From: Sphingomicrobium lutaoense
Lineage (GTDB): Bacteria; Pseudomonadota; Alphaproteobacteria; Sphingomonadales; Sphingomonadaceae
Assembly (NCBI RefSeq): GCF_014195685.1
Contig: NZ_JACICF010000001.1
Span: 505,317-569,316, forward strand
Direction: 5' to 3'
DNA length: 64,000 bases
Under the pieces are notes generated by a model that did not search any database, was not told where the DNA came from, and saw nothing but the letters and a program-made list of their open reading frames with translations. Shown one piece after another: positions 1-64,000 of the stretch; the first letter of the stretch is position 1, and each line of letters starts with the position of its first letter. The translations under genes were made by a program, and so were the position numbers.

Positions 1-1128
1 GTCAGAGGCCTGAACCGTCAGTACATGCGCGTTCGGGGCCGTCTCGAAGTCGTTGGCTGCCGCGGCCACGCCAGCAGCGGTCAGCCTGATCTCGCCGGTC
101 GCCGGATCGATCGCGTACCAGCCATCGGCATTGCCCGCGATGATCGAGTAGGTCAGGGGGGCGGCGCCGCCGGTCGCCGCAACCGTCGCCAGGACATCGG
201 TCTCGGCAGAGTTCTCCGCATAGTCGAAGCTGCCGCCGCTCGTGAAGGTGATCAGACCGACCTCGAGGACGTCGGTTTCAGTTAGTGTGATAGTCTGTGC
301 AACGACGCCTGATCCATCGTCAGCTTCAACCGTAATTGATCGACTATTCGGCGATGTTTCGAAATCATTAGGTATGGCTGCAGCGACTCCTGTGGGAGTC
401 AGGGAGAGGACGCCGGACGCAGGATCGATTTCGTACCAACCCTGAGAATTGCCTGAGACTATCGCGTAACGAACCGCTCCCGTAGCATTCGCTGTCTGGA
501 CTGTGCCAATCGCGTTGGTATCGCCGGAGTTCTCAGCATAGCTGAAGGTGTTGGAAGAGGTGAAAGTCAGCGACGACGATCCGGGTCCAGGAAAATACTG
601 ATTGAGTGCGCTAAGAGTGGCGCCTGAGTTTTGGCTACCGTCGACTCCATCCGGAAGCAACGAGGACAGGTCGAGTGAGCTTTGCGGAAATTGTAGGACA
701 TAAGTTTTTTTTAGGGCGGGATCGGAAACCTTGTACCCATCATCCTGATTGGCTTGGCTGGTAACTCCAATCCAATCATATCCGCCGCCGCCCGCATTTC
801 GAACCCATTCGAGCGATGCCTGAAATGTTATCGACGAACCATCGACAAAATGGATGGTCGCTGTAACCGCTGTGTTGTTGCCGCTTCCTCCCCAGTTTCC
901 GTCATCAGTCGATTGGCTGATATTTATTGAACTAACATTGGTCGAGCCAAAGGCAGAATTGAGCCCATCAAAAAGAACCGCATTAGAGGTTCGGTTTGAG
1001 TTATTTCCGGAATACTCTGCGATCGCTCCGGACTGAAAATCAGCATTCAGCGTAGTATTCTGGGCGAATGCCGGCTCGATGCTCAAAAAGGCGATCGTGA
1101 GTGCCGAGACGGCGGACAGTTTCGTCAT
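1..1128 (-). CDS. Exported cadherin-like repeat protein, 3' end cut by window edge
   Basis: The frame is open from an ATG at 1128 to the window edge (376 codons seen, no stop). Residues 1-23 form a Sec signal peptide ending AFA. Residues about 25-165 are a Gly/Asn/Ser-rich domain that I do not recognise. From about residue 187 there are two tandem units of roughly 106 residues, each carrying YAEN, GWY.IDP.(S/T)G, GVAAA and NDFET motifs, as in calcium-binding cadherin/Ig-like repeats of bacterial surface adhesins. More repeats probably follow outside the window. An adhesive surface or secreted role is inferred from the repeats and from the nearby pilus operon. Base composition changes sharply inside the gene: the second unit (1-240) is about 68% GC, while 301-540 is about 54%. 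The upstream AGGG is a weak ribosome site. Confidence 0.75.
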   Translation of the reverse strand, partial: MTKLSAVSALTIAFLSIEPAFAQNTTLNADFQSGAIAEYSGNNSNRTSNAVLFDGLNSAFGSTNVSSINISQSTDDGNWGGSGNNTAVTATIHFVDGSSITFQASLEWVRNAGGGGYDWIGVTSQANQDDGYKVSDPALKKTYVLQFPQSSLDLSSLLPDGVDGSQNSGATLSALNQYFPGPGSSSLTFTSSNTFSYAENSGDTNAIGTVQTANATGAVRYAIVSGNSQGWYEIDPASGVLSLTPTGVAAAIPNDFETSPNSRSITVEADDGSGVVAQTITLTETDVLEVGLITFTSGGSFDYAENSAETDVLATVAATGGAAPLTYSIIAGNADGWYAIDPATGEIRLTAAGVAAAANDFETAPNAHVLTVQASD

Positions 1129-1376
1129 TTTTCGGGCCCTGCTTGAATGGAGGGGATCCGAATTAAATGATAAACCCTAAAGCGCGATTAACGATAAATA
1201 ATCAGTCCGTCCGAAATGAATTCGGTCTGGACCACCGCGCTTCGAATGCCGGAAAGGCCAGCGACAATTCAAGGTCGGCAGCCAGTGGGTGGGAGATCCT
1301 GAGCCTGATTTCCAATCACTACCAATTTGGATCAACATTTCACCCCGCATTTTTAATTGAATGTCATTCTCCCTGC

Positions 1377-1610
1377 ATGACGAATTTCCTGGCACTATGG
1401 TTGATGTCGGCAGTCCCGCAGTCCGATGCTGTGAGTGAGCCCGTGCCTGTTGTAGAAGTTCGGTCAAAGGCGCGCGCAGCTGTCCGAATTCAGAAAGCGT
1501 TTGAGTCGGGCCAGCATGTCTGGGAAGTCCACCCAGCGCATCGCAAAAGGGTGCGCATCGTTCGGACCGGTGAATTGCAATATGAGCTTCGTGTGATCGA
1601 TTTCGAATAG
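1377..1610 (+). CDS. Small exported protein, unknown function
   Basis: A 77-codon frame whose N-terminus (hydrophobic FLALWLM followed by small residues) looks like a signal peptide. The mature part is short and basic, contains ARAAVRI, and ends in a strand-like segment YELRVIDFE. The frame stays open further upstream to 1167, but the start at 1377 is the one that gives a signal peptide. It lies divergent from the cadherin-like gene and upstream of the FixJ-like regulator. Its layout (signal, short basic stretch, terminal beta strand) resembles the 90-residue product at 5380-5652, so the two may be diverged relatives attached to the pilus module. No family was recognised. It could still be a chance frame. 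Confidence 0.45.
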   Translation: MTNFLALWLMSAVPQSDAVSEPVPVVEVRSKARAAVRIQKAFESGQHVWEVHPAHRKRVRIVRTGELQYELRVIDFE

Positions 1611-1640
1611 GTGATACACCTCTATAGCAGTAACGGAATC

Positions 1641-1678
1641 ATTACCCAGTGTAATATGGATGTTTAACCCATTGTAAT
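1641..1678. promoter_or_regulatory. Tandem inverted-repeat operator candidate upstream of the FixJ-like gene
   Basis: ATTACCCAGTGTAAT at 1641-1655 is an inverted repeat (ATTAC, 5 bases, GTAAT). A near copy, TTAACCCATTGTAAT, starts 23 bases later at 1664-1678. Two similar sites about two helical turns apart, just before a response-regulator gene, suggest a cooperative protein-binding site, possibly for autoregulation by the FixJ-like or winged-helix regulator. No direct evidence of binding. Confidence 0.45.
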
Positions 1679-1770
1679 TATTAGGTCGTTTGCGCTTTCA
1701 TCCGAATTGGTCTAATGATGACGTCGCTCGGTACCCACGCTGCATCCTTGTGGCGACAGCGAGAGATGTA

Positions 1771-2451
1771 ATGCCCAATCACAATGGGGTCGCCATCAAA
1801 CGGCATAATTTAGGTCCTAATCCTCAAGTTACGCGGGTTTATGTCGTAGATGACCACGCGGAGGTCAGGGAAAGCTTGGATTGCTTGCTGCAGCTCTATG
1901 GTTACCAAGTGCATCAATTCCGCTGCGCGGAGGCTTTCCTTGATTTGGAACCGCATTTGCAAGGCGGTGTTGTCCTGGCGGACCTGCGCCTACCCAACAT
2001 GAGCGGATTGGACATGGTGGCGCAATTTGCGCCTAGCCGTCCCGATCTGCGCACAATTGTATTGACTGCGCACGGCGACGTGAATGCCGCTGTGTCGGCG
2101 CTCAGAGTAGGCGCGAAGGATTTTCTGCACAAACCATATAAAGAAGCTGAGTTGGTGGAGGCGATCGAAAAACAGGCTCAGACAGTCTCCTGTTCTGGCT
2201 ATAAATTTCAACGCCAAGCCGAGGCGAAGGCGGCGCTAGAGGCGCTAACGCCTCGCGAATTCGAGGTTGCACAGCTCTTGAGTGAAGGCCGTTCCAATAA
2301 GGAAGTGGCTCATCTTCTCGATATTAGCGTGCGGACCGCGGAGATGCACCGGGCGCGAGCGATGGAGCGATTGGGGGTCCGTAATCTCGCGCAATTGGTT
2401 GCTGTGATCATCCGGGCAGAAGAGGAATCATCGAACCCGCGTATCACCTAA
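1771..2451 (+). CDS. FixJ-family response regulator (REC + LuxR-type HTH)
   Basis: About 226 residues. The N-terminal receiver domain (about 20-140) has the acidic pair VVDDH, the phospho-acceptor Asp71 in LADLRLP, the switch Thr in VLTAHGD and the conserved Lys in FLHKPYK. The C-terminal LuxR/FixJ helix-turn-helix begins LTPREFEV and contains SNKEVAHLLDIS. It should be a phosphorylation-controlled DNA-binding activator. I chose the ATG at 1771 because GAGAG precedes it and the receiver follows after about 20 residues. A TTG at 1690 would add 27 residues without recognisable content. The kinase at 2981 is a plausible partner, although the winged-helix gene on the other strand lies between them. 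The gene ends 2 bases before the stop of that convergent gene. Confidence 0.88.
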   Translation: MPNHNGVAIKRHNLGPNPQVTRVYVVDDHAEVRESLDCLLQLYGYQVHQFRCAEAFLDLEPHLQGGVVLADLRLPNMSGLDMVAQFAPSRPDLRTIVLTAHGDVNAAVSALRVGAKDFLHKPYKEAELVEAIEKQAQTVSCSGYKFQRQAEAKAALEALTPREFEVAQLLSEGRSNKEVAHLLDISVRTAEMHRARAMERLGVRNLAQLVAVIIRAEEESSNPRIT

Positions 2452-2453
2452 CG

Positions 2454-2867
2454 CTATGCAGCCTCGGCCCGCTGCATTCTCACCGCCAAACTGATGCGGG
2501 TGAATGCTTCCGGCGTCAGCTCTACAAACTTCCGACGGCGGTTCAGTGGATCTTGCCTGACAACGACCAGGTCATCTTCCATCAAGCGGTTCAGCCATCG
2601 CCACGCACTGGCGTAAGGAGCGCAAGTTGCCTTACAGGCTTCGCTAACGGTGGTGCGGCGCTGCTGAGTGTGGCGCAAGGCCAGAAAGAGCAGCATTTCC
2701 CAGCCGGCTTCTGCGAACAGGTCGGAGGGCAGGAATTGGGACCGAATGCTCCTTCTTCTAAACTCCTGCTCAAAATCTTCTGCAGTTACGCTCACATCTT
2801 CGTGGTCTACGTTGACCAAAAGACCAGGATTAATGTCGACGATGTTATGTTGAGCAACATTCTGCAT
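2454..2867 (-). CDS. Winged-helix (MarR-like) DNA-binding regulator
   Basis: 137 residues. After about 35 N-terminal residues comes a compact winged-helix domain with FLPSDLFAEAGWEMLLFL, a helix-turn-helix around VSEACKATCAPYASAWRWL, and a wing with VVVRQDPLNRRRKFVELT. This matches a group of sphingomonad winged-helix proteins annotated near MarR, as I recall them. The start at 2867 is favoured by AGGGGG about nine bases upstream. A start at 2918 would add 17 residues with no ribosome site. It is convergent with the FixJ-like gene and divergent from the histidine kinase, sharing with the kinase a promoter region rich in short palindromes. It is probably a local regulator of the kinase or pilus genes; that is inference from position. 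Confidence 0.7.
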   Translation of the reverse strand: MQNVAQHNIVDINPGLLVNVDHEDVSVTAEDFEQEFRRRSIRSQFLPSDLFAEAGWEMLLFLALRHTQQRRTTVSEACKATCAPYASAWRWLNRLMEDDLVVVRQDPLNRRRKFVELTPEAFTRISLAVRMQRAEAA

Positions 2868-2928
2868 GAGATACGCCCCCTGAAAAATAATCATTATGGA
2901 TACGTTCTGCGAGGGCAAATAGAAATCT

Positions 2929-2982
2929 CGGTATACTACTACAGTATTATGGTGGCATTTCCTTGCAGTAGTACTACGGTAT
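2929..2982. promoter_or_regulatory. Palindrome-rich divergent promoter region
   Basis: Between the winged-helix gene and the kinase lies a perfect 10-base palindrome GTAGTACTAC (2968-2977), three bases before the kinase ATG where a ribosome site would normally lie. ACTACTACAG occurs at 2935-2944 in opposite orientation to CAGTAGTAC. The hexamer CGGTAT is repeated at 2929-2934 and 2977-2982. This looks like an operator shared by the two divergent genes. Confidence 0.4.
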
Positions 2983-5065
2983 GAATTTTCTTAAGAATGA
3001 CGGCGTAGAGGCAGAGGTCGGGTTGCCACTTCAATTTACGCACGGATACAGCATGCCTGGTGCCAGACGGGTCGTTTTCATTGCGACAATATTTCTCATG
3101 ATTTTCTGTGCGCTCGTGACTGGGATGACACTGCAGTGGTTCTCGGCACAGCGCGATCAAATGGTTAACGAGGCCAAGCTTCAGAACCAGATGCGGGCGA
3201 GAACCTTTGAACAGTTCACGCTGAGAATGCTCGCAGTCGCACGACAATCGCTGGATTATGTCGGCCACGAATTAGATCACAGCCCAGAAATGACTGGCGA
3301 GGAGCTTGCGGATGTGCTCCGCGAAGCTCTCGGCAGGTCGGTCATTCTGCGTGGTATTTATGTGCGCACTCCCTCAGCTCGTGCGGCTACGGATCGAGAC
3401 TTCCTTTTAGAGCCAACGCTTGAGAATGAGCTTCGCGAACGTTTGGCGAAATTCGGAGGAGAGGGGTGGTTGAGTCGCCCCTTGGCAATAGGCGCTGAAA
3501 AAGAGGTTCTCGCACTGGCAATTAAACCACGCGCGGACAGCGAGCGATATCTGTTCGCTTTCTTTTCTCCGACGGTGTTGACGGCATTCAGCGAACATGA
3601 CGTTTACGAGGAGAGCGAGTTAATTTCTCTGATCGGCCTCGATGGTGTCACACGAATACGTCGCACTGGGAGCAATTACACCGGTGGCGACAACCTAGCG
3701 GGCACCCTGGTCATGCGAAGGCAATACGCGAATCCAAATGGCACTTACATTGGCCCGCACTCAATCACGGGTGAGCCGTACATATTTTCTCACCGGCGGA
3801 TCGAAGACTATCACGTTTTTGCTACGAGCGGGATGCGCCGCGATCGCTACCTCGGCGCTCTTGTCCAAGACCGCCTGATCGCGATTGCAGTGATCTCAAT
3901 TTCGGTCGTGGGCAGCGTGATCGCGTTAGCTTTTCTTTTTGTGTATCTGCGCAGAAGAGCAAGGCAGGTCGCGGCTGCCCAAGCCTCAATTGAAAGACTT
4001 AATTATGCCCAGGCTTTGGGGCAGTTAGGCGATTGGGAATATAACGTTTCTAATGCGACCTTCATATTTTCAGATAACCTCCAACATATCTACGGAATAG
4101 ATCGAGCGGAGCTGGGACATCTTGAACTCACCGATTTCTTAAATCTGGAAAGCTTCTCGAAGTTCAGTGAGGCTTTGGACCAGATAAAAGCCAATAAGAC
4201 TTCGAAAACTTTTGAACTGGAGGGCCGAACCGCGGACGGTTCGGCTTCGATGCGTAGGATTACCGCCAGTCCGCAACTCGACGATGAGGGGCAGGTCGTC
4301 AAGATTTATGGCGTTGACCAATCAATTGATGACGAAAGGAATTTACAGTTTCTGCGAGCGAGGGCGGCTGCACAAGCCAGGTTGCAGTCGATGAGCGCGC
4401 TAACTGCCACTCTCGCTCATGAGGTCAACCAACCACTTACTGTCATTGCAAATTTTTTGTCGGTAGCCATTCGACGGCTTCAGGATGGAAAGGATGGTGA
4501 TCGACAGGTCGTCACCTACCTCCGCAAAGCGAGGAAGCAGGTCACTCTCCTCGGGGAGATGATTGGCGCGGCACGCGAGTTGGTCTCGCCAAACGACGAT
4601 GCGACAGAAACATTCCCGTTGTACGACCCAGTGTCGGACGCTTTAGAGCTTCTTGAAGCCGACCCGAATTACGACACGTCCAGTATACATGTAGACGACA
4701 CCACCGCAGCACTACATATCAGTGGCCGCAAGGCGCTTGTGAAACAAGTTTTCTACAATCTCATAAAGAACGCGCTTGAAGCAGGTGGTGACGAGCCACC
4801 GAAAGTTGAAGTCCAAGCTAGCGCGAAGGGGAACTGGGTAGAAGTGTCCATTCGGGACGACGGCCCGGGCTTTGAAATGAGCAATCAGGCGTTTGATGCC
4901 TTTTCTTCGGCCAAGCCCGAAGGGTTGGGTCTAGGACTCGCGCTATCACGCACGATCGTGGAGGCCCAGGGAGGACGAATATGGGTCGAGGAGCCATCAG
5001 GGAAAGGCGCAGAGATATGTTTCACGCTGCCCCGAGCCGAGCCGTTCAGAAATAACGGACAATGA
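2981..5065 (+). CDS. Membrane sensor histidine kinase (PAS, HisKA, HATPase)
   Basis: 694 residues. Membrane segments lie at about 29-50 and 299-322 and enclose a roughly 250-residue extracytoplasmic sensor, probably Cache-like. A PAS domain follows (about 338-450, LGDWEYN), then the HisKA H-box LAHEVNQPL with His480. The ATPase domain shows an N box NLIKNALEAGG, a G1 box DDGPGF and a G2 box GLGLGLALS. It should autophosphorylate and pass phosphate to a regulator, most likely the FixJ-like protein at 1771. The layout resembles FixL-type and DctB-type kinases. No Shine-Dalgarno is visible before the ATG at 2981, where a palindrome sits instead. An ATG at 3053 (MPGARR) is a possible alternative start that keeps both membrane segments. 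Confidence 0.88.
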   Translation: MNFLKNDGVEAEVGLPLQFTHGYSMPGARRVVFIATIFLMIFCALVTGMTLQWFSAQRDQMVNEAKLQNQMRARTFEQFTLRMLAVARQSLDYVGHELDHSPEMTGEELADVLREALGRSVILRGIYVRTPSARAATDRDFLLEPTLENELRERLAKFGGEGWLSRPLAIGAEKEVLALAIKPRADSERYLFAFFSPTVLTAFSEHDVYEESELISLIGLDGVTRIRRTGSNYTGGDNLAGTLVMRRQYANPNGTYIGPHSITGEPYIFSHRRIEDYHVFATSGMRRDRYLGALVQDRLIAIAVISISVVGSVIALAFLFVYLRRRARQVAAAQASIERLNYAQALGQLGDWEYNVSNATFIFSDNLQHIYGIDRAELGHLELTDFLNLESFSKFSEALDQIKANKTSKTFELEGRTADGSASMRRITASPQLDDEGQVVKIYGVDQSIDDERNLQFLRARAAAQARLQSMSALTATLAHEVNQPLTVIANFLSVAIRRLQDGKDGDRQVVTYLRKARKQVTLLGEMIGAARELVSPNDDATETFPLYDPVSDALELLEADPNYDTSSIHVDDTTAALHISGRKALVKQVFYNLIKNALEAGGDEPPKVEVQASAKGNWVEVSIRDDGPGFEMSNQAFDAFSSAKPEGLGLGLALSRTIVEAQGGRIWVEEPSGKGAEICFTLPRAEPFRNNGQ

Positions 5066-5379
5066 GAATTATTGCGCTGAATTTTCGCTCCGCTCATGCT
5101 GGCAATGCCGAAATCTATCTCTCCACGGCATTTCGCCAAGGTAGCAAATAGGACGCTTGGTTTGTAGAGCCCAGGAATGGCGCCGCCATCTTGCCAACTT
5201 TGAGAAAATCGCGAGCGCCCGCGAGCCCAGCTCGCGTGCAGGAGGCGAAGATGAATTCTGACTTGTGCAGGGCCAGAGTCCCGCGATCCCCGGAGCTCAA
5301 CTAGCATGCAAGTCTGAGCCTGTTCAGATTGGATAGAAGGGCAAATCCTTAGTCATGAAGGGGGCCTATCTTCGCCAGT
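5066..5379. other. Intergenic stretch with no gene seen
   Basis: A gap of about 310 bases between the kinase and a small exported-protein gene. It contains a GC-rich imperfect inverted repeat around 5207-5240 (CGCGAGCGCCCGCGAGC against GCTCGCG). I see no credible coding frame, tRNA or clear terminator T-run. Confidence 0.4.
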
Positions 5380-5652
5380 ATGGACGATGTGGCATCAATT
5401 GGTTTCTCGATCGCAACGGCGTTAGCCCTGCAGTTCACAGCTATTGATCGCGCACATGGGCAGGATCGGTTAGGTGAGGGAAGGCAGGCCTCAGTTCGGA
5501 TTTCCGTTTCGGTGAAACCCAGTGCATCCGTAGAAAAGGTCGAGGGTCGGGGGAATGGCGCGGCCCCCTTTTCTGGATCACGATCGCGGGTGCATCTCGT
5601 CAAACGTCAATACGATGCTAACCGACAATATCTTCTGATCGTCCCACAATAA
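5380..5652 (+). CDS. Small exported protein next to the pilus operon, unknown function
   Basis: A 90-codon frame. Residues 1-28 read as a signal peptide (hydrophobic GFSIATALALQF, cleavage near AHGQ). The mature protein has RQASVRISVSVKP, a Gly/Ser-rich middle and a terminal strand YLLIVPQ. It stops seven bases before the stop of the convergent chaperone gene. Small exported proteins of this style are, to my recollection, found beside spore-coat-U pilus operons in sphingomonads, so a pilus accessory role is possible but not shown. The ribosome site is weak. It may be related to the 77-residue product at 1377-1610. Confidence 0.45.
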   Translation: MDDVASIGFSIATALALQFTAIDRAHGQDRLGEGRQASVRISVSVKPSASVEKVEGRGNGAAPFSGSRSRVHLVKRQYDANRQYLLIVPQ

Positions 5653-5659
5653 GAGGGGC

Positions 5660-6361
5660 TCATTTTACGGTTTTTGTTTTTGGCCCGTCCGCAGTGCTGA
5701 AGAAGAGTTCTGCAGGGCCGTGGCTGTTAAGTTGTGTCTGCCACTCAGCTCCTGCATATAGTCGCTTACCTGTTTGATCTGAGCAATGACCGCTCCGGTC
5801 GCACTGCCTGATTTTTAGTAATTCCACGCTTGAATTCCCTTCGTTCCTTAGGGTCAGTTGCTGACCTTGCCGGAGGGTCGTTACAGAAAAGTCGGTGATC
5901 GCAGGACGGGCGAGGACGAGTAGATCGTATCCCACTAACAATTCGAGTCCTCCGTCCGCAGCGTCCTCATTGACAACAGGTCGCACTGTCACCCGATACA
6001 CTCGCTCGAGGGAAGCGTCAGTTGTTAGACTGGCAATACGGAGCAACCGCTGTTGGCCAGGCTCTAGAATCATCCTTTGTGGCGAAGCCAAAAGGCCAAT
6101 TTCGCGAGGATCAACGGAATTCACCCGCCTCTGGGTAGACTTTCCAGGATTGGTAATAAGGCTTGGTTCTACTAAAATGTAAACTCGGTCGGGAGATTTG
6201 TTCCAGACAGTGAGATCTTGACGGTTCACCTTTCCTTGTCGAAGTTCTACAATTAGCTTGTCTATTAACAGTTCCCCCATTGCGGGCGTGGGCACGGCTA
6301 ACAAGCTTAATAGCAGCATCGCTCCAAAACAGGAAAGATGCGTGGGGTTCAGGGCGCGCAT
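5660..6361 (-). CDS. Periplasmic pilus-assembly chaperone (PapD-like)
   Basis: 233 residues with a signal peptide (LLLSLLAVPTPAMG). The mature protein shows the two-domain immunoglobulin-like pattern of chaperone-usher chaperones: an N-terminal domain with LTVWNKSPDRVYILVEP and SPQRMILEPGQQRLLRI, then VYRVTVRPV, and a C-terminal domain with LTLRNEGNSSVELL. It should bind nascent pilin subunits in the periplasm and deliver them to the usher. It is the last gene of the operon, and its ATG lies 12 bases before the end of the usher gene, so translation is probably coupled. In many operons of this class the chaperone precedes the usher; here it follows. Confidence 0.85.
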   Translation of the reverse strand: MRALNPTHLSCFGAMLLLSLLAVPTPAMGELLIDKLIVELRQGKVNRQDLTVWNKSPDRVYILVEPSLITNPGKSTQRRVNSVDPREIGLLASPQRMILEPGQQRLLRIASLTTDASLERVYRVTVRPVVNEDAADGGLELLVGYDLLVLARPAITDFSVTTLRQGQQLTLRNEGNSSVELLKIRQCDRSGHCSDQTGKRLYAGAEWQTQLNSHGPAELFFSTADGPKTKTVK

Positions 6362-8760
6362 ATTATTTCCTCGAAAGCTTTGAATTCGGTTTCAGAGTCG
6401 ACAGGTGGAAGATCAATTCGGCAGGGCTCTTGTCCTTGAGCCACGACTGTTTCTCCCGGCGTGGCGTCGATTTGGAAAAAGCCGTGGTCGTCGGTCTGAC
6501 CGATCCCTTGAGAAGATCGAAGCATGTGACGGACAAGAGGCTCGCCATTCGATGTAAGGGCTCGGCCAAAGTAAGTCACCTTGGGTGCAATCGTCCAAGT
6601 AACGGGGGCTACGTTTCCTGGAAAGAGAGTCACTTCTTTGGGCGATAAGTCGAACCCGACATTGGTTGACCGCGAAGGACGGATTGTAATTCGGTAGTTG
6701 CGGTAAGGCTCCAGGAACAGGGTGATAGTCTTTCCAGTTCTGGTGCGCGCGAGCTTGCGATCATCAACCATTACATCAAATTCATCGGTTCCCTGACCCT
6801 CTAGCCTCACTGCCACAGCGGCTTCGCGAAACCTCGAGCCTACAACGGTTATTTCCTTGTTGGCATAGGCAGCACCCGTACGGGCAGTGATGGCATACTG
6901 CGTCAGACTGGATCCTTGCAGAGCATGAACGACTTCTCCGGTCGCGTACCCCAGTTCGTGATCTGCGGCTCCGGCCACTCTCAAGGCAGTCTGCTGAATG
7001 TCACGCACCAGTCCAGCGGATCCGTACGCACGCCCCCAGTCAAAAGTCTTACTGACCGTCGTATCACCGTCCATTACCCAACGCGATCTACTGGCATGAC
7101 CAGGGTCATAAACGGCGCGCCCGGTCCTCAAGTTGGCAGTTGCAGGTCCTAATGTCGCAAAGACGCGTACGCCCGCAAAGGAGGAGAACGACGAATTAGT
7201 TTCCTGCGCGTCGGCGACCAGATCTACCCGGAGCAGCCGTCTCTGTATTACGTTGTATTCGATTGAAGGGCCGAACGAATAATTCGCGGCAATGCCGGAC
7301 TCTTTCCGGTAATAACCATTCAAGCCCAACCCGACCTTGCCCCGCCGGAAACGCAAAATTCCTAACGCCTGACTATAGCTTCCATTTGATAGGAAACTTC
7401 CTGGCCGCAGCGAGGTGCGGAAGTTGCGCAAGTTGAAGTCTGCAGGAATAAGGGGAGAAGAATCCTTGCTCCAGACGCGACGTAGGTCACCGTGAAATGA
7501 AAAGTGTCGACTTGCACGGGAGGATGCTTGGAGTCGGAATCCATGATCTGCATCGTTCGAGATGAAGGCGGATGCGCGAATATCTCCGATTTCCGAAAGC
7601 AGGGTGCTTCCAAGCTGCAGGAGCAGTTTTGAGTTTGTCGCTATCGCACTAGCGTCCATGGCGGCACCACGACTGAGACGGCGCTCGATAGCGCCTTCCA
7701 GATAGGGCGATTTTGGCGATCCTCCATAATCGTAGAGGATTCCACCGAAAATGCGATGTGCGGTTTCTCCTACCGGAGGCACCTTGTCGTCCTTGGTAAA
7801 AAACCGGCGCTCTTCACGCAGGACGCTCCCACCATCAACAACACGTATTGTGACGGGATAGGATCCAGCGGGCAGGTCATGGGTCCCCAGATCAACCGGT
7901 CCACTTTCATAGAATGCGGCGCTTGCCAGGCGGCCCTCCACGAAGATTTCCACGCGGGCGGGCCGCGAAAGAAATATGCTTAGAGGTGATCCGGTCAGCT
8001 CCTCTCGATCCGCACGCGAGTCCAGTTGGGTTTCGTATCCCACCCCCAGTAAGCGGCGGCGTCCTGTGAATTCGTTTCCAGGCACATGAAACAGCCCACC
8101 TTTTGCTCGCCAGCCGTCGAAATCCTTCTCCAGTTCCGCGATTTCGAGTTCGCTTCCATAGCTAGAAGAAATCGACGCTCGAGATCTAAACCTTGCACTC
8201 CCCAAGGATCCGACAAGGTCGTTCTGGAAAAAGTATTCACTGTCGGCTTCCGTTCCAGATGCTGTCGCAGCTACGGAGAAGGCCAATCCGGGAGCTCGAT
8301 GGCTGGGACTAACAAACGTTTGCGCTGCGGTTGCCTGATCGGGGTAGAATTCCGGAGAAAGGAATAAGTCCACGCGGAACTGGTCTTCATGCACGATCAC
8401 TCCCACCCCATCCTCTTCCAATCTACCGCATCTGGAAGAATTGAAGTTACCGCACGCGAGATTGCTGTTCTGCGCAAGGGGTTGTGCAAGGAGATCCTTT
8501 AATTTCTCACGATTGGTAATAAGCGGGATGAGGTCAGCTACCTCTGAGGGTTGGCTGAACTTCATTTTGCCGTTTTCCAAAATCACCTCGACCTGGCCAA
8601 TATTTTTGCCGCCATAATACAGGTCGACGATCAGCAAGCGCTGCTCTGCAAGGTCCTCGAAACCTTCCGGAGGAGATTGAATGCCGGCACCTAGCGCGAT
8701 GCCCGGCTGTGCGGAGGCCGCCAGAACGCAAGCTACCGCATACAGAAATCGCCTCATCAC
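6349..8760 (-). CDS. Outer-membrane pilus usher (FimD/PapC family)
   Basis: 803 residues with a signal peptide (FLYAVACVLAASAQPGIA). Motifs include an N-terminal domain with LLIVDLYYGGKNIG, then PDQAT and the plug/barrel region containing GPVDLGTHDLPAGSYPVTIRV. Later come FDWGRAYGSAGLVRD, and a C-terminal domain with TDDHGFFQIDATPGETVV and a short Cys-containing tail. The size fits the usher family (about 750-850). It forms the outer-membrane pore through which chaperone-pilin complexes are polymerised. It overlaps the upstream pilin gene by ATGA (8757-8760) and the downstream chaperone gene by 13 bases, so all four genes form one operon. GC is low compared with the rest of the window. Confidence 0.9.
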   Translation of the reverse strand: MMRRFLYAVACVLAASAQPGIALGAGIQSPPEGFEDLAEQRLLIVDLYYGGKNIGQVEVILENGKMKFSQPSEVADLIPLITNREKLKDLLAQPLAQNSNLACGNFNSSRCGRLEEDGVGVIVHEDQFRVDLFLSPEFYPDQATAAQTFVSPSHRAPGLAFSVAATASGTEADSEYFFQNDLVGSLGSARFRSRASISSSYGSELEIAELEKDFDGWRAKGGLFHVPGNEFTGRRRLLGVGYETQLDSRADREELTGSPLSIFLSRPARVEIFVEGRLASAAFYESGPVDLGTHDLPAGSYPVTIRVVDGGSVLREERRFFTKDDKVPPVGETAHRIFGGILYDYGGSPKSPYLEGAIERRLSRGAAMDASAIATNSKLLLQLGSTLLSEIGDIRASAFISNDADHGFRLQASSRASRHFSFHGDLRRVWSKDSSPLIPADFNLRNFRTSLRPGSFLSNGSYSQALGILRFRRGKVGLGLNGYYRKESGIAANYSFGPSIEYNVIQRRLLRVDLVADAQETNSSFSSFAGVRVFATLGPATANLRTGRAVYDPGHASRSRWVMDGDTTVSKTFDWGRAYGSAGLVRDIQQTALRVAGAADHELGYATGEVVHALQGSSLTQYAITARTGAAYANKEITVVGSRFREAAVAVRLEGQGTDEFDVMVDDRKLARTRTGKTITLFLEPYRNYRITIRPSRSTNVGFDLSPKEVTLFPGNVAPVTWTIAPKVTYFGRALTSNGEPLVRHMLRSSQGIGQTDDHGFFQIDATPGETVVAQGQEPCRIDLPPVDSETEFKAFEEIICAP

Positions 8761-9251
8761 TCAGGTCCAATGAGAAGAGTGAGAGATCCGCTGTAAGCTC
8801 CCATGCGCGCTCTGCCCAACTCGCTTGAGCGAATACGCACGATGAGGGTCGCGCTCGCCGCTGGCCCATTTCGACAAGCCTGATGGGTCGCTGCGGTGGT
8901 TTGTCCCCCAAGAGGCATGTTCGGTTGCAACGAAAATCCCGAAGGGGCGCCGCTCCGATCTGACCATTCAACCTCATAGCGCAGTGGCGCCGAGGTGCCA
9001 TTTAGAGCGAATGCACCTGCCAGACCCGAACCTATCGCAGTGACATTGTAGGCAGAGTCCTTGCTGTAAACGCAGACGCTTTGGGAACTCGTCGCGTCAA
9101 GCGACAGGTCAGGAATAGGTCCGAAATCGATGTCGCTGAGGCCCGATATGCGAACCTTAGGTGCCGACTGTGCAGTCGCAGGATTGGGAAGCGCTACAAT
9201 CGCGGCGACAAAAACCGCAATCCAGTGAGCACCCGATCGGTTTGCATTCAT
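8757..9251 (-). CDS. Spore coat U-domain pilin, minor subunit or adhesin
   Basis: 164 residues. Signal peptide (HWIAVFVAAIVALPNPATAQ) followed by a spore coat U domain: VRISGLSDIDFG, SQSVCVYS, AYNVTAIGSG, LRYEVEW, SATLIVRI and a terminal strand YSGSLTLLIGPE. Two cysteines (in CVYS and QACRNG) probably form the disulfide typical of these subunits. The ATG at 9251 gives a normal signal peptide. A TTG at 9284 would only add residues in front of it. Secreted pilus subunits of this family need the chaperone and usher encoded downstream. It is a paralogue of the product of 9306-9854, with the same motifs in the same order. Confidence 0.82.
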   Translation of the reverse strand: MNANRSGAHWIAVFVAAIVALPNPATAQSAPKVRISGLSDIDFGPIPDLSLDATSSQSVCVYSKDSAYNVTAIGSGLAGAFALNGTSAPLRYEVEWSDRSGAPSGFSLQPNMPLGGQTTAATHQACRNGPAASATLIVRIRSSELGRARMGAYSGSLTLLIGPE

Positions 9252-9305
9252 TCTCAGCCCCACCCCGGAGGAGAGATTAGCCAAATTTGCAGTGTGTGCC
9301 AGTCC

Positions 9306-9854
9306 TTACTCGGGGGCCACCAGTAGAGTGAGTGTTCCCGAATAGGTGGTCCCTGACGTCATTGATTGCAGCTCTGACGCACCGATCTTAACGATTAGGC
9401 TGGCACTTGCTGATGGCCCCGATGAACAATTGGGGTTGGTTGCTGCACTTGTGAGGCCGGTGTAGGCCGTCCCAGAAGCGAGCGCGTTTCCGCTGGTCGC
9501 GCCGGAGTTGCCTGCCCATTCGACGGTGTAGGGCACAACCGGGAGGGCGCCGCTCGCCAACGTGAAAGCACCGCCAGCCCCGCTTCCCATAGCGGTAATA
9601 TTGTACCCACGCGTAGCAGTGTTGCTCCAGACACAGACGTTTTGAGCATTTGTCGCGTCAATCGTAGGATCAACATTAGTGAAAGTGACGTCGCTAAGAC
9701 CCGAGATGCGGACGCGGCCGGCAATCGAAGCGTTGATGTTGACGCTTCCGGTCGAGGTGGCGCCGAGCGTGCCATCCGTGGCTGCTGTGGCCGGAGTTGA
9801 CACCGTGCCACATGCCAAAGCACCCAGTAGCGCGAGTTTAATGGTTCTGGTCAT
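9306..9854 (-). CDS. Spore coat U-domain pilin, probably the major subunit
   Basis: 182 residues. Signal peptide (LALLGALACGTVSTPATA) then an N-terminal extension (TGSVNINASIAGR) that could act as the donor strand. The spore coat U domain has VRISGLSDVTF, AQNVCVWS, YNITAMGSG, VPYTVEW, NPNCSSG, SASLIVKIG and a terminal strand TLTLLVAPE. As the first gene of the operon with the longest N-terminal extension it is the best candidate for the main shaft pilin. A 54-base gap separates it from the second pilin. An inverted repeat lies in its leader at 9875-9889. AAGTGGGTG precedes the ATG as ribosome site. Confidence 0.85.
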   Translation of the reverse strand: MTRTIKLALLGALACGTVSTPATAATDGTLGATSTGSVNINASIAGRVRISGLSDVTFTNVDPTIDATNAQNVCVWSNTATRGYNITAMGSGAGGAFTLASGALPVVPYTVEWAGNSGATSGNALASGTAYTGLTSAATNPNCSSGPSASASLIVKIGASELQSMTSGTTYSGTLTLLVAPE

Positions 9855-9874
9855 TGATCACCCACTTCTTCATC

Positions 9875-9889
9875 TATCCAGATTGGATA
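9875..9889. promoter_or_regulatory. Inverted repeat in the pilus operon leader
   Basis: TATCCA, three bases, TGGATA: a perfect 6+6 inverted repeat about 20 bases upstream of the first pilin ATG. It could be an operator or a small leader hairpin controlling the pilus operon. No experimental support. Confidence 0.3.
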
Positions 9890-9996
9890 TTTCTAGGGGT
9901 GGGTTAGCCATGGCGAGTTAAAAAGTAATTAAGTTAACGTAGGGAGCGGGCCGGTCGTAACGATTGTCATTCTGGTGCCCAGAGGCAGCAGTGCTA

Positions 9997-10470
9997 CTAT
10001 TGTGCGGCCAGTGATGCGACGACCTTCTGGATGGGTTGAGAGAGCGCAACAAATGTCGTGTGCGCTATAAAAGCGACTCCGATTAGACCCGCGACGGCTA
10101 ACGCTATGTTTTCAAAGTTGCGGCCAATATTACGCGCGTCCGGTTTCCCGGAATCTTTGCGGGGCGAAGCGCGTCGTTCGACTAGTTCCGAATCTCGTTT
10201 GGGCGGTGGGCGTAGTCGGATGATATCATCAATCGGGAGGCTGTCTTGAGACCTGGCGCCGCAATGCTTGCCATTGGTCCAGGCTACTCTAGCCACGATG
10301 ACGTAAGGCCCCCGGCGAAGTTCGACATATTGGCCCCGTTGCATTTGGGCGCTGGACGTAAACATCAGTCCCCGCTGCGACATGTTCAATACTGTGGCAT
10401 CGGTCCAGCCAGTACGATCACGTAGCCGTGCAGGAATAATTACAGGTGTACGCGGTTCACGTGTTTTCAT
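9997..10470 (-). CDS. PilZ-domain protein with a C-terminal membrane segment
   Basis: 157 residues. The N-terminal 85 residues form a PilZ domain: the arginines in KTREPRTP and the NMSQRGL motif, matching (D/N)xSxxG, are the cyclic-di-GMP-binding signatures. VARVAWTNG follows. After a charged linker (about 86-115) there is one hydrophobic segment (IALAVAGLIGVAFIAHTTFVAL). It may sense cyclic di-GMP at the membrane and act on pilus or envelope functions. It is transcribed in the same direction as the pilus operon but lies about 140 bases upstream of it with no overlap, so shared transcription is uncertain. Confidence 0.75.
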   Translation of the reverse strand: MKTREPRTPVIIPARLRDRTGWTDATVLNMSQRGLMFTSSAQMQRGQYVELRRGPYVIVARVAWTNGKHCGARSQDSLPIDDIIRLRPPPKRDSELVERRASPRKDSGKPDARNIGRNFENIALAVAGLIGVAFIAHTTFVALSQPIQKVVASLAAQ

Positions 10471-10653
10471 GTCCCCACAATGAGCGCCAGAATTTATCGT
10501 CAGGTCACCTGCTGATCCATTTTGAACTGACTACGCCGTGACATACTCATCCAATTTGAACTTGGTGGAGACCGCCTTTTAAAGAGTTTGTACGAAAAGG
10601 AAGAACCAAGCTTTGGTCGGCTTGGCAAAGACCACACCCACTGGTCTCACATA

Positions 10654-10692
10654 GAGGCTTCGCCGGAAACGGCGGAGCCTCAAATCTTTTTA
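10654..10692 (+). terminator. GAAA-tetraloop hairpin, possible terminator
   Basis: GAGGCTTCGCCG (10654-10665), loop GAAA, CGGCGGAGCCTC (10670-10681): twelve pairs including one G-T. Then AAATCTTTTT. The T-run is displaced by a few bases, so this may be a stable structural hairpin rather than an efficient terminator. Confidence 0.45.
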
Positions 10693-10871
10693 ACTGACTA
10701 GTCCTGGATATCCGGCCAGGAGGCGCTGCCCACTGGTTGTGGGCGCTAGCCGTGTGCAGGGTGCGAGCGCCCGCAAGTTTATTGGAGAAGTGTAGTTCAG
10801 TTGTGATCGCCCGGCTTTTCAGCGACTGATAGATCGATTAGCTAACACAAACTGCGTGTCGAATCGCACTA

Positions 10872-10901
10872 GGGCGCCAGTGTCAATCTGGCGCCCTTTT
10901 T
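10872..10901 (+). terminator. Strong rho-independent terminator
   Basis: GGGCGCCAG (10872-10880), loop of seven, CTGGCGCCC (10888-10896), then TTTTT. No gene ends just upstream on this strand, which implies a transcript from the non-coding region before it. Confidence 0.75.
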
Positions 10902-11032
10902 ACTAGGCGGTGTCATCTGCCAACTTGCGGCGCTTATCTGAAAGAAGGGCTTTCCTCGGAAAGTACAACTGGCATTCCCGAACTTGGCTGGACTCGAAAT
11001 TGCCGGCACACAGAACGAACTGGTCCACTTGC

Positions 11033-11158
11033 TTACCGACGCATCTGCCTCCGATAAAAGAATGCTAGTTCCAAGTACGCGTTTTGGGCGAGCATCGATT
11101 GTGCTCGATCCGCTTTCTCGAGCGCGTCGAGGGCCAAATCCTTAAAGGTTTTCTCCAT
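11033..11158 (-). CDS. Very small helical protein, unknown
   Basis: A 41-codon frame with ATG at 11158 preceded by AGGA nine bases upstream. The product is Lys/Glu/Arg/Leu-rich and likely helical (FKDLALDALEKADRAQ, then LELAFFYRRQMRR). It resembles in style short conserved helical proteins of alphaproteobacteria, but I cannot name a family. It stands alone in an otherwise non-coding 900-base region at the right end of the low-GC segment. The coding call rests on the ribosome site and the amphipathic composition only. Confidence 0.35.
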   Translation of the reverse strand: MEKTFKDLALDALEKADRAQSMLAQNAYLELAFFYRRQMRR

Positions 11159-11451
11159 TCAGGCATTCCTTGCTTGAGAAGCATTCATTCTGCGCCTGGC
11201 GCCGCTCTGTGCAATATGTGGAAAATACGGCAGACCGTAATAATTGTTCGTACGGATCGCTTGGCTCGCCGGGCACGGGAGCTTTAGGACAGGGTGATTA
11301 TTTTTCGCCGGCAAAGCTTTGTTGGAGCGATGGCGGGTTTGCATCGTGCCTATTAGAGCAGACAGGACAAGGCGAGCGTCAGCGCCCTTTCCTTTTTTAC
11401 TCTGCCATGTAGACCAGACGGGGTGTTTTTTTGGGAAGGTTACCTATAGCG

Positions 11452-13833
11452 ATGACAAAGGCGAATTCGTTAACGTCAAATGCCTTATCGGGGCTTGTCA
11501 TAGCACTCGCGCTAAGCTCACCGGTGCGAGCGCAAAATGCACCCATAATCCTGCCGGGCGCCCCGGGCGACGCCTCCAAGGAAATCAGCGCCGATGCAGC
11601 CAGCCGCATCGCCGACACGCGCCACAGCCTCGCCGACATCCAGTTTCTCCAGTCGATGATACCGCACCATGCGCAAGCCAGCCGGATGGCCGCGCTGGTC
11701 GATGAACGCACCAACAATCCCGACATCGTCGAGATCGCCGGCCGCATTTCCAAGGGCCAGGACGATGAAATCGCCTTCATGCGCGAATGGCTCACCGATC
11801 ATGGCGCCTCGACCGACGGCACTCATGCCATGCACCACATGAAAGGCATGGCCAGCGATGAGGATATGGCACGCCTCGCGGCCGCGCGCGGCGGCGCTTT
11901 CGATCGCCTTTTTCTCGATCTGATGATCGCCCACCACGAAGGCGCGATCGAGATGGTCGAATGGCTGCGCGAACAGCCGGGCACGGCCTATGATCCCGTC
12001 CTCTTTGAATTCATCAGCGATGTCGAAAACGACCAGAGCGCCGAGATCACGCGCATGAACCGCCTGCTCGCGGGCTTGTCGCCCGATCCCCGCTCGACCC
12101 TCGCGGTAGGCTTCCGCGATGCTGGGACTGCCATCTCCAATCTCGAACTGGTTGCCGCGCTTCCCAAGCCCGCGGGCTTCTTCGACCCCGCCAACCCCGC
12201 GCAGCTCCCCGCCCGAAAGCCGAAGAAAGACGAAGACGCGGAAAAGGCCGCCGATCCCGATCGCGGCGACGAAGGCGTGGACGAAGACAGCGAATGGCAC
12301 GAACGCTCACCGCTTCTGTCCTTCTCGCAGACCGACATGGCCTTCTCGGGCGATCATCTTTTCGTCGGCAATTATCACGGCTTCAATATCTACCGCATGG
12401 TCAAGGGCGCCGCGCCGCAGCTCGTCACTTCGGTCGTCTGCCCGGGTGGCCAGGGCGATGTCTCGGTCGTTGGCAACCTCCTCATCATGTCGGTCGAACA
12501 GACCCGCGCGCGCCGCGACTGCGGACAGCAGGGCGTGATGGAGGATATCAGCCCCAATCGCTTCCGCGGTATCCGCATCTTCGACATTTCCGACATCCGC
12601 CGCCCGCGCCAGGTCGGCCAGGTCCAGACCTGCCGCGGCAGCCACACCCATTCGGTGGTCGACAGCAATGACGAACGGCTCCTCGTCTATGTCTCGGGTA
12701 CCGGCTCGGTCCGCGACGGCAAGGAACTCGAAGGCTGCGTCGGCGACGTTCCCGGCGATCAGCGCACCAGCCTTTTCTCGATCGACGTGGTCGAGATCCC
12801 GCTCGCCAATCCCGCCGCCGCGCGCATCGTCTCCAGCCCGCGCGTTTTCGAACAGGACGGCCAGATCGCCGGCCTGTGGCGCGGAGGCGACCATGGCGAA
12901 GGCACCCAGTCGACCTATCGCACCGACATGTGCCACGACATCACCATCTTTCCGACGGCGAAGCTTGCTGCCGGCGCCTGCTCGGGTAATGGTATCCTTC
13001 TCGATATTTCCGACCCGATGAACCCGCGCCGCATCGACGCGGTCACCGACAAGGGCTTTGCCTATTGGCACTCCGCCACCTTCAACAACGATGGCACCAA
13101 GGTACTGTTCACCGACGAATGGGGAGGCGGGGGCCGCCCGCGCTGCCGCGCCTCGGACCCGCGCGACTGGGGCGCCGATGCCATCTACGACATCGTTGAC
13201 GGCAAGCTCGAGTTCCGCAGCTATTTCAAGCTTCCCGCGCCCCAGTCGGACGAGGAAAATTGCGTCGCGCACAACGGCTCGGTGGTGCCCGTGCCCGGCC
13301 GCGATATCTTCGTTCAGAGCTGGTATCAGGGCGGCCTGTCGATCATCGACTTCACCGACAGCGAAAAGCCTTTCGAAATCGCCTATTTCGACCGCGGCCC
13401 GGTGCATGCCGACCGGCTGGTGATGGGCGGCTATTGGTCGAGCTATTATAATGACGGCCTCATCTACGCCACCGAGATCGCCCGCGGCCTCGATGTTTTC
13501 GCCTTGAAGCCCAGCGAGCATCTCAGCGAGAATGAAATCGCTGCCGCTGCGCTCGCCGACACGGGCGAAAGCTTCAATCCGCAGCAGCAGTTCCCCGTGA
13601 CATGGCCCGCGCATCCCACGGTCGCCAAGGCCTATGTCGACCAGCTCGAACGCTCGGGCGCGCTGACCGCTGCACAGGCCGAGCGCCTCCGTGCAGGGGC
13701 CGATAGCGGCGATGCGGCAAGGCTGTCGGCAGTGCAGGCCGAGATTGCCGCTCTGTCGCTCGAAGGTCAGGACGCGAGGCGAGCAAAGGCCCTTGCCGCC
13801 GCGCTCGCCGCTATGGCGGCTGACCGAAGATGA
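11452..13833 (+). CDS. Exported DUF305 + LVIVD-type beta-propeller protein
   Basis: 793 residues. Signal peptide (LSGLVIALALSSPVRAQ). A DUF305 domain (about 40-230) carries both His-rich motifs, MIPHHAQA and MIAHHEGAIEM, which suggest metal binding. An acidic linker (about 255-285, many Asp/Glu/Lys) leads to a C-terminal half with repeated LVIVD-like units (FSGDHLFVGNYHGFNIYRM, RGIRIFDISDI, GILLDISDPMNPRRID, GLSIIDFTDSEKPFEI), expected to fold as a beta-propeller. Function is unknown; metal handling in the periplasm is a guess. The ATG at 11452 gives a clean signal peptide; a TTG at 11431 is less likely. It overlaps ctlX by ATGA. The first 100 bases are clearly AT-richer than the rest. Confidence 0.8.
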   Translation: MTKANSLTSNALSGLVIALALSSPVRAQNAPIILPGAPGDASKEISADAASRIADTRHSLADIQFLQSMIPHHAQASRMAALVDERTNNPDIVEIAGRISKGQDDEIAFMREWLTDHGASTDGTHAMHHMKGMASDEDMARLAAARGGAFDRLFLDLMIAHHEGAIEMVEWLREQPGTAYDPVLFEFISDVENDQSAEITRMNRLLAGLSPDPRSTLAVGFRDAGTAISNLELVAALPKPAGFFDPANPAQLPARKPKKDEDAEKAADPDRGDEGVDEDSEWHERSPLLSFSQTDMAFSGDHLFVGNYHGFNIYRMVKGAAPQLVTSVVCPGGQGDVSVVGNLLIMSVEQTRARRDCGQQGVMEDISPNRFRGIRIFDISDIRRPRQVGQVQTCRGSHTHSVVDSNDERLLVYVSGTGSVRDGKELEGCVGDVPGDQRTSLFSIDVVEIPLANPAAARIVSSPRVFEQDGQIAGLWRGGDHGEGTQSTYRTDMCHDITIFPTAKLAAGACSGNGILLDISDPMNPRRIDAVTDKGFAYWHSATFNNDGTKVLFTDEWGGGGRPRCRASDPRDWGADAIYDIVDGKLEFRSYFKLPAPQSDEENCVAHNGSVVPVPGRDIFVQSWYQGGLSIIDFTDSEKPFEIAYFDRGPVHADRLVMGGYWSSYYNDGLIYATEIARGLDVFALKPSEHLSENEIAAAALADTGESFNPQQQFPVTWPAHPTVAKAYVDQLERSGALTAAQAERLRAGADSGDAARLSAVQAEIAALSLEGQDARRAKALAAALAAMAADRR

Positions 13834-14744
13834 ATGACAAGGGCGCATCGCACCCGCCAATCGCGGTGGTGCTGGTGCGCCCGCACCATTTCCACGTCAA
13901 TCCGCAGACCGCGCTCGATAACGACTTCCAGACGCACGGCGCGGACAGCGACGCGCGCCGCGCCTACGACGAAGTCACCTCGCTCGCCGAAGCGCTCGAA
14001 GCCGCGGGCGTCACCGTCCACCTGTTCGAGGACGAAGGCACCGAAACCCCCGACAGCGTCTTCCCGAACAATTGGTTCAGCACGCATCGCGACGGGCGCA
14101 TCGCGCTCTACCCGATGCGAGCGGCCAACCGCCGCCCCGAACGGCGACGCGACATCCTTGATGCTCTCTCGCGCCATTATCGCGTCACCGAAATCGTCGA
14201 TTACAGCCCGACCGAAAAGGAAGGCCGCTTCCTCGAGGGCACGGGATCGATGATTCTCGACCGCCAGACCCGTACCGCCTTCGCAGCAGTGTCGCCCCGC
14301 ACCGATCCGGTCCTCTTCCACCGCTTCTGCGAAGACTTCGCCTACCGCCCGATGCTGTTCGACGCGCAAGGCGCTTCGGGCAGCCCCCTCTATCACACCA
14401 ATGTGATGATGGCGCTCGGCTCGGGCTATGCTCTCGCCGCACTCGACATGGTCGCCGATGCCGACCAGCGCCGCGCGCTGGCAAACCGCCTGCAGGAACA
14501 GGGCCGCGACCTCATCACCTTGAGCCAGGAGCAAATCAGCGAATTCGCTGGCAACGCGTTTGAATTGGCCGGCAGCGACGGCCCCGTCCTCGCACTGTCC
14601 GCCCGCGCGGCGGCCGCCCTTGACGCACAGCAGCGCAAACGGATCGAGCGCCATGCCCGCATCCTGACCATGCCCGTTCCCACGATCGAGAAATCGGGTG
14701 GATCGCTTCGCTGCATGATCGCGGGCGTGCACTTGCCAAGATAA
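13830..14744 (+). CDS. ctlX: Citrulline hydrolase/arginine deiminase-like CtlX
   Basis: 304 residues of the guanidino-group-modifying (amidinotransferase/deiminase) superfamily. Diagnostic motifs are VRPHHFHVNPQTALDN at the N-terminus, FPNNWFSTH, FLEGTGSMILD (acidic/Gly motif), PLYHTNVMMALG with the catalytic His, and a C-terminal SLRCMIAGVHLP with the nucleophilic Cys. The family includes CtlX, described as converting citrulline to ornithine; the exact substrate here is inferred. It is translationally coupled to the DUF305/propeller gene. A GC-rich hairpin follows the stop. Confidence 0.82.
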   Translation: MNDKGASHPPIAVVLVRPHHFHVNPQTALDNDFQTHGADSDARRAYDEVTSLAEALEAAGVTVHLFEDEGTETPDSVFPNNWFSTHRDGRIALYPMRAANRRPERRRDILDALSRHYRVTEIVDYSPTEKEGRFLEGTGSMILDRQTRTAFAAVSPRTDPVLFHRFCEDFAYRPMLFDAQGASGSPLYHTNVMMALGSGYALAALDMVADADQRRALANRLQEQGRDLITLSQEQISEFAGNAFELAGSDGPVLALSARAAAALDAQQRKRIERHARILTMPVPTIEKSGGSLRCMIAGVHLPR

Positions 14745-14745
14745 A

Positions 14746-14774
14746 GCCGCCGCGAGGGGAGCGCTCGCGACGGC
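14746..14774. terminator. GC-rich hairpin between convergent genes
   Basis: GCCGCCGCGAG (14746-14756) pairs with CTCGCGACGGC (14764-14774) with one mismatch and a seven-base loop. No T-run follows on either side. It sits between the ends of ctlX and the LOV-HTH gene, so it may help terminate or stabilise transcripts. Confidence 0.4.
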
Positions 14775-14935
14775 CACAGGAAGAGAGGGTGGGCGCTGCG
14801 GGTTCCGGGTTTCGGGTCGGCGGCAGAGATGAACCGTCGCACACCCTAGCCAGCGGGATTGGCAGGTATAGCGCCCAGTTCGCATCATGCACCGGGCTCA
14901 CAAGGCGGCGCCAGATGGACCTTGGTCGGTAGTGC

Positions 14936-15613
14936 CTAAAGGCCCGCTTCGACCGCCACCCGAACGAGTTCGGCGCTCGACTTCAACTCGAGCTTCTCCA
15001 TCACCAGCCCGCGATGCATCTTCACGGTCTTTTCCGACAGCCCCAGTTCGTGCGCGATCTGCTTGTTCCGCAGCCCCGCGGCGACCAGCGTGGTCACTTC
15101 CTTCTGCCGCGGGCTCAACCGCTCGATCATCTGCTGCGCCTCGCTCAAGCGCCGCGACGGCGGCCCCGGCGCATCGCCGCTCAACTCGACCTGGCTGCCG
15201 AGGAAATAGCGAAGCGCATTGTCCTCGTCATAGATGGGCGCGACCAGCACCGCATTGCGAAAAGGCGTGCCGTCCTTCTTGTAATTGAGAATCTCCACCA
15301 GCACGGGCCGATGCTCGCGCACGCTCTCGCTGATCGTCTCCGACAACCAGGTCTCGGTCTTGGGACCCGCCAGGAAACGGCAATTGCGCCCGAGAATTTC
15401 CTTTTCCGAATAGCCCGTGAGCTCGAGAAAGGCCGGGTTGGCAGCGACGATGGGATTGTCGGGAAGGCGCGGATCGGAAACCACCGACGCCACGGGGCTG
15501 TCGGCAATCAGCGCGACCACCCAGTCATCGGGGTGGATCTTCTCGATCGGAACGCTCGGCTCGGGATGCGGCGCAATGGGGCTCGGGTCCGTCACCTTGT
15601 CACCAATCTCCAA
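14936..15613 (-). CDS. LOV-HTH blue-light transcription factor, EL222-like
   Basis: 225 residues, matching the 222-residue EL222 of Erythrobacter litoralis in length and domain order. The LOV domain (about 30-140) has the flavin-binding motif GRNCRFLAG with the photoreactive Cys78, and [21 protein letters not shown] connector helix leads to a LuxR-type HTH ([38 protein letters not shown]). In EL222 light forms a Cys-flavin adduct that releases the HTH for dimerisation and DNA binding; the same is expected here. The neighbours are metabolic genes, so the regulated targets cannot be read from context. Confidence 0.93.
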
Positions 15614-15680
15614 TTTTCCTGCCGCCCTCGATCATAACGGGCGGCGGGTGGCGGTGGCAATGCGCGCCGGTTCAGCCGGT

Positions 15681-16829
15681 TCAACTGCCATCCCCCACTT
15701 CGCGCGCCACCATTTCCTTCATGATTTCCGAGGTGCCGCCATAGATGCGCGTGACCCGCGCGTCGCGCCACAGACGGGCAATCGGATATTCGTTCATATA
15801 GCCCGCTCCGCCATGCAGCTGCAGCGCTTCATCGGCGAGTTCGCCGAGCATTTCGCTGTGCCATAATTTTGCGGCGCTCGCTTCGCCGGGGCTAAGCGCA
15901 CCTTCGACATGGCGCGCGATCGCCCAGTCGAGATGCGCCCAACCCACCTGCAGGCGGGTCTTCATCTCGGCGAGCCGGAACCGCGTCGCCTGGAAAGCCG
16001 CCACGGGCTTGCCAAAGGCCTGCCGCTCGCTGGTGAACGCCAAGGCTTCGTCATAGGCGCGCTGCGCGGCGGCCTGCGCATTGACCGCGATCGACAGACG
16101 CTCCTGCGGTAATTGGTCCATCAGCATGGAAAAACCGCCATTTTCCGCGCCAAGCAGGCGGTCGGCGGGAAGCCGGACTTCCTCGAAGAAGAGTTCGGAG
16201 GTGTCATTCCCCTTGAGGCCGATCTTGTCGAGCCGCTTGCCCCGCGTGAAACCTGCATCGCCTTCCTCGACGAGGAAAAGCGACAGGCTGCGCGCGCCTT
16301 CGCCATCGCCTGTCTTGGCCGCGACGATCACCAGGTCGGCCATCGCTCCGTTGGTGATATAGGTCTTGGCCCCGCTCAATCGCCAGCCATTGCCCTCGCG
16401 CACCGCGCGGGTGGTGATCGCCTGGAGATCGCTTCCGGTGCCGGGTTCGGTCATGGCGATCGCGCTGATGGTGCGACCTTCGACCATCGCGGGCAGGTAG
16501 CGTTTCTTCTGCTCCTCGCTGCCATAATGGACGAGATAATCGGCAACGATGTCGGACTGGAGAGTGAAGCCCGCTTGCGCTCCGGCCCAGCCCAGTTCCT
16601 CGCCGATCAGCGCATTGGCGCGAAAATCCATGCCGAGCCCGCCATAGGCATCGGGTACCTGCGGGCAAAGCATCCCAATCGCGCCTGCCTTCCGCCACAG
16701 CGCGCGCTCGACTTGCCCCTCGGCTTCGTGCCGCGCGGTATGGGGAGCGATTTCCTCGGCAATGAAACGGCGGACGCTGGCGCGAAAGGCCTGCTGCTCG
16801 TCATCGTAAAGGGGCCGCTCGGGGATCAT
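15681..16829 (-). CDS. Acyl-CoA dehydrogenase, long-chain/isovaleryl type
   Basis: 382 residues with the usual three-part acyl-CoA dehydrogenase fold: N-terminal helices, a middle beta domain (AIAMTEPGTGSDLQAI, WRLSGAKTYITNGAMADL) and a C-terminal helical domain (AYDEALAFTSERQAFGKPV, LHGGAGYMNEYPIARLWRD). Near the C-terminus it has IYGGTSEIMKE rather than IYEGT, so the catalytic Glu is expected in the AYDEAL helix, as in long-chain and isovaleryl-CoA enzymes. It oxidises an acyl-CoA with FAD. Divergent from the CoA-transferase gene at 16934 with only about 100 bases between, suggesting joint use in acyl-CoA catabolism. Confidence 0.88.
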   Translation of the reverse strand: MIPERPLYDDEQQAFRASVRRFIAEEIAPHTARHEAEGQVERALWRKAGAIGMLCPQVPDAYGGLGMDFRANALIGEELGWAGAQAGFTLQSDIVADYLVHYGSEEQKKRYLPAMVEGRTISAIAMTEPGTGSDLQAITTRAVREGNGWRLSGAKTYITNGAMADLVIVAAKTGDGEGARSLSLFLVEEGDAGFTRGKRLDKIGLKGNDTSELFFEEVRLPADRLLGAENGGFSMLMDQLPQERLSIAVNAQAAAQRAYDEALAFTSERQAFGKPVAAFQATRFRLAEMKTRLQVGWAHLDWAIARHVEGALSPGEASAAKLWHSEMLGELADEALQLHGGAGYMNEYPIARLWRDARVTRIYGGTSEIMKEMVAREVGDGS

Positions 16830-16933
16830 CGACCAAGGCTAGCAAGCGGGCGCGCCAGCACAAGTGCCGATCGTGTGCAAAGGCTCCGAAAGGTAGCTTG
16901 CGGCGGCCAGCGGCGGCCTCCATGCTGCGCGGC

Positions 16934-18049
16934 ATGACAGGGCCGCTTTCGGGACTGCGAATCATCGAACTGGCGGGGCTGGGACCCGGCCCCTTCGCGG
17001 CGATGATGCTCGCCGACCATGGCGCCGAGGTGATCCGGATCGAGCGCGAAGGGCTGATTTCGGTGCCGGGCGATCCGATGCTGCGGGGCCGCCGCTCGAT
17101 CGCGCTCGATCTCAAGTGGGAGCACTGCCGAACCGCTTTTACACGGCTGGTGGAAAGCGCCGATGGCCTGATCGATCCCTTTCGCCCAGGAAAGCTCGAG
17201 GCCCTGGGTCTCGGCCCCGATAGGCTCCAATCGCTCAATCCACGACTGGTGATCGGCCGGATCAGCGGCTGGGGACAATATGGGCCGCGCCGCGACGAGG
17301 CAGGGCATGACATCAATTATCTCGCGCTCTCGGGCCTGTTGGACGCGATCGGGCCCGCCGACCGCCCGGCGGTACCGCTCAATCTCGTTGCCGATTATGC
17401 GGGCGGGGGAATGATGCTGGCTTTCTCGATGGCCGCCTGCCTGCGCGAAATGGCGGCAGGGGCAGACAAGGGTCGCGTGATCGACTGCGCAATGAGCGAC
17501 GGCGCCGCGCTGGTCGGTAGCCTGATGTTCGCGCTTCGCAACGCAGGCCAGTGGACGCACGCCCGCGAAGCCAATCTGCTCGACGGGGGCGCGCCCATCT
17601 ATGGCTGCTATCGCTGCGCCGACGGCCGCTTTCTCGCGCTGGGAGCGATCGAACCGCAGTTTCACCGCGAATTCCTCACGCTTGTCGGCCTTGTCGATGA
17701 TCCGCGCTTCGCCAGTCTCCTCGACCGCAATCAATGGCCGGTGCAGCGCGCGGCAATTGCCGCCGCGATCGAAGCAAAGCCGCTCGATCATTGGACCGCC
17801 ATCTTCGAGGGCAGCGATGTCTGCGTCACGCCCGTCCTCGCGCTCGACGAAGCGGTGCGCGATCCGCATCATGTCGCGCGCGGCTCCTTTGCCGAAGGTG
17901 CTCTCGGGCCGGTGCCCGCGCCCGCTCCGCGCTATGGCCCCGAACCCGCCCCGCTCGCGCCGCCGCACCGCCCTGGCGCCGATGGTGCCGCGGTTCTCGC
18001 CGAACTCGGCTTTGACGAAGAAGAAATCGAGGCCATGCTGTCCCCATGA
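16934..18049 (+). CDS. Class III CoA-transferase / alpha-methylacyl-CoA racemase family
   Basis: 371 residues from the ATG at 16934; the frame stays open to 16898. The N-terminus LSGLRIIELAGLGPGPFAAMML, the segment GHDINYLALSG with the His and ADYAGGGMML with the Asp match the catalytic pair of alpha-methylacyl-CoA racemase. The likely reaction is epimerisation of 2-methylacyl-CoA esters, feeding a branched-chain acyl-CoA to a dehydrogenase. CoA transfer is the alternative for this family. It overlaps the aminotransferase start by ATGA (18046-18049). Confidence 0.85.
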   Translation: MTGPLSGLRIIELAGLGPGPFAAMMLADHGAEVIRIEREGLISVPGDPMLRGRRSIALDLKWEHCRTAFTRLVESADGLIDPFRPGKLEALGLGPDRLQSLNPRLVIGRISGWGQYGPRRDEAGHDINYLALSGLLDAIGPADRPAVPLNLVADYAGGGMMLAFSMAACLREMAAGADKGRVIDCAMSDGAALVGSLMFALRNAGQWTHAREANLLDGGAPIYGCYRCADGRFLALGAIEPQFHREFLTLVGLVDDPRFASLLDRNQWPVQRAAIAAAIEAKPLDHWTAIFEGSDVCVTPVLALDEAVRDPHHVARGSFAEGALGPVPAPAPRYGPEPAPLAPPHRPGADGAAVLAELGFDEEEIEAMLSP

Positions 18050-19203
18050 ACCGGATGAACAGACTCTACGAAGCCATTGACGTCAGCGTTTTCGAACGGA
18101 TGAGCCAGGCCGCTGCCCGCCATGACGCAGTCAATCTGGGGCAGGGCTTTCCCGATTTCGGCTGGCCCGACGCCATCCTCGAAGAAGCCGCACGCGAGGT
18201 TACCGGCGGGTCGAACCAATATCCGCCTTCGCGCGGCATTCCGGCACTGCGCCAGACCGTGGCCGACCATTATCGCCGCCATTACGGCCATGACCTCACG
18301 CCCGATCATGTCGTGGTCACCAGCGGCGCGACCGAGGCGCTGGCAGTGATCGCGCAGGCGCTCGTTTCGCCCGGCGACGAGGTGATTATCTTCACCCCGG
18401 CCTTCGATGCCTATGAACCGATGGTGCGAAGGGCAGGGGGCACGCCTGTCGAGGTGAAGCTCGACGCCCCGGACTTCCGCATCGACCGTGCCAGGCTCGA
18501 ACAGGCGGTCGGCCCGCGATGTCGCGCCATCATCCTCAACAATCCGCACAACCCGACCGGACGGCTGTTCGACCGCGAGGAATTGATGGCGGTTGCCGAG
18601 GTCGCCGAGGCGCATGACCTCATCGTCGTCAGCGACGAGGTGTGGGAGCATATCCTGTTCGGCGAGGAGGATTTCATTCCCTTTGCCAGCCTGCCCGATA
18701 TGGCCGCGCGCACGATCAAGTGCGGCTCCGCGGGCAAGATCTTCTCGCTCACCGGCTGGAAGGTGGGCTGGCTGGTCGCCGATCCCGACCTTGCCTCGAT
18801 CGCGGCCCGAGCGCACCAGTTCACCACCTTCGCGACGCCCCCCAATCTCCAGGCCGCGGTGGCGAAAGGGCTGGGGCAGGACGACTGGATTGCCCCGATG
18901 CAGGACGGGTTTCGCTCTTCGCGCGACCGAATGCTGCGCGGCCTTGAGCAGGCGGGCTACCGCGCCATCTCGCCCGCGGGCACCTATTTCATGACCGTCG
19001 ATCTTGCTGCTTCGGGGATCGCGGCGGACGATGAGACATTTGCGCGCCGAGCGGTCGAGGAGGCGGGGGTCGCGGTGATCCCCATGTCGCCTTTTTATAT
19101 CGACGATCCCGACCGCCACATGATCCGGCTCTGCTTTGCCAAGCGCGATGCAACGCTCGACGCGGGGCTCGCAGCGCTCGAACGCGCGGCCAGGTTCTTC
19201 TAG
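18046..19203 (+). CDS. PLP-dependent aminotransferase class I/II
   Basis: 385 residues. Fold-type I aminotransferase features: NLGQGFPDFGWP, YPPSRGIPALR, VTSGATEAL, NNPHNPTGRLF with the Asn, DEVWEH, and SAGKIFSLTGWKVGW with the PLP-binding Lys; the carboxylate-binding Arg lies near HMIRLCFAK. It resembles methionine/kynurenine aminotransferases (YbdL, KAT), so an aromatic or sulfur amino acid donor is likely but not certain. It is translationally coupled to the racemase/CoA-transferase gene and its stop overlaps that of the convergent EAL gene by four bases. Confidence 0.88.
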   Translation: MNRMNRLYEAIDVSVFERMSQAAARHDAVNLGQGFPDFGWPDAILEEAAREVTGGSNQYPPSRGIPALRQTVADHYRRHYGHDLTPDHVVVTSGATEALAVIAQALVSPGDEVIIFTPAFDAYEPMVRRAGGTPVEVKLDAPDFRIDRARLEQAVGPRCRAIILNNPHNPTGRLFDREELMAVAEVAEAHDLIVVSDEVWEHILFGEEDFIPFASLPDMAARTIKCGSAGKIFSLTGWKVGWLVADPDLASIAARAHQFTTFATPPNLQAAVAKGLGQDDWIAPMQDGFRSSRDRMLRGLEQAGYRAISPAGTYFMTVDLAASGIAADDETFARRAVEEAGVAVIPMSPFYIDDPDRHMIRLCFAKRDATLDAGLAALERAARFF

Positions 19204-20003
19204 GGTGCGATCATCTCGTCCCAGCCGGCTTCCCATTGCTCGATCCAGCCCGGTAGGTCCTCGGCAAGCAGTGGCTTGCTCACGCCATAACCCTGCGCGA
19301 CATCGCATTCCATCGCGCGAAGAAGCTGGATCTGTTCGCGCGTCTCCACGCCCTCGCAGGTCGCCGACAGCCCCAGTCCATGCGCCAGTCCGATCATCGC
19401 CTCGACGATCACTCGGCTGTCCATCGAACGGGTCGCATCGGAAATGAAGAAACGGTCGATCTTCACTTCGGTAAAAGGCAATTGGCGTACCAGCTTCATG
19501 GTCGAATAGCCGGTCCCGAAATCGTCGATCGCCAGCCCGATCCCCTTGATCCGGAAGCGCGTCAGCGTGTCCATCAGATTGACCAGCGATTGGGTCGAGC
19601 CTTCGGTCAATTCCAGCACCAGGCATTCGGCGGGAACCCCATGTTCCTCGCACTTGGCCTCGACGATATCGGGAAAATCGAGCGCATTGAGGTTCATCGC
19701 CGAGATGTTGAACGCCAGTTCGCACTCGATCCCCTTGGCGCGCCATTCCTTCCACTGGGTAAAACAGCGGTCGAGCCCGTAGCGCGTCAGCTGGTCGATC
19801 AGCCCATGCCCCTCGGCCAGCGGAATGAAGCGAGACGGCGGCACCGCGCCCATCTCGGGATCGTGCCAGCGCACCAGCGCCTCGACCCGCTTCAGCTTGC
19901 CCGTCGCAAGGCTGATCTTGGGTTGGTAGGCATAATGCAGCCGCTCGTTGATCAGCGCCCGTTCAAACCCGTCCAACAGCTTGAGATCGGGCGGAGCGGT
20001 CAT
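19200..20003 (-). CDS. EAL-domain cyclic-di-GMP phosphodiesterase
   Basis: 267 residues, essentially one EAL domain. Conserved parts include YAYQPKISL, VEALVRW (the EAL motif), NISAMNL, ELTEGS, IDDFGTGYS, VKIDRFFI and CEGVETREQ, so the metal-binding and catalytic residues appear intact and it should hydrolyse cyclic di-GMP. The start at 20003 overlaps the preceding receiver gene by ATGA. A two-gene layout (receiver first, separate EAL second) replaces the usual REC-EAL single protein. The frame remains open upstream to 20168, but that part is out-of-frame shadow of the receiver gene. Confidence 0.9.
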   Translation of the reverse strand: MTAPPDLKLLDGFERALINERLHYAYQPKISLATGKLKRVEALVRWHDPEMGAVPPSRFIPLAEGHGLIDQLTRYGLDRCFTQWKEWRAKGIECELAFNISAMNLNALDFPDIVEAKCEEHGVPAECLVLELTEGSTQSLVNLMDTLTRFRIKGIGLAIDDFGTGYSTMKLVRQLPFTEVKIDRFFISDATRSMDSRVIVEAMIGLAHGLGLSATCEGVETREQIQLLRAMECDVAQGYGVSKPLLAEDLPGWIEQWEAGWDEMIAP

Positions 20004-20395
20004 CGCACCAGCTGCTCCCGAAGCTGGACCAGCAGCATCTCCAGCTCCTCGAGCCGGGCAGGCTTGGACACCGGCCCCACCATCTTCAGCCCCATTTCCT
20101 CGCCCAGGTTGAAGGCGCTTTCGAGGATGCGCCGGTCGAACCCCGAGATGATGAGAATCGGCTGGCACGCTTTCTGTTCGGCAAGGAAACGCAGCAGTTC
20201 GATCCCGTCCATGCCGGGCATCCCGAGATCGATCGCCACCAGTTCGGGGCTATCCTCGACGTAACAGCGGCGAAAATGCTCATGGTCATCGGCAATGATC
20301 GGCTGAAAGCCGCTGCTCGTGGCGGCCCCGGCAAGGAATTCCGCCAACGCAGGTTCATCGTCGATCAGGAGCAGCCTCGGCTGCGTTTGCGTCAT
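20000..20395 (-). CDS. Single-domain response regulator (receiver)
   Basis: About 131 residues containing only a receiver domain: LLIDDEP acidic pair, the phospho-acceptor Asp in AIDLGMPGMDG, Ser in LIISGFD and Lys in VSKPARLEE. I chose the ATG at 20395 because AGGA lies eight bases before it. An ATG at 20404 adds three residues. It overlaps the EAL gene by four bases, so the two are probably made together and the phosphorylated receiver may control the EAL protein by direct contact. No kinase is adjacent. Confidence 0.85.
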   Translation of the reverse strand: MTQTQPRLLLIDDEPALAEFLAGAATSSGFQPIIADDHEHFRRCYVEDSPELVAIDLGMPGMDGIELLRFLAEQKACQPILIISGFDRRILESAFNLGEEMGLKMVGPVSKPARLEELEMLLVQLREQLVR

Positions 20396-20550
20396 AAAGT
20401 CCATCCTACTCGCCAGCTATAGCTTCAATTCGGCGCAATAATTCCTTCGTTCGATTGTAGGCTGTCCGCCATTTCGTGCAATGGAAACGGCTTTTTAACC
20501 TTCGAAGTTCAAATTTACCTCCATTCTAGGTCTTTTGTGGGGAGAACGCC

Positions 20551-21252
20551 ATGTTGGGTGCGCTCTTGGGGAGAAAGCGGCACCGGCCGTTCGGTCAGGA
20601 CAATATCGCTTTCGATTCCACGATCTTCACCCTGTCGACCGACGTCCCGCGCCCTGTCGAGCGGCGCGTCGACGAGCGGGTCATGCCGATGCTCCGCGTC
20701 GCCAAGGTGGAAACCGCCGAGGGCCGCGAAATCCTCGTGCGCGTGCGCAATCTCTCGGCCGGTGGTCTCATGGCCGAACTCTCGCAGCAGATTCCCGTTG
20801 GCGAGGAAGTGTCGGTCGAACTCAACAGCCAGAAGATTCCCTCGACCGTGGTCTGGACGCGCGAAGGCGCCGCGGGCTTCAAGTTCGGGCGCAATCTCGA
20901 CCTCGGCGAAATGCTCGCAGGCCGGAAACCGCGCCACGGCTTCCGCCCCCGCCCGCCGCGCCTCAAGGTCGACTGCAAGGCCAATCTCAAGATCGGCAGC
21001 ACCTATTACACCGTCTCGGTGCAGGACATCTCGCAAGGCGGCATCAAGGTCGAGCCGGTCGAGGAATATTGCCTTGGCAAGAAAGTCGTCATCGTCGTCG
21101 AGAGCCTCAAGCCCATCAAGGGCGAAGTGCGCTGGTATGCCGATCGCCGCGCGGGCATCGTCTTCGACCGCCCGCTGGGCTTCGAGGAATTGGCCGAATG
21201 GATGGGCAAGCGCCTCGAAATGGCGAGCCTTCGCGCCTCGCAAAATCGCTAG
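20551..21252 (+). CDS. Protein with two PilZ domains
   Basis: 233 residues with two PilZ units. The first (about 35-120) has VERRVDER and VRNLSAGGLM. The second (about 130-225) has RPPRLKVDCKA and VQDISQGGIKVE, each with the (D/N)xSxxG signature. Three frames are open here because of GC-rich codon use; this frame is the one with recognisable domains, and GGGGAG sits before its ATG. It is divergent from the receiver/EAL pair, with about 155 bases between the two starts. That places a cyclic-di-GMP degrading enzyme and a likely effector at one promoter region. The effector's target is unknown. Confidence 0.85.
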   Translation: MLGALLGRKRHRPFGQDNIAFDSTIFTLSTDVPRPVERRVDERVMPMLRVAKVETAEGREILVRVRNLSAGGLMAELSQQIPVGEEVSVELNSQKIPSTVVWTREGAAGFKFGRNLDLGEMLAGRKPRHGFRPRPPRLKVDCKANLKIGSTYYTVSVQDISQGGIKVEPVEEYCLGKKVVIVVESLKPIKGEVRWYADRRAGIVFDRPLGFEELAEWMGKRLEMASLRASQNR

Positions 21253-21319
21253 GGCCGCCCTTTAACCCTGCCTCAAGGCCCCTTATCTTCGCTCCTCGAC
21301 AGACGAAGAAAGGCGCCCC

Positions 21320-21871
21320 ATGGCCCAACAGACGATCATTCTCGCAAACGGCTGCTTCTGGTGCAGCGAAGCGGTCTTCCTCGACGTGATCGGCGTCGAA
21401 AGCGTCGAAAGCGGCTATACCGGCGGCGACATGGTCAATCCGACCTACCGCCAGGTCTGCGGCGGCGACACCGGCCATGCCGAAGCGGTCAAGGTCGTGT
21501 TCGACGACGAACAGATCAGCCTCGATGATCTTCTCGACATCTTCTTCGCCACCCATGACCCCACACAGCTCAACCGCCAGGGCAATGACATCGGCCCGCA
21601 ATACCGCAGCGCGATCTTCACTTCAGACGTCGCGCAGGTCGATGCCGCGCGCCGGGCGATCGCCCGCGCCAATGCCGAACATGACGACAAGGTGGTGACC
21701 ACCATCGAACCGCGCGGCGAATGGTATCCGGCCGAGCAGGAACATCGCGACTATTACGCCCGCGAAGGGAGCAACAATCCCTATTGCATGGCGGTGATCG
21801 CGCCCAAGCTCGCCAAGTTCCGGAAGAGCTTCGCCGAGCGGGTCAAGTCCGGGGCGCCGCAGCCCTCCTGA
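21320..21871 (+). CDS. msrA: Peptide methionine sulfoxide reductase A
   Basis: 183 residues. The catalytic GCFWCSE motif is near the N-terminus, followed by SGYTGG, YRQVCGGDTGHAEAV, FFATHDPTQLNRQGNDIG and QYRSAIF, and AEQEHRDYYAR near the C-terminus. It reduces methionine-S-sulfoxide in proteins using thioredoxin. Size is normal for the family. Its last 29 bases overlap the end of the convergent Sua5/TsaC gene. Confidence 0.95.
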   Translation: MAQQTIILANGCFWCSEAVFLDVIGVESVESGYTGGDMVNPTYRQVCGGDTGHAEAVKVVFDDEQISLDDLLDIFFATHDPTQLNRQGNDIGPQYRSAIFTSDVAQVDAARRAIARANAEHDDKVVTTIEPRGEWYPAEQEHRDYYAREGSNNPYCMAVIAPKLAKFRKSFAERVKSGAPQPS

Positions 21872-22766
21872 GCCGGTCACGGATCGCGGCGGCGAGCCCG
21901 TCGCCCGGCACCGGCGCGACCGCGATGCGCGGATAGGGCGAGGCATCGGCTTCGTGCAGAGCGGCGAACAGGCGCGCCGCCGCGCTCACCGGGTCCTTGC
22001 CCAGCGCCAGTTCGCCTTCGACTTCGCCATAGCCGATGAGGATTTCGCCTTCTTCGGCTTCCCGGGCATCGAGGCGAAGCGGCTTGGAAGGCGCATAATG
22101 GCTTTCCATCTGGCCCGGCGCCTCGATCGTCCCGCGATCCTCCTCGACCGCGTCAGCGACATCGATCGGCCCCCGCCGGAGCAGGCGCAGCCTTCCATCG
22201 GTCGCGGCGATGATGGTCGATTCGATTCCGCGCTTTGCCGCCCCGCCATCGAGGATCAGCGCGATCCGGCCTTCGAGGCTCTTCTTCACATGCGCCGCGG
22301 TGGTCGGACTGATCGACCCGCTGGCATTGGCCGAGGGCGCGGCAAGCGGCCGCCCCACCATCTCGAGCAGCATGCGCATCGCCGGATGCGCGGGAATGCG
22401 AATGGCAATGGTCTCGAGCCCCGCGGTCACGATGTCGGCAATGCCAGCATCCTCGCGCTTGGGCACCACCAGAGTCAGCGGGCCCGGCCAATGCCCTTCG
22501 GCGAGCGCGCGCGCCTCCTTGCTGAAGATGCCGATCCTCTCGGCGGCGCCAAGGTCAGGAACATGGACGATGAGCGGATTGAAGCTCGGACGCCCCTTGG
22601 CTTCATAGATGCGCGCCACCGCTTCGGCATTGGTGGCATCGGCGGCAAGGCCATAGACGGTCTCGGTCGGCACAGCGACGGGCAGGCCGTCGCCGATCAG
22701 CGTGGCGGCCTCGATCAGCGCCCCCTCACTTGCACTTCGGATTTCCGTCCTTAGAAACTTGGCCAT
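21843..22766 (-). CDS. L-threonylcarbamoyladenylate synthase (Sua5/YrdC)
   Basis: 307 residues. An N-terminal YrdC domain (about 10-200) has PTETVYGLAADA, KGRPSFNPLIVH, WPGPLTLVV and SANASGSISPT, followed by a C-terminal Sua5-type domain (about 220-305), which separates it from short TsaC proteins. It makes threonylcarbamoyl-AMP for the t6A37 modification of ANN-decoding tRNAs. The start at 22766 (MAKFLRTE) is favoured; an ATG at 22793 adds nine residues. The frame stays open to 24053 on this strand, but that part is only the shadow of the acyl-CoA dehydrogenase gene. Confidence 0.92.
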   Translation of the reverse strand: MAKFLRTEIRSASEGALIEAATLIGDGLPVAVPTETVYGLAADATNAEAVARIYEAKGRPSFNPLIVHVPDLGAAERIGIFSKEARALAEGHWPGPLTLVVPKREDAGIADIVTAGLETIAIRIPAHPAMRMLLEMVGRPLAAPSANASGSISPTTAAHVKKSLEGRIALILDGGAAKRGIESTIIAATDGRLRLLRRGPIDVADAVEEDRGTIEAPGQMESHYAPSKPLRLDAREAEEGEILIGYGEVEGELALGKDPVSAAARLFAALHEADASPYPRIAVAPVPGDGLAAAIRDRLRRAAAPRT

Positions 22767-22811
22767 CGCCCGCGCTATGGGCGCTAACGACATCGCCCGC
22801 AAGGAGGTAGC

Positions 22812-24482
22812 ATGCCCTTTACCGTTCCGGTCGCTGACCAGGCCCGCCTCCTCGAACATGTCGTCGGGATCGAAGGGTTGGCGCAGCATGAACGCTTCGC
22901 CCATGCCGATCCGGAAACGGTCGAAGCGGTGCTCGAAGGCGCGGCCAGCTTTGCTGAAGGCGAATTCCTCCCGCTTCACCGGATCGGCGACGAAGTGGGG
23001 GCGAAGCTTGAGGACGGGGTGGTCACCATGCCGCCCGGCTATCGCGAAGCCTATCGGGCCTTTGTCGATGCAGGCTGGATGACGCTGTCGGCGCCCACGG
23101 ATTTCGGCGGCCAGGCGATGCCGCTCGCACTTTCGGCGGCGCTCATGGAAAATCTCAACGCGACCAATATCGGCTTCGCACTCTGCCCGATGCTCAGCCT
23201 CGGCGCGGTCGAGGCACTGGAAGCGCATGGCTCGGACGAGTTGAAGGCGCGCTATCTCGATAAGATCGTCTCGGGCGAATGGCCCGCGACGATGAATCTC
23301 ACCGAACCCCAAGCCGGCAGCGATGTCGGCGCGCTCACCAGCAAGGCCGAACCCGCCGGCGACGGCAGCTGGCGGATCAGCGGGCAGAAAATCTACATCA
23401 CCTATGGCGAGCATGACCTTGCCGACAATATCATCCATCTCGTGCTCGCGCGCACTCCGGGCGCCCCCGAAGGCACGCGTGGCATCTCGCTTTTCCTCGT
23501 TCCCAAGATCCTCCCCGACGGCAGCCGTAACGACCTGGTCTGCACGGGACTGGAAGAAAAGCTCGGCATCCATGCCTCGCCGACCTGCGTGATGCGCTAT
23601 GGCGAAAATGGCGGAGCAACCGGCTGGATGGTCGGGCCCGAAAATGGCGGGATGCGCGCGATGTTCACGATGATGAACAATGCCCGCCTCAATGTCGGGC
23701 TGCAGGGCGTGGGTCTTGCCGAACGCGCCACCCAGGAAGCGGTCGCCTATGCACTCGACCGCACGCAGGGGATGCGCGGCGGGCGCCCCACCGCGATCGC
23801 CGAACATCCCGACGTGCGGCGGATGCTGATGCGCATGCGCGCGCTCACCATGGGCGCGCGGGCGCTCTGCTATTATGCCTTCGGTTGCATCGACAAAGGC
23901 GAAACGGGCGATACCGAAGCCGCGCTGCGCGCCGAGGTGCTCATCCCGATGGCCAAAGCCTGGTCCACCGATGTCGGGGTCGAGGTCGCCAGCCTCGGGA
24001 TCCAGGTCCATGGCGGGATGGGCTATATCGAGGAAACGGGTGCCGCCCAGCACTTACGCGATGCGCGCATCGCGCCCATCTACGAAGGGACCAACGGCAT
24101 CCAGGCCGCTGACCTCGTCGGCCGCAAGCTCGGGCTCGACGGCGGGCTCGCCTTCGACGGGCTGATTGCCGATGTCCATGCCGACACGCAGGACGAACGG
24201 CTGATGGCGCTCGCCGATGTCATCGAACAGACCGCGACCATGCTGCGCGAAGCCGCGCCCGACCACAAGCTGGCGGGCAGCTATCCCTTCCTCGACATGT
24301 GTTCGGTGATGGTAGCGGCATGGCTGTTGGAAAAGGTCGCGATCGCGACCGACGATCCGCGCACGAAGGCGGCGTCCGAATATTTCCTGTCGGTGCTGGT
24401 GCCCGAAGCGCTGGGCAAGGGCGCGGCTGCCAGCGCGGGCGCCGAAATCCTCTACAGCGTTCCCGCCGAAACGCTCGCCTAG
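22812..24482 (+). CDS. Large acyl-CoA dehydrogenase (DmdC-like)
   Basis: 556 residues, longer than ordinary acyl-CoA dehydrogenases. It has the N-terminal helical part, a middle domain (TMNLTEPQAGSDVGAL, WRISGQKIYITYGEHDL), a C-terminal helical domain (VGLQGVGLAERATQEAVAYA, VHGGMGYIEETGAAQHLRD) and IYEGTNGIQA with the probable catalytic Glu. An extra 120-residue C-terminal helical extension follows. This is the architecture of 3-methylmercaptopropionyl-CoA dehydrogenase-like enzymes; the substrate cannot be told from sequence alone. AAGGAGG gives a strong ribosome site. The stop overlaps that of the convergent GntR gene by four bases. Confidence 0.88.
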   Translation: MPFTVPVADQARLLEHVVGIEGLAQHERFAHADPETVEAVLEGAASFAEGEFLPLHRIGDEVGAKLEDGVVTMPPGYREAYRAFVDAGWMTLSAPTDFGGQAMPLALSAALMENLNATNIGFALCPMLSLGAVEALEAHGSDELKARYLDKIVSGEWPATMNLTEPQAGSDVGALTSKAEPAGDGSWRISGQKIYITYGEHDLADNIIHLVLARTPGAPEGTRGISLFLVPKILPDGSRNDLVCTGLEEKLGIHASPTCVMRYGENGGATGWMVGPENGGMRAMFTMMNNARLNVGLQGVGLAERATQEAVAYALDRTQGMRGGRPTAIAEHPDVRRMLMRMRALTMGARALCYYAFGCIDKGETGDTEAALRAEVLIPMAKAWSTDVGVEVASLGIQVHGGMGYIEETGAAQHLRDARIAPIYEGTNGIQAADLVGRKLGLDGGLAFDGLIADVHADTQDERLMALADVIEQTATMLREAAPDHKLAGSYPFLDMCSVMVAAWLLEKVAIATDDPRTKAASEYFLSVLVPEALGKGAAASAGAEILYSVPAETLA

Positions 24483-24832
24483 GCCTGCTCGCGGTCGAGA
24501 AGCTCGGCGGGCGAAATGCCCAGCCGCTTCATCCGTGCGCGGATTTCGGGCCATTCGTCCTTGATGAAACGGTCGCGCTCGCGGCTCTTGAGCTTGGCGC
24601 GCGCCCCGCTGGCGACGAACATCCCGACGCCGCGCTTGACCACGACCAGCCCATCGTCCTGGAACCCCTGGTAGGCCTTGGCGACCGTCAGGGGGTTGGC
24701 GCCCTGCTCGGCGGCGAGGGCGCGGACCGAGGGCAGGGGATCGCCGTCGCCATAATGGCCGACGAGGATCGCATCGAGGATGACCTCGCGGATGCGAACG
24801 TAAACGGGCTTGTCCTGATTTCTAAGCGTCAT
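24479..24832 (-). CDS. GntR-family regulator, short YtrA type
   Basis: 117 residues: an N-terminal GntR winged helix (VYVRIREVILDAILVG, LPSVRALAAEQGANPLTV, AYQGFQDDGLVVVKRGVGMFV) plus a short C-terminal helical tail and no effector domain. This is the YtrA subfamily, which often controls a neighbouring ABC transporter; none is seen here. It is divergent in no pair; the nearest gene on the same strand is the nitroreductase 40 bases upstream, so the two may share a transcript. Confidence 0.85.
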   Translation of the reverse strand: MTLRNQDKPVYVRIREVILDAILVGHYGDGDPLPSVRALAAEQGANPLTVAKAYQGFQDDGLVVVKRGVGMFVASGARAKLKSRERDRFIKDEWPEIRARMKRLGISPAELLDREQA

Positions 24833-24873
24833 GCTGACTTAATACAGCACCGCGCAAAATCTGGCAACCCGCT

Positions 24874-25464
24874 CTAGTCGCGGGGCGGCTCCCAGCGCGT
24901 GACCAGCTCGCTCGGGTCGGGGCGGTCGCGCTCCTCGAGTGGCTGGCACGGGCTGCCGATGAAGAAAAAGCCCGCGATCCGCTCGCCTTCCTCGCAGAAA
25001 GCGCGGGTGACCATCGGGTGATAGGCCTGCGCACCCGTGATCCATCCGCCGACGAAACCGTGGGCATGGACGGCGTGGAGAAGGTTCATCCCCGCCGCGC
25101 CGCAGGTCAGTTCCTGTTCCCAAACGGGGATCTTGTGCGCGCGAACGGGGCTGGAGACGAGGACGATCAGCGCCGGTGCATGATGCGCCTTGTCGAGCGT
25201 CTTGGCGACCTTGGCGTCATGCGCGTCGGGGTCCTCGTCGAACAGGGCGCGGGCAAAGAGGTCGGCCAATGCCTGACGCTGGTCACGCTCGACGATCACG
25301 AAGCGATAGGGAACCAGCTTGCCATGGTCGGGCGTGCGCGCGGCCAGTTCGAGAATATGCGCCAGCTGTTCCGCATCGGGGCCAGGCGCAACCATGTCGC
25401 GCGGACGCCCCGAACGGCGCGTTTCAAGATGGGCCAGCAGGCTCGATCGATCGTTCAATTCCAT
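24874..25464 (-). CDS. Nitroreductase family protein, YdjA-like
   Basis: 196 residues from the ATG at 25464 (MELNDRS). The flavin-binding N-terminal motif is LETRRSGRPRDMVAPGPD, followed by ARTPDHGKLVPYRFVI, then AGMNLLHAVHAHGFVGGWITG, and a C-terminal GFFFIGSP. It should be an FMN-dependent NAD(P)H oxidoreductase of the small YdjA group with unknown physiological substrate. The frame stays open to 25506 but the added residues do not resemble the family. It lies upstream of the GntR regulator gene on the same strand. Confidence 0.85.
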   Translation of the reverse strand: MELNDRSSLLAHLETRRSGRPRDMVAPGPDAEQLAHILELAARTPDHGKLVPYRFVIVERDQRQALADLFARALFDEDPDAHDAKVAKTLDKAHHAPALIVLVSSPVRAHKIPVWEQELTCGAAGMNLLHAVHAHGFVGGWITGAQAYHPMVTRAFCEEGERIAGFFFIGSPCQPLEERDRPDPSELVTRWEPPRD

Positions 25465-25596
25465 GCGCGCCCGTGTCCCAAGCGCCACAGGAAATTGCAA
25501 CAACACTCTTCACTTCACGCATTTCGTCGCTAGGGTGCGGCATCTTTTTGTCGCAATGGTACGGGCCTCGGCGGTCCGCGCCAGTGGGAGGTTTTT

Positions 25597-27213
25597 ATGG
25601 CTAACACGAACGCAGTGGCCCCCTCGGGGCTGCCCGATGGTGACAGCGCAGGCACCATCTTGGGACACCCCAAGGGGCTGTTCGTCCTGTTCTTCGCTGA
25701 AATGTGGGAGCGCTTTTCCTATTACGGGATGCGCGCCCTGCTCATCTTCTATCTCGTCCAGCACTGGATGTTCTCGGATAGCGATGCCTCGATCATCTAC
25801 GGCGCCTATACCGCGCTCGTCTATATCGCCCCGGTGGTGGGCGGCTATCTCGCCGACCGCTATCTCGGTCAGCGAAAGGCCGTTCTGTTCGGCGCGATCC
25901 TGCTGACCTTCGGCCACTTCTTCATGGCCTTCGAAGGCGATGGCGGCCAATCGAGCTTCTTCATCAATATCTTCTGGCTGGCGCTGGCGCTGATCATCGT
26001 CGGTTCGGGCTTCCTCAAGGCCAACATCTCGGTGATGGTCGGACAGCTCTATCCGCGTACCGACATCCGCCGCGACCCCGCCTACACGATCTTCTACATG
26101 GGGATTAACATCGGTGCTGCGCTGGGTTCGCTGCTCTGCGGCTATCTCGGCATGCACCCCGACTTCGGCTGGTCCTACGGCTTCGGCGCTGCCGGCATCG
26201 GGATGCTCCTCGGCCTCATCGTGTTCGTCTGGGGCAAGCCGCTCCTGCTCGGACGCGGCGAGCCGAAGAATCCCGAACTGCTGAAGGAACGCACTGTCGG
26301 CCTTCCGCGCGAATGGACGATCTACGGCGCCGGTCTCGGCATGGTCGCCATCTGCTGGCTGGCCATCCAGTATCAGGAACTTGTCGGCTGGGTGCTGGCG
26401 ATCTTCGGCCTCGGCCTTGTTGCCTATGTGCTCTACATCGCCGTCGGACGCCTCTCGCGTGACGAACGCGACCGCATCTTCGCGGCCATGTTCCTCATCT
26501 TCGTGTCGATCGTCTTCTGGGCGCTCTTCGAACAGGCGGGCTCCTCGCTCAACCTGTTCACCGACCGCCATGTCGACACGGGCGGCGTTCCCGCTGCCAT
26601 GTTCCAGTCGATCAACGCGATCTACATCGTGCTTCTCGCACCGGTGTTCGCCGCGCTCTGGACCTGGCTCGCCCGCCGCGGCTGGGAACCCTCCACCCCG
26701 ATGAAGTTTGGCCTTGGCGTGATCCAGGTCGGCCTCGGCTTCCTCGTCCTCGTGTGGGGCGCGCAGGCCGTCGGTCTCGGGGTCGCCACCCCGGTGATCT
26801 TCATCTTCCTCATCTACCTTCTGCACACGACCGGTGAGCTCTGCCTCTCGCCCGTGGGTCTCAGCGCGATGAACCGCCTGTCGCCCGGGCACATGGCCTC
26901 GCTGATCATGGGCACCTGGTTCTTCGCATCGGCCACCGGCAACTTCGCCGCGGGCCTCATCGCCGCCGCCACCGGCGCCGAAGGCGTGGGCGAGGAAGCG
27001 GGCAAGCAGGTCGTCATCGACGTCTACTCGACGGTCGGCTGGTATGCCGTCGGCATCGGCGTCGTGGTGATGCTGGTCTCGCCCTTCGTGAAGAAGCTGA
27101 TGCATCTCGACACGCTCAAGGACGACGATGATCTGGCGGGTACCGCCGAACTCGCCGAACCGGCCGCGCCGGGCATGCATCCCGAAGAGGAAACCGCGCC
27201 GCGCACCCGCTAA
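25597..27213 (+). CDS. Proton-coupled oligopeptide symporter (POT/PTR family)
   Basis: 538 residues with about 14 hydrophobic segments. The signature EMWERFSYYGMRALL contains the ExxER proton-coupling motif; GGYLADRYLG, SGFLKANISVMVG and FYMGINIGAALG follow as in DtpA/DtpB-type transporters. It imports di- and tripeptides with protons at the inner membrane. GGGAGG precedes the ATG and a strong terminator follows. Two amidohydrolases lie just downstream, one a predicted lipoprotein, which might link peptide uptake with peptide hydrolysis. Confidence 0.93.
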   Translation: MANTNAVAPSGLPDGDSAGTILGHPKGLFVLFFAEMWERFSYYGMRALLIFYLVQHWMFSDSDASIIYGAYTALVYIAPVVGGYLADRYLGQRKAVLFGAILLTFGHFFMAFEGDGGQSSFFINIFWLALALIIVGSGFLKANISVMVGQLYPRTDIRRDPAYTIFYMGINIGAALGSLLCGYLGMHPDFGWSYGFGAAGIGMLLGLIVFVWGKPLLLGRGEPKNPELLKERTVGLPREWTIYGAGLGMVAICWLAIQYQELVGWVLAIFGLGLVAYVLYIAVGRLSRDERDRIFAAMFLIFVSIVFWALFEQAGSSLNLFTDRHVDTGGVPAAMFQSINAIYIVLLAPVFAALWTWLARRGWEPSTPMKFGLGVIQVGLGFLVLVWGAQAVGLGVATPVIFIFLIYLLHTTGELCLSPVGLSAMNRLSPGHMASLIMGTWFFASATGNFAAGLIAAATGAEGVGEEAGKQVVIDVYSTVGWYAVGIGVVVMLVSPFVKKLMHLDTLKDDDDLAGTAELAEPAAPGMHPEEETAPRTR

Positions 27214-27237
27214 GCGGACGGCCGGTTTCAAAAGAAG

Positions 27238-27268
27238 AGGGGCGGCGTTCGCGTCGCCCCTTTTTCTT
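27238..27268 (+). terminator. Rho-independent terminator after the peptide symporter
   Basis: AGGGGCGGCG (27238-27247), UUCG loop, CGTCGCCCCT (27252-27261), followed by TTTTCTTT. Ten pairs with one G-T. Confidence 0.85.
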
Positions 27269-27320
27269 TGCCCCAAACCTCGCCATGGTGCGCCTCCCAT
27301 CAGGCCAAGGAGGTTTCGTA

Positions 27321-28727
27321 ATGCGGTCTTTGTTTCAACATCTGGCACTCGCCACCAGCGCACTCGCGCTCACGGCCTGCCAGGTCGGCGGCACCGAAAG
27401 CGCGGGCGACAATGCTCCGCCGCAGCGTTTCAGCAAGGACCCGTACCCCTCGCGCTACCAGCCCTATCCCGGCGTCCCCACGCTGATCACCAACGCCACC
27501 ATCTTCGACGGCGTGGGCGGCCGCATCGACAATGGCGCGGTCTATATCGCGAACGGCAAGATCGAAGCCGTCGGCCACGCCGCCGCGATGGCACTCCCCG
27601 AGGGCATCGCCACGATCGACGGCACCGGCATGTATGTCACGCCCGGCATTATCGACGTGCACAGCCACCTCGGCAACTATCCCGCGCCCTCGGTGCAGGC
27701 CCATTCGGACGGCAACGAAGCCACCGACCCCAACACCGCCTATGTCTGGACCGAACATTCGATTTGGCCGCAGGACCCGGGCTTTTCCCGGGCGCTCGCC
27801 AATGGCGGCGTCACCGCGCTCCAGGTGCTGCCGGGTTCGGCCAACCTCTTCGGAGGCCGCTCGGTCACGCTCAAGAACGTGCCGGGCCGCAACGTGATGG
27901 ACATGAAGTTCCCGAGCGCCCCCTACGGCCTCAAGATGGCGTGCGGCGAAAATCCCAAGCGCGTCTATGGCGGCAAGGGCGGCCCCGCTTCGCGCATGGC
28001 CAATGTCGCGGTCACACGCGAACAGTGGATCAAGGCCGAGGCCTATGACCGCGAGTGGGACAAATATGAAGCCAAGGGCGGCAAGATGCCCAAGCGCGAC
28101 CTCACGCTCGACACGCTGCGCGGCGTGCTCGACGGAGAGATCCTCGTCCACAACCATTGCTACCGCGCCGACGAGATGAGCATCATGCTCCAGATGGCCA
28201 AGGAGTTCGGCTACAAGGTCACCAGCTTCCAGCACGCGGTCGAAGCCTACAAGATCGCCGACCTCCTCGCCGAGGCAGGCACCTGCTCGGCGATGTGGGC
28301 CGACTGGTACGGCTTCAAGATGGAAAGCTACGACGCGATCAACGAGAATATTCCCTTCGTCCATGCGGCGGGGGGCTGCGCGATCACCCATTCGGACGAT
28401 CCCGACGGGATCCAGCGCCTCAACCAGGAAACCGCCAAGGCACTTGCCGCAGGCCGCCGAGCGGGGCTCGATATCAGCGATGCCGAGGCCTGGACCTGGC
28501 TGTCGGCCAACCCCGCGAGGTCGCTCGGCATCTTCGATCGCACCGGCAGCCTCGAGCCCGGCAAGATGGCCGATGTCGTGCTGTGGAACGGCAATCCCTA
28601 CAGCGTCTACACCCGCCCCGCGAAGGTCTGGGTGGACGGCGCGCTTCTCTATGACGCGGCCAATCCCGCGCTCCGACCGACCAGTGACTTCGAGCTGGGC
28701 CAGCCCGGCGAAGGAGATGTGAAATGA
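27321..28727 (+). CDS. Amidohydrolase family lipoprotein, metal site intact
   Basis: 468 residues from the ATG at 27321, which has AAGGAGG upstream. The N-terminus has a lipobox (LALTACQVGG), so the protein is probably a membrane-anchored lipoprotein. An imidazolonepropionase-like amidohydrolase domain follows: TPGIIDVHSHLG with the metal-binding HxH, LVHNHC, FQHAVEA and THSDDPDG with the metal-ligand Asp. Related proteins are annotated as Xaa-Pro-type dipeptidases or imidazolonases; the substrate is open. It overlaps the next gene, a second amidohydrolase, by ATGA. Confidence 0.85.
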   Translation: MRSLFQHLALATSALALTACQVGGTESAGDNAPPQRFSKDPYPSRYQPYPGVPTLITNATIFDGVGGRIDNGAVYIANGKIEAVGHAAAMALPEGIATIDGTGMYVTPGIIDVHSHLGNYPAPSVQAHSDGNEATDPNTAYVWTEHSIWPQDPGFSRALANGGVTALQVLPGSANLFGGRSVTLKNVPGRNVMDMKFPSAPYGLKMACGENPKRVYGGKGGPASRMANVAVTREQWIKAEAYDREWDKYEAKGGKMPKRDLTLDTLRGVLDGEILVHNHCYRADEMSIMLQMAKEFGYKVTSFQHAVEAYKIADLLAEAGTCSAMWADWYGFKMESYDAINENIPFVHAAGGCAITHSDDPDGIQRLNQETAKALAAGRRAGLDISDAEAWTWLSANPARSLGIFDRTGSLEPGKMADVVLWNGNPYSVYTRPAKVWVDGALLYDAANPALRPTSDFELGQPGEGDVK

Positions 28728-30013
28728 AGAAGCTTCTCATTGCCGCCGCCGCGCTGATCGCGGCTCCGCTTTCGGCCCAGCCCGTCGCGATTACCGGCGG
28801 CAAGCTGGTGGTGGGTGACGGCTCCCCGCCGATCGAAAATGGCGTGGTGGTCATCAACGACGGCCGCGTGGTCGCGGTCGGCGGCCCCGGCACCACGATA
28901 CCCGCGGGCGCCACCATCATCGCCGCTCCCGGCAAGTGGATTACCCCCGGCATCGTCGCCAGCTTCTCGCGCATCGGCCTCGTGGAGGTCGATGGCGGGG
29001 TGCCCGGCGCCGATGACAGCGATGCCGACGACAGCCCCTATTCGGCGGCGCTCGACATCGGCTGGTCGGTCAATCCCGCCGCCAGCCCGGTGGCAGTGAG
29101 CCGCGCCGACGGCGTCACCCGCGCGGTGATCGCGCCCAATGCGGGCGAGCATATCTTCGCCGGACGCGGCGCGGTGATCGACACCGCCGCCGACTATGAC
29201 CCGATTACTCGCCCGCGCGCCTTCCAGCTGGTCGAGCTGGGCGAGCGCGGCACCAGCCTCGCGGGCGGCTCGCGCTCGGCGGCCTATCTCACCTTTACCG
29301 AGGCCCTGCGCGCGGCGCGCGACGGGCGCCAGCCCGGCGGCCCCGACGACAGCCTTTGGACCGATGCCGACCTGCGTGCGCTCGCACCCGTCGTGCGCGG
29401 CGAGGAAAAGCTGTTCGTCCATGTCAATCGCGCGGTGGACATCGTCAACGCGCTCAAGCTGCGCCGCGAATTCCCGCGGCTCGACATGGTGCTGGTCGGC
29501 GTCGCCGAAGGCTGGATGGTCGCGCGCGAAATCGCCGCGGCAGGCGTTCCGGTGATCGCCGAACCGCTGCTCAACCGCCCCGACAGCTTCGAGCAATTGG
29601 CCGCGACCCAGTCGAACATCGGGCGGATGCGCAAGGCGGGGGTCGACGTCTCGGTGTCACTGATTACCGAATGGGTCTCGCGCGGCGCGCGCAACCAGCG
29701 CCAATATGCAGGCAATCTCGTCGCTCTGAACCGCGTCCCGGGCCATGAGGGCGTGAGCTGGGACGAGGCTTTCGCGATGATCACCTCGCGCCCCGCCGCG
29801 ATGGTCGGCATGGCAGGAGAGATTGGCGTCCTCAAGCGCGGCGCACGCGCCGATGTCGTGGTCTGGTCGGACGATCCGCTCGAACTGTCGAGCGCCGCCG
29901 AACAGGTGTGGATCGACGGGGTGCAGCAAAGCCTAGAGACGCGCCAGACGCGGCTTCGCGACCGCTACCGCCACATCGCTCGCCAGGCATTGCCGCCCTC
30001 CTACCGCAAATAG
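28724..30013 (+). CDS. Second amidohydrolase-fold protein lacking the metal-site histidines
   Basis: 429 residues with a signal peptide (LLIAAAALIAAPLSAQ). It keeps the amidohydrolase beta-sandwich start (ITGGKLVVGDGSPPIENGVVVI) and end (VLKRGARADVVVWSDDPLE), but where the family has TPGxIDxHxH it reads TPGIVASFSRIG. The later metal-binding positions are also not obvious. It is therefore likely inactive as a metallohydrolase and may be a structural partner of the upstream protein, with which it is translationally coupled. A frameshift is not evident; the frame is clean throughout. Confidence 0.8.
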   Translation: MKKLLIAAAALIAAPLSAQPVAITGGKLVVGDGSPPIENGVVVINDGRVVAVGGPGTTIPAGATIIAAPGKWITPGIVASFSRIGLVEVDGGVPGADDSDADDSPYSAALDIGWSVNPAASPVAVSRADGVTRAVIAPNAGEHIFAGRGAVIDTAADYDPITRPRAFQLVELGERGTSLAGGSRSAAYLTFTEALRAARDGRQPGGPDDSLWTDADLRALAPVVRGEEKLFVHVNRAVDIVNALKLRREFPRLDMVLVGVAEGWMVAREIAAAGVPVIAEPLLNRPDSFEQLAATQSNIGRMRKAGVDVSVSLITEWVSRGARNQRQYAGNLVALNRVPGHEGVSWDEAFAMITSRPAAMVGMAGEIGVLKRGARADVVVWSDDPLELSSAAEQVWIDGVQQSLETRQTRLRDRYRHIARQALPPSYRK

Positions 30014-30023
30014 GCGGCGCGCC

Positions 30024-31427
30024 TCATTCGCGATTGCCGGGCGCCATCTTGCGCGCCCGGTAATCGGCGAGCATCGCCTTCAGTTCGGGGGCGAACAGGT
30101 ACAGCGCGATGACATTGGGCACCGCCATCAGGAAGAAGGCGCTGTCGACGAAGCTGATGACGATATCGAGCGAGAAGATCGCGCCTGCGGGCAGGAGCGC
30201 GATGAACAACAGCTTGTAGGTCATCAGCGCGGCCCGGCTGCCGCCGAACAGATAGCCCCAGGCCTGCGCTCCGTAGAAGCCCCAGGCGCAGATGGTCGAA
30301 TAAGCGAACAGGATGACCGCCGCGGCAAGAAGATAGGGCATCCACCAGGCGACATTGGCAAAGGCCTGGCTGGTGATCCCGATATCGTCGAGGGCGGGAT
30401 CGACCCAGGTGCCCGCCACCACCAGCGCCAGCCCGCCGAGAGAGCAGATCACCACCGTGTCGATGAACGGCTCCAGCAAGGCGACCATGCCTTCGGATAC
30501 CGGCTCGCGGGTGCGCGCATGGACGTGCGCCATCACCGAAGAACCCGTCCCCGCCTCGGTGGAAAAGACCGCTCGGCGCATCCCCACGACAAAGGCGCCG
30601 ATCGCGCCGCCCGCGGCGGCTTCGCCGGTGAAGGCATCGCCGACGATCGCCGCCAGCGCGGCGGGGATCTCGTCGAACCCGACGATGAGGATGATGAGAA
30701 TGCCGAGGAGATAGATCGACCCCATGGTCGGCACGATCGCGGCGGTGACGCGGCCCAGCCAGCGCGCGCCGCCGAAGATGACGAGCGCGGTGAAGAAGGA
30801 CAGCACCAGTCCGTAAAGAAGCGCGGTGCCCGTATCGTCGCCCAGTCCGAAGACATTGCCGGCCTGCGAAAAGCTCTGGTTAACCTGGAACATGGGAAGC
30901 GCGGCGAAGATGGCGAAGAAGGCATAGATGCCGCCCGCCCATTTGCCGAGGCGCGGATGGCCGCGCGCCGCCAGCCCGTTCTTCAAGGTGTACATCGGCC
31001 CGCCGCGCACCGTTCCGTCGGGCATTTCCTCGCGATATTTCATGCCCAGCGTGACTTCGGAAAATTTGAGCGTCATCGCGAACCAGCCGATGACGAACAT
31101 CCAGAAAATGGCGCCCGGCCCGCCCATCGCCAGCGCCACCGCGACCCCCGCGATATTGCCGAGCCCGACGGTGCCCGAAAGCGCGGTCGACAGCGCCTGG
31201 AACTGGGTCATCTCGCCCGAACCGTCCGACGGAGCGAGGCGCCCGCGCACCGTAGCAAGGCCGTGGGTGAAGCCCCGAAGGTTCACGAACCCCAGGTAGA
31301 AAGTGAAGAAAAGCATCGGCAGCGCCAGCCAGATGACGATGAGGCCGACCTGCGCACCAAGGATTTCGACTTCGAAAAAGACCGCGTTGCCAAGGGCATC
31401 GATGGCCGAAGAGGCCCAGTTTAGCAT
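30024..31427 (-). CDS. Sodium:alanine/glycine symporter (AGCS family)
   Basis: 467 residues, about 11 membrane segments. Family motifs include GTVGLGNIAGVAVALAMGGP with the sodium/amino-acid site, LGMKYRE and VFSTEAGTGSSVMAHVHA. It takes up alanine or glycine with sodium. I chose the ATG at 31427 (MLNWASS) with GAAAGG upstream; an earlier ATG at 31457 adds ten polar residues. It is convergent with the amidohydrolase pair, ten bases away. Confidence 0.92.
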   Translation of the reverse strand: MLNWASSAIDALGNAVFFEVEILGAQVGLIVIWLALPMLFFTFYLGFVNLRGFTHGLATVRGRLAPSDGSGEMTQFQALSTALSGTVGLGNIAGVAVALAMGGPGAIFWMFVIGWFAMTLKFSEVTLGMKYREEMPDGTVRGGPMYTLKNGLAARGHPRLGKWAGGIYAFFAIFAALPMFQVNQSFSQAGNVFGLGDDTGTALLYGLVLSFFTALVIFGGARWLGRVTAAIVPTMGSIYLLGILIILIVGFDEIPAALAAIVGDAFTGEAAAGGAIGAFVVGMRRAVFSTEAGTGSSVMAHVHARTREPVSEGMVALLEPFIDTVVICSLGGLALVVAGTWVDPALDDIGITSQAFANVAWWMPYLLAAAVILFAYSTICAWGFYGAQAWGYLFGGSRAALMTYKLLFIALLPAGAIFSLDIVISFVDSAFFLMAVPNVIALYLFAPELKAMLADYRARKMAPGNRE

Positions 31428-31587
31428 CAGATTTTGCCTTTCGGGCCGGTTCCGCAATCCGCCAATCTAGCGCGGCCGGGTGGACTTGCAACCAAGGGCG
31501 AAACCCGCTGTTAATGGCTTGATATTAAGCCCCATATCGGCTTTCCCGAGTGGGCTCGGACAGCATCAGGGGATCATTGGCCTTTTC

Positions 31588-32922
31588 ATGGAACGCAAAT
31601 ATTTCGGAACCGACGGCATCAGGGGCCGCGTCAACGCTTCGGCGATGACCGCGCAAATGGCGCTGCGTGTCGGGCAGGCGGCGGGGCGTCATTTCCGCCG
31701 TGGCGATCATCGCCACAAGGTGCTGATCGGCAAGGATACGCGCCTGTCGGGCTACATGATCGAGAATGCGCTGTCGGCGGGTTTCGCTTCGGTCGGCGTC
31801 GATGTCGTCTGGGTCGGGCCGATGCCCACGCCCGCGGTGGCGATGCTCACCCATTCGATGCGCGCCGACATGGGCGTGATGATCTCGGCCAGCCACAATC
31901 CCTTCGAGGACAATGGTATCAAGCTCTTCGGCCCCGACGGCTACAAGCTGTCCGACGCCGACGAGCGCGAAATCGAACGCCTCATCGACGAGGAACCCGA
32001 ACTGGCGCCCCCCGAAGAGGTGGGCCGGATCAAGCGGATCGACGATGCGCGCGGCCGTTATGTCCATTTCGCCAAGGAAACCTTCCCGGGCGAACTCAGC
32101 CTCGCGGGTCTGAAGGTGGTGATCGATTGCGCCAATGGCGCGGCCTACCATGTCGCTCCCGATGCCCTGTGGGAATTGGGCGCCGACGTCATCGAACTGG
32201 GGACCAGCCCCGATGGCACCAACATCAACCGCGACTGCGGCTCGACCTCGCCTGACCTTCTTCGCAAGACGGTGGTGGAATCGGGCGCCGACATCGGGCT
32301 CGCGCTCGACGGCGATGCCGACCGGCTGATCGTGGTCGATGAAAAGGGCACGATCGTCGATGGCGACCAACTGATGGCGCGCATCGCCCTGACGCTGAAG
32401 GAACGGGGCCAGCTCAAGGGCGGGGCGCTCGTCGCCACGGTTATGAGCAATCTGGGCCTCGAACGCCGCTTGGCCGAGGAAGGCATCGGCATGAAGCGCA
32501 CCAAGGTGGGCGACCGCTATGTGCTCGAGGAAATGAAGGCCTCGGGCTGCAACCTCGGCGGCGAACAGTCGGGCCATATCATCCTGTCGGACCATGCCAC
32601 TACGGGCGACGGCCTGGTCGCGGGGCTGCAGATCCTCGCCGCGCTGGTCGAAGGCGGCAAACCCGCCAGCGAAATGCTGTCGCTCTTCACTCCGGTGCCG
32701 CAGCTTCTCAAGAATGTCCGCTATGGCGGCGGCGCTCCGCTCGAAGATGACAAGGTGAAGGCCGCGATTGCCGATGCCGAGGCGAAGCTCGAACAGCGCG
32801 GTCGGCTGGTGATCCGCAAGTCGGGGACCGAACCCGTTATCCGCGTGATGGCCGAAGGCGATGATCCCTCGCTCGTCGAGGCGATGGTCGACCAGGTCTG
32901 CGAGGCGGTGGCAGCGGCGTGA
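31588..32922 (+). CDS. glmM: Phosphoglucosamine mutase
   Basis: 444 residues. [13 protein letters not shown] at the N-terminus, the active-site phosphoserine loop [12 protein letters not shown], the metal-binding loop [10 protein letters not shown] and the phosphate-binding [14 protein letters not shown] identify GlmM. It interconverts glucosamine-6-phosphate and glucosamine-1-phosphate for UDP-GlcNAc, which also feeds the WecB/WecC steps encoded at the right of the window. The ATG at 31588 has AGGGGAT upstream. Its stop overlaps the GTG start of the thiD fusion gene. Confidence 0.95.
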
Positions 32923-34103
32923 GCATCGCGCGCATCCTTGTCATTGCCGGATCGGATTCGGGCGGCGGTGCCGGCATCCAGGCCGACATCAAGACGATCA
33001 CCATGCTCGGCGGCCATGCGCTCACCGCAGTGACCGCGGTGACCGCGCAGAACAGCCGGGGGGTCGAAGGCATCCATCCCGTGCCCACCGAAATGGTGGT
33101 CGCGCAGATCGACGCCTGCCTCAAGGATTTCGGTGCCGATGCGATCAAGGTGGGGATGATCGGCAGCGCCTTCGCCGCGCGCACCGTCGCCGACCGGCTC
33201 AAACGTCTGCATTGCCCGATCATCGTCGACCCGGTGATGGTCGCCACCTCGGGCGCGACGCTCTCGGATGACGAAACGGTCGATGCCCTGGGCGCGCTGA
33301 TGGACGTGGCGACGCTCATTACTCCCAACATCCCCGAACTCAAGCGGCTCACCGCGCGCAACGACACCGTCGCCGCCGCGCTCGAACTGGTCGCCCGCCA
33401 CGGCGCGCCCGTGCTCATGAAAGGCGGGCATGAGGAAGAGGGCGAAGCCGTCGCCGACGTCCTCTACGAAGAAGACAATATCACCAGCTGGCAGGGCACC
33501 CGCATCGACACGATGCACACCCACGGCACCGGCTGCACGCTCGCCAGCGCGGTCGCCACTTTCCTCGGCCAGGGCGACAAGATCCACGACGCCATCGCCA
33601 AGGCCCGCGACTTCGTCCGCCTCGCGCTCCTCGAAGCCCCGGGCCTCGGGCGCGGCCACGGCCCGATGGGCCATGGCGCAGTCCGCCTCGATGTAGGAAA
33701 TGACACCGCCCCCCGCCTCAACCAGGTAACCGTCACAGGATCCGACTATAAGAAAATGGTCGAATTCTACCGCAAGATCGGCCTCAAGCAGATCGTCGAC
33801 AGCCCCGACAACGGCTACGCCCGTTTCGAATGCGGCGGCGGCGCGACCCTGTCGGTGCAATGCGATCCCGAGGTCGAGGTCGAGGACTTCACCGCGCTTT
33901 ATTTCGAACTCGACGACCTCGACCGCCGCGTCCGCGACCTGGCGGGCAAGGGCATTCCCTTCGAACATGGCCCGCGCAACCAGCCCTGGATGTGGCGCGA
34001 GGCGCGGACCCGCGACCCGGCGGGCAACACCATCTTCCTCTACAAGGCGGGCGAGCATCGCCGTTATCCGACCTTCCGGATCGACCGCCCGAGGAAGCGT
34101 TGA
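32919..34103 (+). CDS. thiD: HMP/HMP-P kinase (ThiD) fused to a VOC/glyoxalase-fold domain
   Basis: 394 residues. Residues 1 to about 262 are a complete Thi[46 protein letters not shown] and [12 protein letters not shown]. This part phosphorylates hydroxymethylpyrimidine and its phosphate for thiamine synthesis. Residues about 268-390 are a VOC-superfamily domain ([38 protein letters not shown]). Its role is not known; a regulatory or repair function is speculation. The reading frame is continuous with no stop at the junction. Start GTG at 32919 overlaps the glmM stop; the end overlaps rnhB. Confidence 0.9.
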
Positions 34104-34684
34104 TCCGCGCCGGGGTCGACGAAGCGGGGAGGGGGCCGCTCGCCGGTCCCGTCGTCGCTGCGGCCGTCATCCTCTGTCCCGATCCGATCGAGGGCCTCGA
34201 CGATAGCAAGAAGCTGACCCCGCAGCGGCGCGCCGAGCTGGTCAAGATCGTGCGCGCCCATTGCCTTCACGGCGTTGGCGTCGCGAGCGTCGAGGAAATC
34301 GACCGGATCAACATCTTCCAGGCCACCATGCTGGCGATGCATCGCGCGATGGAGCAACTGTGCAAAGCCCTCGAAGGCGCGGTGGACGAAGTGCTAGTCG
34401 ACGGCAATCGTAGCCCCGGCGACTTTCGGGAGGAATGGCGTTGGCCGACCCGCCCGATCGTCGGCGGGGACGGCATCGAGCCCTGCATTTCGGCGGCCTC
34501 GATCGTCGCCAAGGAAGTGCGCGACGAGATGATGCGCGAAGCCGATCTCATCCACCCGGGCTACGGCTTCGGACAGCACAAGGGCTATTGCACCAAGGCC
34601 CATGTCGAAGCGATCCGCAAACAGGGTCCGTGCGACTTCCATCGCCGTTCCTTCGCTCCGATCGCCCAATATTCTCTGATTTGA
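34100..34684 (+). CDS. rnhB: Ribonuclease HII
   Basis: 194 residues. The DEDD metal centre is visible: VDEAGRGPLAGP (Asp, Glu), LVDGN (Asp) and the later Asp in the KEVRDEMM helix; LDDSKKLTPQRR and HPGYGFGQHKGYCTKAH are family signatures. It removes RNA from RNA-DNA hybrids and single ribonucleotides. The start is most likely TTG at 34100, directly overlapping the stop of the thiD fusion gene and preceded by GAGGA. The ccrM gene follows after about 195 bases, a neighbourhood I recall from other alphaproteobacteria. Confidence 0.93.
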   Translation: MIRAGVDEAGRGPLAGPVVAAAVILCPDPIEGLDDSKKLTPQRRAELVKIVRAHCLHGVGVASVEEIDRINIFQATMLAMHRAMEQLCKALEGAVDEVLVDGNRSPGDFREEWRWPTRPIVGGDGIEPCISAASIVAKEVRDEMMREADLIHPGYGFGQHKGYCTKAHVEAIRKQGPCDFHRRSFAPIAQYSLI

Positions 34685-34692
34685 GCCGGTCC

Positions 34693-36972
<2,280 letters not shown>

Positions 36973-37099
36973 GCTTTTACAGCTCCTCCGGACATCTCCG
37001 CGCGGCGAGCGCGCTCGGTTGCTTTCAGAGAAGGGAATTAACCCCCAAAACTTACCAAAGTGCTCAACATGAGGCGGATTTGGTGGCTATAGCGGGGGC

Positions 37100-38176
37100 A
37101 TGGACATGCTCTTGCGCCCGACGGGCTTCGTCGATTCTCCTTTCGGTCATGATGGCAAGGTCGCCCGGCTGGCGGGCGGGCTTTGCTGGTTCTCCATGGT
37201 CGAACTGATCGGACTCGACGGCGAAGGCCGGCGGCAGTCGGTGGAACTGGTTCCGGTCGAGGGAATCGAAGATCGCCTCGATGGCACGGCTGCCGAGCGA
37301 TGGGCCTGTCTCACGCGGGCCGCGCGGCCTTTGAGCCTTGGCGAACGGACCATTCCCCTCGACCAGCCGCAGGTGATGGGGATCATCAATGCGACGCCCG
37401 ACAGCTTTTCGGACGGAGGCAAGCATGAGGAGGTGGAGGCTGCCTGCTTCGCCGGAGCTGACATGACTGGGGCGGGGGCCGCGATCCTCGATGTCGGGGG
37501 CGAATCCACCCGCCCGGGCGCGATGACCGTCTGGGAAGGCGATGAAACGGACCGCGTGCGCCCGATCATTGAGCGGCTGGTACGCGGCGGCAATGCGGTG
37601 AGCGTCGATACCCGGAAAGCCGCCGTCATGGAGGCGGCGATTTCAGCAGGCGCGCACATGGTCAATGACGTCTCGGCGCTGACCTGGGACGAGCGATCGG
37701 CCGAGGTGGTCGCCCGCGGGGGTATTCCTGTGGTGCTGATGCACGCGCAGGGCGACCCCCAGACCATGCAGGACAGTCCGCGCTATGACGATGTGCTGGT
37801 CGACATCTACCGCTGGCTGGAAGAGCGGATCGAGGCTGTCGTCGCGGCAGGGGTTTCACGCGATCACATCATTGTCGATCCCGGCATCGGCTTCGGGAAA
37901 AGCGTCGCGCACAATCTCGAATTGATGAATGGCCTCGCCATCTTCCACGGGCTGGGCTGTCCAATCCTTCTCGGTGCCAGTCGCAAGCGGTTGATTGGCG
38001 CATTGTCGGGCGAAGCGCCGGCGGACGAGAGGCTGGGGGGCAGTATCGCGCTGGCGCTCAAGGCCGCCGAGCAGGGCGTGCAGATCGTGCGGGTCCACGA
38101 TGTTCCGGAGACGGTCCAGGCACTGAAGGTCTGGCGCGGGCTCCGCGACCAGGCGCTGACGCCGAAAATCGGCTAG
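37100..38176 (+). CDS. folP: Dihydropteroate synthase with an N-terminal extension
   Basis: 358 residues. The pterin-binding TIM barrel (about 88-350) shows VMGIINATPDSFSDGG, ILDVGGESTRPGA, VSVDTRKAAVMEAA, MVNDVSAL, DPGIGFGKS and GASRKRLIG. It joins p-aminobenzoate to the pterin diphosphate in folate synthesis. The first 85 or so residues, before the barrel, are not part of the common enzyme; similar extensions exist in other sphingomonads as I recall. No folK or folB is adjacent. The stop overlaps that of the convergent SDR gene by four bases. Confidence 0.92.
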   Translation: MDMLLRPTGFVDSPFGHDGKVARLAGGLCWFSMVELIGLDGEGRRQSVELVPVEGIEDRLDGTAAERWACLTRAARPLSLGERTIPLDQPQVMGIINATPDSFSDGGKHEEVEAACFAGADMTGAGAAILDVGGESTRPGAMTVWEGDETDRVRPIIERLVRGGNAVSVDTRKAAVMEAAISAGAHMVNDVSALTWDERSAEVVARGGIPVVLMHAQGDPQTMQDSPRYDDVLVDIYRWLEERIEAVVAAGVSRDHIIVDPGIGFGKSVAHNLELMNGLAIFHGLGCPILLGASRKRLIGALSGEAPADERLGGSIALALKAAEQGVQIVRVHDVPETVQALKVWRGLRDQALTPKIG

Positions 38177-38853
38177 AGCGTGAAGCCGCCATCGCTGACC
38201 AGCATGGTCCCGGTGATGGTCTCTTCCTCGAGCAGCATCCCGATCTGGCGGGCGATTTCCTCGGGCGTTGCAAATCGCCCGACCGGTATATCGGCGCCCA
38301 TCGCGGCAATCGCCTTTTTGCGGCTTCCCAATTTTTCGACGAGCCCGTCGATGATCGGACCGTCCCAGATGGCGGTATCGACACCGCCCGGCGCGATCAC
38401 GTTCACGCGCACGCCGCGGCGCGCATTTTCGGCGGCCGCGATGCGCGCCAGGTGCGCGACCGCTGCCTTGGAAGCCCCATAGGCACCGGTCATCGGGGTC
38501 GGCTTGATGGCGGTGGCCGAAGCAGTGATCACGATCGCGCCCCTGTCGATGGCTCGCAGCGCTGCCCGTAGAGTGAGAAATGCACCGTCGAGATTGACCT
38601 GCATCACGCGCCGCCATTTCTCGAACGGCATCTCATGGACGGGAGCGGCATCGCCGATGCCCGCGTTCACCACCGCGTGGGTGAGGCCCGAAAGGTCGAG
38701 CCCCTCCCAGAGCGAGGGATCGGAAACATCGCCCTCGACGATGCCGTTGCCCGCGGTCCGATCGACGAGCACGAGATCGGCTCCGCGCTCGCGGTAATGG
38801 TCGGCGCAGGCTTTTCCGATGCCGGAGGCGGCACCCGTGATAAGGATTTTCAT
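38173..38853 (-). CDS. Short-chain dehydrogenase/reductase (SDR)
   Basis: 226 residues, a compact classical SDR: ITGAASGIGKACADHY for the nucleotide, NAGIGD, the catalytic Ser in VITASATA, GAYGASKAAVAHLAR with the YxxxK pair, and GGVDTAIW. It oxidises or reduces an unknown substrate with NAD(P)H. The GxxxGIG motif is normal. No pathway neighbours give its substrate. Confidence 0.87.
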   Translation of the reverse strand: MKILITGAASGIGKACADHYRERGADLVLVDRTAGNGIVEGDVSDPSLWEGLDLSGLTHAVVNAGIGDAAPVHEMPFEKWRRVMQVNLDGAFLTLRAALRAIDRGAIVITASATAIKPTPMTGAYGASKAAVAHLARIAAAENARRGVRVNVIAPGGVDTAIWDGPIIDGLVEKLGSRKKAIAAMGADIPVGRFATPEEIARQIGMLLEEETITGTMLVSDGGFTL

Positions 38854-38898
38854 ATCGGAAGGATTAGGCCGCTTGCCCCATCCTGTCGACGGGCCTCG

Positions 38899-40335
38899 TC
38901 AGGCAGCGGTATCGATGCCGAGATCGCCCAGCTTGCGGTACAGCGTGGAACGACCGATGCCGAGGCGGCGGGCCACCTCGGTCATGCGTCCGCGATAATG
39001 GCCGATGGCAAGGCGGATGAGGTCGGCCTCGATGTCGGACAAGGTGCGGATATGTCCTTCCTCGTCATAGATGGTCACGGGGCCCGAGCCTTCGAGAGCG
39101 CGGTCGCTCGAGGATTTGGACAGTTGCGGCGCGGCGTCGGTGCGCCGCCCCGAAAAGCGCGACTGGACCGCGATATGGGGGAAATCCTCCGCGGTCAGGC
39201 TGTTGCCGTCGCACTGTACCGCGGCGCGGAACAGCGCGGCGGAAAGCTGCCGCAGATTGCCCGGCCAGCCATAACGCATGAGGACGGCCAAGGCGTCATT
39301 GCCAATCGACAGAGCGCGCATTCCCGGCTGGTCGGCGATGCGCGACAGGAAATGGCGGGCAAGCGCGGGAATGTCGCTCGACCGGTCGCGGAGCGGCGGA
39401 AGCGTGACGATCGTGGTCTCGATTCGCTCCTTGAGGCCAGCATCGAAGTCGTCTGGCAGCGGCCCCGAGGCGGTCGCGATCAGGCGCACGTCGACGCTGC
39501 TAGAACCATTGCAGCCGACAGGGCGCACTTCGCCCGTGGCGAGAACGCGGTCGAGCGCGGCCTGCGTTTCGGCGGGCAGCGAGGTTATGTCGTCGAGGAG
39601 GATGGTGCCTTCATTGGCCTCGACGAGCTTGCCGACCTTTTCGCTGAACGCTCCCGGGAAGGCGCCCGGGACATGGCCGAACAATTCACTGTCGATCGCG
39701 TTGGGCGAGATCGCCTTGCAGTCGACCACCACGATGGGTGCGCGATTGCGCAGGCTGGCGGCGTGGATGGCGCGGGCGAAGCTTTCCTTGCCCGCGCCCT
39801 GTTCGCCGATGATCATCACGGGAAGGCGGTTGCGCGCGGCCTTGGCAGCGACCGCCAGCGCGGCGCGGAACTGGGGCGCGGCGCCCACAAGCTGTTCGAG
39901 GCTGAGAGTGGGAGCCAGTTTTTCGGAGAGCGGCGCGAGTTCGCCCGCCGGGCGGCGGCGGTCGGCATGGGTCGCGAGCGCCTCGGTCAGGCGCTCGGGA
40001 GCGACGGGCTTGGCGAGGAAATCGGATGCGCCTGCCTGCATGGCTTCCACTGCGAGGGGGATCGAGCCGTCCTCGGCGAGGACGATGACCGGCAAATCTT
40101 CCTTCTGGTCGCGGATGGCCGCGATCAGGCCCGGACCGTTTTCAGAATCCCAGCTCGACAGGATGGCGGCGCGCACTTCGCGACCATGCGGGCCCTGGAG
40201 CAGGCCTTCGGCGGTCTCCTTGTCGGCGGCACTCACCACGGTCCAGCCAGCGCGGCCTGCCACCGACGCCAGAAGGCGCCGTTGCTCCGCGTCTGAATCA
40301 AGCAGCAACAGGGACCGGATATCATCTTCGCGCAT
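38899..40335 (-). CDS. NtrC-family AAA+ regulator with degenerate receiver and GAFPGA loop
   Basis: 478 residues. The receiver-like domain (about 7-120) has Ser60 where the phospho-acceptor Asp belongs (AAILSSWD) and Ala where the switch Thr belongs (IVLAEDG), but keeps FLAKPV. The AAA+ domain (about 145-380) has a Walker A GEQGAGKES, GHVPGAFPGAFSE in place of GAFTGA, a Walker B GTILLDDIT, and the LPPLRDRSSDIPAL arginine region. A Fis-type HTH closes it (MTEVARRLGIGRSTLYRKL). The altered loop suggests that it may not contact sigma54 normally. It may act with sigma70 like Rhodobacter NtrC, or as a repressor. Confidence 0.85.
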   Translation of the reverse strand: MREDDIRSLLLLDSDAEQRRLLASVAGRAGWTVVSAADKETAEGLLQGPHGREVRAAILSSWDSENGPGLIAAIRDQKEDLPVIVLAEDGSIPLAVEAMQAGASDFLAKPVAPERLTEALATHADRRRPAGELAPLSEKLAPTLSLEQLVGAAPQFRAALAVAAKAARNRLPVMIIGEQGAGKESFARAIHAASLRNRAPIVVVDCKAISPNAIDSELFGHVPGAFPGAFSEKVGKLVEANEGTILLDDITSLPAETQAALDRVLATGEVRPVGCNGSSSVDVRLIATASGPLPDDFDAGLKERIETTIVTLPPLRDRSSDIPALARHFLSRIADQPGMRALSIGNDALAVLMRYGWPGNLRQLSAALFRAAVQCDGNSLTAEDFPHIAVQSRFSGRRTDAAPQLSKSSSDRALEGSGPVTIYDEEGHIRTLSDIEADLIRLAIGHYRGRMTEVARRLGIGRSTLYRKLGDLGIDTAA

Positions 40336-40484
40336 ATCGACTCCTTGACCGGGATCCTAGCGGGCGATGGTGAAGGTGTGGTTAAGGGAGGAAAAGCCCT
40401 TTAGAAGCGCGTTGAGGCTTGATACAGAATAAGCATGACCTGTGGCTCGCAGGGGCCGCTTTCGAGATAGATAAAGGGACTTTC

Positions 40485-40634
40485 ATGGCCGAGAAGAAGG
40501 CATATCCGACCGCGACCGAAATGGATTATCCGGCACATCGCAGGAATTATGCGGGTTTCCTGACCCTCCTGAAATGGGGAACGATCCTCGCCGCGATCGT
40601 CACGGCTGTCGTCGTCTACGCGATCAGCAACTGA
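40485..40634 (+). CDS. aa3-type cytochrome c oxidase subunit IV
   Basis: 49 residues: a short hydrophilic N-terminus (YPTATEMDYPAHRRNYAGF) and one membrane helix (GTILAAIVTAVVVYAIS), as in the small subunit IV of alphaproteobacterial aa3 oxidase. AAAGGGAC provides the ribosome site. It stands away from other oxidase genes, four bases before pntA, so it may be transcribed with the transhydrogenase. Confidence 0.85.
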   Translation: MAEKKAYPTATEMDYPAHRRNYAGFLTLLKWGTILAAIVTAVVVYAISN

Positions 40635-40638
40635 CCGG

Positions 40639-41766
40639 ATGAAAATCGCGATCCTAAAGGAAGGCGGTGAGGAAACACGCGTCGCCGCCATTCCCGAGAC
40701 CGTCAAGAAGCTCAGCGCTCTTGGTGCGAGGATCGCAGTCGAAAAGGGCGCCGGAGAGCAGGCGGGAATCCGTGATTCCGATTTTGCCGAAGCGGGGGCT
40801 GCGCTCGGTGATCGTGCCGGGGTTCTTGATGGCGCCGAGGCCATTCTCTGCGTGCAGGGGCCCGAGCCCGATGCCCTACAGGGGGCGGCCAAGGGCGCGC
40901 TTCTGATCGGGGCGCTCGATCCGCTTCGCCGGAGCGATGCCGTCACTGGCTATGCCGAAGCGGGTATTGAGGCGCTCGCCATGGAGTGGATGCCGCGCAT
41001 CACGCGTGCCCAGTCGATGGATATCCTGTCCTCCCAATCCAACCTGGCGGGCTACAAGGCAGTGATCGATGCCGCGGCGGCCTATGGGCGCGCCTTTCCG
41101 ATGATGATGACCGCGGCAGGGACGGTCAGCCCGGCGCGCGTTTTCATCATGGGCGTTGGCGTAGCGGGCCTCCAAGCCATCGCAACTGCCAAGCGGCTGG
41201 GGGCGCAGGTAAGCGCGACCGACGTGCGCTCGGCGACCAAGGAGCAGATCCGCTCGCTCGGCGGGAAGCCGATCTTCGTCGAGGAAGAAGAGGGGATCGA
41301 AGGCGAAGGCGAGGGGGGTTATGCGGGCGAAACCTCCGAAGCCTACAAGAAGGCGCAGGCCGAATTGGTCTCTTCGCATATTTCCAAGCAGGACGTGGTG
41401 ATTACCACCGCACTCATCCCCGGGCGCCCCGCGCCCCGGCTGATCAGCGATGCGCAAGTGGCCTCGATGCGGCCCGGCAGTGTGATCGTCGACCTTGCTG
41501 CCGAAGCGGGCGGTAATGTCGAAGGTATCGAAGCCGGTTCGACCACTGTTCGCCACGGCGTCCAGTTGATCACTCCCATCCAGCCCGCCCGGTCGCTCGC
41601 GGCGGATGCCTCGGCGCTGTTCAGCCGGAACCTCGCCAACTTCCTCACGGCCTTCTGGGACAAGGATGCCGGACGAGTGGTGTTGCCCGACGATGACGAA
41701 ATCGTTGCGGGCATCCGGCTCACCCAGGACGGCCGGAAAGTGCACGAACGGCTGCAATCCGCCTGA
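40639..41766 (+). CDS. pntA: NAD(P) transhydrogenase subunit alpha, part 1
   Basis: 375 residues, domain I of the proton-translocating transhydrogenase: MKIAILKEGGEETRVAAIPETVKKL, then the NAD-binding region (VFIMGVGVAGLQAIATAKRLGA) and ATKEQIRSLGG. It binds NAD(H) and passes hydride to PntB across the inner membrane complex. In alphaproteobacteria the enzyme is normally encoded as three consecutive genes. Here the other two lie about 3 kb away, behind an oppositely transcribed EAL gene. Confidence 0.92.
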   Translation: MKIAILKEGGEETRVAAIPETVKKLSALGARIAVEKGAGEQAGIRDSDFAEAGAALGDRAGVLDGAEAILCVQGPEPDALQGAAKGALLIGALDPLRRSDAVTGYAEAGIEALAMEWMPRITRAQSMDILSSQSNLAGYKAVIDAAAAYGRAFPMMMTAAGTVSPARVFIMGVGVAGLQAIATAKRLGAQVSATDVRSATKEQIRSLGGKPIFVEEEEGIEGEGEGGYAGETSEAYKKAQAELVSSHISKQDVVITTALIPGRPAPRLISDAQVASMRPGSVIVDLAAEAGGNVEGIEAGSTTVRHGVQLITPIQPARSLAADASALFSRNLANFLTAFWDKDAGRVVLPDDDEIVAGIRLTQDGRKVHERLQSA

Positions 41767-42021
41767 CAAGGGCTGATCTTATTCAATAAATCGGCGTCGC
41801 TGGCGGAGATTATTTCCGGCCGGACGCGCTCGTTTCGTCGCCGATTCGATCTCGCGCCAAATACGAGTCGCGGCGTAAATTTACGGACTGTGTTATTGGC
41901 CTGTATAAGCGCGGAAAATCTGGCTCCAGATCAGCCTGTTCCGGGCGCTTCTGCCAGCTTCGGATAATGTGAAATCGGGGAGATGGGCGCGTTGTCCCTA
42001 GTTTCCCCAAGTATCTGACAG
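41767..42021. other. Intergenic region downstream of pntA, nothing identified
   Basis: AT-richer than its surroundings (for example AATTTACG and TTATTCAATAAAT near the left end). No coding frame of convincing quality, no tRNA and no clear terminator for pntA on the plus strand. Confidence 0.35.
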
Positions 42022-42023
42022 GC

Positions 42024-42049
42024 AAAGAAAAACCCGGCCGAAACCGGGT
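42024..42049 (-). terminator. Rho-independent terminator for the 27-codon gene
   Basis: Read on the minus strand: ACCCGG (42049-42044), loop of six, CCGGGT (42037-42032), then TTTTCTTT. It lies about 25 bases after the stop codon of the small gene at 42074-42157. Confidence 0.75.
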
Positions 42050-42073
42050 CTTTCCGTTCAGTTAGCCTGAGGC

Positions 42074-42157
42074 TTAACCGGCGCCGCCGGTGCCGCCCCA
42101 TCCGCCGCCCAGGACCCAGTCCCAGAAGCTGCGCACAGGCTGCTTGTTCTTCTTCAT
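42074..42157 (-). CDS. 27-residue Trp/Gly-rich peptide, unknown
   Basis: ATG at 42157, stop at 42074-42076. AGGGG lies about nine bases upstream of the ATG and a strong intrinsic terminator follows, so the unit looks like a real transcribed mini-gene. The peptide starts with a Lys-rich segment (KKNKQPVR), then SFWDWVLGGGW and a glycine-rich tail (GGTGGAG). Three Trp in 27 residues are unusual. It is neither PqqA (no Glu-xxx-Tyr) nor a known toxin that I recognise. It lies about 120 bases downstream of the CHASE2-EAL gene on the same strand, with an inverted repeat TAACC-11-GGTTA between. Function unknown; a membrane-active or precursor peptide is possible. Confidence 0.6.
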   Translation of the reverse strand: MKKNKQPVRSFWDWVLGGGWGGTGGAG

Positions 42158-42280
42158 ACCATATCCCCTGCATTTGGCGTGCAAAGCACACGTGCTGAGG
42201 ACTTATTAACCCTAATGGAAATGGTTAGCAAGGAATTTACCAAATAATGGCCTGCAAGGTCCTTGTTAACCTTTTCGCCT

Positions 42281-44581
42281 TCAGGCGACTTTCTGGCGTT
42301 TCTCTTTGGTTAGTCTGCGAACCATTTCGCCGCGGCCCATGGGGCGTCCGACGATAAAGCCCTGAACGATATCACAGCGCATCATCTCGAGCTGGTCGAG
42401 GATATCGCGGTCCTCGACGCCTTCGGCGACGACCTTGCGGTCAAGCGAATGGGCAAGCGCGATGGTCGACTGGACCATGATGAGATCAGAGCGGCTTTCG
42501 CGCATGCCGCGAACGAAGCTCTGGTCGATCTTGATCTCGGTGGCAGGCACCTTCTTGAGATAGTCGAGCGTCGACAGGCCGGTGCCATAATCGTCGATCG
42601 AAATCTGCACGCCCATGTCGCGCAGCTGGTTGAGAAGGTCGATGTCGGCCCCGCTGCCCTCGAGAGCGGCGGTTTCGGTCAATTCGAGGGTCAGCTGGTG
42701 CGCGGCGACGCCGTGCCGGTCGAGTAGCGAGCGCACGCGGTCGGGTAAATTATGGTCGGTGAGGTTTCTTGCCGACAGGTTGATCGCGATGTTGAAACCC
42801 GGGACGTGGTGCGAGAAATCGGCGATCGCGGCAATCGAATTTGCGAGGACAAAATCAGTGAGTCTGCCGATGCGGTCATGCTGTTCGGCGGCGGCAATGA
42901 ATTCGGCGGGACTGATCGGCCCTTTTTCAGGGTGGGTCCAGCGGGCCAGCGCTTCGGCACCGACGAGCTTCTTGGTTTCGAGTTCGAGCTTGGGCTGGAA
43001 GGCGAGCCAGACCTGCCCCTGCTCGATCGCTTCATCAAGCTGACTAAGGAGCGACAGGCGCCACGAAACTTCCTGCTGGCGCGCGGGGTCGTGATATTTC
43101 CACTTGATCGCTTCCTCGTCAGCCTCGTCGGCGGCGACCAGCGCGCTGCCGAGACGGTTGGCGAGGCTGCGTCCCGAGCCGACCTCGACGCCGAAGCTGA
43201 CGGTAAGGTCGAACGCATTCTGGTCGATCTTGACCGGGCTGCGGAACAGGGCGTGGAGCGCTTCGAGATGATTGCCGATCGCGGTGCGCGGCTCGGCGAA
43301 CCAGGCGAAGATGCCTTCATCGCCTTGATACAGCGTTCCGCCTTCCTTGCGCCCGATGCCGAGACGCGAAGCGATCTGTTCGACCAGTTGGCGTTCGCCC
43401 TCGGCATTCAGGGTGGAAACGATCTCGGCGAAATTGTGGACGCGGGCGGCGATGAGCGGCAATTCCTTGCCGCGCTTGTCGCCGCGCAGCGCCACGAGAT
43501 TGGGCAGTCCCGACAGTTCGTTCACGAAGCCGCGCGATTGGAAGTAGCGATAGCCCTGGATCGAGGAGACGATGGCCAAGGCGAACAGCCCGGGCGCGAT
43601 GTCGACGAAGATGAGATGCGCTTCGGTCAGGATGGGAACAAGGGCCAGCGTCGCGCCCGCAGCGACCAGACCGCCGACCCGCACCGTGCTTCGCGACGCG
43701 AAGACCGCGATGGCGCAGCCCAGGAGTGCGACCAGAAGCGACGGCCACCATCCGAGTTGAACCGGCCGTCCGCGCATCAGCGTTTCGGCGCCGAGAATCT
43801 GCACATAGACGCCGGCCTCACGGCCCTTGCCCGGAATATAGACCTGGTCGCCGAGCTGCATCACGCTGATCCCGACCACCGCGGTCTTGCCGCGCAGCAT
43901 GTCGAGCTTGCTGTCGTCGCGTAGCAGGTCGACCACATTGACCTTGGGCACGCTGTCGTAGCGGATCGAATAGTCGATCGGGAAGAGCTCGCCGACCTTA
44001 CCGTCTACCCCCGCCATCTTCGACGCGAAGCTGGGAATGTCCTTGCCGAGCACATCCTCGCGATAGTGGAGGTCCCAGACCGCGGTCTGGAAGTTGAAAT
44101 AGGCATTGATCGAGGCGAGGTCGGCGGCTTTCTGCAGATCTTCGAGTGGCAGTTCGAGCTGCGAGCCTGCCGAATCGCGGTCGCGTTCCTCGACGGCGGC
44201 AATGGTGACGTTGCCGGCGCGGCGGATCGCCTCGACGAGGCGGGAATCGTCCCGGGGCGTGGTGCGCCCGGCGAAGACCATGTCGAAATAGACCGACTTG
44301 GCTCCGGCCTCGCGCGTTCGGTCGATGATGTCGGCATGAATCGAGCGCGGCCAGGGATAGGCGCCCAGTTCCTCGACGCTTTTCTTGTCGATCTCAATGA
44401 GAACGATTTCGCCGCTGGCCTCATTCTCATGGGCCAAATTACGGAGCACGCGCATCACATCGTCGAGCGGCGAGCCGAACTCGACGAGGCCGAACAGGAT
44501 CGCCGCCACCGCCGTCCAGATGAACAGCTTTGACGAACGGCCCTTGGCAGCCTTTCCATCGATGTCGCGGCGCTCGGCCAT
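42281..44581 (-). CDS. CHASE2 - degenerate GGDEF - EAL signalling protein
   Basis: 766 residues from the ATG at 44581 (AGGA upstream). An N-terminal membrane segment (about 20-40) is followed by an extracytoplasmic CHASE2 sensor (about 45-275, with VLIEIDKKSVEELGAYPWPR) and three membrane helices (about 277-350). A GGDEF-like domain follows (about 360-490) in which the signature reads QGDEGI, so it should not make cyclic di-GMP. The EAL domain (about 520-755) has FQPKLEL, GAEALARW, NLSARNL, LELTETA, SIDDYGTGLSTL, IKIDQSFV and VAEGVEDRD, all consistent with active phosphodiesterase. It probably lowers cyclic di-GMP in response to an external signal. It lies between pntA and pntAB on the opposite strand. 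Confidence 0.9.
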   Translation of the reverse strand: MAERRDIDGKAAKGRSSKLFIWTAVAAILFGLVEFGSPLDDVMRVLRNLAHENEASGEIVLIEIDKKSVEELGAYPWPRSIHADIIDRTREAGAKSVYFDMVFAGRTTPRDDSRLVEAIRRAGNVTIAAVEERDRDSAGSQLELPLEDLQKAADLASINAYFNFQTAVWDLHYREDVLGKDIPSFASKMAGVDGKVGELFPIDYSIRYDSVPKVNVVDLLRDDSKLDMLRGKTAVVGISVMQLGDQVYIPGKGREAGVYVQILGAETLMRGRPVQLGWWPSLLVALLGCAIAVFASRSTVRVGGLVAAGATLALVPILTEAHLIFVDIAPGLFALAIVSSIQGYRYFQSRGFVNELSGLPNLVALRGDKRGKELPLIAARVHNFAEIVSTLNAEGERQLVEQIASRLGIGRKEGGTLYQGDEGIFAWFAEPRTAIGNHLEALHALFRSPVKIDQNAFDLTVSFGVEVGSGRSLANRLGSALVAADEADEEAIKWKYHDPARQQEVSWRLSLLSQLDEAIEQGQVWLAFQPKLELETKKLVGAEALARWTHPEKGPISPAEFIAAAEQHDRIGRLTDFVLANSIAAIADFSHHVPGFNIAINLSARNLTDHNLPDRVRSLLDRHGVAAHQLTLELTETAALEGSGADIDLLNQLRDMGVQISIDDYGTGLSTLDYLKKVPATEIKIDQSFVRGMRESRSDLIMVQSTIALAHSLDRKVVAEGVEDRDILDQLEMMRCDIVQGFIVGRPMGRGEMVRRLTKEKRQKVA

Positions 44582-44738
44582 AAACGCATCCTGCAATTGC
44601 CCCTTCGCCTATCGGACAAAAAGGTTATTAAATCGGAAACCTCGATCGGGTTAACCACCCGCCGGGGCGCTCCCCCTACAGCCTCTCGACAGCGCCCGCC
44701 ATGCTTGCCACAAGATGCGTGAAGAAAAGGGGGCGTGC

Positions 44739-45023
44739 ATGGACTTCATTTCCATCCTGTCGATTTTCGTCTTGAGCTGTTTCGTGGGCTATTATGTGGT
44801 CTGGTCGGTGACCCCGGCGCTGCATACGCCGCTGATGGCCGTCACCAATGCGATCAGCTCGGTCATCATCGTCGGCGGCCTCATCGCCGCGGCGGCAGCC
44901 GGGGTGCCCGGCGCCAAATGGCTCGGCCTTGCCGCGGTAGCGCTCGCTTCGGTCAATATCTTCGGGGGCTTTGCCGTCACCCAGCGCATGCTGTCCATGT
45001 ATAAGAAGAAGGAGCGCAAATGA
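44739..45023 (+). CDS. NAD(P) transhydrogenase subunit alpha, part 2
   Basis: 94 residues with three hydrophobic segments (ISILSIFVLSCFVGYYVVW, ISSVIIVGGLIAAAAAG, LGLAAVALASVNIFGGFAV) and a Lys-rich C-terminus. This is the membrane part of the alpha subunit in the three-gene form of the enzyme, usually called PntAB. The start at 44739 (MDFISIL) is favoured; a longer frame opens at 44715. It overlaps pntB by four bases. Confidence 0.88.
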   Translation: MDFISILSIFVLSCFVGYYVVWSVTPALHTPLMAVTNAISSVIIVGGLIAAAAAGVPGAKWLGLAAVALASVNIFGGFAVTQRMLSMYKKKERK

Positions 45024-46474
45024 TGGAATTTGCGTTGCTTCTGGCGGCGGGCGCGGCCGACGTGCCTGCCTGGGTACTCCTTGCCTATCTGGTAGCCGGG
45101 GTCTGTTTCATCCTCGCTCTGCGCGGGCTTTCCAGCCCGGAAAGCAGCCGCCGTGGCAATGGCTATGGCATGGTCGGGATGGCGATCGCCGTGGTCACCA
45201 CGCTGGCCACGCACGAAATTGCCAGCATCGCCGAAATCGGCATGGCGATCTTCCTTGGCGGGATCATTGGCCTGACGGTCGCGCGGCGGATCGCGATGAC
45301 TGCCATGCCGCAGCTCGTGGCCGCCTTTCATAGCCTTGTCGGCATGGCAGCGGTGCTGGTCGCTGCGGCAGCCTTTCTCAATCCCTCGGCCTTCGGGATC
45401 CTCGGAGCGGACGGGAATATCCTGGCGGTCAGTCGCATCGAAATGGCGTTGGGCGCGGCCATCGGTGCGATCACCTTCTCGGGCTCGGTCATTGCCTTTG
45501 CCAAGCTCAACGGGAACATGTCGGGTGCGCCTATCCTTCTGCCCGCACGCCATGTCATCAATCTCGGGACGCTTGGCGGGATCCTCGCGCTGACCGGCCT
45601 CTATGCGCTCAGCGGCGATGCGGGCGCGGGCGAGGGGATGGAATTCTGGATCATTGTCGCGCTGGCCTTTCTCGTCGGCTTTCTTCTCATCATCCCGATC
45701 GGCGGCGCGGACATGCCGGTCGTGGTGTCGATGCTTAACAGCTATTCGGGCTGGGCCGCGGCGGCGATGGGCTTCACGCTCGGCAATACGGCGATGATCA
45801 TCACCGGCGCGCTGGTGGGCTCTTCGGGCGCCATTCTTTCCTACATCATGTGCCGGGCGATGAACCGCAGCTTCGTCTCGGTGATCGCTGGCGGGTTCGG
45901 GCAGGATGCTTCGGCGGGCGGCGACAAGGGAAGCGCAATCGACCGCTCCTACAAGGCGGGGAGCGCCGAGGATGCGGCCTTCCTCCTGTCACAGGCCGAC
46001 AAGGTCATCATCGTGCCGGGCTATGGCATGGCGGTGGCGCAGGCGCAGCATGTCCTTCGCGAAATGACCGACCTTCTCAAGGAGAAGGGTGTCGAGGTGA
46101 AGTTCGCGATCCATCCCGTCGCGGGGCGCATGCCCGGCCATATGAACGTGCTGCTGGCCGAGGCCAATGTCCCCTATGACGAGGTTTTCGAGCTGGAGGA
46201 CATCAATTCGGAATTCGCGCAAGCCGATGTCGCCTTCGTCATCGGTGCCAACGACGTGACCAATCCGGCTGCCAAGACCGACAAGACCTCGCCCATCTAC
46301 GGCATGCCCGTTCTCGACGTTGAAAAGGCACGCACGACGCTCTTTATCAAGCGCTCGATGGGCGGCGCAGGCTATGCAGGCGTGGAGAATGAGCTCTTCT
46401 TCAGGGACAATACGATGATGCTCCTGTCGGACGCCAAGAAGATGGTCGAGGAAATCGTCAAGTCGCTCGACTGA
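45020..46474 (+). CDS. pntB: NAD(P) transhydrogenase subunit beta
   Basis: 484 residues. The N-terminal 270 residues are membrane helices (for example FHSLVGMAAVLVAAAAF and GNTAMIITGALVGSSGAILS). The C-terminal NADP-binding domain has IIVPGYGMAVAQAQH, IHPVAGRMPGHMNVLLAEA, VIGANDVTNPAA and KRSMGGAGYAGVENELF. Together with the alpha parts it uses the proton gradient to make NADPH from NADH. Overlaps the preceding gene and has AAGGAG upstream. Confidence 0.95.
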   Translation: MMEFALLLAAGAADVPAWVLLAYLVAGVCFILALRGLSSPESSRRGNGYGMVGMAIAVVTTLATHEIASIAEIGMAIFLGGIIGLTVARRIAMTAMPQLVAAFHSLVGMAAVLVAAAAFLNPSAFGILGADGNILAVSRIEMALGAAIGAITFSGSVIAFAKLNGNMSGAPILLPARHVINLGTLGGILALTGLYALSGDAGAGEGMEFWIIVALAFLVGFLLIIPIGGADMPVVVSMLNSYSGWAAAAMGFTLGNTAMIITGALVGSSGAILSYIMCRAMNRSFVSVIAGGFGQDASAGGDKGSAIDRSYKAGSAEDAAFLLSQADKVIIVPGYGMAVAQAQHVLREMTDLLKEKGVEVKFAIHPVAGRMPGHMNVLLAEANVPYDEVFELEDINSEFAQADVAFVIGANDVTNPAAKTDKTSPIYGMPVLDVEKARTTLFIKRSMGGAGYAGVENELFFRDNTMMLLSDAKKMVEEIVKSLD

Positions 46475-46617
46475 CCTCGGCCCGCGAGGAAAAATCGCCT
46501 TAGGGGGCGATAAGGGCTTGGGTTCAAGGAACAAATCGGGCAAGGTCGCCTAAAATTCGCTTACTGGGTTAGAGCCCCCAGCCGGTAGCCCCGGTTGCGC
46601 GGGCTATCGGGAGGACC

Positions 46618-47328
46618 ATGAAAAAACTTGGATTGATCGGCGGGACGAGCTGGAACTCGACGGCGCTTTATTACGATCATATCAACCGTCTGATCGCGCG
46701 CCGCCTCGGAGGCCTCTCCAGCGCTCGCATGATCATCGAAAGCATCGATCTGGCTCCCTATGCGGCTGCCCAGCAGCGCGGCGATGTCGAGACCGCGCAG
46801 CGCTATATCGTCGCGGCGGGATTGACACTGGTGGCGGGCGGCGCGGAGGCCATCATGATCGCCTCCAACACGACCCACAAATATGCGCCGGCGGTCGAGG
46901 AAGCGACCAAGCTACCCTTGCTGCACATCGCCGATCCGACGATCGCCAGGCTGAAGGCCGATGGCCGCAGGCGGGTGGCCTTGCTTGGCACCCGTTTCAC
47001 CATGACCGAGCCGTTTGCCCGCGAACGCTATGAAGCCGCCGGGATCGAGATCATGAACATCTCGCCCGACTGGATCGCGACCGTCGATCGCATCATCTTT
47101 TCCGAGCTGGCGCGGGGCGAGGTGCGGCGCGACAGCCAGCGCGCGTTCAAGACCCTGCTCACCGAATTGGCGCGGGCGCAGGCCGATGCGGTGGTGCTTG
47201 GCTGCACCGAACTGGTCCTTGCGGTGGATGCGCGCGCCAACGTGCTTCCGGTCTATGACACCACCGAGATCCACGCCCGCCATGCGGTCGAATGGATGTT
47301 GGGCGACGAAGCGCGCGCGGCGGCCTAG
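46618..47328 (+). CDS. Aspartate/glutamate racemase family protein
   Basis: 236 residues. KLGLIGGTSWNSTALYY opens the fold and GCTELVLAVDARANVLPVYDTT holds the second catalytic Cys. At the first catalytic position the sequence reads IASNTTHK, with Ser in place of Cys. One-cysteine members such as E. coli YgeA have Thr there, so this is probably a broad or one-base racemase with an uncertain substrate. It is monocistronic. The stop overlaps the stop of the convergent hypothetical gene by four bases. Confidence 0.85.
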   Translation: MKKLGLIGGTSWNSTALYYDHINRLIARRLGGLSSARMIIESIDLAPYAAAQQRGDVETAQRYIVAAGLTLVAGGAEAIMIASNTTHKYAPAVEEATKLPLLHIADPTIARLKADGRRRVALLGTRFTMTEPFARERYEAAGIEIMNISPDWIATVDRIIFSELARGEVRRDSQRAFKTLLTELARAQADAVVLGCTELVLAVDARANVLPVYDTTEIHARHAVEWMLGDEARAAA

Positions 47329-48041
47329 CGGATCGAGAAATCGGTGACGGTGAAACGGGCGGGCGCCGTGGCGAACACGCCGTGGCCGCGCAGGCCCGCC
47401 GAGCCAAAAACTAGGCCGATCCGACCTGCATGCCGCAATGCGGCACGATAAGCGGTCGGATTATTTCCCGCGGTAATCCCACCGGTGACGCCAACCCACG
47501 CAGGGTCGTCTAGCCTAACCCTCATCTCGAACTGTCCCGGTTTGATCTGTCTTACCTCAGCTGGTGGTGCATACCACCGGTACGCGGCGAACCGTCCCCG
47601 CCCTGACCAATTGTCTCCAGCCCGCTGAAAGTAGAGACTAACTGTCGCTGGACGATGACTATCTTCCTGGGGGATGAATCGCGTTCCGGGCGAAGCCTCA
47701 ACTTGGTAACGAACCCGTATGATCGAGGCGCCCGCTAATGTCCGAACCGGCCGGGTCACGTAATGTACATGGCCTGCGCGGGCGCTGGCATAGGGAAAAT
47801 CGAAGGTAAAGCCGCCATGGCCGAAATCGCGCGCATAGAGCGGCATGCCAAGCGAATAGTTGCGCCCCCGCGCGATGGGGCCAATCTGCCAACCACCGTG
47901 CCGGGCCTCCGCAGCGTACGGAGTGACGGCAGCGGCAAGGCTGTCGCGGCTGAAGAGCTTGGCGCGAACCTGCGCGTCGGCGCTCGTCGCCGTGAAGGCG
48001 AGGGCAGCGATCGCCAGGCTGGTCATGGCTTTGATCATCAT
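47325..48041 (-). CDS. Exported protein of unknown function
   Basis: 238 residues from ATG at 48041 with a signal peptide (SLAIAALAFTATSADAQ). The rest is rich in beta-strand patterns (FTFDFPYASARAGHVHYV, SIIRVRYQVEASPGTRFIP, ATVSLYFQRAGDNWS, FEMRVRLDDPAWVGVTGG, GHGVFATAPARFTVTDFSI), which suggests a beta-sandwich such as a carbohydrate-binding or laminarinase-like fold. I do not recognise a family with confidence. The frame is open further to 48413 but without a plausible start. Its 5' end is about 100 bases from the divergent uvrC start. Confidence 0.7.
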   Translation of the reverse strand: MMIKAMTSLAIAALAFTATSADAQVRAKLFSRDSLAAAVTPYAAEARHGGWQIGPIARGRNYSLGMPLYARDFGHGGFTFDFPYASARAGHVHYVTRPVRTLAGASIIRVRYQVEASPGTRFIPQEDSHRPATVSLYFQRAGDNWSGRGRFAAYRWYAPPAEVRQIKPGQFEMRVRLDDPAWVGVTGGITAGNNPTAYRAALRHAGRIGLVFGSAGLRGHGVFATAPARFTVTDFSIR

Positions 48042-48140
48042 TGCGCCGATATAGCCAAATCGCCGTTTCGCCTCGCTGAACGGCAGTGAAAGTTGCCGTG
48101 CAGCTTTATCCCGGCGGGGAAACTTCCTAAATCCAATGCC

Positions 48141-50081
48141 GTGAGCAAGGCCGACAGACCCGACCAGCCCGGCGCCAAGGAGCGTTTCAACGAGGACAAG
48201 GCCACTTCGACCGTCAAGGGCGGCGGGGCCAAGCCCGATATCGAGGCAGGCATCAAGGCGATCCGCAATGTCGTGCGGACGCTTCCGGTGCGCCCCGGCG
48301 TCTATCGCATGCTCGATGCCAAGGGCGATGTTCTCTATGTCGGCAAGGCCCGGGCGCTCAAGAACCGGGTGTCCAACTATACGCAGGTCGCACGCCTGAC
48401 CAAGCGGCTGCAACGCATGGTGGCGCAGACTCGGTCGATGACCATCGTCACCACCAACAGCGAAGCCGAGGCACTACTTCTCGAAGCGCAGCTCATCAAG
48501 CGATTCCGGCCGCCCTACAATGTGCTGCTTCGCGACGACAAAAGCTTTCCCTTCATCCTCCTGCGCGAGGATCATGACTTCCCGCAGGTGCGGCTGCACC
48601 GTGGCGCACGGCGGACCAAGGGCCAATATTATGGCCCCTTCGCGAGCGCGGGATCGGTTCGGCGCACGCTTAACGCGCTCCAGAAGATGTTCCTGTTGCG
48701 CAGCTGTTCGGACGGCTTTTTCCGCGGGCGCGACCGGCCCTGCCTCCTCTACCAGATCAAGCGCTGCTCGGCGCCCTGCGTGGGGCGGATATCGGAAGAG
48801 GATTATTCCGAGCTGGTGGCGGACGCCAAACTCTTCCTCGCGGGCAAGTCCACGGGAGTGCAGAAGAAGCTGGGCGAACAGATGGCCCGCGCCGCCGAGG
48901 AGCAGGACTTCGAACTGGCGGCGATCTATCGCGACCGGCTGCGCGCGCTCACCTATGTGCAGGGATCGCAGACCATCCATGCCGAGGGGCTGGGCGATGG
49001 CGACGTCTTTGCGCTGGCCGAGAAAGCGGGGCAGGTGTCGATCCAGGCCTTTTTCGTTCGCGGCGGGCAGAATTGGGGGCATCGCGCTTTCTTCCCCAAG
49101 GGCACCGAAGGTGTTCCGCTCGATGAAGTGCTCACCGATTTCATGATGCAATTTTATGAAGATGTGCCGCCGCCCGCGCGCATCCTCGTCGATCGCGACC
49201 TGCCCGAAAGCGATTTGATCGCGCAGGCCCTGTCCGAGCGGGCCGAACGGAAAGTCGAACTGTCGCGGCCGCAGCGTGGGGCAAGACGCAGGCTCATCGA
49301 ACAGGCCAGCCGCAATGCGGTCGAGGCGCTCGACCGGCGGCTGGCGGAAAGCACCACACAGGCGAAACTGCTGCGCGAACTGGCCGAGACTTTCGAACTC
49401 GACGGACCGCCCGAACGGATCGAAGTCTATGACAACAGCCATATCATGGGCACCAATGCGACCGGCGCGATGATCGTCGCGGGGCCCGAAGGCTTCCAAA
49501 AGAACAGCTATCGAAAGTTCAACATCAAGTCGAACATCACGCCGGGCGATGATTTCGGCATGATGAAGGAAGTGCTCACGCGGCGCTTCGCCCGGCTCGC
49601 CAAGGACGATCCCGACCGTTCGAAAGGCGACTGGCCCGACCTTTTGCTCATCGACGGTGGCAAGGGACAATTGTCGAGCGTCCTCGACATCATGGAGGAA
49701 GCGGGCGTCGAGGACGTGCCGGTGGTCGCGGTCGCTAAGGGGCCCGACCGCAACGCCGGTCGGGAGGTCTTCCACATGCCCGGAGGGCGTGAGATCCGGC
49801 TCCCGCCCAATGCGCCCTTGCTCTTCTACCTCCAGCGCTTGCGCGACGAGGCGCATCGCTTCGCCATCGGCACGCACCGCGCCAAGCGGGCCAAGAGCTT
49901 CACGGGATCGACGCTCGACGAAGTGCCGGGAGTCGGGCCCGCGCGCAAGCGCGCCCTGCTGATGCATTTCGGGACTGCCAAGGCGGTCAAGTCGGCCGCG
50001 CTCGACGATCTGGAAAAGGCGCCGGGCATTTCCCGCGCGACCGCGCGCCAGATCCATGACTATTTCCATCCCCGCGGCTGA
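48141..50081 (+). CDS. uvrC: Excinuclease ABC subunit C
   Basis: 646 residues from a GTG at 48141; the frame is open to 48093 upstream. A GIY-YIG nuclease domain starts about residue 35 (PGVYRMLDAKGDVLYVGKA), followed by a Cys-rich region, a UVR motif (ARAAEEQDFELAAIYRDRL), the C-terminal RNase H-like nuclease (EVYDNSHIMGTNATGAM, LLLIDGGKGQL) and a helix-hairpin-helix tail (VPGVGPARKRALLMHFG). It makes both incisions in nucleotide excision repair. The stop overlaps the recO ATG by one base. Confidence 0.94.
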   Translation: MSKADRPDQPGAKERFNEDKATSTVKGGGAKPDIEAGIKAIRNVVRTLPVRPGVYRMLDAKGDVLYVGKARALKNRVSNYTQVARLTKRLQRMVAQTRSMTIVTTNSEAEALLLEAQLIKRFRPPYNVLLRDDKSFPFILLREDHDFPQVRLHRGARRTKGQYYGPFASAGSVRRTLNALQKMFLLRSCSDGFFRGRDRPCLLYQIKRCSAPCVGRISEEDYSELVADAKLFLAGKSTGVQKKLGEQMARAAEEQDFELAAIYRDRLRALTYVQGSQTIHAEGLGDGDVFALAEKAGQVSIQAFFVRGGQNWGHRAFFPKGTEGVPLDEVLTDFMMQFYEDVPPPARILVDRDLPESDLIAQALSERAERKVELSRPQRGARRRLIEQASRNAVEALDRRLAESTTQAKLLRELAETFELDGPPERIEVYDNSHIMGTNATGAMIVAGPEGFQKNSYRKFNIKSNITPGDDFGMMKEVLTRRFARLAKDDPDRSKGDWPDLLLIDGGKGQLSSVLDIMEEAGVEDVPVVAVAKGPDRNAGREVFHMPGGREIRLPPNAPLLFYLQRLRDEAHRFAIGTHRAKRAKSFTGSTLDEVPGVGPARKRALLMHFGTAKAVKSAALDDLEKAPGISRATARQIHDYFHPRG

Positions 50082-50821
50082 TGCGGCTGACGCTCTCCGC
50101 GATTGTGACCGCGCTCCGCGCCCATGGCGAGCATGGCGGGGTTGTCCGCCTGTTCACACGCGAAGAAGGGCTGCTAGCCGCTTATGTACGCGGCGCTCGT
50201 GGCAAGCGCCTCGGCCCCGTTCTTCAGCCTGGCAACGATGTGCAGGCCGCGATCAGCGCGCGCAGCGAACAGCAATTGGCGCAGGGGCAGGTCGAACTCA
50301 CTCACAGTCGCGGCCCGCTATTCGGCGAACCGCTCCCGGCGGCGGCGATTGCCTGGTCCTGCGCGCTCACCGCGACCGCGCTTCCCGAAGGGCAGGCCTA
50401 CCCACGGCTCCATGATGCGCTGTCGGGGCTGCTGGCGGCGATCGAGGCCGCACCTTCGGCGAGCGGCTGGGGCACATCGCTGGTCCGTTTCGAACTGCTC
50501 ATGCTCGCCGAACTGGGGTTCGGCCTCGACCTTTCGGAATGCGCGGTGACCGGCAGCAGCGAGGATCTGGTCGCGGTATCGCCCCGGTCGGGCCGGGCCG
50601 TCAGCGCCGGAGCGGCCGAGCCTTACCAGGGCAGGTTGCTTGCCTTGCCGCCTTTTCTGCGCTCGGGTGAATCATTCGCATCCTGGGAGGATGTTCTCGC
50701 GGGATTGGCGCTTAGCGGCCATTTTCTGGAGCGTGACTTGCTGACCGACCGAGCCGCGAACATCCTTCCGGCGCGTGAAAGATTGATAACGCGGTTGCGC
50801 GGAGCCGCCGGGCTTGCTTAG
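50081..50821 (+). CDS. recO: DNA repair protein RecO
   Basis: 246 residues. The N-terminal OB-like part (LSAIVTALRAHGEHGGVVRLFTR, LLAAYVRGARG, QPGNDVQA) and the helical C-terminal part (LVRFELLMLAELGFGLDLSECAVTG, LSGHFLERDLL) match RecO of alphaproteobacteria. It loads RecA with RecR in recombinational repair. It lacks the zinc-finger cysteines found in some other groups, as usual in this class. Coupled to uvrC. Confidence 0.88.
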   Translation: MRLTLSAIVTALRAHGEHGGVVRLFTREEGLLAAYVRGARGKRLGPVLQPGNDVQAAISARSEQQLAQGQVELTHSRGPLFGEPLPAAAIAWSCALTATALPEGQAYPRLHDALSGLLAAIEAAPSASGWGTSLVRFELLMLAELGFGLDLSECAVTGSSEDLVAVSPRSGRAVSAGAAEPYQGRLLALPPFLRSGESFASWEDVLAGLALSGHFLERDLLTDRAANILPARERLITRLRGAAGLA

Positions 50822-50830
50822 CCTTCGTCC

Positions 50831-51241
50831 ATGACCGCGACCAAGGCCCTCGACATGCTGTTCGGACATAGCGCGACCACCGGTGACATCACCGTCCGCG
50901 TGGCCGTGAACTATCTTGCCGAACAATCCGCTCCGGGCGAGGACCGCTGGTTCTGGTCTTATCATATCCGCATAGAGAACAAGGGTAAGGGACCGGTGCA
51001 ACTGCTCGGCCGACGCTGGCTCATTCTCGACGGACGCGGCATCGCGAGCGAAGTCATCGGCGAAGGCGTGGTGGGCGACATGCCCGTAATTGCGCCGGGT
51101 TCGAGCTATGACTATGTCTCGGGCTGCCCGCTCGCCACGCCGACCGGATCGATGGAAGGCAGCTACCAGATGGTCGCCGAGAATGGCGACGCCTTCGAAG
51201 TCGAGATCCCCAAATTCCCCTTGCAGGGCCCCGCCGTCTAG
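50831..51241 (+). CDS. apaG: ApaG protein (Co2+/Mg2+ efflux-associated)
   Basis: 136 residues with the compact beta-sandwich ApaG pattern: VAVNYLAEQSAPGEDRWFWS, IRIENKGKGPVQLLGRRW and VIAPGSSYDYVSGCPLATPTGSMEGSY. The role in metal resistance is known only in enteric bacteria; here it is inferred by homology. It follows recO by nine bases and probably shares its transcript. It is convergent with ugd. Confidence 0.88.
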   Translation: MTATKALDMLFGHSATTGDITVRVAVNYLAEQSAPGEDRWFWSYHIRIENKGKGPVQLLGRRWLILDGRGIASEVIGEGVVGDMPVIAPGSSYDYVSGCPLATPTGSMEGSYQMVAENGDAFEVEIPKFPLQGPAV

Positions 51242-51247
51242 CGCGCC

Positions 51248-52552
51248 TCAGCGCCCGATCGGATAATAGTCGAGGCCTGCGCGCTCGGCCTCGTCGCGCT
51301 CGTAGACATTGCGAAGATCGACCAGTGCCGTGCCCCGCATGGCTTTTTTCATGCGGGCAAGATCAAGACCGCGAAAGCTGTCCCATTCAGTGCAGATGAC
51401 CAGCGCATCGGCATCGTCCGCCACGCCATAGGGTTGTTCGCAATAGACGAGTTCTTCGGGCATCACCTTGGCGGCTTCCTTCATCCCGACGGGGTCGAAC
51501 GCCATCACTTGCGCGCCGCCCTCGATCAGTCCGCGCACGAGCGGGATCGACGGGGCTTCGCGCATATCGTCGGTATTGGGTTTGAAGGTGAGGCCGAGGA
51601 TCCCGACCTTCTTGCCCTCAAGGCTGCCGCCAAGCGCCCTGGCGACGCGCTCGGCCATCGCGGCCTTCCGGTCGTCGTTGAACCTGACCACCGTGTTGAC
51701 GATCTTGGCGTCGACATTGAAGTCGTCGGCAGTTTTCAGGAGCGCAAGCGTGTCCTTGGGAAAGCAGCTTCCCCCATAGCCCGGGCCCGGGTGAAGAAAT
51801 TTGGGGCCGATCCGCCCGTCGAGCCCGATGCCTCGCGCCAGTTCCTGCACGTCGGCGCCGACCGCTTCGCAGATATCGGCCATTTCGTTGATGAAGCTGA
51901 TCTTGGTCGCGAGAAAGGCATTTGCGGCATACTTGGTCAGCTCCGCCGTGCGCCGCGAAGTGAACAGCATCGGCGCCTTGTTGAGGAAAAGCGGGCGATA
52001 GATTTCGGTGAGCACATCGCGCGCCTTCTGGTCCTCGGCACCCACCAGAATGCGATCAGGGTGCTTGAAATCGACGATCGCCGCGCCTTCGCGCAGGAAC
52101 TCTGGGTTGGAGGCCACCACCGTTCCTTCGGGCGCGCCCTCTTCTTCGAGGATGCGGGCGATTTCGTCGCCTGTGCCCACCGGCACGGTAGACTTGGTAA
52201 CGATCACCGCCGGGTCCCTCAGGGCGCGCGCGATTTCGCGCACTGCGTCATAGACATAGGTGAGATCGGCATGGCCATCGCCGCGCCGCGAGGGCGTACC
52301 GACCGCGATGAAGATTGCCTGCGCATCGGGAAGCGCTTCGGAAAGCTTGCCCGTAAAGGACAAACGCCCATCGGCGACATTCTGTTTGACGAGGCCTTCG
52401 AGGCCAGGTTCCCAGATCGGCATCTCGCCGCGCGCGAGCATGTCGAGCTTGGCCGGGTCCTTGTCGACGCAGATCACGTCATGGCCGAAGTCGGCAAAAC
52501 AGGCCCCTGACACAAGACCGACATATCCGGTGCCGATGATGACGATTTTCAC
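51248..52552 (-). CDS. ugd: UDP-glucose 6-dehydrogenase
   Basis: 434 residues. Rossmann start VKIVIIGTGYVGLVSGACFADFGH, the motifs STVPVGTGDE and NPEFLREGAAIVDF, the catalytic Cys in GYGGSCFPKDTLAL, and a C-terminal UDP-binding domain (LGLTFKPNTDDMREAPS) are all present. It oxidises UDP-glucose to UDP-glucuronate, a precursor for acidic exopolysaccharide, and it lies 6 kb before the polysaccharide locus. The start is GTG at 52552, with AGGAG eight bases upstream; the earlier ATG at 52624 has no such signal. Confidence 0.94.
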   Translation of the reverse strand: MKIVIIGTGYVGLVSGACFADFGHDVICVDKDPAKLDMLARGEMPIWEPGLEGLVKQNVADGRLSFTGKLSEALPDAQAIFIAVGTPSRRGDGHADLTYVYDAVREIARALRDPAVIVTKSTVPVGTGDEIARILEEEGAPEGTVVASNPEFLREGAAIVDFKHPDRILVGAEDQKARDVLTEIYRPLFLNKAPMLFTSRRTAELTKYAANAFLATKISFINEMADICEAVGADVQELARGIGLDGRIGPKFLHPGPGYGGSCFPKDTLALLKTADDFNVDAKIVNTVVRFNDDRKAAMAERVARALGGSLEGKKVGILGLTFKPNTDDMREAPSIPLVRGLIEGGAQVMAFDPVGMKEAAKVMPEELVYCEQPYGVADDADALVICTEWDSFRGLDLARMKKAMRGTALVDLRNVYERDEAERAGLDYYPIGR

Positions 52553-52843
52553 GCGTTCATTCTCCTCGCCGCGACAATCTACTCCGCCGTGCCTTAAGAG
52601 CAACCTGAGCTGCTTTCCAGCCACCTACAATCGCAGGGGTGACACAAATTCCGTGGAAGCTTCCGCCCGCGACCGTTCGTCCTCGGACAGCCATGCTCTC
52701 AGTGAATACCAACGGCATGGGTATAAGGGTTAACTATGCAGACCCCTTGCCGTATCCTTCCGTGGTTTCCATCTAGGCATCTTGCTATTACATGGCTCGG
52801 ACATGGCTCCTAGGGGCCGTAGAAGGAAAGTCTCACCAGTCCA

Positions 52844-53590
52844 GTGGTCATCAGTCTCCTGCGCAAGGCCAAGTCAAAGGGTAAAGCCACCTTGCCGGAC
52901 GGCAAGCGGGTCTATGCCATCGGCGATATTCATGGCTGTATCGACCAGCTCGAAGCGCTTCTCGGCGCGATCGAGGCCGATCTTGCCGATTATGATGGCC
53001 AGAGCCGCCTCGTCTTTCTCGGCGACTATATCGACCGCGGCCCCGACAGTCGCGGCGTGGTCGAACGGCTGATCGGGGGCAATCTGCCGGGCGAGAAGCA
53101 GTATTTCCTCAAGGGCAACCATGAGGAAGCGATGCTCGAGGTGCTCAACGGCAAGGGCAAAAAGGCCGCCGGCTGGCTGTCGTATGGCGGCAAGGAAATG
53201 ATGGAAAGCTACGGTATCGGTCGCAAGGAGCTCTATGATGCGGGCGGCGACGCCGGATCACTCCTGCGCGAAGCCTTGCCCGAGAGCCACCGCTCTTTCT
53301 TCGAGAATCTCCGTTTGAAGAAGAAGATCGGCGATTATCTGTTCGTCCATGCGGGCATCCGTCCCGGCACCCCGATCGATGAGCAGCAGGCAAGCGACCT
53401 ACTGTGGATTCGCGAACGGTTCCTCAAGTCCGACAAGGACCATGGCGTGGTGGTGGTTCACGGCCACACGATCACCGGAAAGCCCGAATCCAAGAAGAAT
53501 CGCATCGGAATTGACACCGGCTGCTACGCCACCGGACAGCTCACCGCCGTTCGCCTGCAAGGCAGCGAGCGCGCTTTCATCACCGTCTGA
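52844..53590 (+). CDS. Serine/threonine protein phosphatase-like metallophosphoesterase
   Basis: 248 residues. The PPP signature motifs are complete: GDIHGC, GDYIDRGPDS, GNHEE, and later the metal-binding His in VHAG and VHGHT. It is a two-metal phosphoesterase of the bacterial PrpA/lambda-phosphatase type. The start GTG at 52844 lacks a clear close ribosome site (AAGGA lies 20 bases before), so the true start could differ by a few codons. Confidence 0.87.
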   Translation: MVISLLRKAKSKGKATLPDGKRVYAIGDIHGCIDQLEALLGAIEADLADYDGQSRLVFLGDYIDRGPDSRGVVERLIGGNLPGEKQYFLKGNHEEAMLEVLNGKGKKAAGWLSYGGKEMMESYGIGRKELYDAGGDAGSLLREALPESHRSFFENLRLKKKIGDYLFVHAGIRPGTPIDEQQASDLLWIRERFLKSDKDHGVVVVHGHTITGKPESKKNRIGIDTGCYATGQLTAVRLQGSERAFITV

Positions 53591-53594
53591 TCCG

Positions 53595-54362
53595 CTAGCT
53601 TTCGAGAAGACCGTCGAGAGCGGCCATCGCTTCATGATGGGTGAGGTCGAGATCGAGCGGCGTCACCGAGATGAAGCCGTCGGCCACGCTTTCCAGATCG
53701 GTGCGATGTCCCGGTGTCTCCACTGTTTCGCCCAGACCGAACCAGTAATAGCGAAAGCCGCGCGGATCCTTGCGCTCGATCACCTCGAGGCGGGCATAAT
53801 CGCGAAAACCCTGCGAACAGGCGCGCACGCCCTTGACCTTGTCGGCCGGGAGCGGCGGAAAATTGATGTTGATGAGCGTGCGTTTCTCGGGGAGCGCCTT
53901 GATGAGTTTTTCGAGGACCGCGGCACCATGCGCTTCGGCGGCTTCGAACTGGACGCCATCGGCATCGCCGGGACGAGCGCTCGCCTGGCTGAGGGCGATC
54001 GACGGCACGCCCGCCAATGCCCCTTCCATCGCCGCAGAGACAGTGCCCGAATAAGTGACGTCCTCGCCAAGATTGGCTCCGCGATTGACACCCGACAGGA
54101 TGAGATCGGGCCAATCGTCCTTCATGATGCTGCCGAGTGCGAGCATCACCGCATCGGTGGGCGTTCCGGTCACCGAAAAGCGCTTCGGGCCATGCTTGCG
54201 AATACGGAGCGGGCGGGTGAGCGTCAGGCTGTGCCCGGCCCCCGACTGCTCTTCCGAAGGCGCGACGACCGTTACGTCATCCGACAGTTTTGAAGCGATG
54301 CGTTCAAGAATTTCGAGTCCCGGCGCATGGATTCCGTCATCATTGGTGAGCAATATTTTCAT
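53595..54362 (-). CDS. surE: 5'/3'-nucleotidase SurE
   Basis: 255 residues. LLTNDDGIHAPGL holds the metal-binding Asp pair; SGAGHSLT, GTPTDAV, LSGVNRGANLGEDVTYSGTVSAAME and the C-terminal SVTPLDLDLTHHEAM are family signatures. It removes phosphate from nucleoside 5'- and 3'-monophosphates. It is convergent with the phosphatase gene and has a 270-base region upstream before the divergent dksA-like gene. Confidence 0.94.
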   Translation of the reverse strand: MKILLTNDDGIHAPGLEILERIASKLSDDVTVVAPSEEQSGAGHSLTLTRPLRIRKHGPKRFSVTGTPTDAVMLALGSIMKDDWPDLILSGVNRGANLGEDVTYSGTVSAAMEGALAGVPSIALSQASARPGDADGVQFEAAEAHGAAVLEKLIKALPEKRTLININFPPLPADKVKGVRACSQGFRDYARLEVIERKDPRGFRYYWFGLGETVETPGHRTDLESVADGFISVTPLDLDLTHHEAMAALDGLLES

Positions 54363-54635
54363 TACGGCTCCATATGAGATTTAACTGTGGACAAACAGAA
54401 ATAGCTGAACGACGCAGTTCCGCGCTTTATGATGCGGTATCCACGCAACAGTCCACAAGAACCGCCGATCCTCTCCACTCATCTCTTGTTAATCACCGTT
54501 AGTCTATTTATAGGCGCAACTCGGGGACACCGTCGGGCTGGTCTAAGTGCCGAAAAAGCCTGACATAATTCGCCCCTCTTTGCCGCATTTCGGTAAAATT
54601 GCGGTGCTAGAGGGCTGTGATTTTGGGAGGGTTAC
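54363..54635. other. Divergent promoter region between surE and the dksA-like gene
   Basis: No gene seen. It carries DnaA-box-like sequences: TTGTCCACA on the minus strand at 54386-54394, GTATCCACG near 54435 and CAGTCCACA near 54447. TTAATCACCGTTAG lies near 54489. These are short matches that could occur by chance. Confidence 0.3.
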
Positions 54636-55103
54636 TTGGCGACCGCGATCCACGATCTGAATGGCTCTGAAAAATTCGATGAGCTCGTGCTCGACGACGA
54701 TTATCGTCCGTCGAGCGACGAGGAATTCATGAATGTCCGGCAGAAGGCCTATTTCCTCAACAAGTTGCGGGAATGGAAAGAGTCGATCGTCGAGGAAAGC
54801 CGGGCCACCATGGCGCAGCTCCAGGTCGATAGCCTTCGCGAGCCGGATCTGGCCGACCGCGCCTCGAGCGAAACCGACTGGTCCCTCGAACTGCGCACCC
54901 GTGACCGGCAGCGCAAGCTCATCGGCAAGATCGATGCCGCCATCCGCCGGCTCTATGACGACGAATATGGCTATTGCGAAGTGACGGGCGACCCGATCTC
55001 GCTGCCCCGTCTCGAAGCCAGGCCGATCGCCACGATGACGCTCGAAGCGCAGGAAAAGCACGAACGCACTGAGCGCGTGAGCCGCGACGACCGCACCGAC
55101 TGA
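54636..55103 (+). CDS. dksA: DksA/TraR-family RNA polymerase-binding protein
   Basis: 155 residues. A coiled-coil region (about 35-95, VRQKAYFLNKLREWKESIVEES) is followed by the globular part YGYCEVTGDPISLPRLEARPI. Only one cysteine remains of the four zinc ligands, as is usual for the alphaproteobacterial form, so zinc is not bound. It should bind in the RNA polymerase secondary channel and work with ppGpp. The start is TTG at 54636; GGGAGG is six bases upstream and no ATG is suitable. A bidirectional terminator follows. Confidence 0.88.
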   Translation: MATAIHDLNGSEKFDELVLDDDYRPSSDEEFMNVRQKAYFLNKLREWKESIVEESRATMAQLQVDSLREPDLADRASSETDWSLELRTRDRQRKLIGKIDAAIRRLYDDEYGYCEVTGDPISLPRLEARPIATMTLEAQEKHERTERVSRDDRTD

Positions 55104-55122
55104 TTTATCCTATCATCCAGAC

Positions 55123-55167
55123 AAAAAAATGGGCCGGCTTCCGAGAGGAATGCCGGCCCATTTTTTT
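55123..55167. terminator. Bidirectional rho-independent terminator
   Basis: A-tract (55123-55129), TGGGCCGGC (55130-55138), 13-base loop, GCCGGCCCA (55152-55160), T-tract of seven (55161-55167). It serves the dksA-like gene on the plus strand and the DUF465 gene on the minus strand. Confidence 0.9.
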
Positions 55168-55180
55168 GAGCAGCGGCGGG

Positions 55181-55336
55181 TTAGTGCCCCACCAGTTCGT
55201 CTTTCAGTGCAAGCTTTTGCTTTTTAAGCCTACTCAGCAAGTCCATGTCAGGACGAGGACGATGTTCCTCGCTTTCGATCCGCATATGAAGTGCTTTATG
55301 CTTGGATGCGATTGCCTCGACATGGGCTTTGTCCAT
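55181..55336 (-). CDS. DUF465 (YdcH-like) small protein
   Basis: 51 residues: HVEAIASKHKALHMRIESEEHRPRPD followed by LSRLKKQKLALKDELVGH, the helical-hairpin pattern of DUF465/YdcH. AAAGGA provides the ribosome site. The frame continues upstream on this strand but the family starts here. Function is unknown in any organism that I know of. Ends 14 bases from the bidirectional terminator and is divergent from a second DUF465 gene. Confidence 0.85.
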   Translation of the reverse strand: MDKAHVEAIASKHKALHMRIESEEHRPRPDMDLLSRLKKQKLALKDELVGH

Positions 55337-55470
55337 TGGATGTCCTTTCCATCGGTGGATTGACGACTCGCCTATTAAACCACGAATGATGGGGTTTGTC
55401 GCCTGTCCGACATTGTCATCGTCGCTGGGCTGGTGCAGTCTGGCGTGAATGGCCGTCTGGGGGTGGCGCG

Positions 55471-55671
55471 ATGAATGACGATGACGATCCCGCCGAACTT
55501 CTCGCCCGGCTGAAGGAGGAACATCGGCTGCTCGACGAGGAAATCGAGCGCAAACGGGCAAGCGGAAAGGCCGACCAGCTCGAACTAGCGCGGCTTAAGA
55601 AGGCCAAGCTCGCCTTGAAGGACCGGATCGCCGATCTCGACGACCAGATTACCCCTGACATCATTGCTTGA
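55471..55671 (+). CDS. DUF465 (YdcH-like) small protein, second copy
   Basis: 66 residues: an acidic start (NDDDDPAELLARLKEEHRLLDEEI), then ARLKKAKLALKDRIADLDDQI. It shares LKK.KLALKD with the product of 55181-55336, so the two are paralogues arranged divergently about 135 bases apart. GGGGGTGG precedes the ATG. Function unknown; likely a short coiled coil. Followed about 100 bases later by the DUF1465 gene. Confidence 0.82.
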   Translation: MNDDDDPAELLARLKEEHRLLDEEIERKRASGKADQLELARLKKAKLALKDRIADLDDQITPDIIA

Positions 55672-55767
55672 GCTCGCTGTCCCATCGCGGGACGGCGTGC
55701 GGTTAACGGAGCATTTGGAGCCTTTCGGGCGTTTTCTCGACCGCCAAGGCATGGCAAAACGAAGCTT

Positions 55768-56244
55768 ATGGACGAATCAAGCGCAACCGAAATGCGGATC
55801 ACGCCGCGGCTGGTTGACCAGCTCTATACCGAGGCCATGGTCCTCGCCGACGAAGCGCGATCCTATTTTGACGAAGCGGGGCGGGACGACCGGCAATTGC
55901 TCGAACCGTTCGCGCGGGTCGGGTTCGCCTGCGAGTCGCTGAAGGTCACGACGCGGATCATGCACATCGTTGCCTGGCTGCTGACACAGCGCGCGATCGA
56001 AACGGGCGAGTTGACGGTGATCGAGGGGCAGCGGCCCGAACGGCGCCTCGGCAAGGCCAATGAGAGCGATGAAAAGGTCGTCGCCCTTCTTCCGCAAGCG
56101 GCGCAGAACCTCATTCGGCAAAGCATCGATCTTTACCAGCGGGTTCGCCGGCTCGATGAAGGGCAGGTGGTGAGCGAGCCGGTCGCCAGTCCCGCACGCG
56201 CGTTGATGGGTCGTCTCGAACGCGACTTCTATTCGCGCCGATAG
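55768..56244 (+). CDS. DUF1465 family protein
   Basis: 158 residues, mostly helical. RLVDQLYTEAMVLADEARSYFDE, the segment FACESLKVTTRIMHIVAWLL and the C-terminal IRQSIDLYQRVRRLDE match the alphaproteobacterial DUF1465 family. The family has no settled biochemical role. It is located between the DUF465 pair and the nitronate monooxygenase, and is convergent with the latter by six bases. Confidence 0.85.
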   Translation: MDESSATEMRITPRLVDQLYTEAMVLADEARSYFDEAGRDDRQLLEPFARVGFACESLKVTTRIMHIVAWLLTQRAIETGELTVIEGQRPERRLGKANESDEKVVALLPQAAQNLIRQSIDLYQRVRRLDEGQVVSEPVASPARALMGRLERDFYSRR

Positions 56245-56250
56245 GCGGGC

Positions 56251-57195
56251 CTAGGCGCAGATACGCGCCTTGGCTTCTTCATATTCGCGCGCCAGCCGGT
56301 CGACGAGGTCGCCCGCACCGACGATCTCGTCGATCACCCCGATGCCTTGGCCCGAGCCCCAGATATCCTTCCAGGCCTTGGCGCCTCCGAAGTTCATCTT
56401 CGACGGATCGCTTTCGGGAAGATTGTTGGGATCCATTCCCGCCTTCTCGATCGAACCGCGCAGATAATTGCCATGCACGCCGGTGAACAGCGAGGAAGCC
56501 ACGATGTCGGCGGCCCCGCTCTTGACGATTTCCTGCTTATATTCGGGCATCGCGCGCGCTTCGTGGGTCGCGATGAAGGGCGAGCCGATATAGGCAAGAT
56601 CGGCCCCCATCGCCTCGGCAGCAAGGATCGACCCCCCGTTGGCGATCGCGCCCGAAAGAAGAAGCGGGCCATCGAACCAGGCACGGATTTCCTGCACCAG
56701 AGCGAAAGGCGACCATTTGCCGGCATGGCCGCCCGCACCGGCAGCAACCGCGATCAGGCCGTCGGCGCCCTTGTCGATCGCCTTGTGCGCGAACCGGTCG
56801 TTGATGATGTCATGGAGGGTAATCCCGCCCCATCCATGCACGGCCTGGTTCAATTCCTCTCGCGCGCCGAGCGAAGTGATGACGATCGGGACCTCATATT
56901 TTTCGCAAAGCTTGAGATCCTCCTCCCAACGGGTGTTGGAGGCATGGACGATCTGGTTGACCGCAAACGGCGCGGCGGGCCGGTCCGGATGCTCTCGGTC
57001 ATGTTTGGCGAGCGTCTCGGTGATCTCGGCCAGCCATTCGTCGAGCTGGCTGGCAGGCCGGGCATTGAGAGCGGGAAAGCTGCCCACGATCCCCGCCTTG
57101 CACTGCGCGATCACCAGCGCGGGGTGCGAAATGATGAAGAGCGGCGCCCCGAAGGCAGGGATGCGCAAATTCTGGAGAAGGGGCGGTAGGCTCAT
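56251..57195 (-). CDS. Nitronate monooxygenase / 2-nitropropane dioxygenase family
   Basis: 314 residues from ATG at 57195 (GAGGAATATC upstream). It is an FMN-binding TIM barrel with the N-terminal IPAFGAPLFIISHPALVIA, the middle VAAGAGGHAGKWSPFALVQEI containing the catalytic His, and SGAIANGGSILAAEAMGADLAYIGSPFIAT. It oxidises alkyl nitronates or acts as an enoyl-like FMN enzyme; the exact substrate is unknown. The frame is open upstream to 57324 without a better start. Confidence 0.87.
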   Translation of the reverse strand: MSLPPLLQNLRIPAFGAPLFIISHPALVIAQCKAGIVGSFPALNARPASQLDEWLAEITETLAKHDREHPDRPAAPFAVNQIVHASNTRWEEDLKLCEKYEVPIVITSLGAREELNQAVHGWGGITLHDIINDRFAHKAIDKGADGLIAVAAGAGGHAGKWSPFALVQEIRAWFDGPLLLSGAIANGGSILAAEAMGADLAYIGSPFIATHEARAMPEYKQEIVKSGAADIVASSLFTGVHGNYLRGSIEKAGMDPNNLPESDPSKMNFGGAKAWKDIWGSGQGIGVIDEIVGAGDLVDRLAREYEEAKARICA

Positions 57196-57363
57196 GATAT
57201 TCCTCTTCGCGGAAGATTTTGCGCTCTTTTCCGCGAAGAAAGCCGGGGTGGCAAGAGGCGGGGCGCTGTCCGCCGCCCGCAAGGGAGCCCGTTCATCGCT
57301 GCTGACGCTACGGCATGCGCGCATGGCCGCACTGCCGTAGCGGGCAGGATTTTTCGGCCGAGA

Positions 57364-58230
57364 CTAGCCGTAATGCGGGATGGAGAGTTCCAGCCCCGTC
57401 GCGAGGTCAATCTCGGGCGAAAAGCCCAACACGTTGCGCGCCTTTCCGATGTCGGCAAGCGAATGGCGGATATCGCCTAAGGGGAAATCGGCATGTTCGG
57501 GTTCGCGGTAATATTCATAGCCCATCGCCACTATCGCATCGCAGATGGTCGTGAACAGCTGGTCGAGGCTGGTACGCTTGCGCGCGCCGACATTGAAGAC
57601 CGAGCCGGGCGGACCTGCCGCTCGCCGAAGACATCGAAGTAGCGAAGTCGACCGCTTCCGTCGCATAATGGTCCAACTAGCCGATGGCATAAAGTTCAAC
57701 GACGCGCTTGGTCACAGCAGAGCGCGAAAGCGCGCGGCAGATGTGCTCCTCCAGTTCTTCGGGCGCGGGATCGTCACAATAGACCGCGCTGGAGGAAGCA
57801 TAGACGATCCGCGAGATATCTTTTGCCCTTGCGGCTTCAAGCATGGTGACGAAGCCGGTGACGTTGACCACATTATAGCGCGTCGGTTCCTCGATTGACT
57901 GGGGGTTCGATCCGAGCGCTGCCGGGTGCAGGATGAGGTCGCGTCCCTTGGCGGCGTTCGAGCAAGTATCATGGTCAAGAATGTCGCCTTAGATCAGTGT
58001 GAAGCGTTCGGCATAGGCCTCTGGCTGGGCTTCCTTCCCCGCTTCGAGATTGGCATGCTTGCCGGGCTCGAAATTGCCGAGGCCGACGACCTTTTAGCCG
58101 GCCTCGTGCAGCGCCTCGACGATGTTCGAACCGATGAAGCCGGGGGCGCCGATGACGAGCCAGGTGCGGGGATTTTTGGCAAGGCGCGAAGCCAGCGGGG
58201 AGGGAAGGCTACGATGCGGTTTGCTCCGAA
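57364..58230 (-). pseudogene. Decayed NAD-dependent UDP-sugar 4-epimerase
   Basis: Fragments in order on the minus strand read as one broken epimerase of the UDP-GlcNAc 4-epimerase (WbpP/GalE-like) family. The N-terminal Rossmann motif is visible in TWLVIGAPGFIGSNIVEAL. The middle part has VNVTGFVTMLEAARAK and IVYASSSAVYCDDPA with the catalytic Ser. The C-terminal part has SVFNVGARKRTSLDQLF and GDIRHSLADIGKARNVLGF. In-frame stops fall at 58094-58096, 57989-57991 and 57677-57679. A frame change plus loss of about 100 codons between the YxxxK-like region and the C-terminal part removes the substrate domain. It lies directly before wecB. The right end is approximate. Confidence 0.8.
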
Positions 58231-58429
58231 TGATATGAGTGCGGCGCTGATCTCGCCGCTTTTGGGTCAGCTCGAGGAATAGGCAGGCGAAGCCGCGCCG
58301 GCCACTCGCATCGCCAATTGGCCTGTTGCGGGTGAGCGGGCATTGACCTAAGGCGGCGAGCCAAGTGCAACAGGGTCCGACAGGGCCCTGTTTGCAGTCC
58401 GGCTCACCCGTCTATCCAAGGGTCTTCGC

Positions 58430-59584
58430 ATGGCAAAAATCCTGTCGGTTTTCGGCACCCGGCCCGAGGCGATCAAGATGGCCCCGGTGGTCAAGGCGCT
58501 CGAAAGCGATCCCCGGTTCGATGGCCGTGTCTGCGTCACTGCCCAGCACCGCCAGATGCTCGACCAGGTTCTCGACCTGTTCGGCCTCGAGCCCGACCAT
58601 GACCTCGACCTCATGCAGCCCGGGCAGGATCTCACCGACATCACCGCCAAGGTGCTGACTGGAATGCGCGCCGTGCTCGATGAAGAGCGGCCCGACATGG
58701 TGCTGGTCCATGGCGACACCACGACGACGTTAGCCGCTTCCCTCGCGGCTTTTTACGCCCGTATTCCGGTAGGCCATGTCGAAGCGGGGCTGCGCACCGG
58801 CAATCCCGAGTCGCCCTGGCCCGAGGAAATCAACCGCAAGGCCGCCGCGACGGTCACCTCCCTGCATTTTGCGCCCACTAAACGCTCGCGCCAGAACCTT
58901 CTCGCCGAGGGCTATCCCGACGAGGATATCATCGTGACCGGAAATACGGTGATCGATGCGCTGCTCGATGTGGTCGCACGCATCGAGCACGATGAGGCGC
59001 TGCGTGCTTCGCTTGCCGCCATGTCGCCTACAGATCCTGAGCGTCGTACAATTTTGGTGACGGGCCATCGACGCGAGAATTTTGGAGGTGGATTTGAGCG
59101 GATTTGTGAGGCGATTGGTAAGTTGGCCGATCGGGATGACGTTGAGATAATATACCCAGTTCACCTAAACCCCAATGTCAAAGGACCGGTCGAAGAAAAG
59201 CTTGGGAACAAGCCCAACGTTCGGTTAATCGAGCCGCTCGACTACCTTCCGTTTGTTGACTTAATGCGCCGAGCGGACATCGTCCTCACCGATAGTGGCG
59301 GAATTCAAGAGGAAGCGCCTTCGCTCGGTAAACCTGTTCTTGTCATGCGCGATAACACTGAGCGGCCTGAGGCAGTCGAAGCGGGCACGGTAGAACTGGT
59401 TGGAACCGACGCGAGTACTATCGTCGCAGCAACCACCCGGCTTCTCGATGATCAAACTGCGTATCGTGCAATGAGCCGTGCGCATAATCCCTATGGTGAC
59501 GGCAAAGCATCGGGACGCATCCTCGATGCGCTTGAGCGCCGACTGGGGCATGAGGCTCAGCTGCTGCCAAGGACAAGGAATTAG
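58430..59584 (+). CDS. wecB: UDP-N-acetylglucosamine 2-epimerase (non-hydrolysing)
   Basis: 384 residues. [72 protein letters not shown] and [30 protein letters not shown] are all present, including the UDP-binding and catalytic residues. It converts UDP-GlcNAc to UDP-ManNAc for surface polysaccharide. AAGGGTC precedes the ATG. Composition changes within the gene: 58801-59040 is about 62% GC, 59041-59280 about 51%. The first part is host-like and the second resembles the genes to the right. Confidence 0.94.
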
Positions 59585-59586
59585 CC

Positions 59587-60852
59587 ATGGATCGTGCTTT
59601 TAAGTCAGTCTCGGTGATCGGGCTCGGCTATATCGGCCTGCCCACTGCCGCGATGTTTGCCAGCCGAAAAATTGAAGTGATCGGTGTCGATATCAATCCT
59701 GACACTGTCGCGACGATCAATAGCGGAGGCGTTCACATCGTTGAGCCTGATTTGGATATTGTCGTACAGTCGGTTGTAGAAAGCGGGCATCTGCGCGCTA
59801 CCACGGTGCCTGAGAAAGCTGATGCCTTCCTCATCGCTGTGCCGACTCCCTTCAAGGATGATCATGTCCCTGACCTTTCTTTTGTCGAGCGAGCAGCAAA
59901 GGCGATCGCACCTGTCCTAAAGAAAGGCGATCTCGTGGTTCTTGAATCCACGTCTCCTGTCGGCACCACCGATCAATTGGCGCAATGGCTAGCCGCCGAG
60001 CGAGAAGATCTCAGTTTCCCTCAAAACGCGGGCGAAAAAAGCGATATACGCGTAGCTCATTGTCCCGAACGTGTGCTCCCTGGGAAAGTGATGCAGGAGC
60101 TGATTCACAACGACCGGGTGATAGGGGGAGTAACCCCCGCTTGCAGTGCAGCTGCGATGCAGCTTTACCGAATGTTTGTCCAAGGCGAATGTGTGGTTAC
60201 GAACGCACGCACTGCTGAGATGTCCAAACTAACGGAGAATAGCTTCCGCGATGTCAACATCGCCTTCGCAAATGAATTATCTCTCATTTGCGACGAGCAT
60301 GATGTTGACGTCTGGGAATTAATTGCGCTCGCCAACCGACATCCCAGGGTTGATATTCTGCAGCCTGGACCCGGAGTCGGGGGGCATTGCATCGCAGTTG
60401 ACCCGTGGTTCATTGTTTCTCAAGCACCGCATAGTGCGCACTTAATCCGTGCAGCGCGTATGGTGAACGACAGCAAGCCCGACTGGGTTATCGACAAGGT
60501 GCTGGATACAGTACAGGGACTAGTCGCAAAAGGCGGGGACGCGAAGGATTTAACGATTGCTGCCTACGGACTCGCGTTCAAGGCAGACATTGACGATTTA
60601 CGTGAGAGCCCAGCGCTCAGGATCACCCGCATGCTCGCGGCCGTACATCCCGGTCCCGTGCTAGCGGTCGAACCCCACATCGAGAAACTACCGCAAGAAC
60701 TTAGCGGCGTACGGCTGGTGAGCAGCGCAGAAGCGGCCGATGCGGATATTCACTTGGTGCTGGTCAAGCACCGCCAGTTCACCAAGATTGACCTGTCCGG
60801 TGGAACTATCATTGACGTGTGCGGACTATATCCGCGCTCTGCGTGCGGTTGA
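59587..60852 (+). CDS. wecC: UDP-N-acetyl-D-mannosamine dehydrogenase
   Basis: 421 residues. SVIGLGYIGLPTAAMFASR, VDINPDTVATINSGG, VLESTSPVGTTDQLA, VLPGKVMQELIHNDRVIGG, the catalytic Cys in GPGVGGHCIAVDPWFI and GLAFKADIDDLRESPAL identify WecC. It oxidises UDP-ManNAc twice to UDP-ManNAcA. It follows wecB by two bases with AAGGAATT as ribosome site, so the two are one operon. Codon use is lower in GC than in the host genes, like the right half of wecB. Confidence 0.94.
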   Translation: MDRAFKSVSVIGLGYIGLPTAAMFASRKIEVIGVDINPDTVATINSGGVHIVEPDLDIVVQSVVESGHLRATTVPEKADAFLIAVPTPFKDDHVPDLSFVERAAKAIAPVLKKGDLVVLESTSPVGTTDQLAQWLAAEREDLSFPQNAGEKSDIRVAHCPERVLPGKVMQELIHNDRVIGGVTPACSAAAMQLYRMFVQGECVVTNARTAEMSKLTENSFRDVNIAFANELSLICDEHDVDVWELIALANRHPRVDILQPGPGVGGHCIAVDPWFIVSQAPHSAHLIRAARMVNDSKPDWVIDKVLDTVQGLVAKGGDAKDLTIAAYGLAFKADIDDLRESPALRITRMLAAVHPGPVLAVEPHIEKLPQELSGVRLVSSAEAADADIHLVLVKHRQFTKIDLSGGTIIDVCGLYPRSACG

Positions 60853-61074
60853 CCGCGCGTTAGGGAAATGGGAGGAGGTCGACATTTACAAGCCAAATGG
60901 ACGACGGAACCAAGGTTGCAAGACGGTCCATGGTAATGACAAGCAGCGGCGTACCCGCCCACAAAAAATTTTTTAGTCAATGCAATTAGAACCGGTTGAC
61001 TACGACTCTACTCTTTGCCTGCTTGAAAAACCGGTGAATTTCGAAGCGGCGGCGTTCGTCAGGAGCGGGCATTA

Positions 61075-62712
61075 ATGGTTGCTTTATTTGAGCAGTTGGC
61101 TCGCCTAAGTCGGACGGTTGCCCCTTTGCAGCCAGTACAGCTCGTCGGGCAGTTGCGTCAGCGCCTGTGGCAACGGCGTCCTTCGCCGCCCACTAATTTG
61201 CCCGCTTGGCGCTCATGTCAGGGTAGCTGGGTGAAGCCAATTGCAAAGAAGCGAGCAATGCTTGGCGAACGGCGTTTCCGGTTCGTCGGGATCGATGGAA
61301 AATTGGGTGACGATGGTTGGCACGCACACCATCTGCCGCTCCTTTGGCGCTATAATCTCCATTATCTCGACGAGTTGACTAGCGACAACTCGGAGCAGCG
61401 CGAAGCCGAACTTAGCAGCCTGTTAATGCGATGGATCAGAGAGGTCGAACCGGGAACCGAAGTTGCTTGGGATCCCTACCCGCTATCGCTCCGAATTGTG
61501 AATATCGTTAAGCTTGGGCTCCGGCGAGGCGGGCTCCAACGCAGTGTGCGCGCCAGTCTTGCGCATCAGGCCCGCTGGCTCGCGGCTAACCTCGAGACGC
61601 ACCTGCTTGCAAATCACTATTTCACCAATGGCAAGGCGCTGTTTTTTGCGGGTTCACTGTTAGAGGGTGAAGAGTCCGGGGAATGGCGAAAAAGGGGTGC
61701 ACAGATTGTTGCTGAGCAGGTTGAGGAACAATTCCTTGACGATGGAGGGCATTACGAGCGCAGCCCGATGTATCAAGCGATACTGACCGAGGATCTCTTA
61801 GACCTCGTAAATCTGTGCCGCCACTGCGAGCATGGACCACTGCTTGCAAGTCTGGAGGCCCACGCCTCAAGAGCCGTCGAATGGCTAATCGCTATGTGTC
61901 ATCCCGACGGTGACATTTCCTTTTTCAATGACAGTGCGCTTGGAGTAGCACCTCGCCCTTACCGCATCGCAGATTATGCCAATCGACTAGCAATCAAATT
62001 TGACCCCCTTCCAGGTTCGCGGCTTCTGCGATCGAGTGGGTATGCGCGCTTAAAGGCTGGGGACGCTGTCGTGCTGGCTGACGCGGCGCCGCTGGGCCCC
62101 GAATATCAGCCAGGTCACGGGCATGCTGATACGCTGAGCTTCGAGTTGTCTGTGGGACCTCAACGCGTCGTGGTCAATTCAGGCATTTCGCACTACGAAT
62201 GCGATTCCGAGCGACTGCGGCAGCGCGCAACCGCGGCACATTCAACTCTGGTTTTTGACGACAAGGATAGTTCGGAGGTCTGGTCGGCCTTCCGGGTAGG
62301 CCGACGCGCTCGCCCCCTGATCGAAAAGTTCGACAGAGATGCGGGAGTTTTCAAAGCAGCGCACGATGGCTATGCGCATCTACCTGGGAAACCCGTGCAT
62401 CGCCGCTCTTGGACGCTCGACACTGGTTGCCTGGCGGTAACTGACTGGATTGATGCCCGACGCGGGCGTACGGCGCGAGCATATTTTCATCTCCACCCTG
62501 ATCTTGAAGTCGAGCACCACTGCGAAGACGGCATAGTGCTTCGCGCGAGCCGACTGCGGGTGGGGGTTAAGGCCGACTTCCCGCTGGTGATTGAATTTGG
62601 AAGTTGGCATCCGCGCTTCGGCGAGCGGGTAGGCAACTGTGCGCTGCGTATCGATTGGGATGATCCCGATGCTGAAATATGCCAGACCCGGTTTACTTGG
62701 AGTGATGCGTGA
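61075..62712 (+). CDS. Heparinase II/III family protein
   Basis: 545 residues. The N-terminal helical toroid-like part has HHLPLLWRYNLHYLDEL, YPLSLRIVNIVKLGLR and THLLANHYFTNGKALFFAG; the middle DGGHYERSPMYQAILTEDLLDL and the C-terminal beta part with GPEYQPGHGHADTLSFELSV and RSWTLDTGCLAVTDWI match heparinase II/III-type polysaccharide lyases found in exopolysaccharide clusters. It could trim or degrade the polymer made by this locus. No signal peptide is evident. AGGAGCGGG is the ribosome site. It overlaps the downstream glycosyltransferase by four bases. Confidence 0.88.
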   Translation: MVALFEQLARLSRTVAPLQPVQLVGQLRQRLWQRRPSPPTNLPAWRSCQGSWVKPIAKKRAMLGERRFRFVGIDGKLGDDGWHAHHLPLLWRYNLHYLDELTSDNSEQREAELSSLLMRWIREVEPGTEVAWDPYPLSLRIVNIVKLGLRRGGLQRSVRASLAHQARWLAANLETHLLANHYFTNGKALFFAGSLLEGEESGEWRKRGAQIVAEQVEEQFLDDGGHYERSPMYQAILTEDLLDLVNLCRHCEHGPLLASLEAHASRAVEWLIAMCHPDGDISFFNDSALGVAPRPYRIADYANRLAIKFDPLPGSRLLRSSGYARLKAGDAVVLADAAPLGPEYQPGHGHADTLSFELSVGPQRVVVNSGISHYECDSERLRQRATAAHSTLVFDDKDSSEVWSAFRVGRRARPLIEKFDRDAGVFKAAHDGYAHLPGKPVHRRSWTLDTGCLAVTDWIDARRGRTARAYFHLHPDLEVEHHCEDGIVLRASRLRVGVKADFPLVIEFGSWHPRFGERVGNCALRIDWDDPDAEICQTRFTWSDA

Positions 62713-63899
62713 ATATCCTTCTACTCACCTATTACTTTCCTCCCGATCTTAGCGCGGGCTCCTTTCGCAGTGGCGCACTCGTCGATGCATTGCTCGGACA
62801 GATGGATTCGCACGATCAATTGCGGGTTGTCACAACCCACCCCAATCGCTATGCGGAAATGCGAACTGCTGGCGGTTCGCAATTTCATGACGATGAGCGG
62901 TTCTCGGTGGTGCGCGCAAGCATCCCGGCGCATCGCAGCGGCTTTGTCGACCAAGCTCTTGGGTTTCGGCATTTTGCTCGTGCCGCATGGGAGGCCGCGC
63001 TTGCGTTCAAGCCAGACCTTGTGGTTGCAACTTCATCTCGGCTCGCAACTGCGGCGCTCGGCGCGGCCGTTGCACGTCGAAATGGCGCCAAGCTCTATCT
63101 CGATTTGCGCGATATTTTCACCGAAACACTGGCTGACGTCGTTTCCACCGGGCCGATGCGCACGTTAATTCCGCTATTTTCTCGCGTAGAACACTGGGCG
63201 CTACGCCGCGCTGATAGAATCAACATAGTGTCGCCTGCTTTTGCAGACTATTTTGGTCCGATAGTGGGGCATCGGGAGTTCTCAACTTTCACCAACGGCG
63301 TAGACAGCCTTTTCCTGGAGGCGATACCTCCCGGGCTAAACCGAGATTCGGCTCAACGAATTGTAATGGTGGCGGGCAATATGGGCGATGGGCAGGGGCT
63401 CCACCGTATTATCCCGCAAGTAGCGGAGCGGCTTGAAGGAACAGGGCTAACCTTCCGTCTAATTGGCGGTGGGGGTAGGCGCCCGGAGCTCGAAAATGCG
63501 CTAGAACAGAGTGACGCTGGGAGGTTTGCCGAAATCCGGGACCCCATCCCCCGCGAAGAGTTGATTGAGCAATATCATGAAGCGTCGGTTCTCTTCCTCC
63601 ACCTCAATGACTTGAGAGCTTTTGACCGTGTGCTCCCGTCGAAAATATTCGAGTACGCCGCGACGGGCCTTCCTATTGTGGCAGGCGTAAAAGGCTATGC
63701 TCGCCGATTTCTCGATGAAAACGTAGTGGGGGCATTTACCTTCGATCCGTGTGATGTGGATGGGTGTCTCGCCGCGCTAAAGGCAAGCGCAGCTGGCCCC
63801 CCTCGTTACGATCGCACGAAATTCGTCGAGCGATATGCCCGGTGCAATATCATGAAGCAGATGGCCCGCGAAATCTTATTGCATGGACAGATTAGTTAG
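62709..63899 (+). CDS. Glycosyltransferase family 4 (WbuB-like)
   Basis: 396 residues with a GTG start at 62709 that overlaps the stop of the heparinase gene. The N-terminal domain has LLTYYFPPDLSAGSFRSGALVDAL and LYLDLRDIFTETLADV; the C-terminal domain has VMVAGNMGDGQGLHRI, RLIGGGGRRPELE and PSKIFEYAATGLPIVAGVKGYARRFL with the conserved Glu of GT-B enzymes. It should transfer a sugar, possibly ManNAc/ManNAcA-related or fucosamine-like, onto the lipid-linked repeat unit at the inner membrane. The donor cannot be read from sequence. Confidence 0.88.
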   Translation: MNILLLTYYFPPDLSAGSFRSGALVDALLGQMDSHDQLRVVTTHPNRYAEMRTAGGSQFHDDERFSVVRASIPAHRSGFVDQALGFRHFARAAWEAALAFKPDLVVATSSRLATAALGAAVARRNGAKLYLDLRDIFTETLADVVSTGPMRTLIPLFSRVEHWALRRADRINIVSPAFADYFGPIVGHREFSTFTNGVDSLFLEAIPPGLNRDSAQRIVMVAGNMGDGQGLHRIIPQVAERLEGTGLTFRLIGGGGRRPELENALEQSDAGRFAEIRDPIPREELIEQYHEASVLFLHLNDLRAFDRVLPSKIFEYAATGLPIVAGVKGYARRFLDENVVGAFTFDPCDVDGCLAALKASAAGPPRYDRTKFVERYARCNIMKQMAREILLHGQIS

Positions 63900-64000
63900 C
63901 GGTGCGGTCCCCGCCGCCCCTACCCAAAAAAGTCTGGACTAGAATTCGCAGGTCAAGCGCAAGGCAGCGAAGCTGGAGGTAACGCTCGTCCCATTGTGCG
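63892..64000 (-). CDS. C-terminal end of a bacterial sugar transferase, cut by window edge
   Basis: Read on the minus strand from the window edge, 35 codons before a TAA at 63892-63894: QWDERYLQLRCLALDLRILV, then QTFLGRGG. This matches the C-terminal tail of polyprenyl-phosphate sugar transferases that start the repeat unit on undecaprenyl phosphate. Only the tail is visible. It overlaps the end of the glycosyltransferase gene by eight bases. Confidence 0.65.
   Translation of the reverse strand, partial: AQWDERYLQLRCLALDLRILVQTFLGRGGGDRTAN

Follow-up and report, generated by a model that had tools for sequence, protein, structure and literature searches.

Gene, Domain Architecture and Motif State

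The window, a stretch of 64,000 nucleotides from Sphingomicrobium lutaoense, contains on its minus strand an open frame of 478 codons plus stop (38899..40335, ATG at 40335), here termed the tacA-like gene. These coordinates had been given exactly in an earlier sequence-only reading of this DNA; all features of the gene described below lie on the same strand. The encoded protein begins with a receiver-like domain (residues 8-122, 39970..40314), detected both as a fold match and with the Pfam Response_reg model (46.4 bits, cut-off 30.2). This is followed by an AAA+ domain with its lid (residues 146-395, 39151..39900; Sigma54_activat 144.3 and AAA_lid_14 72.2 bits) and by a Fis-type HTH (residues 431-476, 38908..39045), supported by Pfam HTH_8 (45.6 bits) and by its conservation. 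The score against the sigma54-activation domain PF00158, 144.3 bits with a cut-off of 20.2, indicates the AAA+ fold typical of bEBPs. The predicted structure suggests an intact fold (mean pLDDT 82.2, with blocks of 82-94 over residues 151-390), and the model matches the structures of NtrC1, FleQ, NtrX and PspF. The protein ends in Ala-Ala (38902..38907), a possible ClpXP-type degron, and upstream of the gene lies a CtrA-like box, TTAA-N7-TTCA (40371..40385), which differs from the full form TTAA-N7-TTAA.

Alignment to relatives showed that several residues central to the activity of a sigma54 activator have been replaced. First, the receiver has Ser60 at the column of the phospho-acceptor Asp (40156..40158) and Ala87 at that of the conserved Thr (40075..40077), as the sequence-only reading had claimed, with Lys109 and Asp13 retained. 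Second, the sigma54-contact L1 loop does read GAFPGA (39649..39666). Third, the apparatus for ATP hydrolysis is incomplete: Asp249 stands for the Walker B Glu, Asp205 for the Glu-switch Asn and Asp298 for the R162-equivalent Arg, and the sensor I Asn is Ser290. Of the statement that the Walker and HTH regions are kept, the Walker part was therefore half right. The Walker A motif (GEQGAGKES, 39781..39807) retains its Lys183 and the recognition helix is preserved, but Walker B (ILLDD, 39589..39603) is altered, reading LDD. Of the two arginines of the R-finger loop (FDAGLKER, 39424..39447), only the R168-equivalent Arg304 remains. By alignment, the protein has thus lost the sigma54-contact Thr, the phospho-acceptor and parts of the hydrolysis apparatus.

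Two further genes of the neighborhood are recorded here as side observations. A CcrM-like adenine methylase (N6_N4_Mtase and RAMA domains) is encoded at 34879-36030 of the window; across loci of unequal length, such a methylase is found near tacA in 19/50 window-clade, 9/41 Thr and 15/42 non-Thr loci. Beyond pntA, positions 42281-44596 code for a CHASE2-EAL protein, possibly a c-di-GMP enzyme, which is found near tacA in 16/50 window-clade loci.

Affinities to the TacA Family

The sequence-only reading had placed the protein in parallel to Rhodobacter NtrC or TyrR, a placement that the family models do not support. It scores 253.2 bits against the NtrC model TIGR01818 (curated cut-off 558.6), 180 bits against the TyrR model NF008085 (curated cut-off 576) and 219.9 bits against the NtrX model (curated cut-off 600), and we rejected membership in all three. 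A search of the genome with the protein recovered three further bEBPs, NtrX, PrsR and PspF, each above its own cut-off. NtrX (row L002) lies at C1:875910-877256, and the matches of the window protein in its own genome include no NtrC ortholog.

In a tree of 18 TacA rows, including the window protein and the Caulobacter protein, and 10 paralog rows, the TacA rows form one branch with support of 100/99. The Caulobacter row L106 was taken as TacA because of its Asp at 54 (position counted manually, beginning at MTKT), its Ala-Gly end, its GSFTGA loop and the published list of the four Caulobacter bEBPs, NtrC, NtrX, FlbD and TacA, in which the motif is assigned to FlbD and TacA (PMC10274813); D54 and the Ala-Gly degron of TacA are named in PMC7010744. 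Among the four bEBPs of the window genome, the best whole-length match of L106 is the window protein, though narrowly (288 bits, against 275 and 268 for PrsR and NtrX). The margin is clear only in the HTH segment, which is 66% identical to that of the window protein, compared to 36% for NtrX and 33% for PrsR; for PspF this comparison gave no piece. These sequence affinities are best explained if the window protein is orthologous to Caulobacter TacA and represents it in Sphingomonadaceae.

TacA matches at E <= 1e-85 were found in 255 of the 297 genomes of the family. The remaining 42 have no match at this threshold, and 20 of them, when searched again, showed none at 1e-58; the tacA-like gene can therefore be lost.

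Motif Losses among the Orthologs

Of 260 loci with a family hit, 219 distinct full-length orthologs remained once 21 sequences identical to others, 4 partial genes and 16 rows that were paralogous or distant (own paralogs, L221-L225 and L114-L118) had been removed. L064, one of these partial genes, lies on a contig piece of the record whose counterpart carries the internal TAG mentioned below. In the analyses of family motifs, dN/dS and the promoter box, row groups were defined by percent identity, and two Sphingomonadaceae rows with the loop Thr (L218 and L220) therefore fall into the 'outgroup'.

At the loop position, 107 of the orthologs have Thr, 84 Pro and 28 Ala, and the pattern [GND][AS]F[TPA]GA is kept in 219/219. 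Single-base changes of Thr codons lead to Pro and Ala, and also to Ser, Asn, Lys and Ile, of which none was seen among the 219. The sequence-only reading held that orthologs with a normal loop and sigma54-dependent target promoters would speak against it. Normal-loop orthologs do exist (the 107 of the 219), but they lie in other parts of the tree, which indicates that the Thr was lost in the window lineage, and our searches did not find their target promoters. The state of the window protein is also not peculiar to a single genome: all 51 distinct window-clade orthologs are without the loop Thr (47 with Pro, 4 with Ala) and without the phospho-acceptor Asp, and 48/51 are without the receiver Thr.

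Other losses vary with the loop residue. The RED motif of the R-finger is missing in 88/112 non-Thr rows (51/51 in the window clade and 37/61 of the other non-Thr rows), compared to 1/107 Thr rows, the single exception being L180, with the loop Thr present and the R-finger lost. The phospho-acceptor Asp is missing solely among non-Thr rows (0/107 Thr rows are without it); within the family it is kept in 63/63 Thr rows and 58/61 other non-Thr rows, and in 0/51 of the window clade. The window clade has further lost the R162-equivalent in 51/51, the Glu-switch Asn in 50/51 and the sensor I Asn in 48/51 rows, with Walker B losing its Glu in 18/51 and its Asp in 7/51. Retained are the Walker A Lys (50/51) and the R168-equivalent and sensor II Arg (both 51/51), of which the R168-equivalent is Arg in just 23/61 other non-Thr rows. 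Since some motifs have also decayed in Thr-loop family rows (the receiver Thr in 6/63; the Glu-switch Asn, sensor I Asn and R168-equivalent in 4 to 6/63), the order of loss is not strict for every motif.

Order and Convergence of the Losses

The main tree was built from 161 of the 219 rows without the trait columns, after the window clade had been reduced from 51 rows to 26 and the outgroups to 9. On this tree the loop Thr requires a minimum of 9 changes, the R-finger 4 and the phospho-acceptor Asp 2; two other tree builds gave 7 and 9, 4 and 3, and 2 and 2, respectively. The count on the main tree comprises eight Thr-loss clades and one likely regain of Thr (L180). The R-finger and Asp losses nest inside Thr-loss clades, as does L180. 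The loop Thr state has thus undergone a minimum of 7 to 9 changes, of which one is probably a regain.

A joint-state model in which the rate of R-finger loss depends on the Thr state was favored (LR 11.0, p ~0.0009), with the root fixed as intact and the result resting on few events (3 to 4 R-finger changes). When Thr and R-finger were compared by independent pairs, the test lacked power (median p 1).

Constraint, Promoter Box and Gene Neighborhood

Against these losses stands a DNA-binding region that has hardly changed. HTH residues 453-467 are identical in 175/175 family rows, except for R456 (174) and G459 (172), and this holds for both Thr states. For the receiver, AAA+ domain and HTH, respectively, dN/dS (NG86, median of pairwise values that are not independent of one another) is 0.28, 0.21 and 0.08 in the window clade, 0.41, 0.28 and 0.09 in Thr rows, and 0.37, 0.38 and 0.08 in the other non-Thr rows. 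The low values show that the window clade is constrained. By these sequence measures, the ATP-binding Lys, the sensor II Arg, the R168-equivalent Arg and the DNA-recognition helix are kept under purifying selection, and constraint on the AAA+ domain seems slightly weaker in the other non-Thr lineages.

The upstream box is similarly widespread. The pattern TTAA-N7-TT[ATC]A, written after viewing the window-clade alignment and scored with rows of fewer than 90 upstream bases dropped, occurs in 44/51 window-clade, 47/52 Thr and 56/60 other non-Thr rows (147/163 family rows); shuffles that preserve single-base content only predict 0.6 occurrences overall, and the outgroup set has 3/43. None of the 163 family rows carries the full TTAA-N7-TTAA form. 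The box is a candidate CtrA-binding site: CtrA is encoded in the window genome (419.7 bits, cut-off 350), tacA is described as a direct CtrA target in Caulobacter (PMC7010744), and CckA-ChpT-CtrA are reported as kept in Sphingomonadales, with CpdR and RcdA often kept as well (PMC2877005).

At the C-terminus, 148 of the 175 family rows end in Ala-Ala and 10 in Val-Ala; Ala-Ala is found in 3/50 long frames of the window. This end may act as a degron. The gene neighborhood is also stable: among loci long enough, PntA is encoded divergently upstream in 50/50 window-clade, 37/41 Thr and 40/42 non-Thr loci, and in 8/40 of the outgroup.

Sigma54, Paralogous Activators and Candidate Promoters

The sequence-only reading had proposed checking the genome for rpoN. 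The gene is present here (420 bits) and above cut-off in 296/297 family genomes, which led us to reject rpoN loss as the cause of the loop change. PrsR and PspF of the window genome keep the loop Thr, and its NtrX is without the GAFTGA loop; of eight paralogs scanned (three from the window genome and five from five other genomes), seven have the loop Thr, the exception being NtrX. Thus, the loop substitution does not reflect a general decay of sigma54 control.

We also rejected the idea that -24/-12 promoters are fewer in non-Thr genomes, as there was no clear difference: perfect sites number 127 (control 25) in 40 Thr genomes and 106 (control 28) in 40 non-Thr genomes. At <=1 mismatch, the window genome has 19 sites versus 15 in the control. 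The similar promoter counts in the two states lend no support to uncoupling from sigma54. Its only perfect sigma54-type site (near C1:316837) precedes a small membrane-like protein (L306:1138-1494) with no Pfam match, which also follows a sigma54-type site in other genera (L285, L299 and L301).

The palindrome TGTCCG-N4-CGGACA was considered as a TacA operator and rejected; it is present in 16/40 Thr and 10/40 non-Thr genomes, and is therefore probably the site of another bEBP. In genus g70 (L267, L270, L271, L274 and L326), a perfect -24/-12 site lies upstream of pcm, with one or two such palindromes further upstream that look like the enhancer of another bEBP. Of the 30 genomes examined, the remaining 25, two g70 members included, have no such site before their best pcm match. 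The sigma54-site and palindrome searches yielded neither a TacA operator nor a target promoter.

Functional Interpretation

We consider it likely that the window protein is a TacA ortholog that descends from a sigma54 activator and now regulates, as a DNA-binding protein, independently of sigma54. This upholds the regulatory part of the sequence-only reading, namely sigma54-independence with the ATP-binding residues kept, as the best-supported account, although in a lineage that is neither NtrC nor TyrR. The loop Thr is critical for the sigma54 contact in PspF (PMC2941729), and the PspF T86A variant is reported to retain its ATPase without engaging the sigma54 complex (PMC4132715); a natural Thr-to-Pro or Thr-to-Ala change would therefore be expected to break the coupling between ring and sigma54.

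On this basis, the conversion might have proceeded in steps. The change of the loop Thr to Pro or Ala would first uncouple the AAA+ ring from sigma54. The hydrolysis motifs would then be free to go, followed by phosphorylation. The resulting protein would bind ATP without productive hydrolysis and might use this binding for oligomerization, for which the retained ATP-binding and interface Arg residues are a fit, being compatible with an ATP-set oligomer on DNA. Such an oligomer might form on the ancestral TacA operators and repress or activate promoters of other sigma factors. The window-clade protein is best read from its receiver as no longer phosphorylatable; with no phosphorylation expected, the amount of protein would depend on synthesis driven by CtrA and on proteolysis via the Ala-Ala end.

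Comparison with characterized systems helps to place these features. Caulobacter TacA, of the ShkA-ShpA-TacA phosphorelay, resembles the window protein in its domain order, HTH and small-residue C-terminal end, and the CtrA control known for it (PMC7010744) has a counterpart in the CtrA-like box of the window gene. In contrast, its Asp54, loop Thr and R-finger are all intact, and it governs sigma54-dependent genes, staR among them (PMC10274813). The NtrC proteins of R. capsulatus and Caulobacter, which are without GAFTGA, deploy a bEBP fold at sigma70 promoters, and by analogy the window protein may do the same; for R. capsulatus NtrC, ATP binding rather than hydrolysis is described as needed (PMC10274813). 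In those proteins, however, the loop is deleted and the phospho-acceptor Asp is kept and used, whereas the window clade shows a single substitution in the loop and has lost the Asp. VpsR of Vibrio cholerae, which we read as the protein given as VspR in PMC10274813, is likewise without GAFTGA, acts at sigma70 promoters and does not require phosphorylation according to that source. Its AAA+ fold superimposes on the predicted model of the window protein with a Z of 25.2 and an rmsd of 2.2 over 235 residues. It differs in binding c-di-GMP, as stated in the title of entry 7v2b. The NtrX of the window genome is also without the GAFTGA loop, yet belongs to a separate family.

An alternative is that the protein is an antagonist that occupies the sites of an active bEBP, or enters mixed rings with it, and so blocks sigma54 transcription. 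DNA binding and the ring-interface residues (the R168-equivalent and sensor II) do appear from the alignment to be kept while engagement is lost, and linked PspF dimers with a T86A subunit are reported to give no efficient activation (PMC4132715). Yet every genome listed has a single match at 1e-85, leaving no second TacA to poison, and the HTH of TacA bears only a weak resemblance to those of NtrX (36%) and PrsR (33%) of the window genome; we regard this role as unlikely.

It is also improbable, in our estimate, that the protein remains a sigma54 activator through its GAFPGA or GAFAGA loop, sigma54 itself or the remainder of the loop having adapted. Such adaptation would accord with the invariant pattern of the loop, with the RED motif retained in 24 non-Thr orthologs outside the window clade, and with region I of sigma54, which reads TQQL instead of TPQL in 4/4 window-clade genomes examined (L009, L375, L376 and L377). 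This change sits in the activator-contact region; the other family members examined read TPQL or TPQM (37/37). Against it, TPQ is kept in 17/17 other non-Thr genomes examined (TPQM in one), just as in 20/20 Thr genomes examined, and compensation in region I was rejected, none being seen outside the window clade. Moreover, PspF and PrsR of the window genome, which must share the same sigma54, keep their Thr, PspF T86A does not engage, and the window clade has lost the R162-equivalent, Glu-switch Asn and sensor I Asn almost throughout.

That the regulator is decaying like a pseudogene and has lost all function is very improbable: several catalytic motifs are lost, the gene is missing from some genomes, one fragmented, 79% complete genome of the window genus (G026) has a piece with an internal TAG, and AAA+ dN/dS is higher in other non-Thr than in Thr rows, but the remaining window-genus matches listed all read without a stop, the folded domains of the window clade stay at 0.08 to 0.28, the recognition helix is nearly invariant, and the promoter box and neighbor are conserved.

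Conversion to a sigma54-independent regulator leaves one observation aside. Thr has changed to Pro or Ala about six to eight times, after which the rest of the loop is frozen, unlike in the NtrC and NtrX lineages with the loop deleted. Plain uncoupling does not explain this conservation, as deletion is tolerated elsewhere, including in the NtrX of this genome. Because the loop stays frozen, we tentatively raise a further possibility, one less likely than not: the GAF[P/A]GA loop might be a repurposed contact surface, by which an ATP-set ring, still timed by CtrA and proteolysis, reaches a partner other than activated sigma54. It would then represent a convergent, recurrent second class of L1 loop.

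Our literature searches found no paper on the role of the TacA cell-cycle regulator in sphingomonads and none joining GAFTGA and Sphingomonas; in the portions of PMC7010744 and PMC11082216 available, sphingomonads are named in the reference lists only. Conversions of bEBPs to sigma54-independence have been known singly. Here, one syntenic ortholog family appears to contain several independent conversions at different stages, the loop Thr going first, the hydrolysis motifs next and the phospho-acceptor last. Intact sisters occur alongside them, and all share the same DNA-reading helix. The family would thereby offer a natural, testable series for how an AAA+ activator turns into an ordinary regulator.
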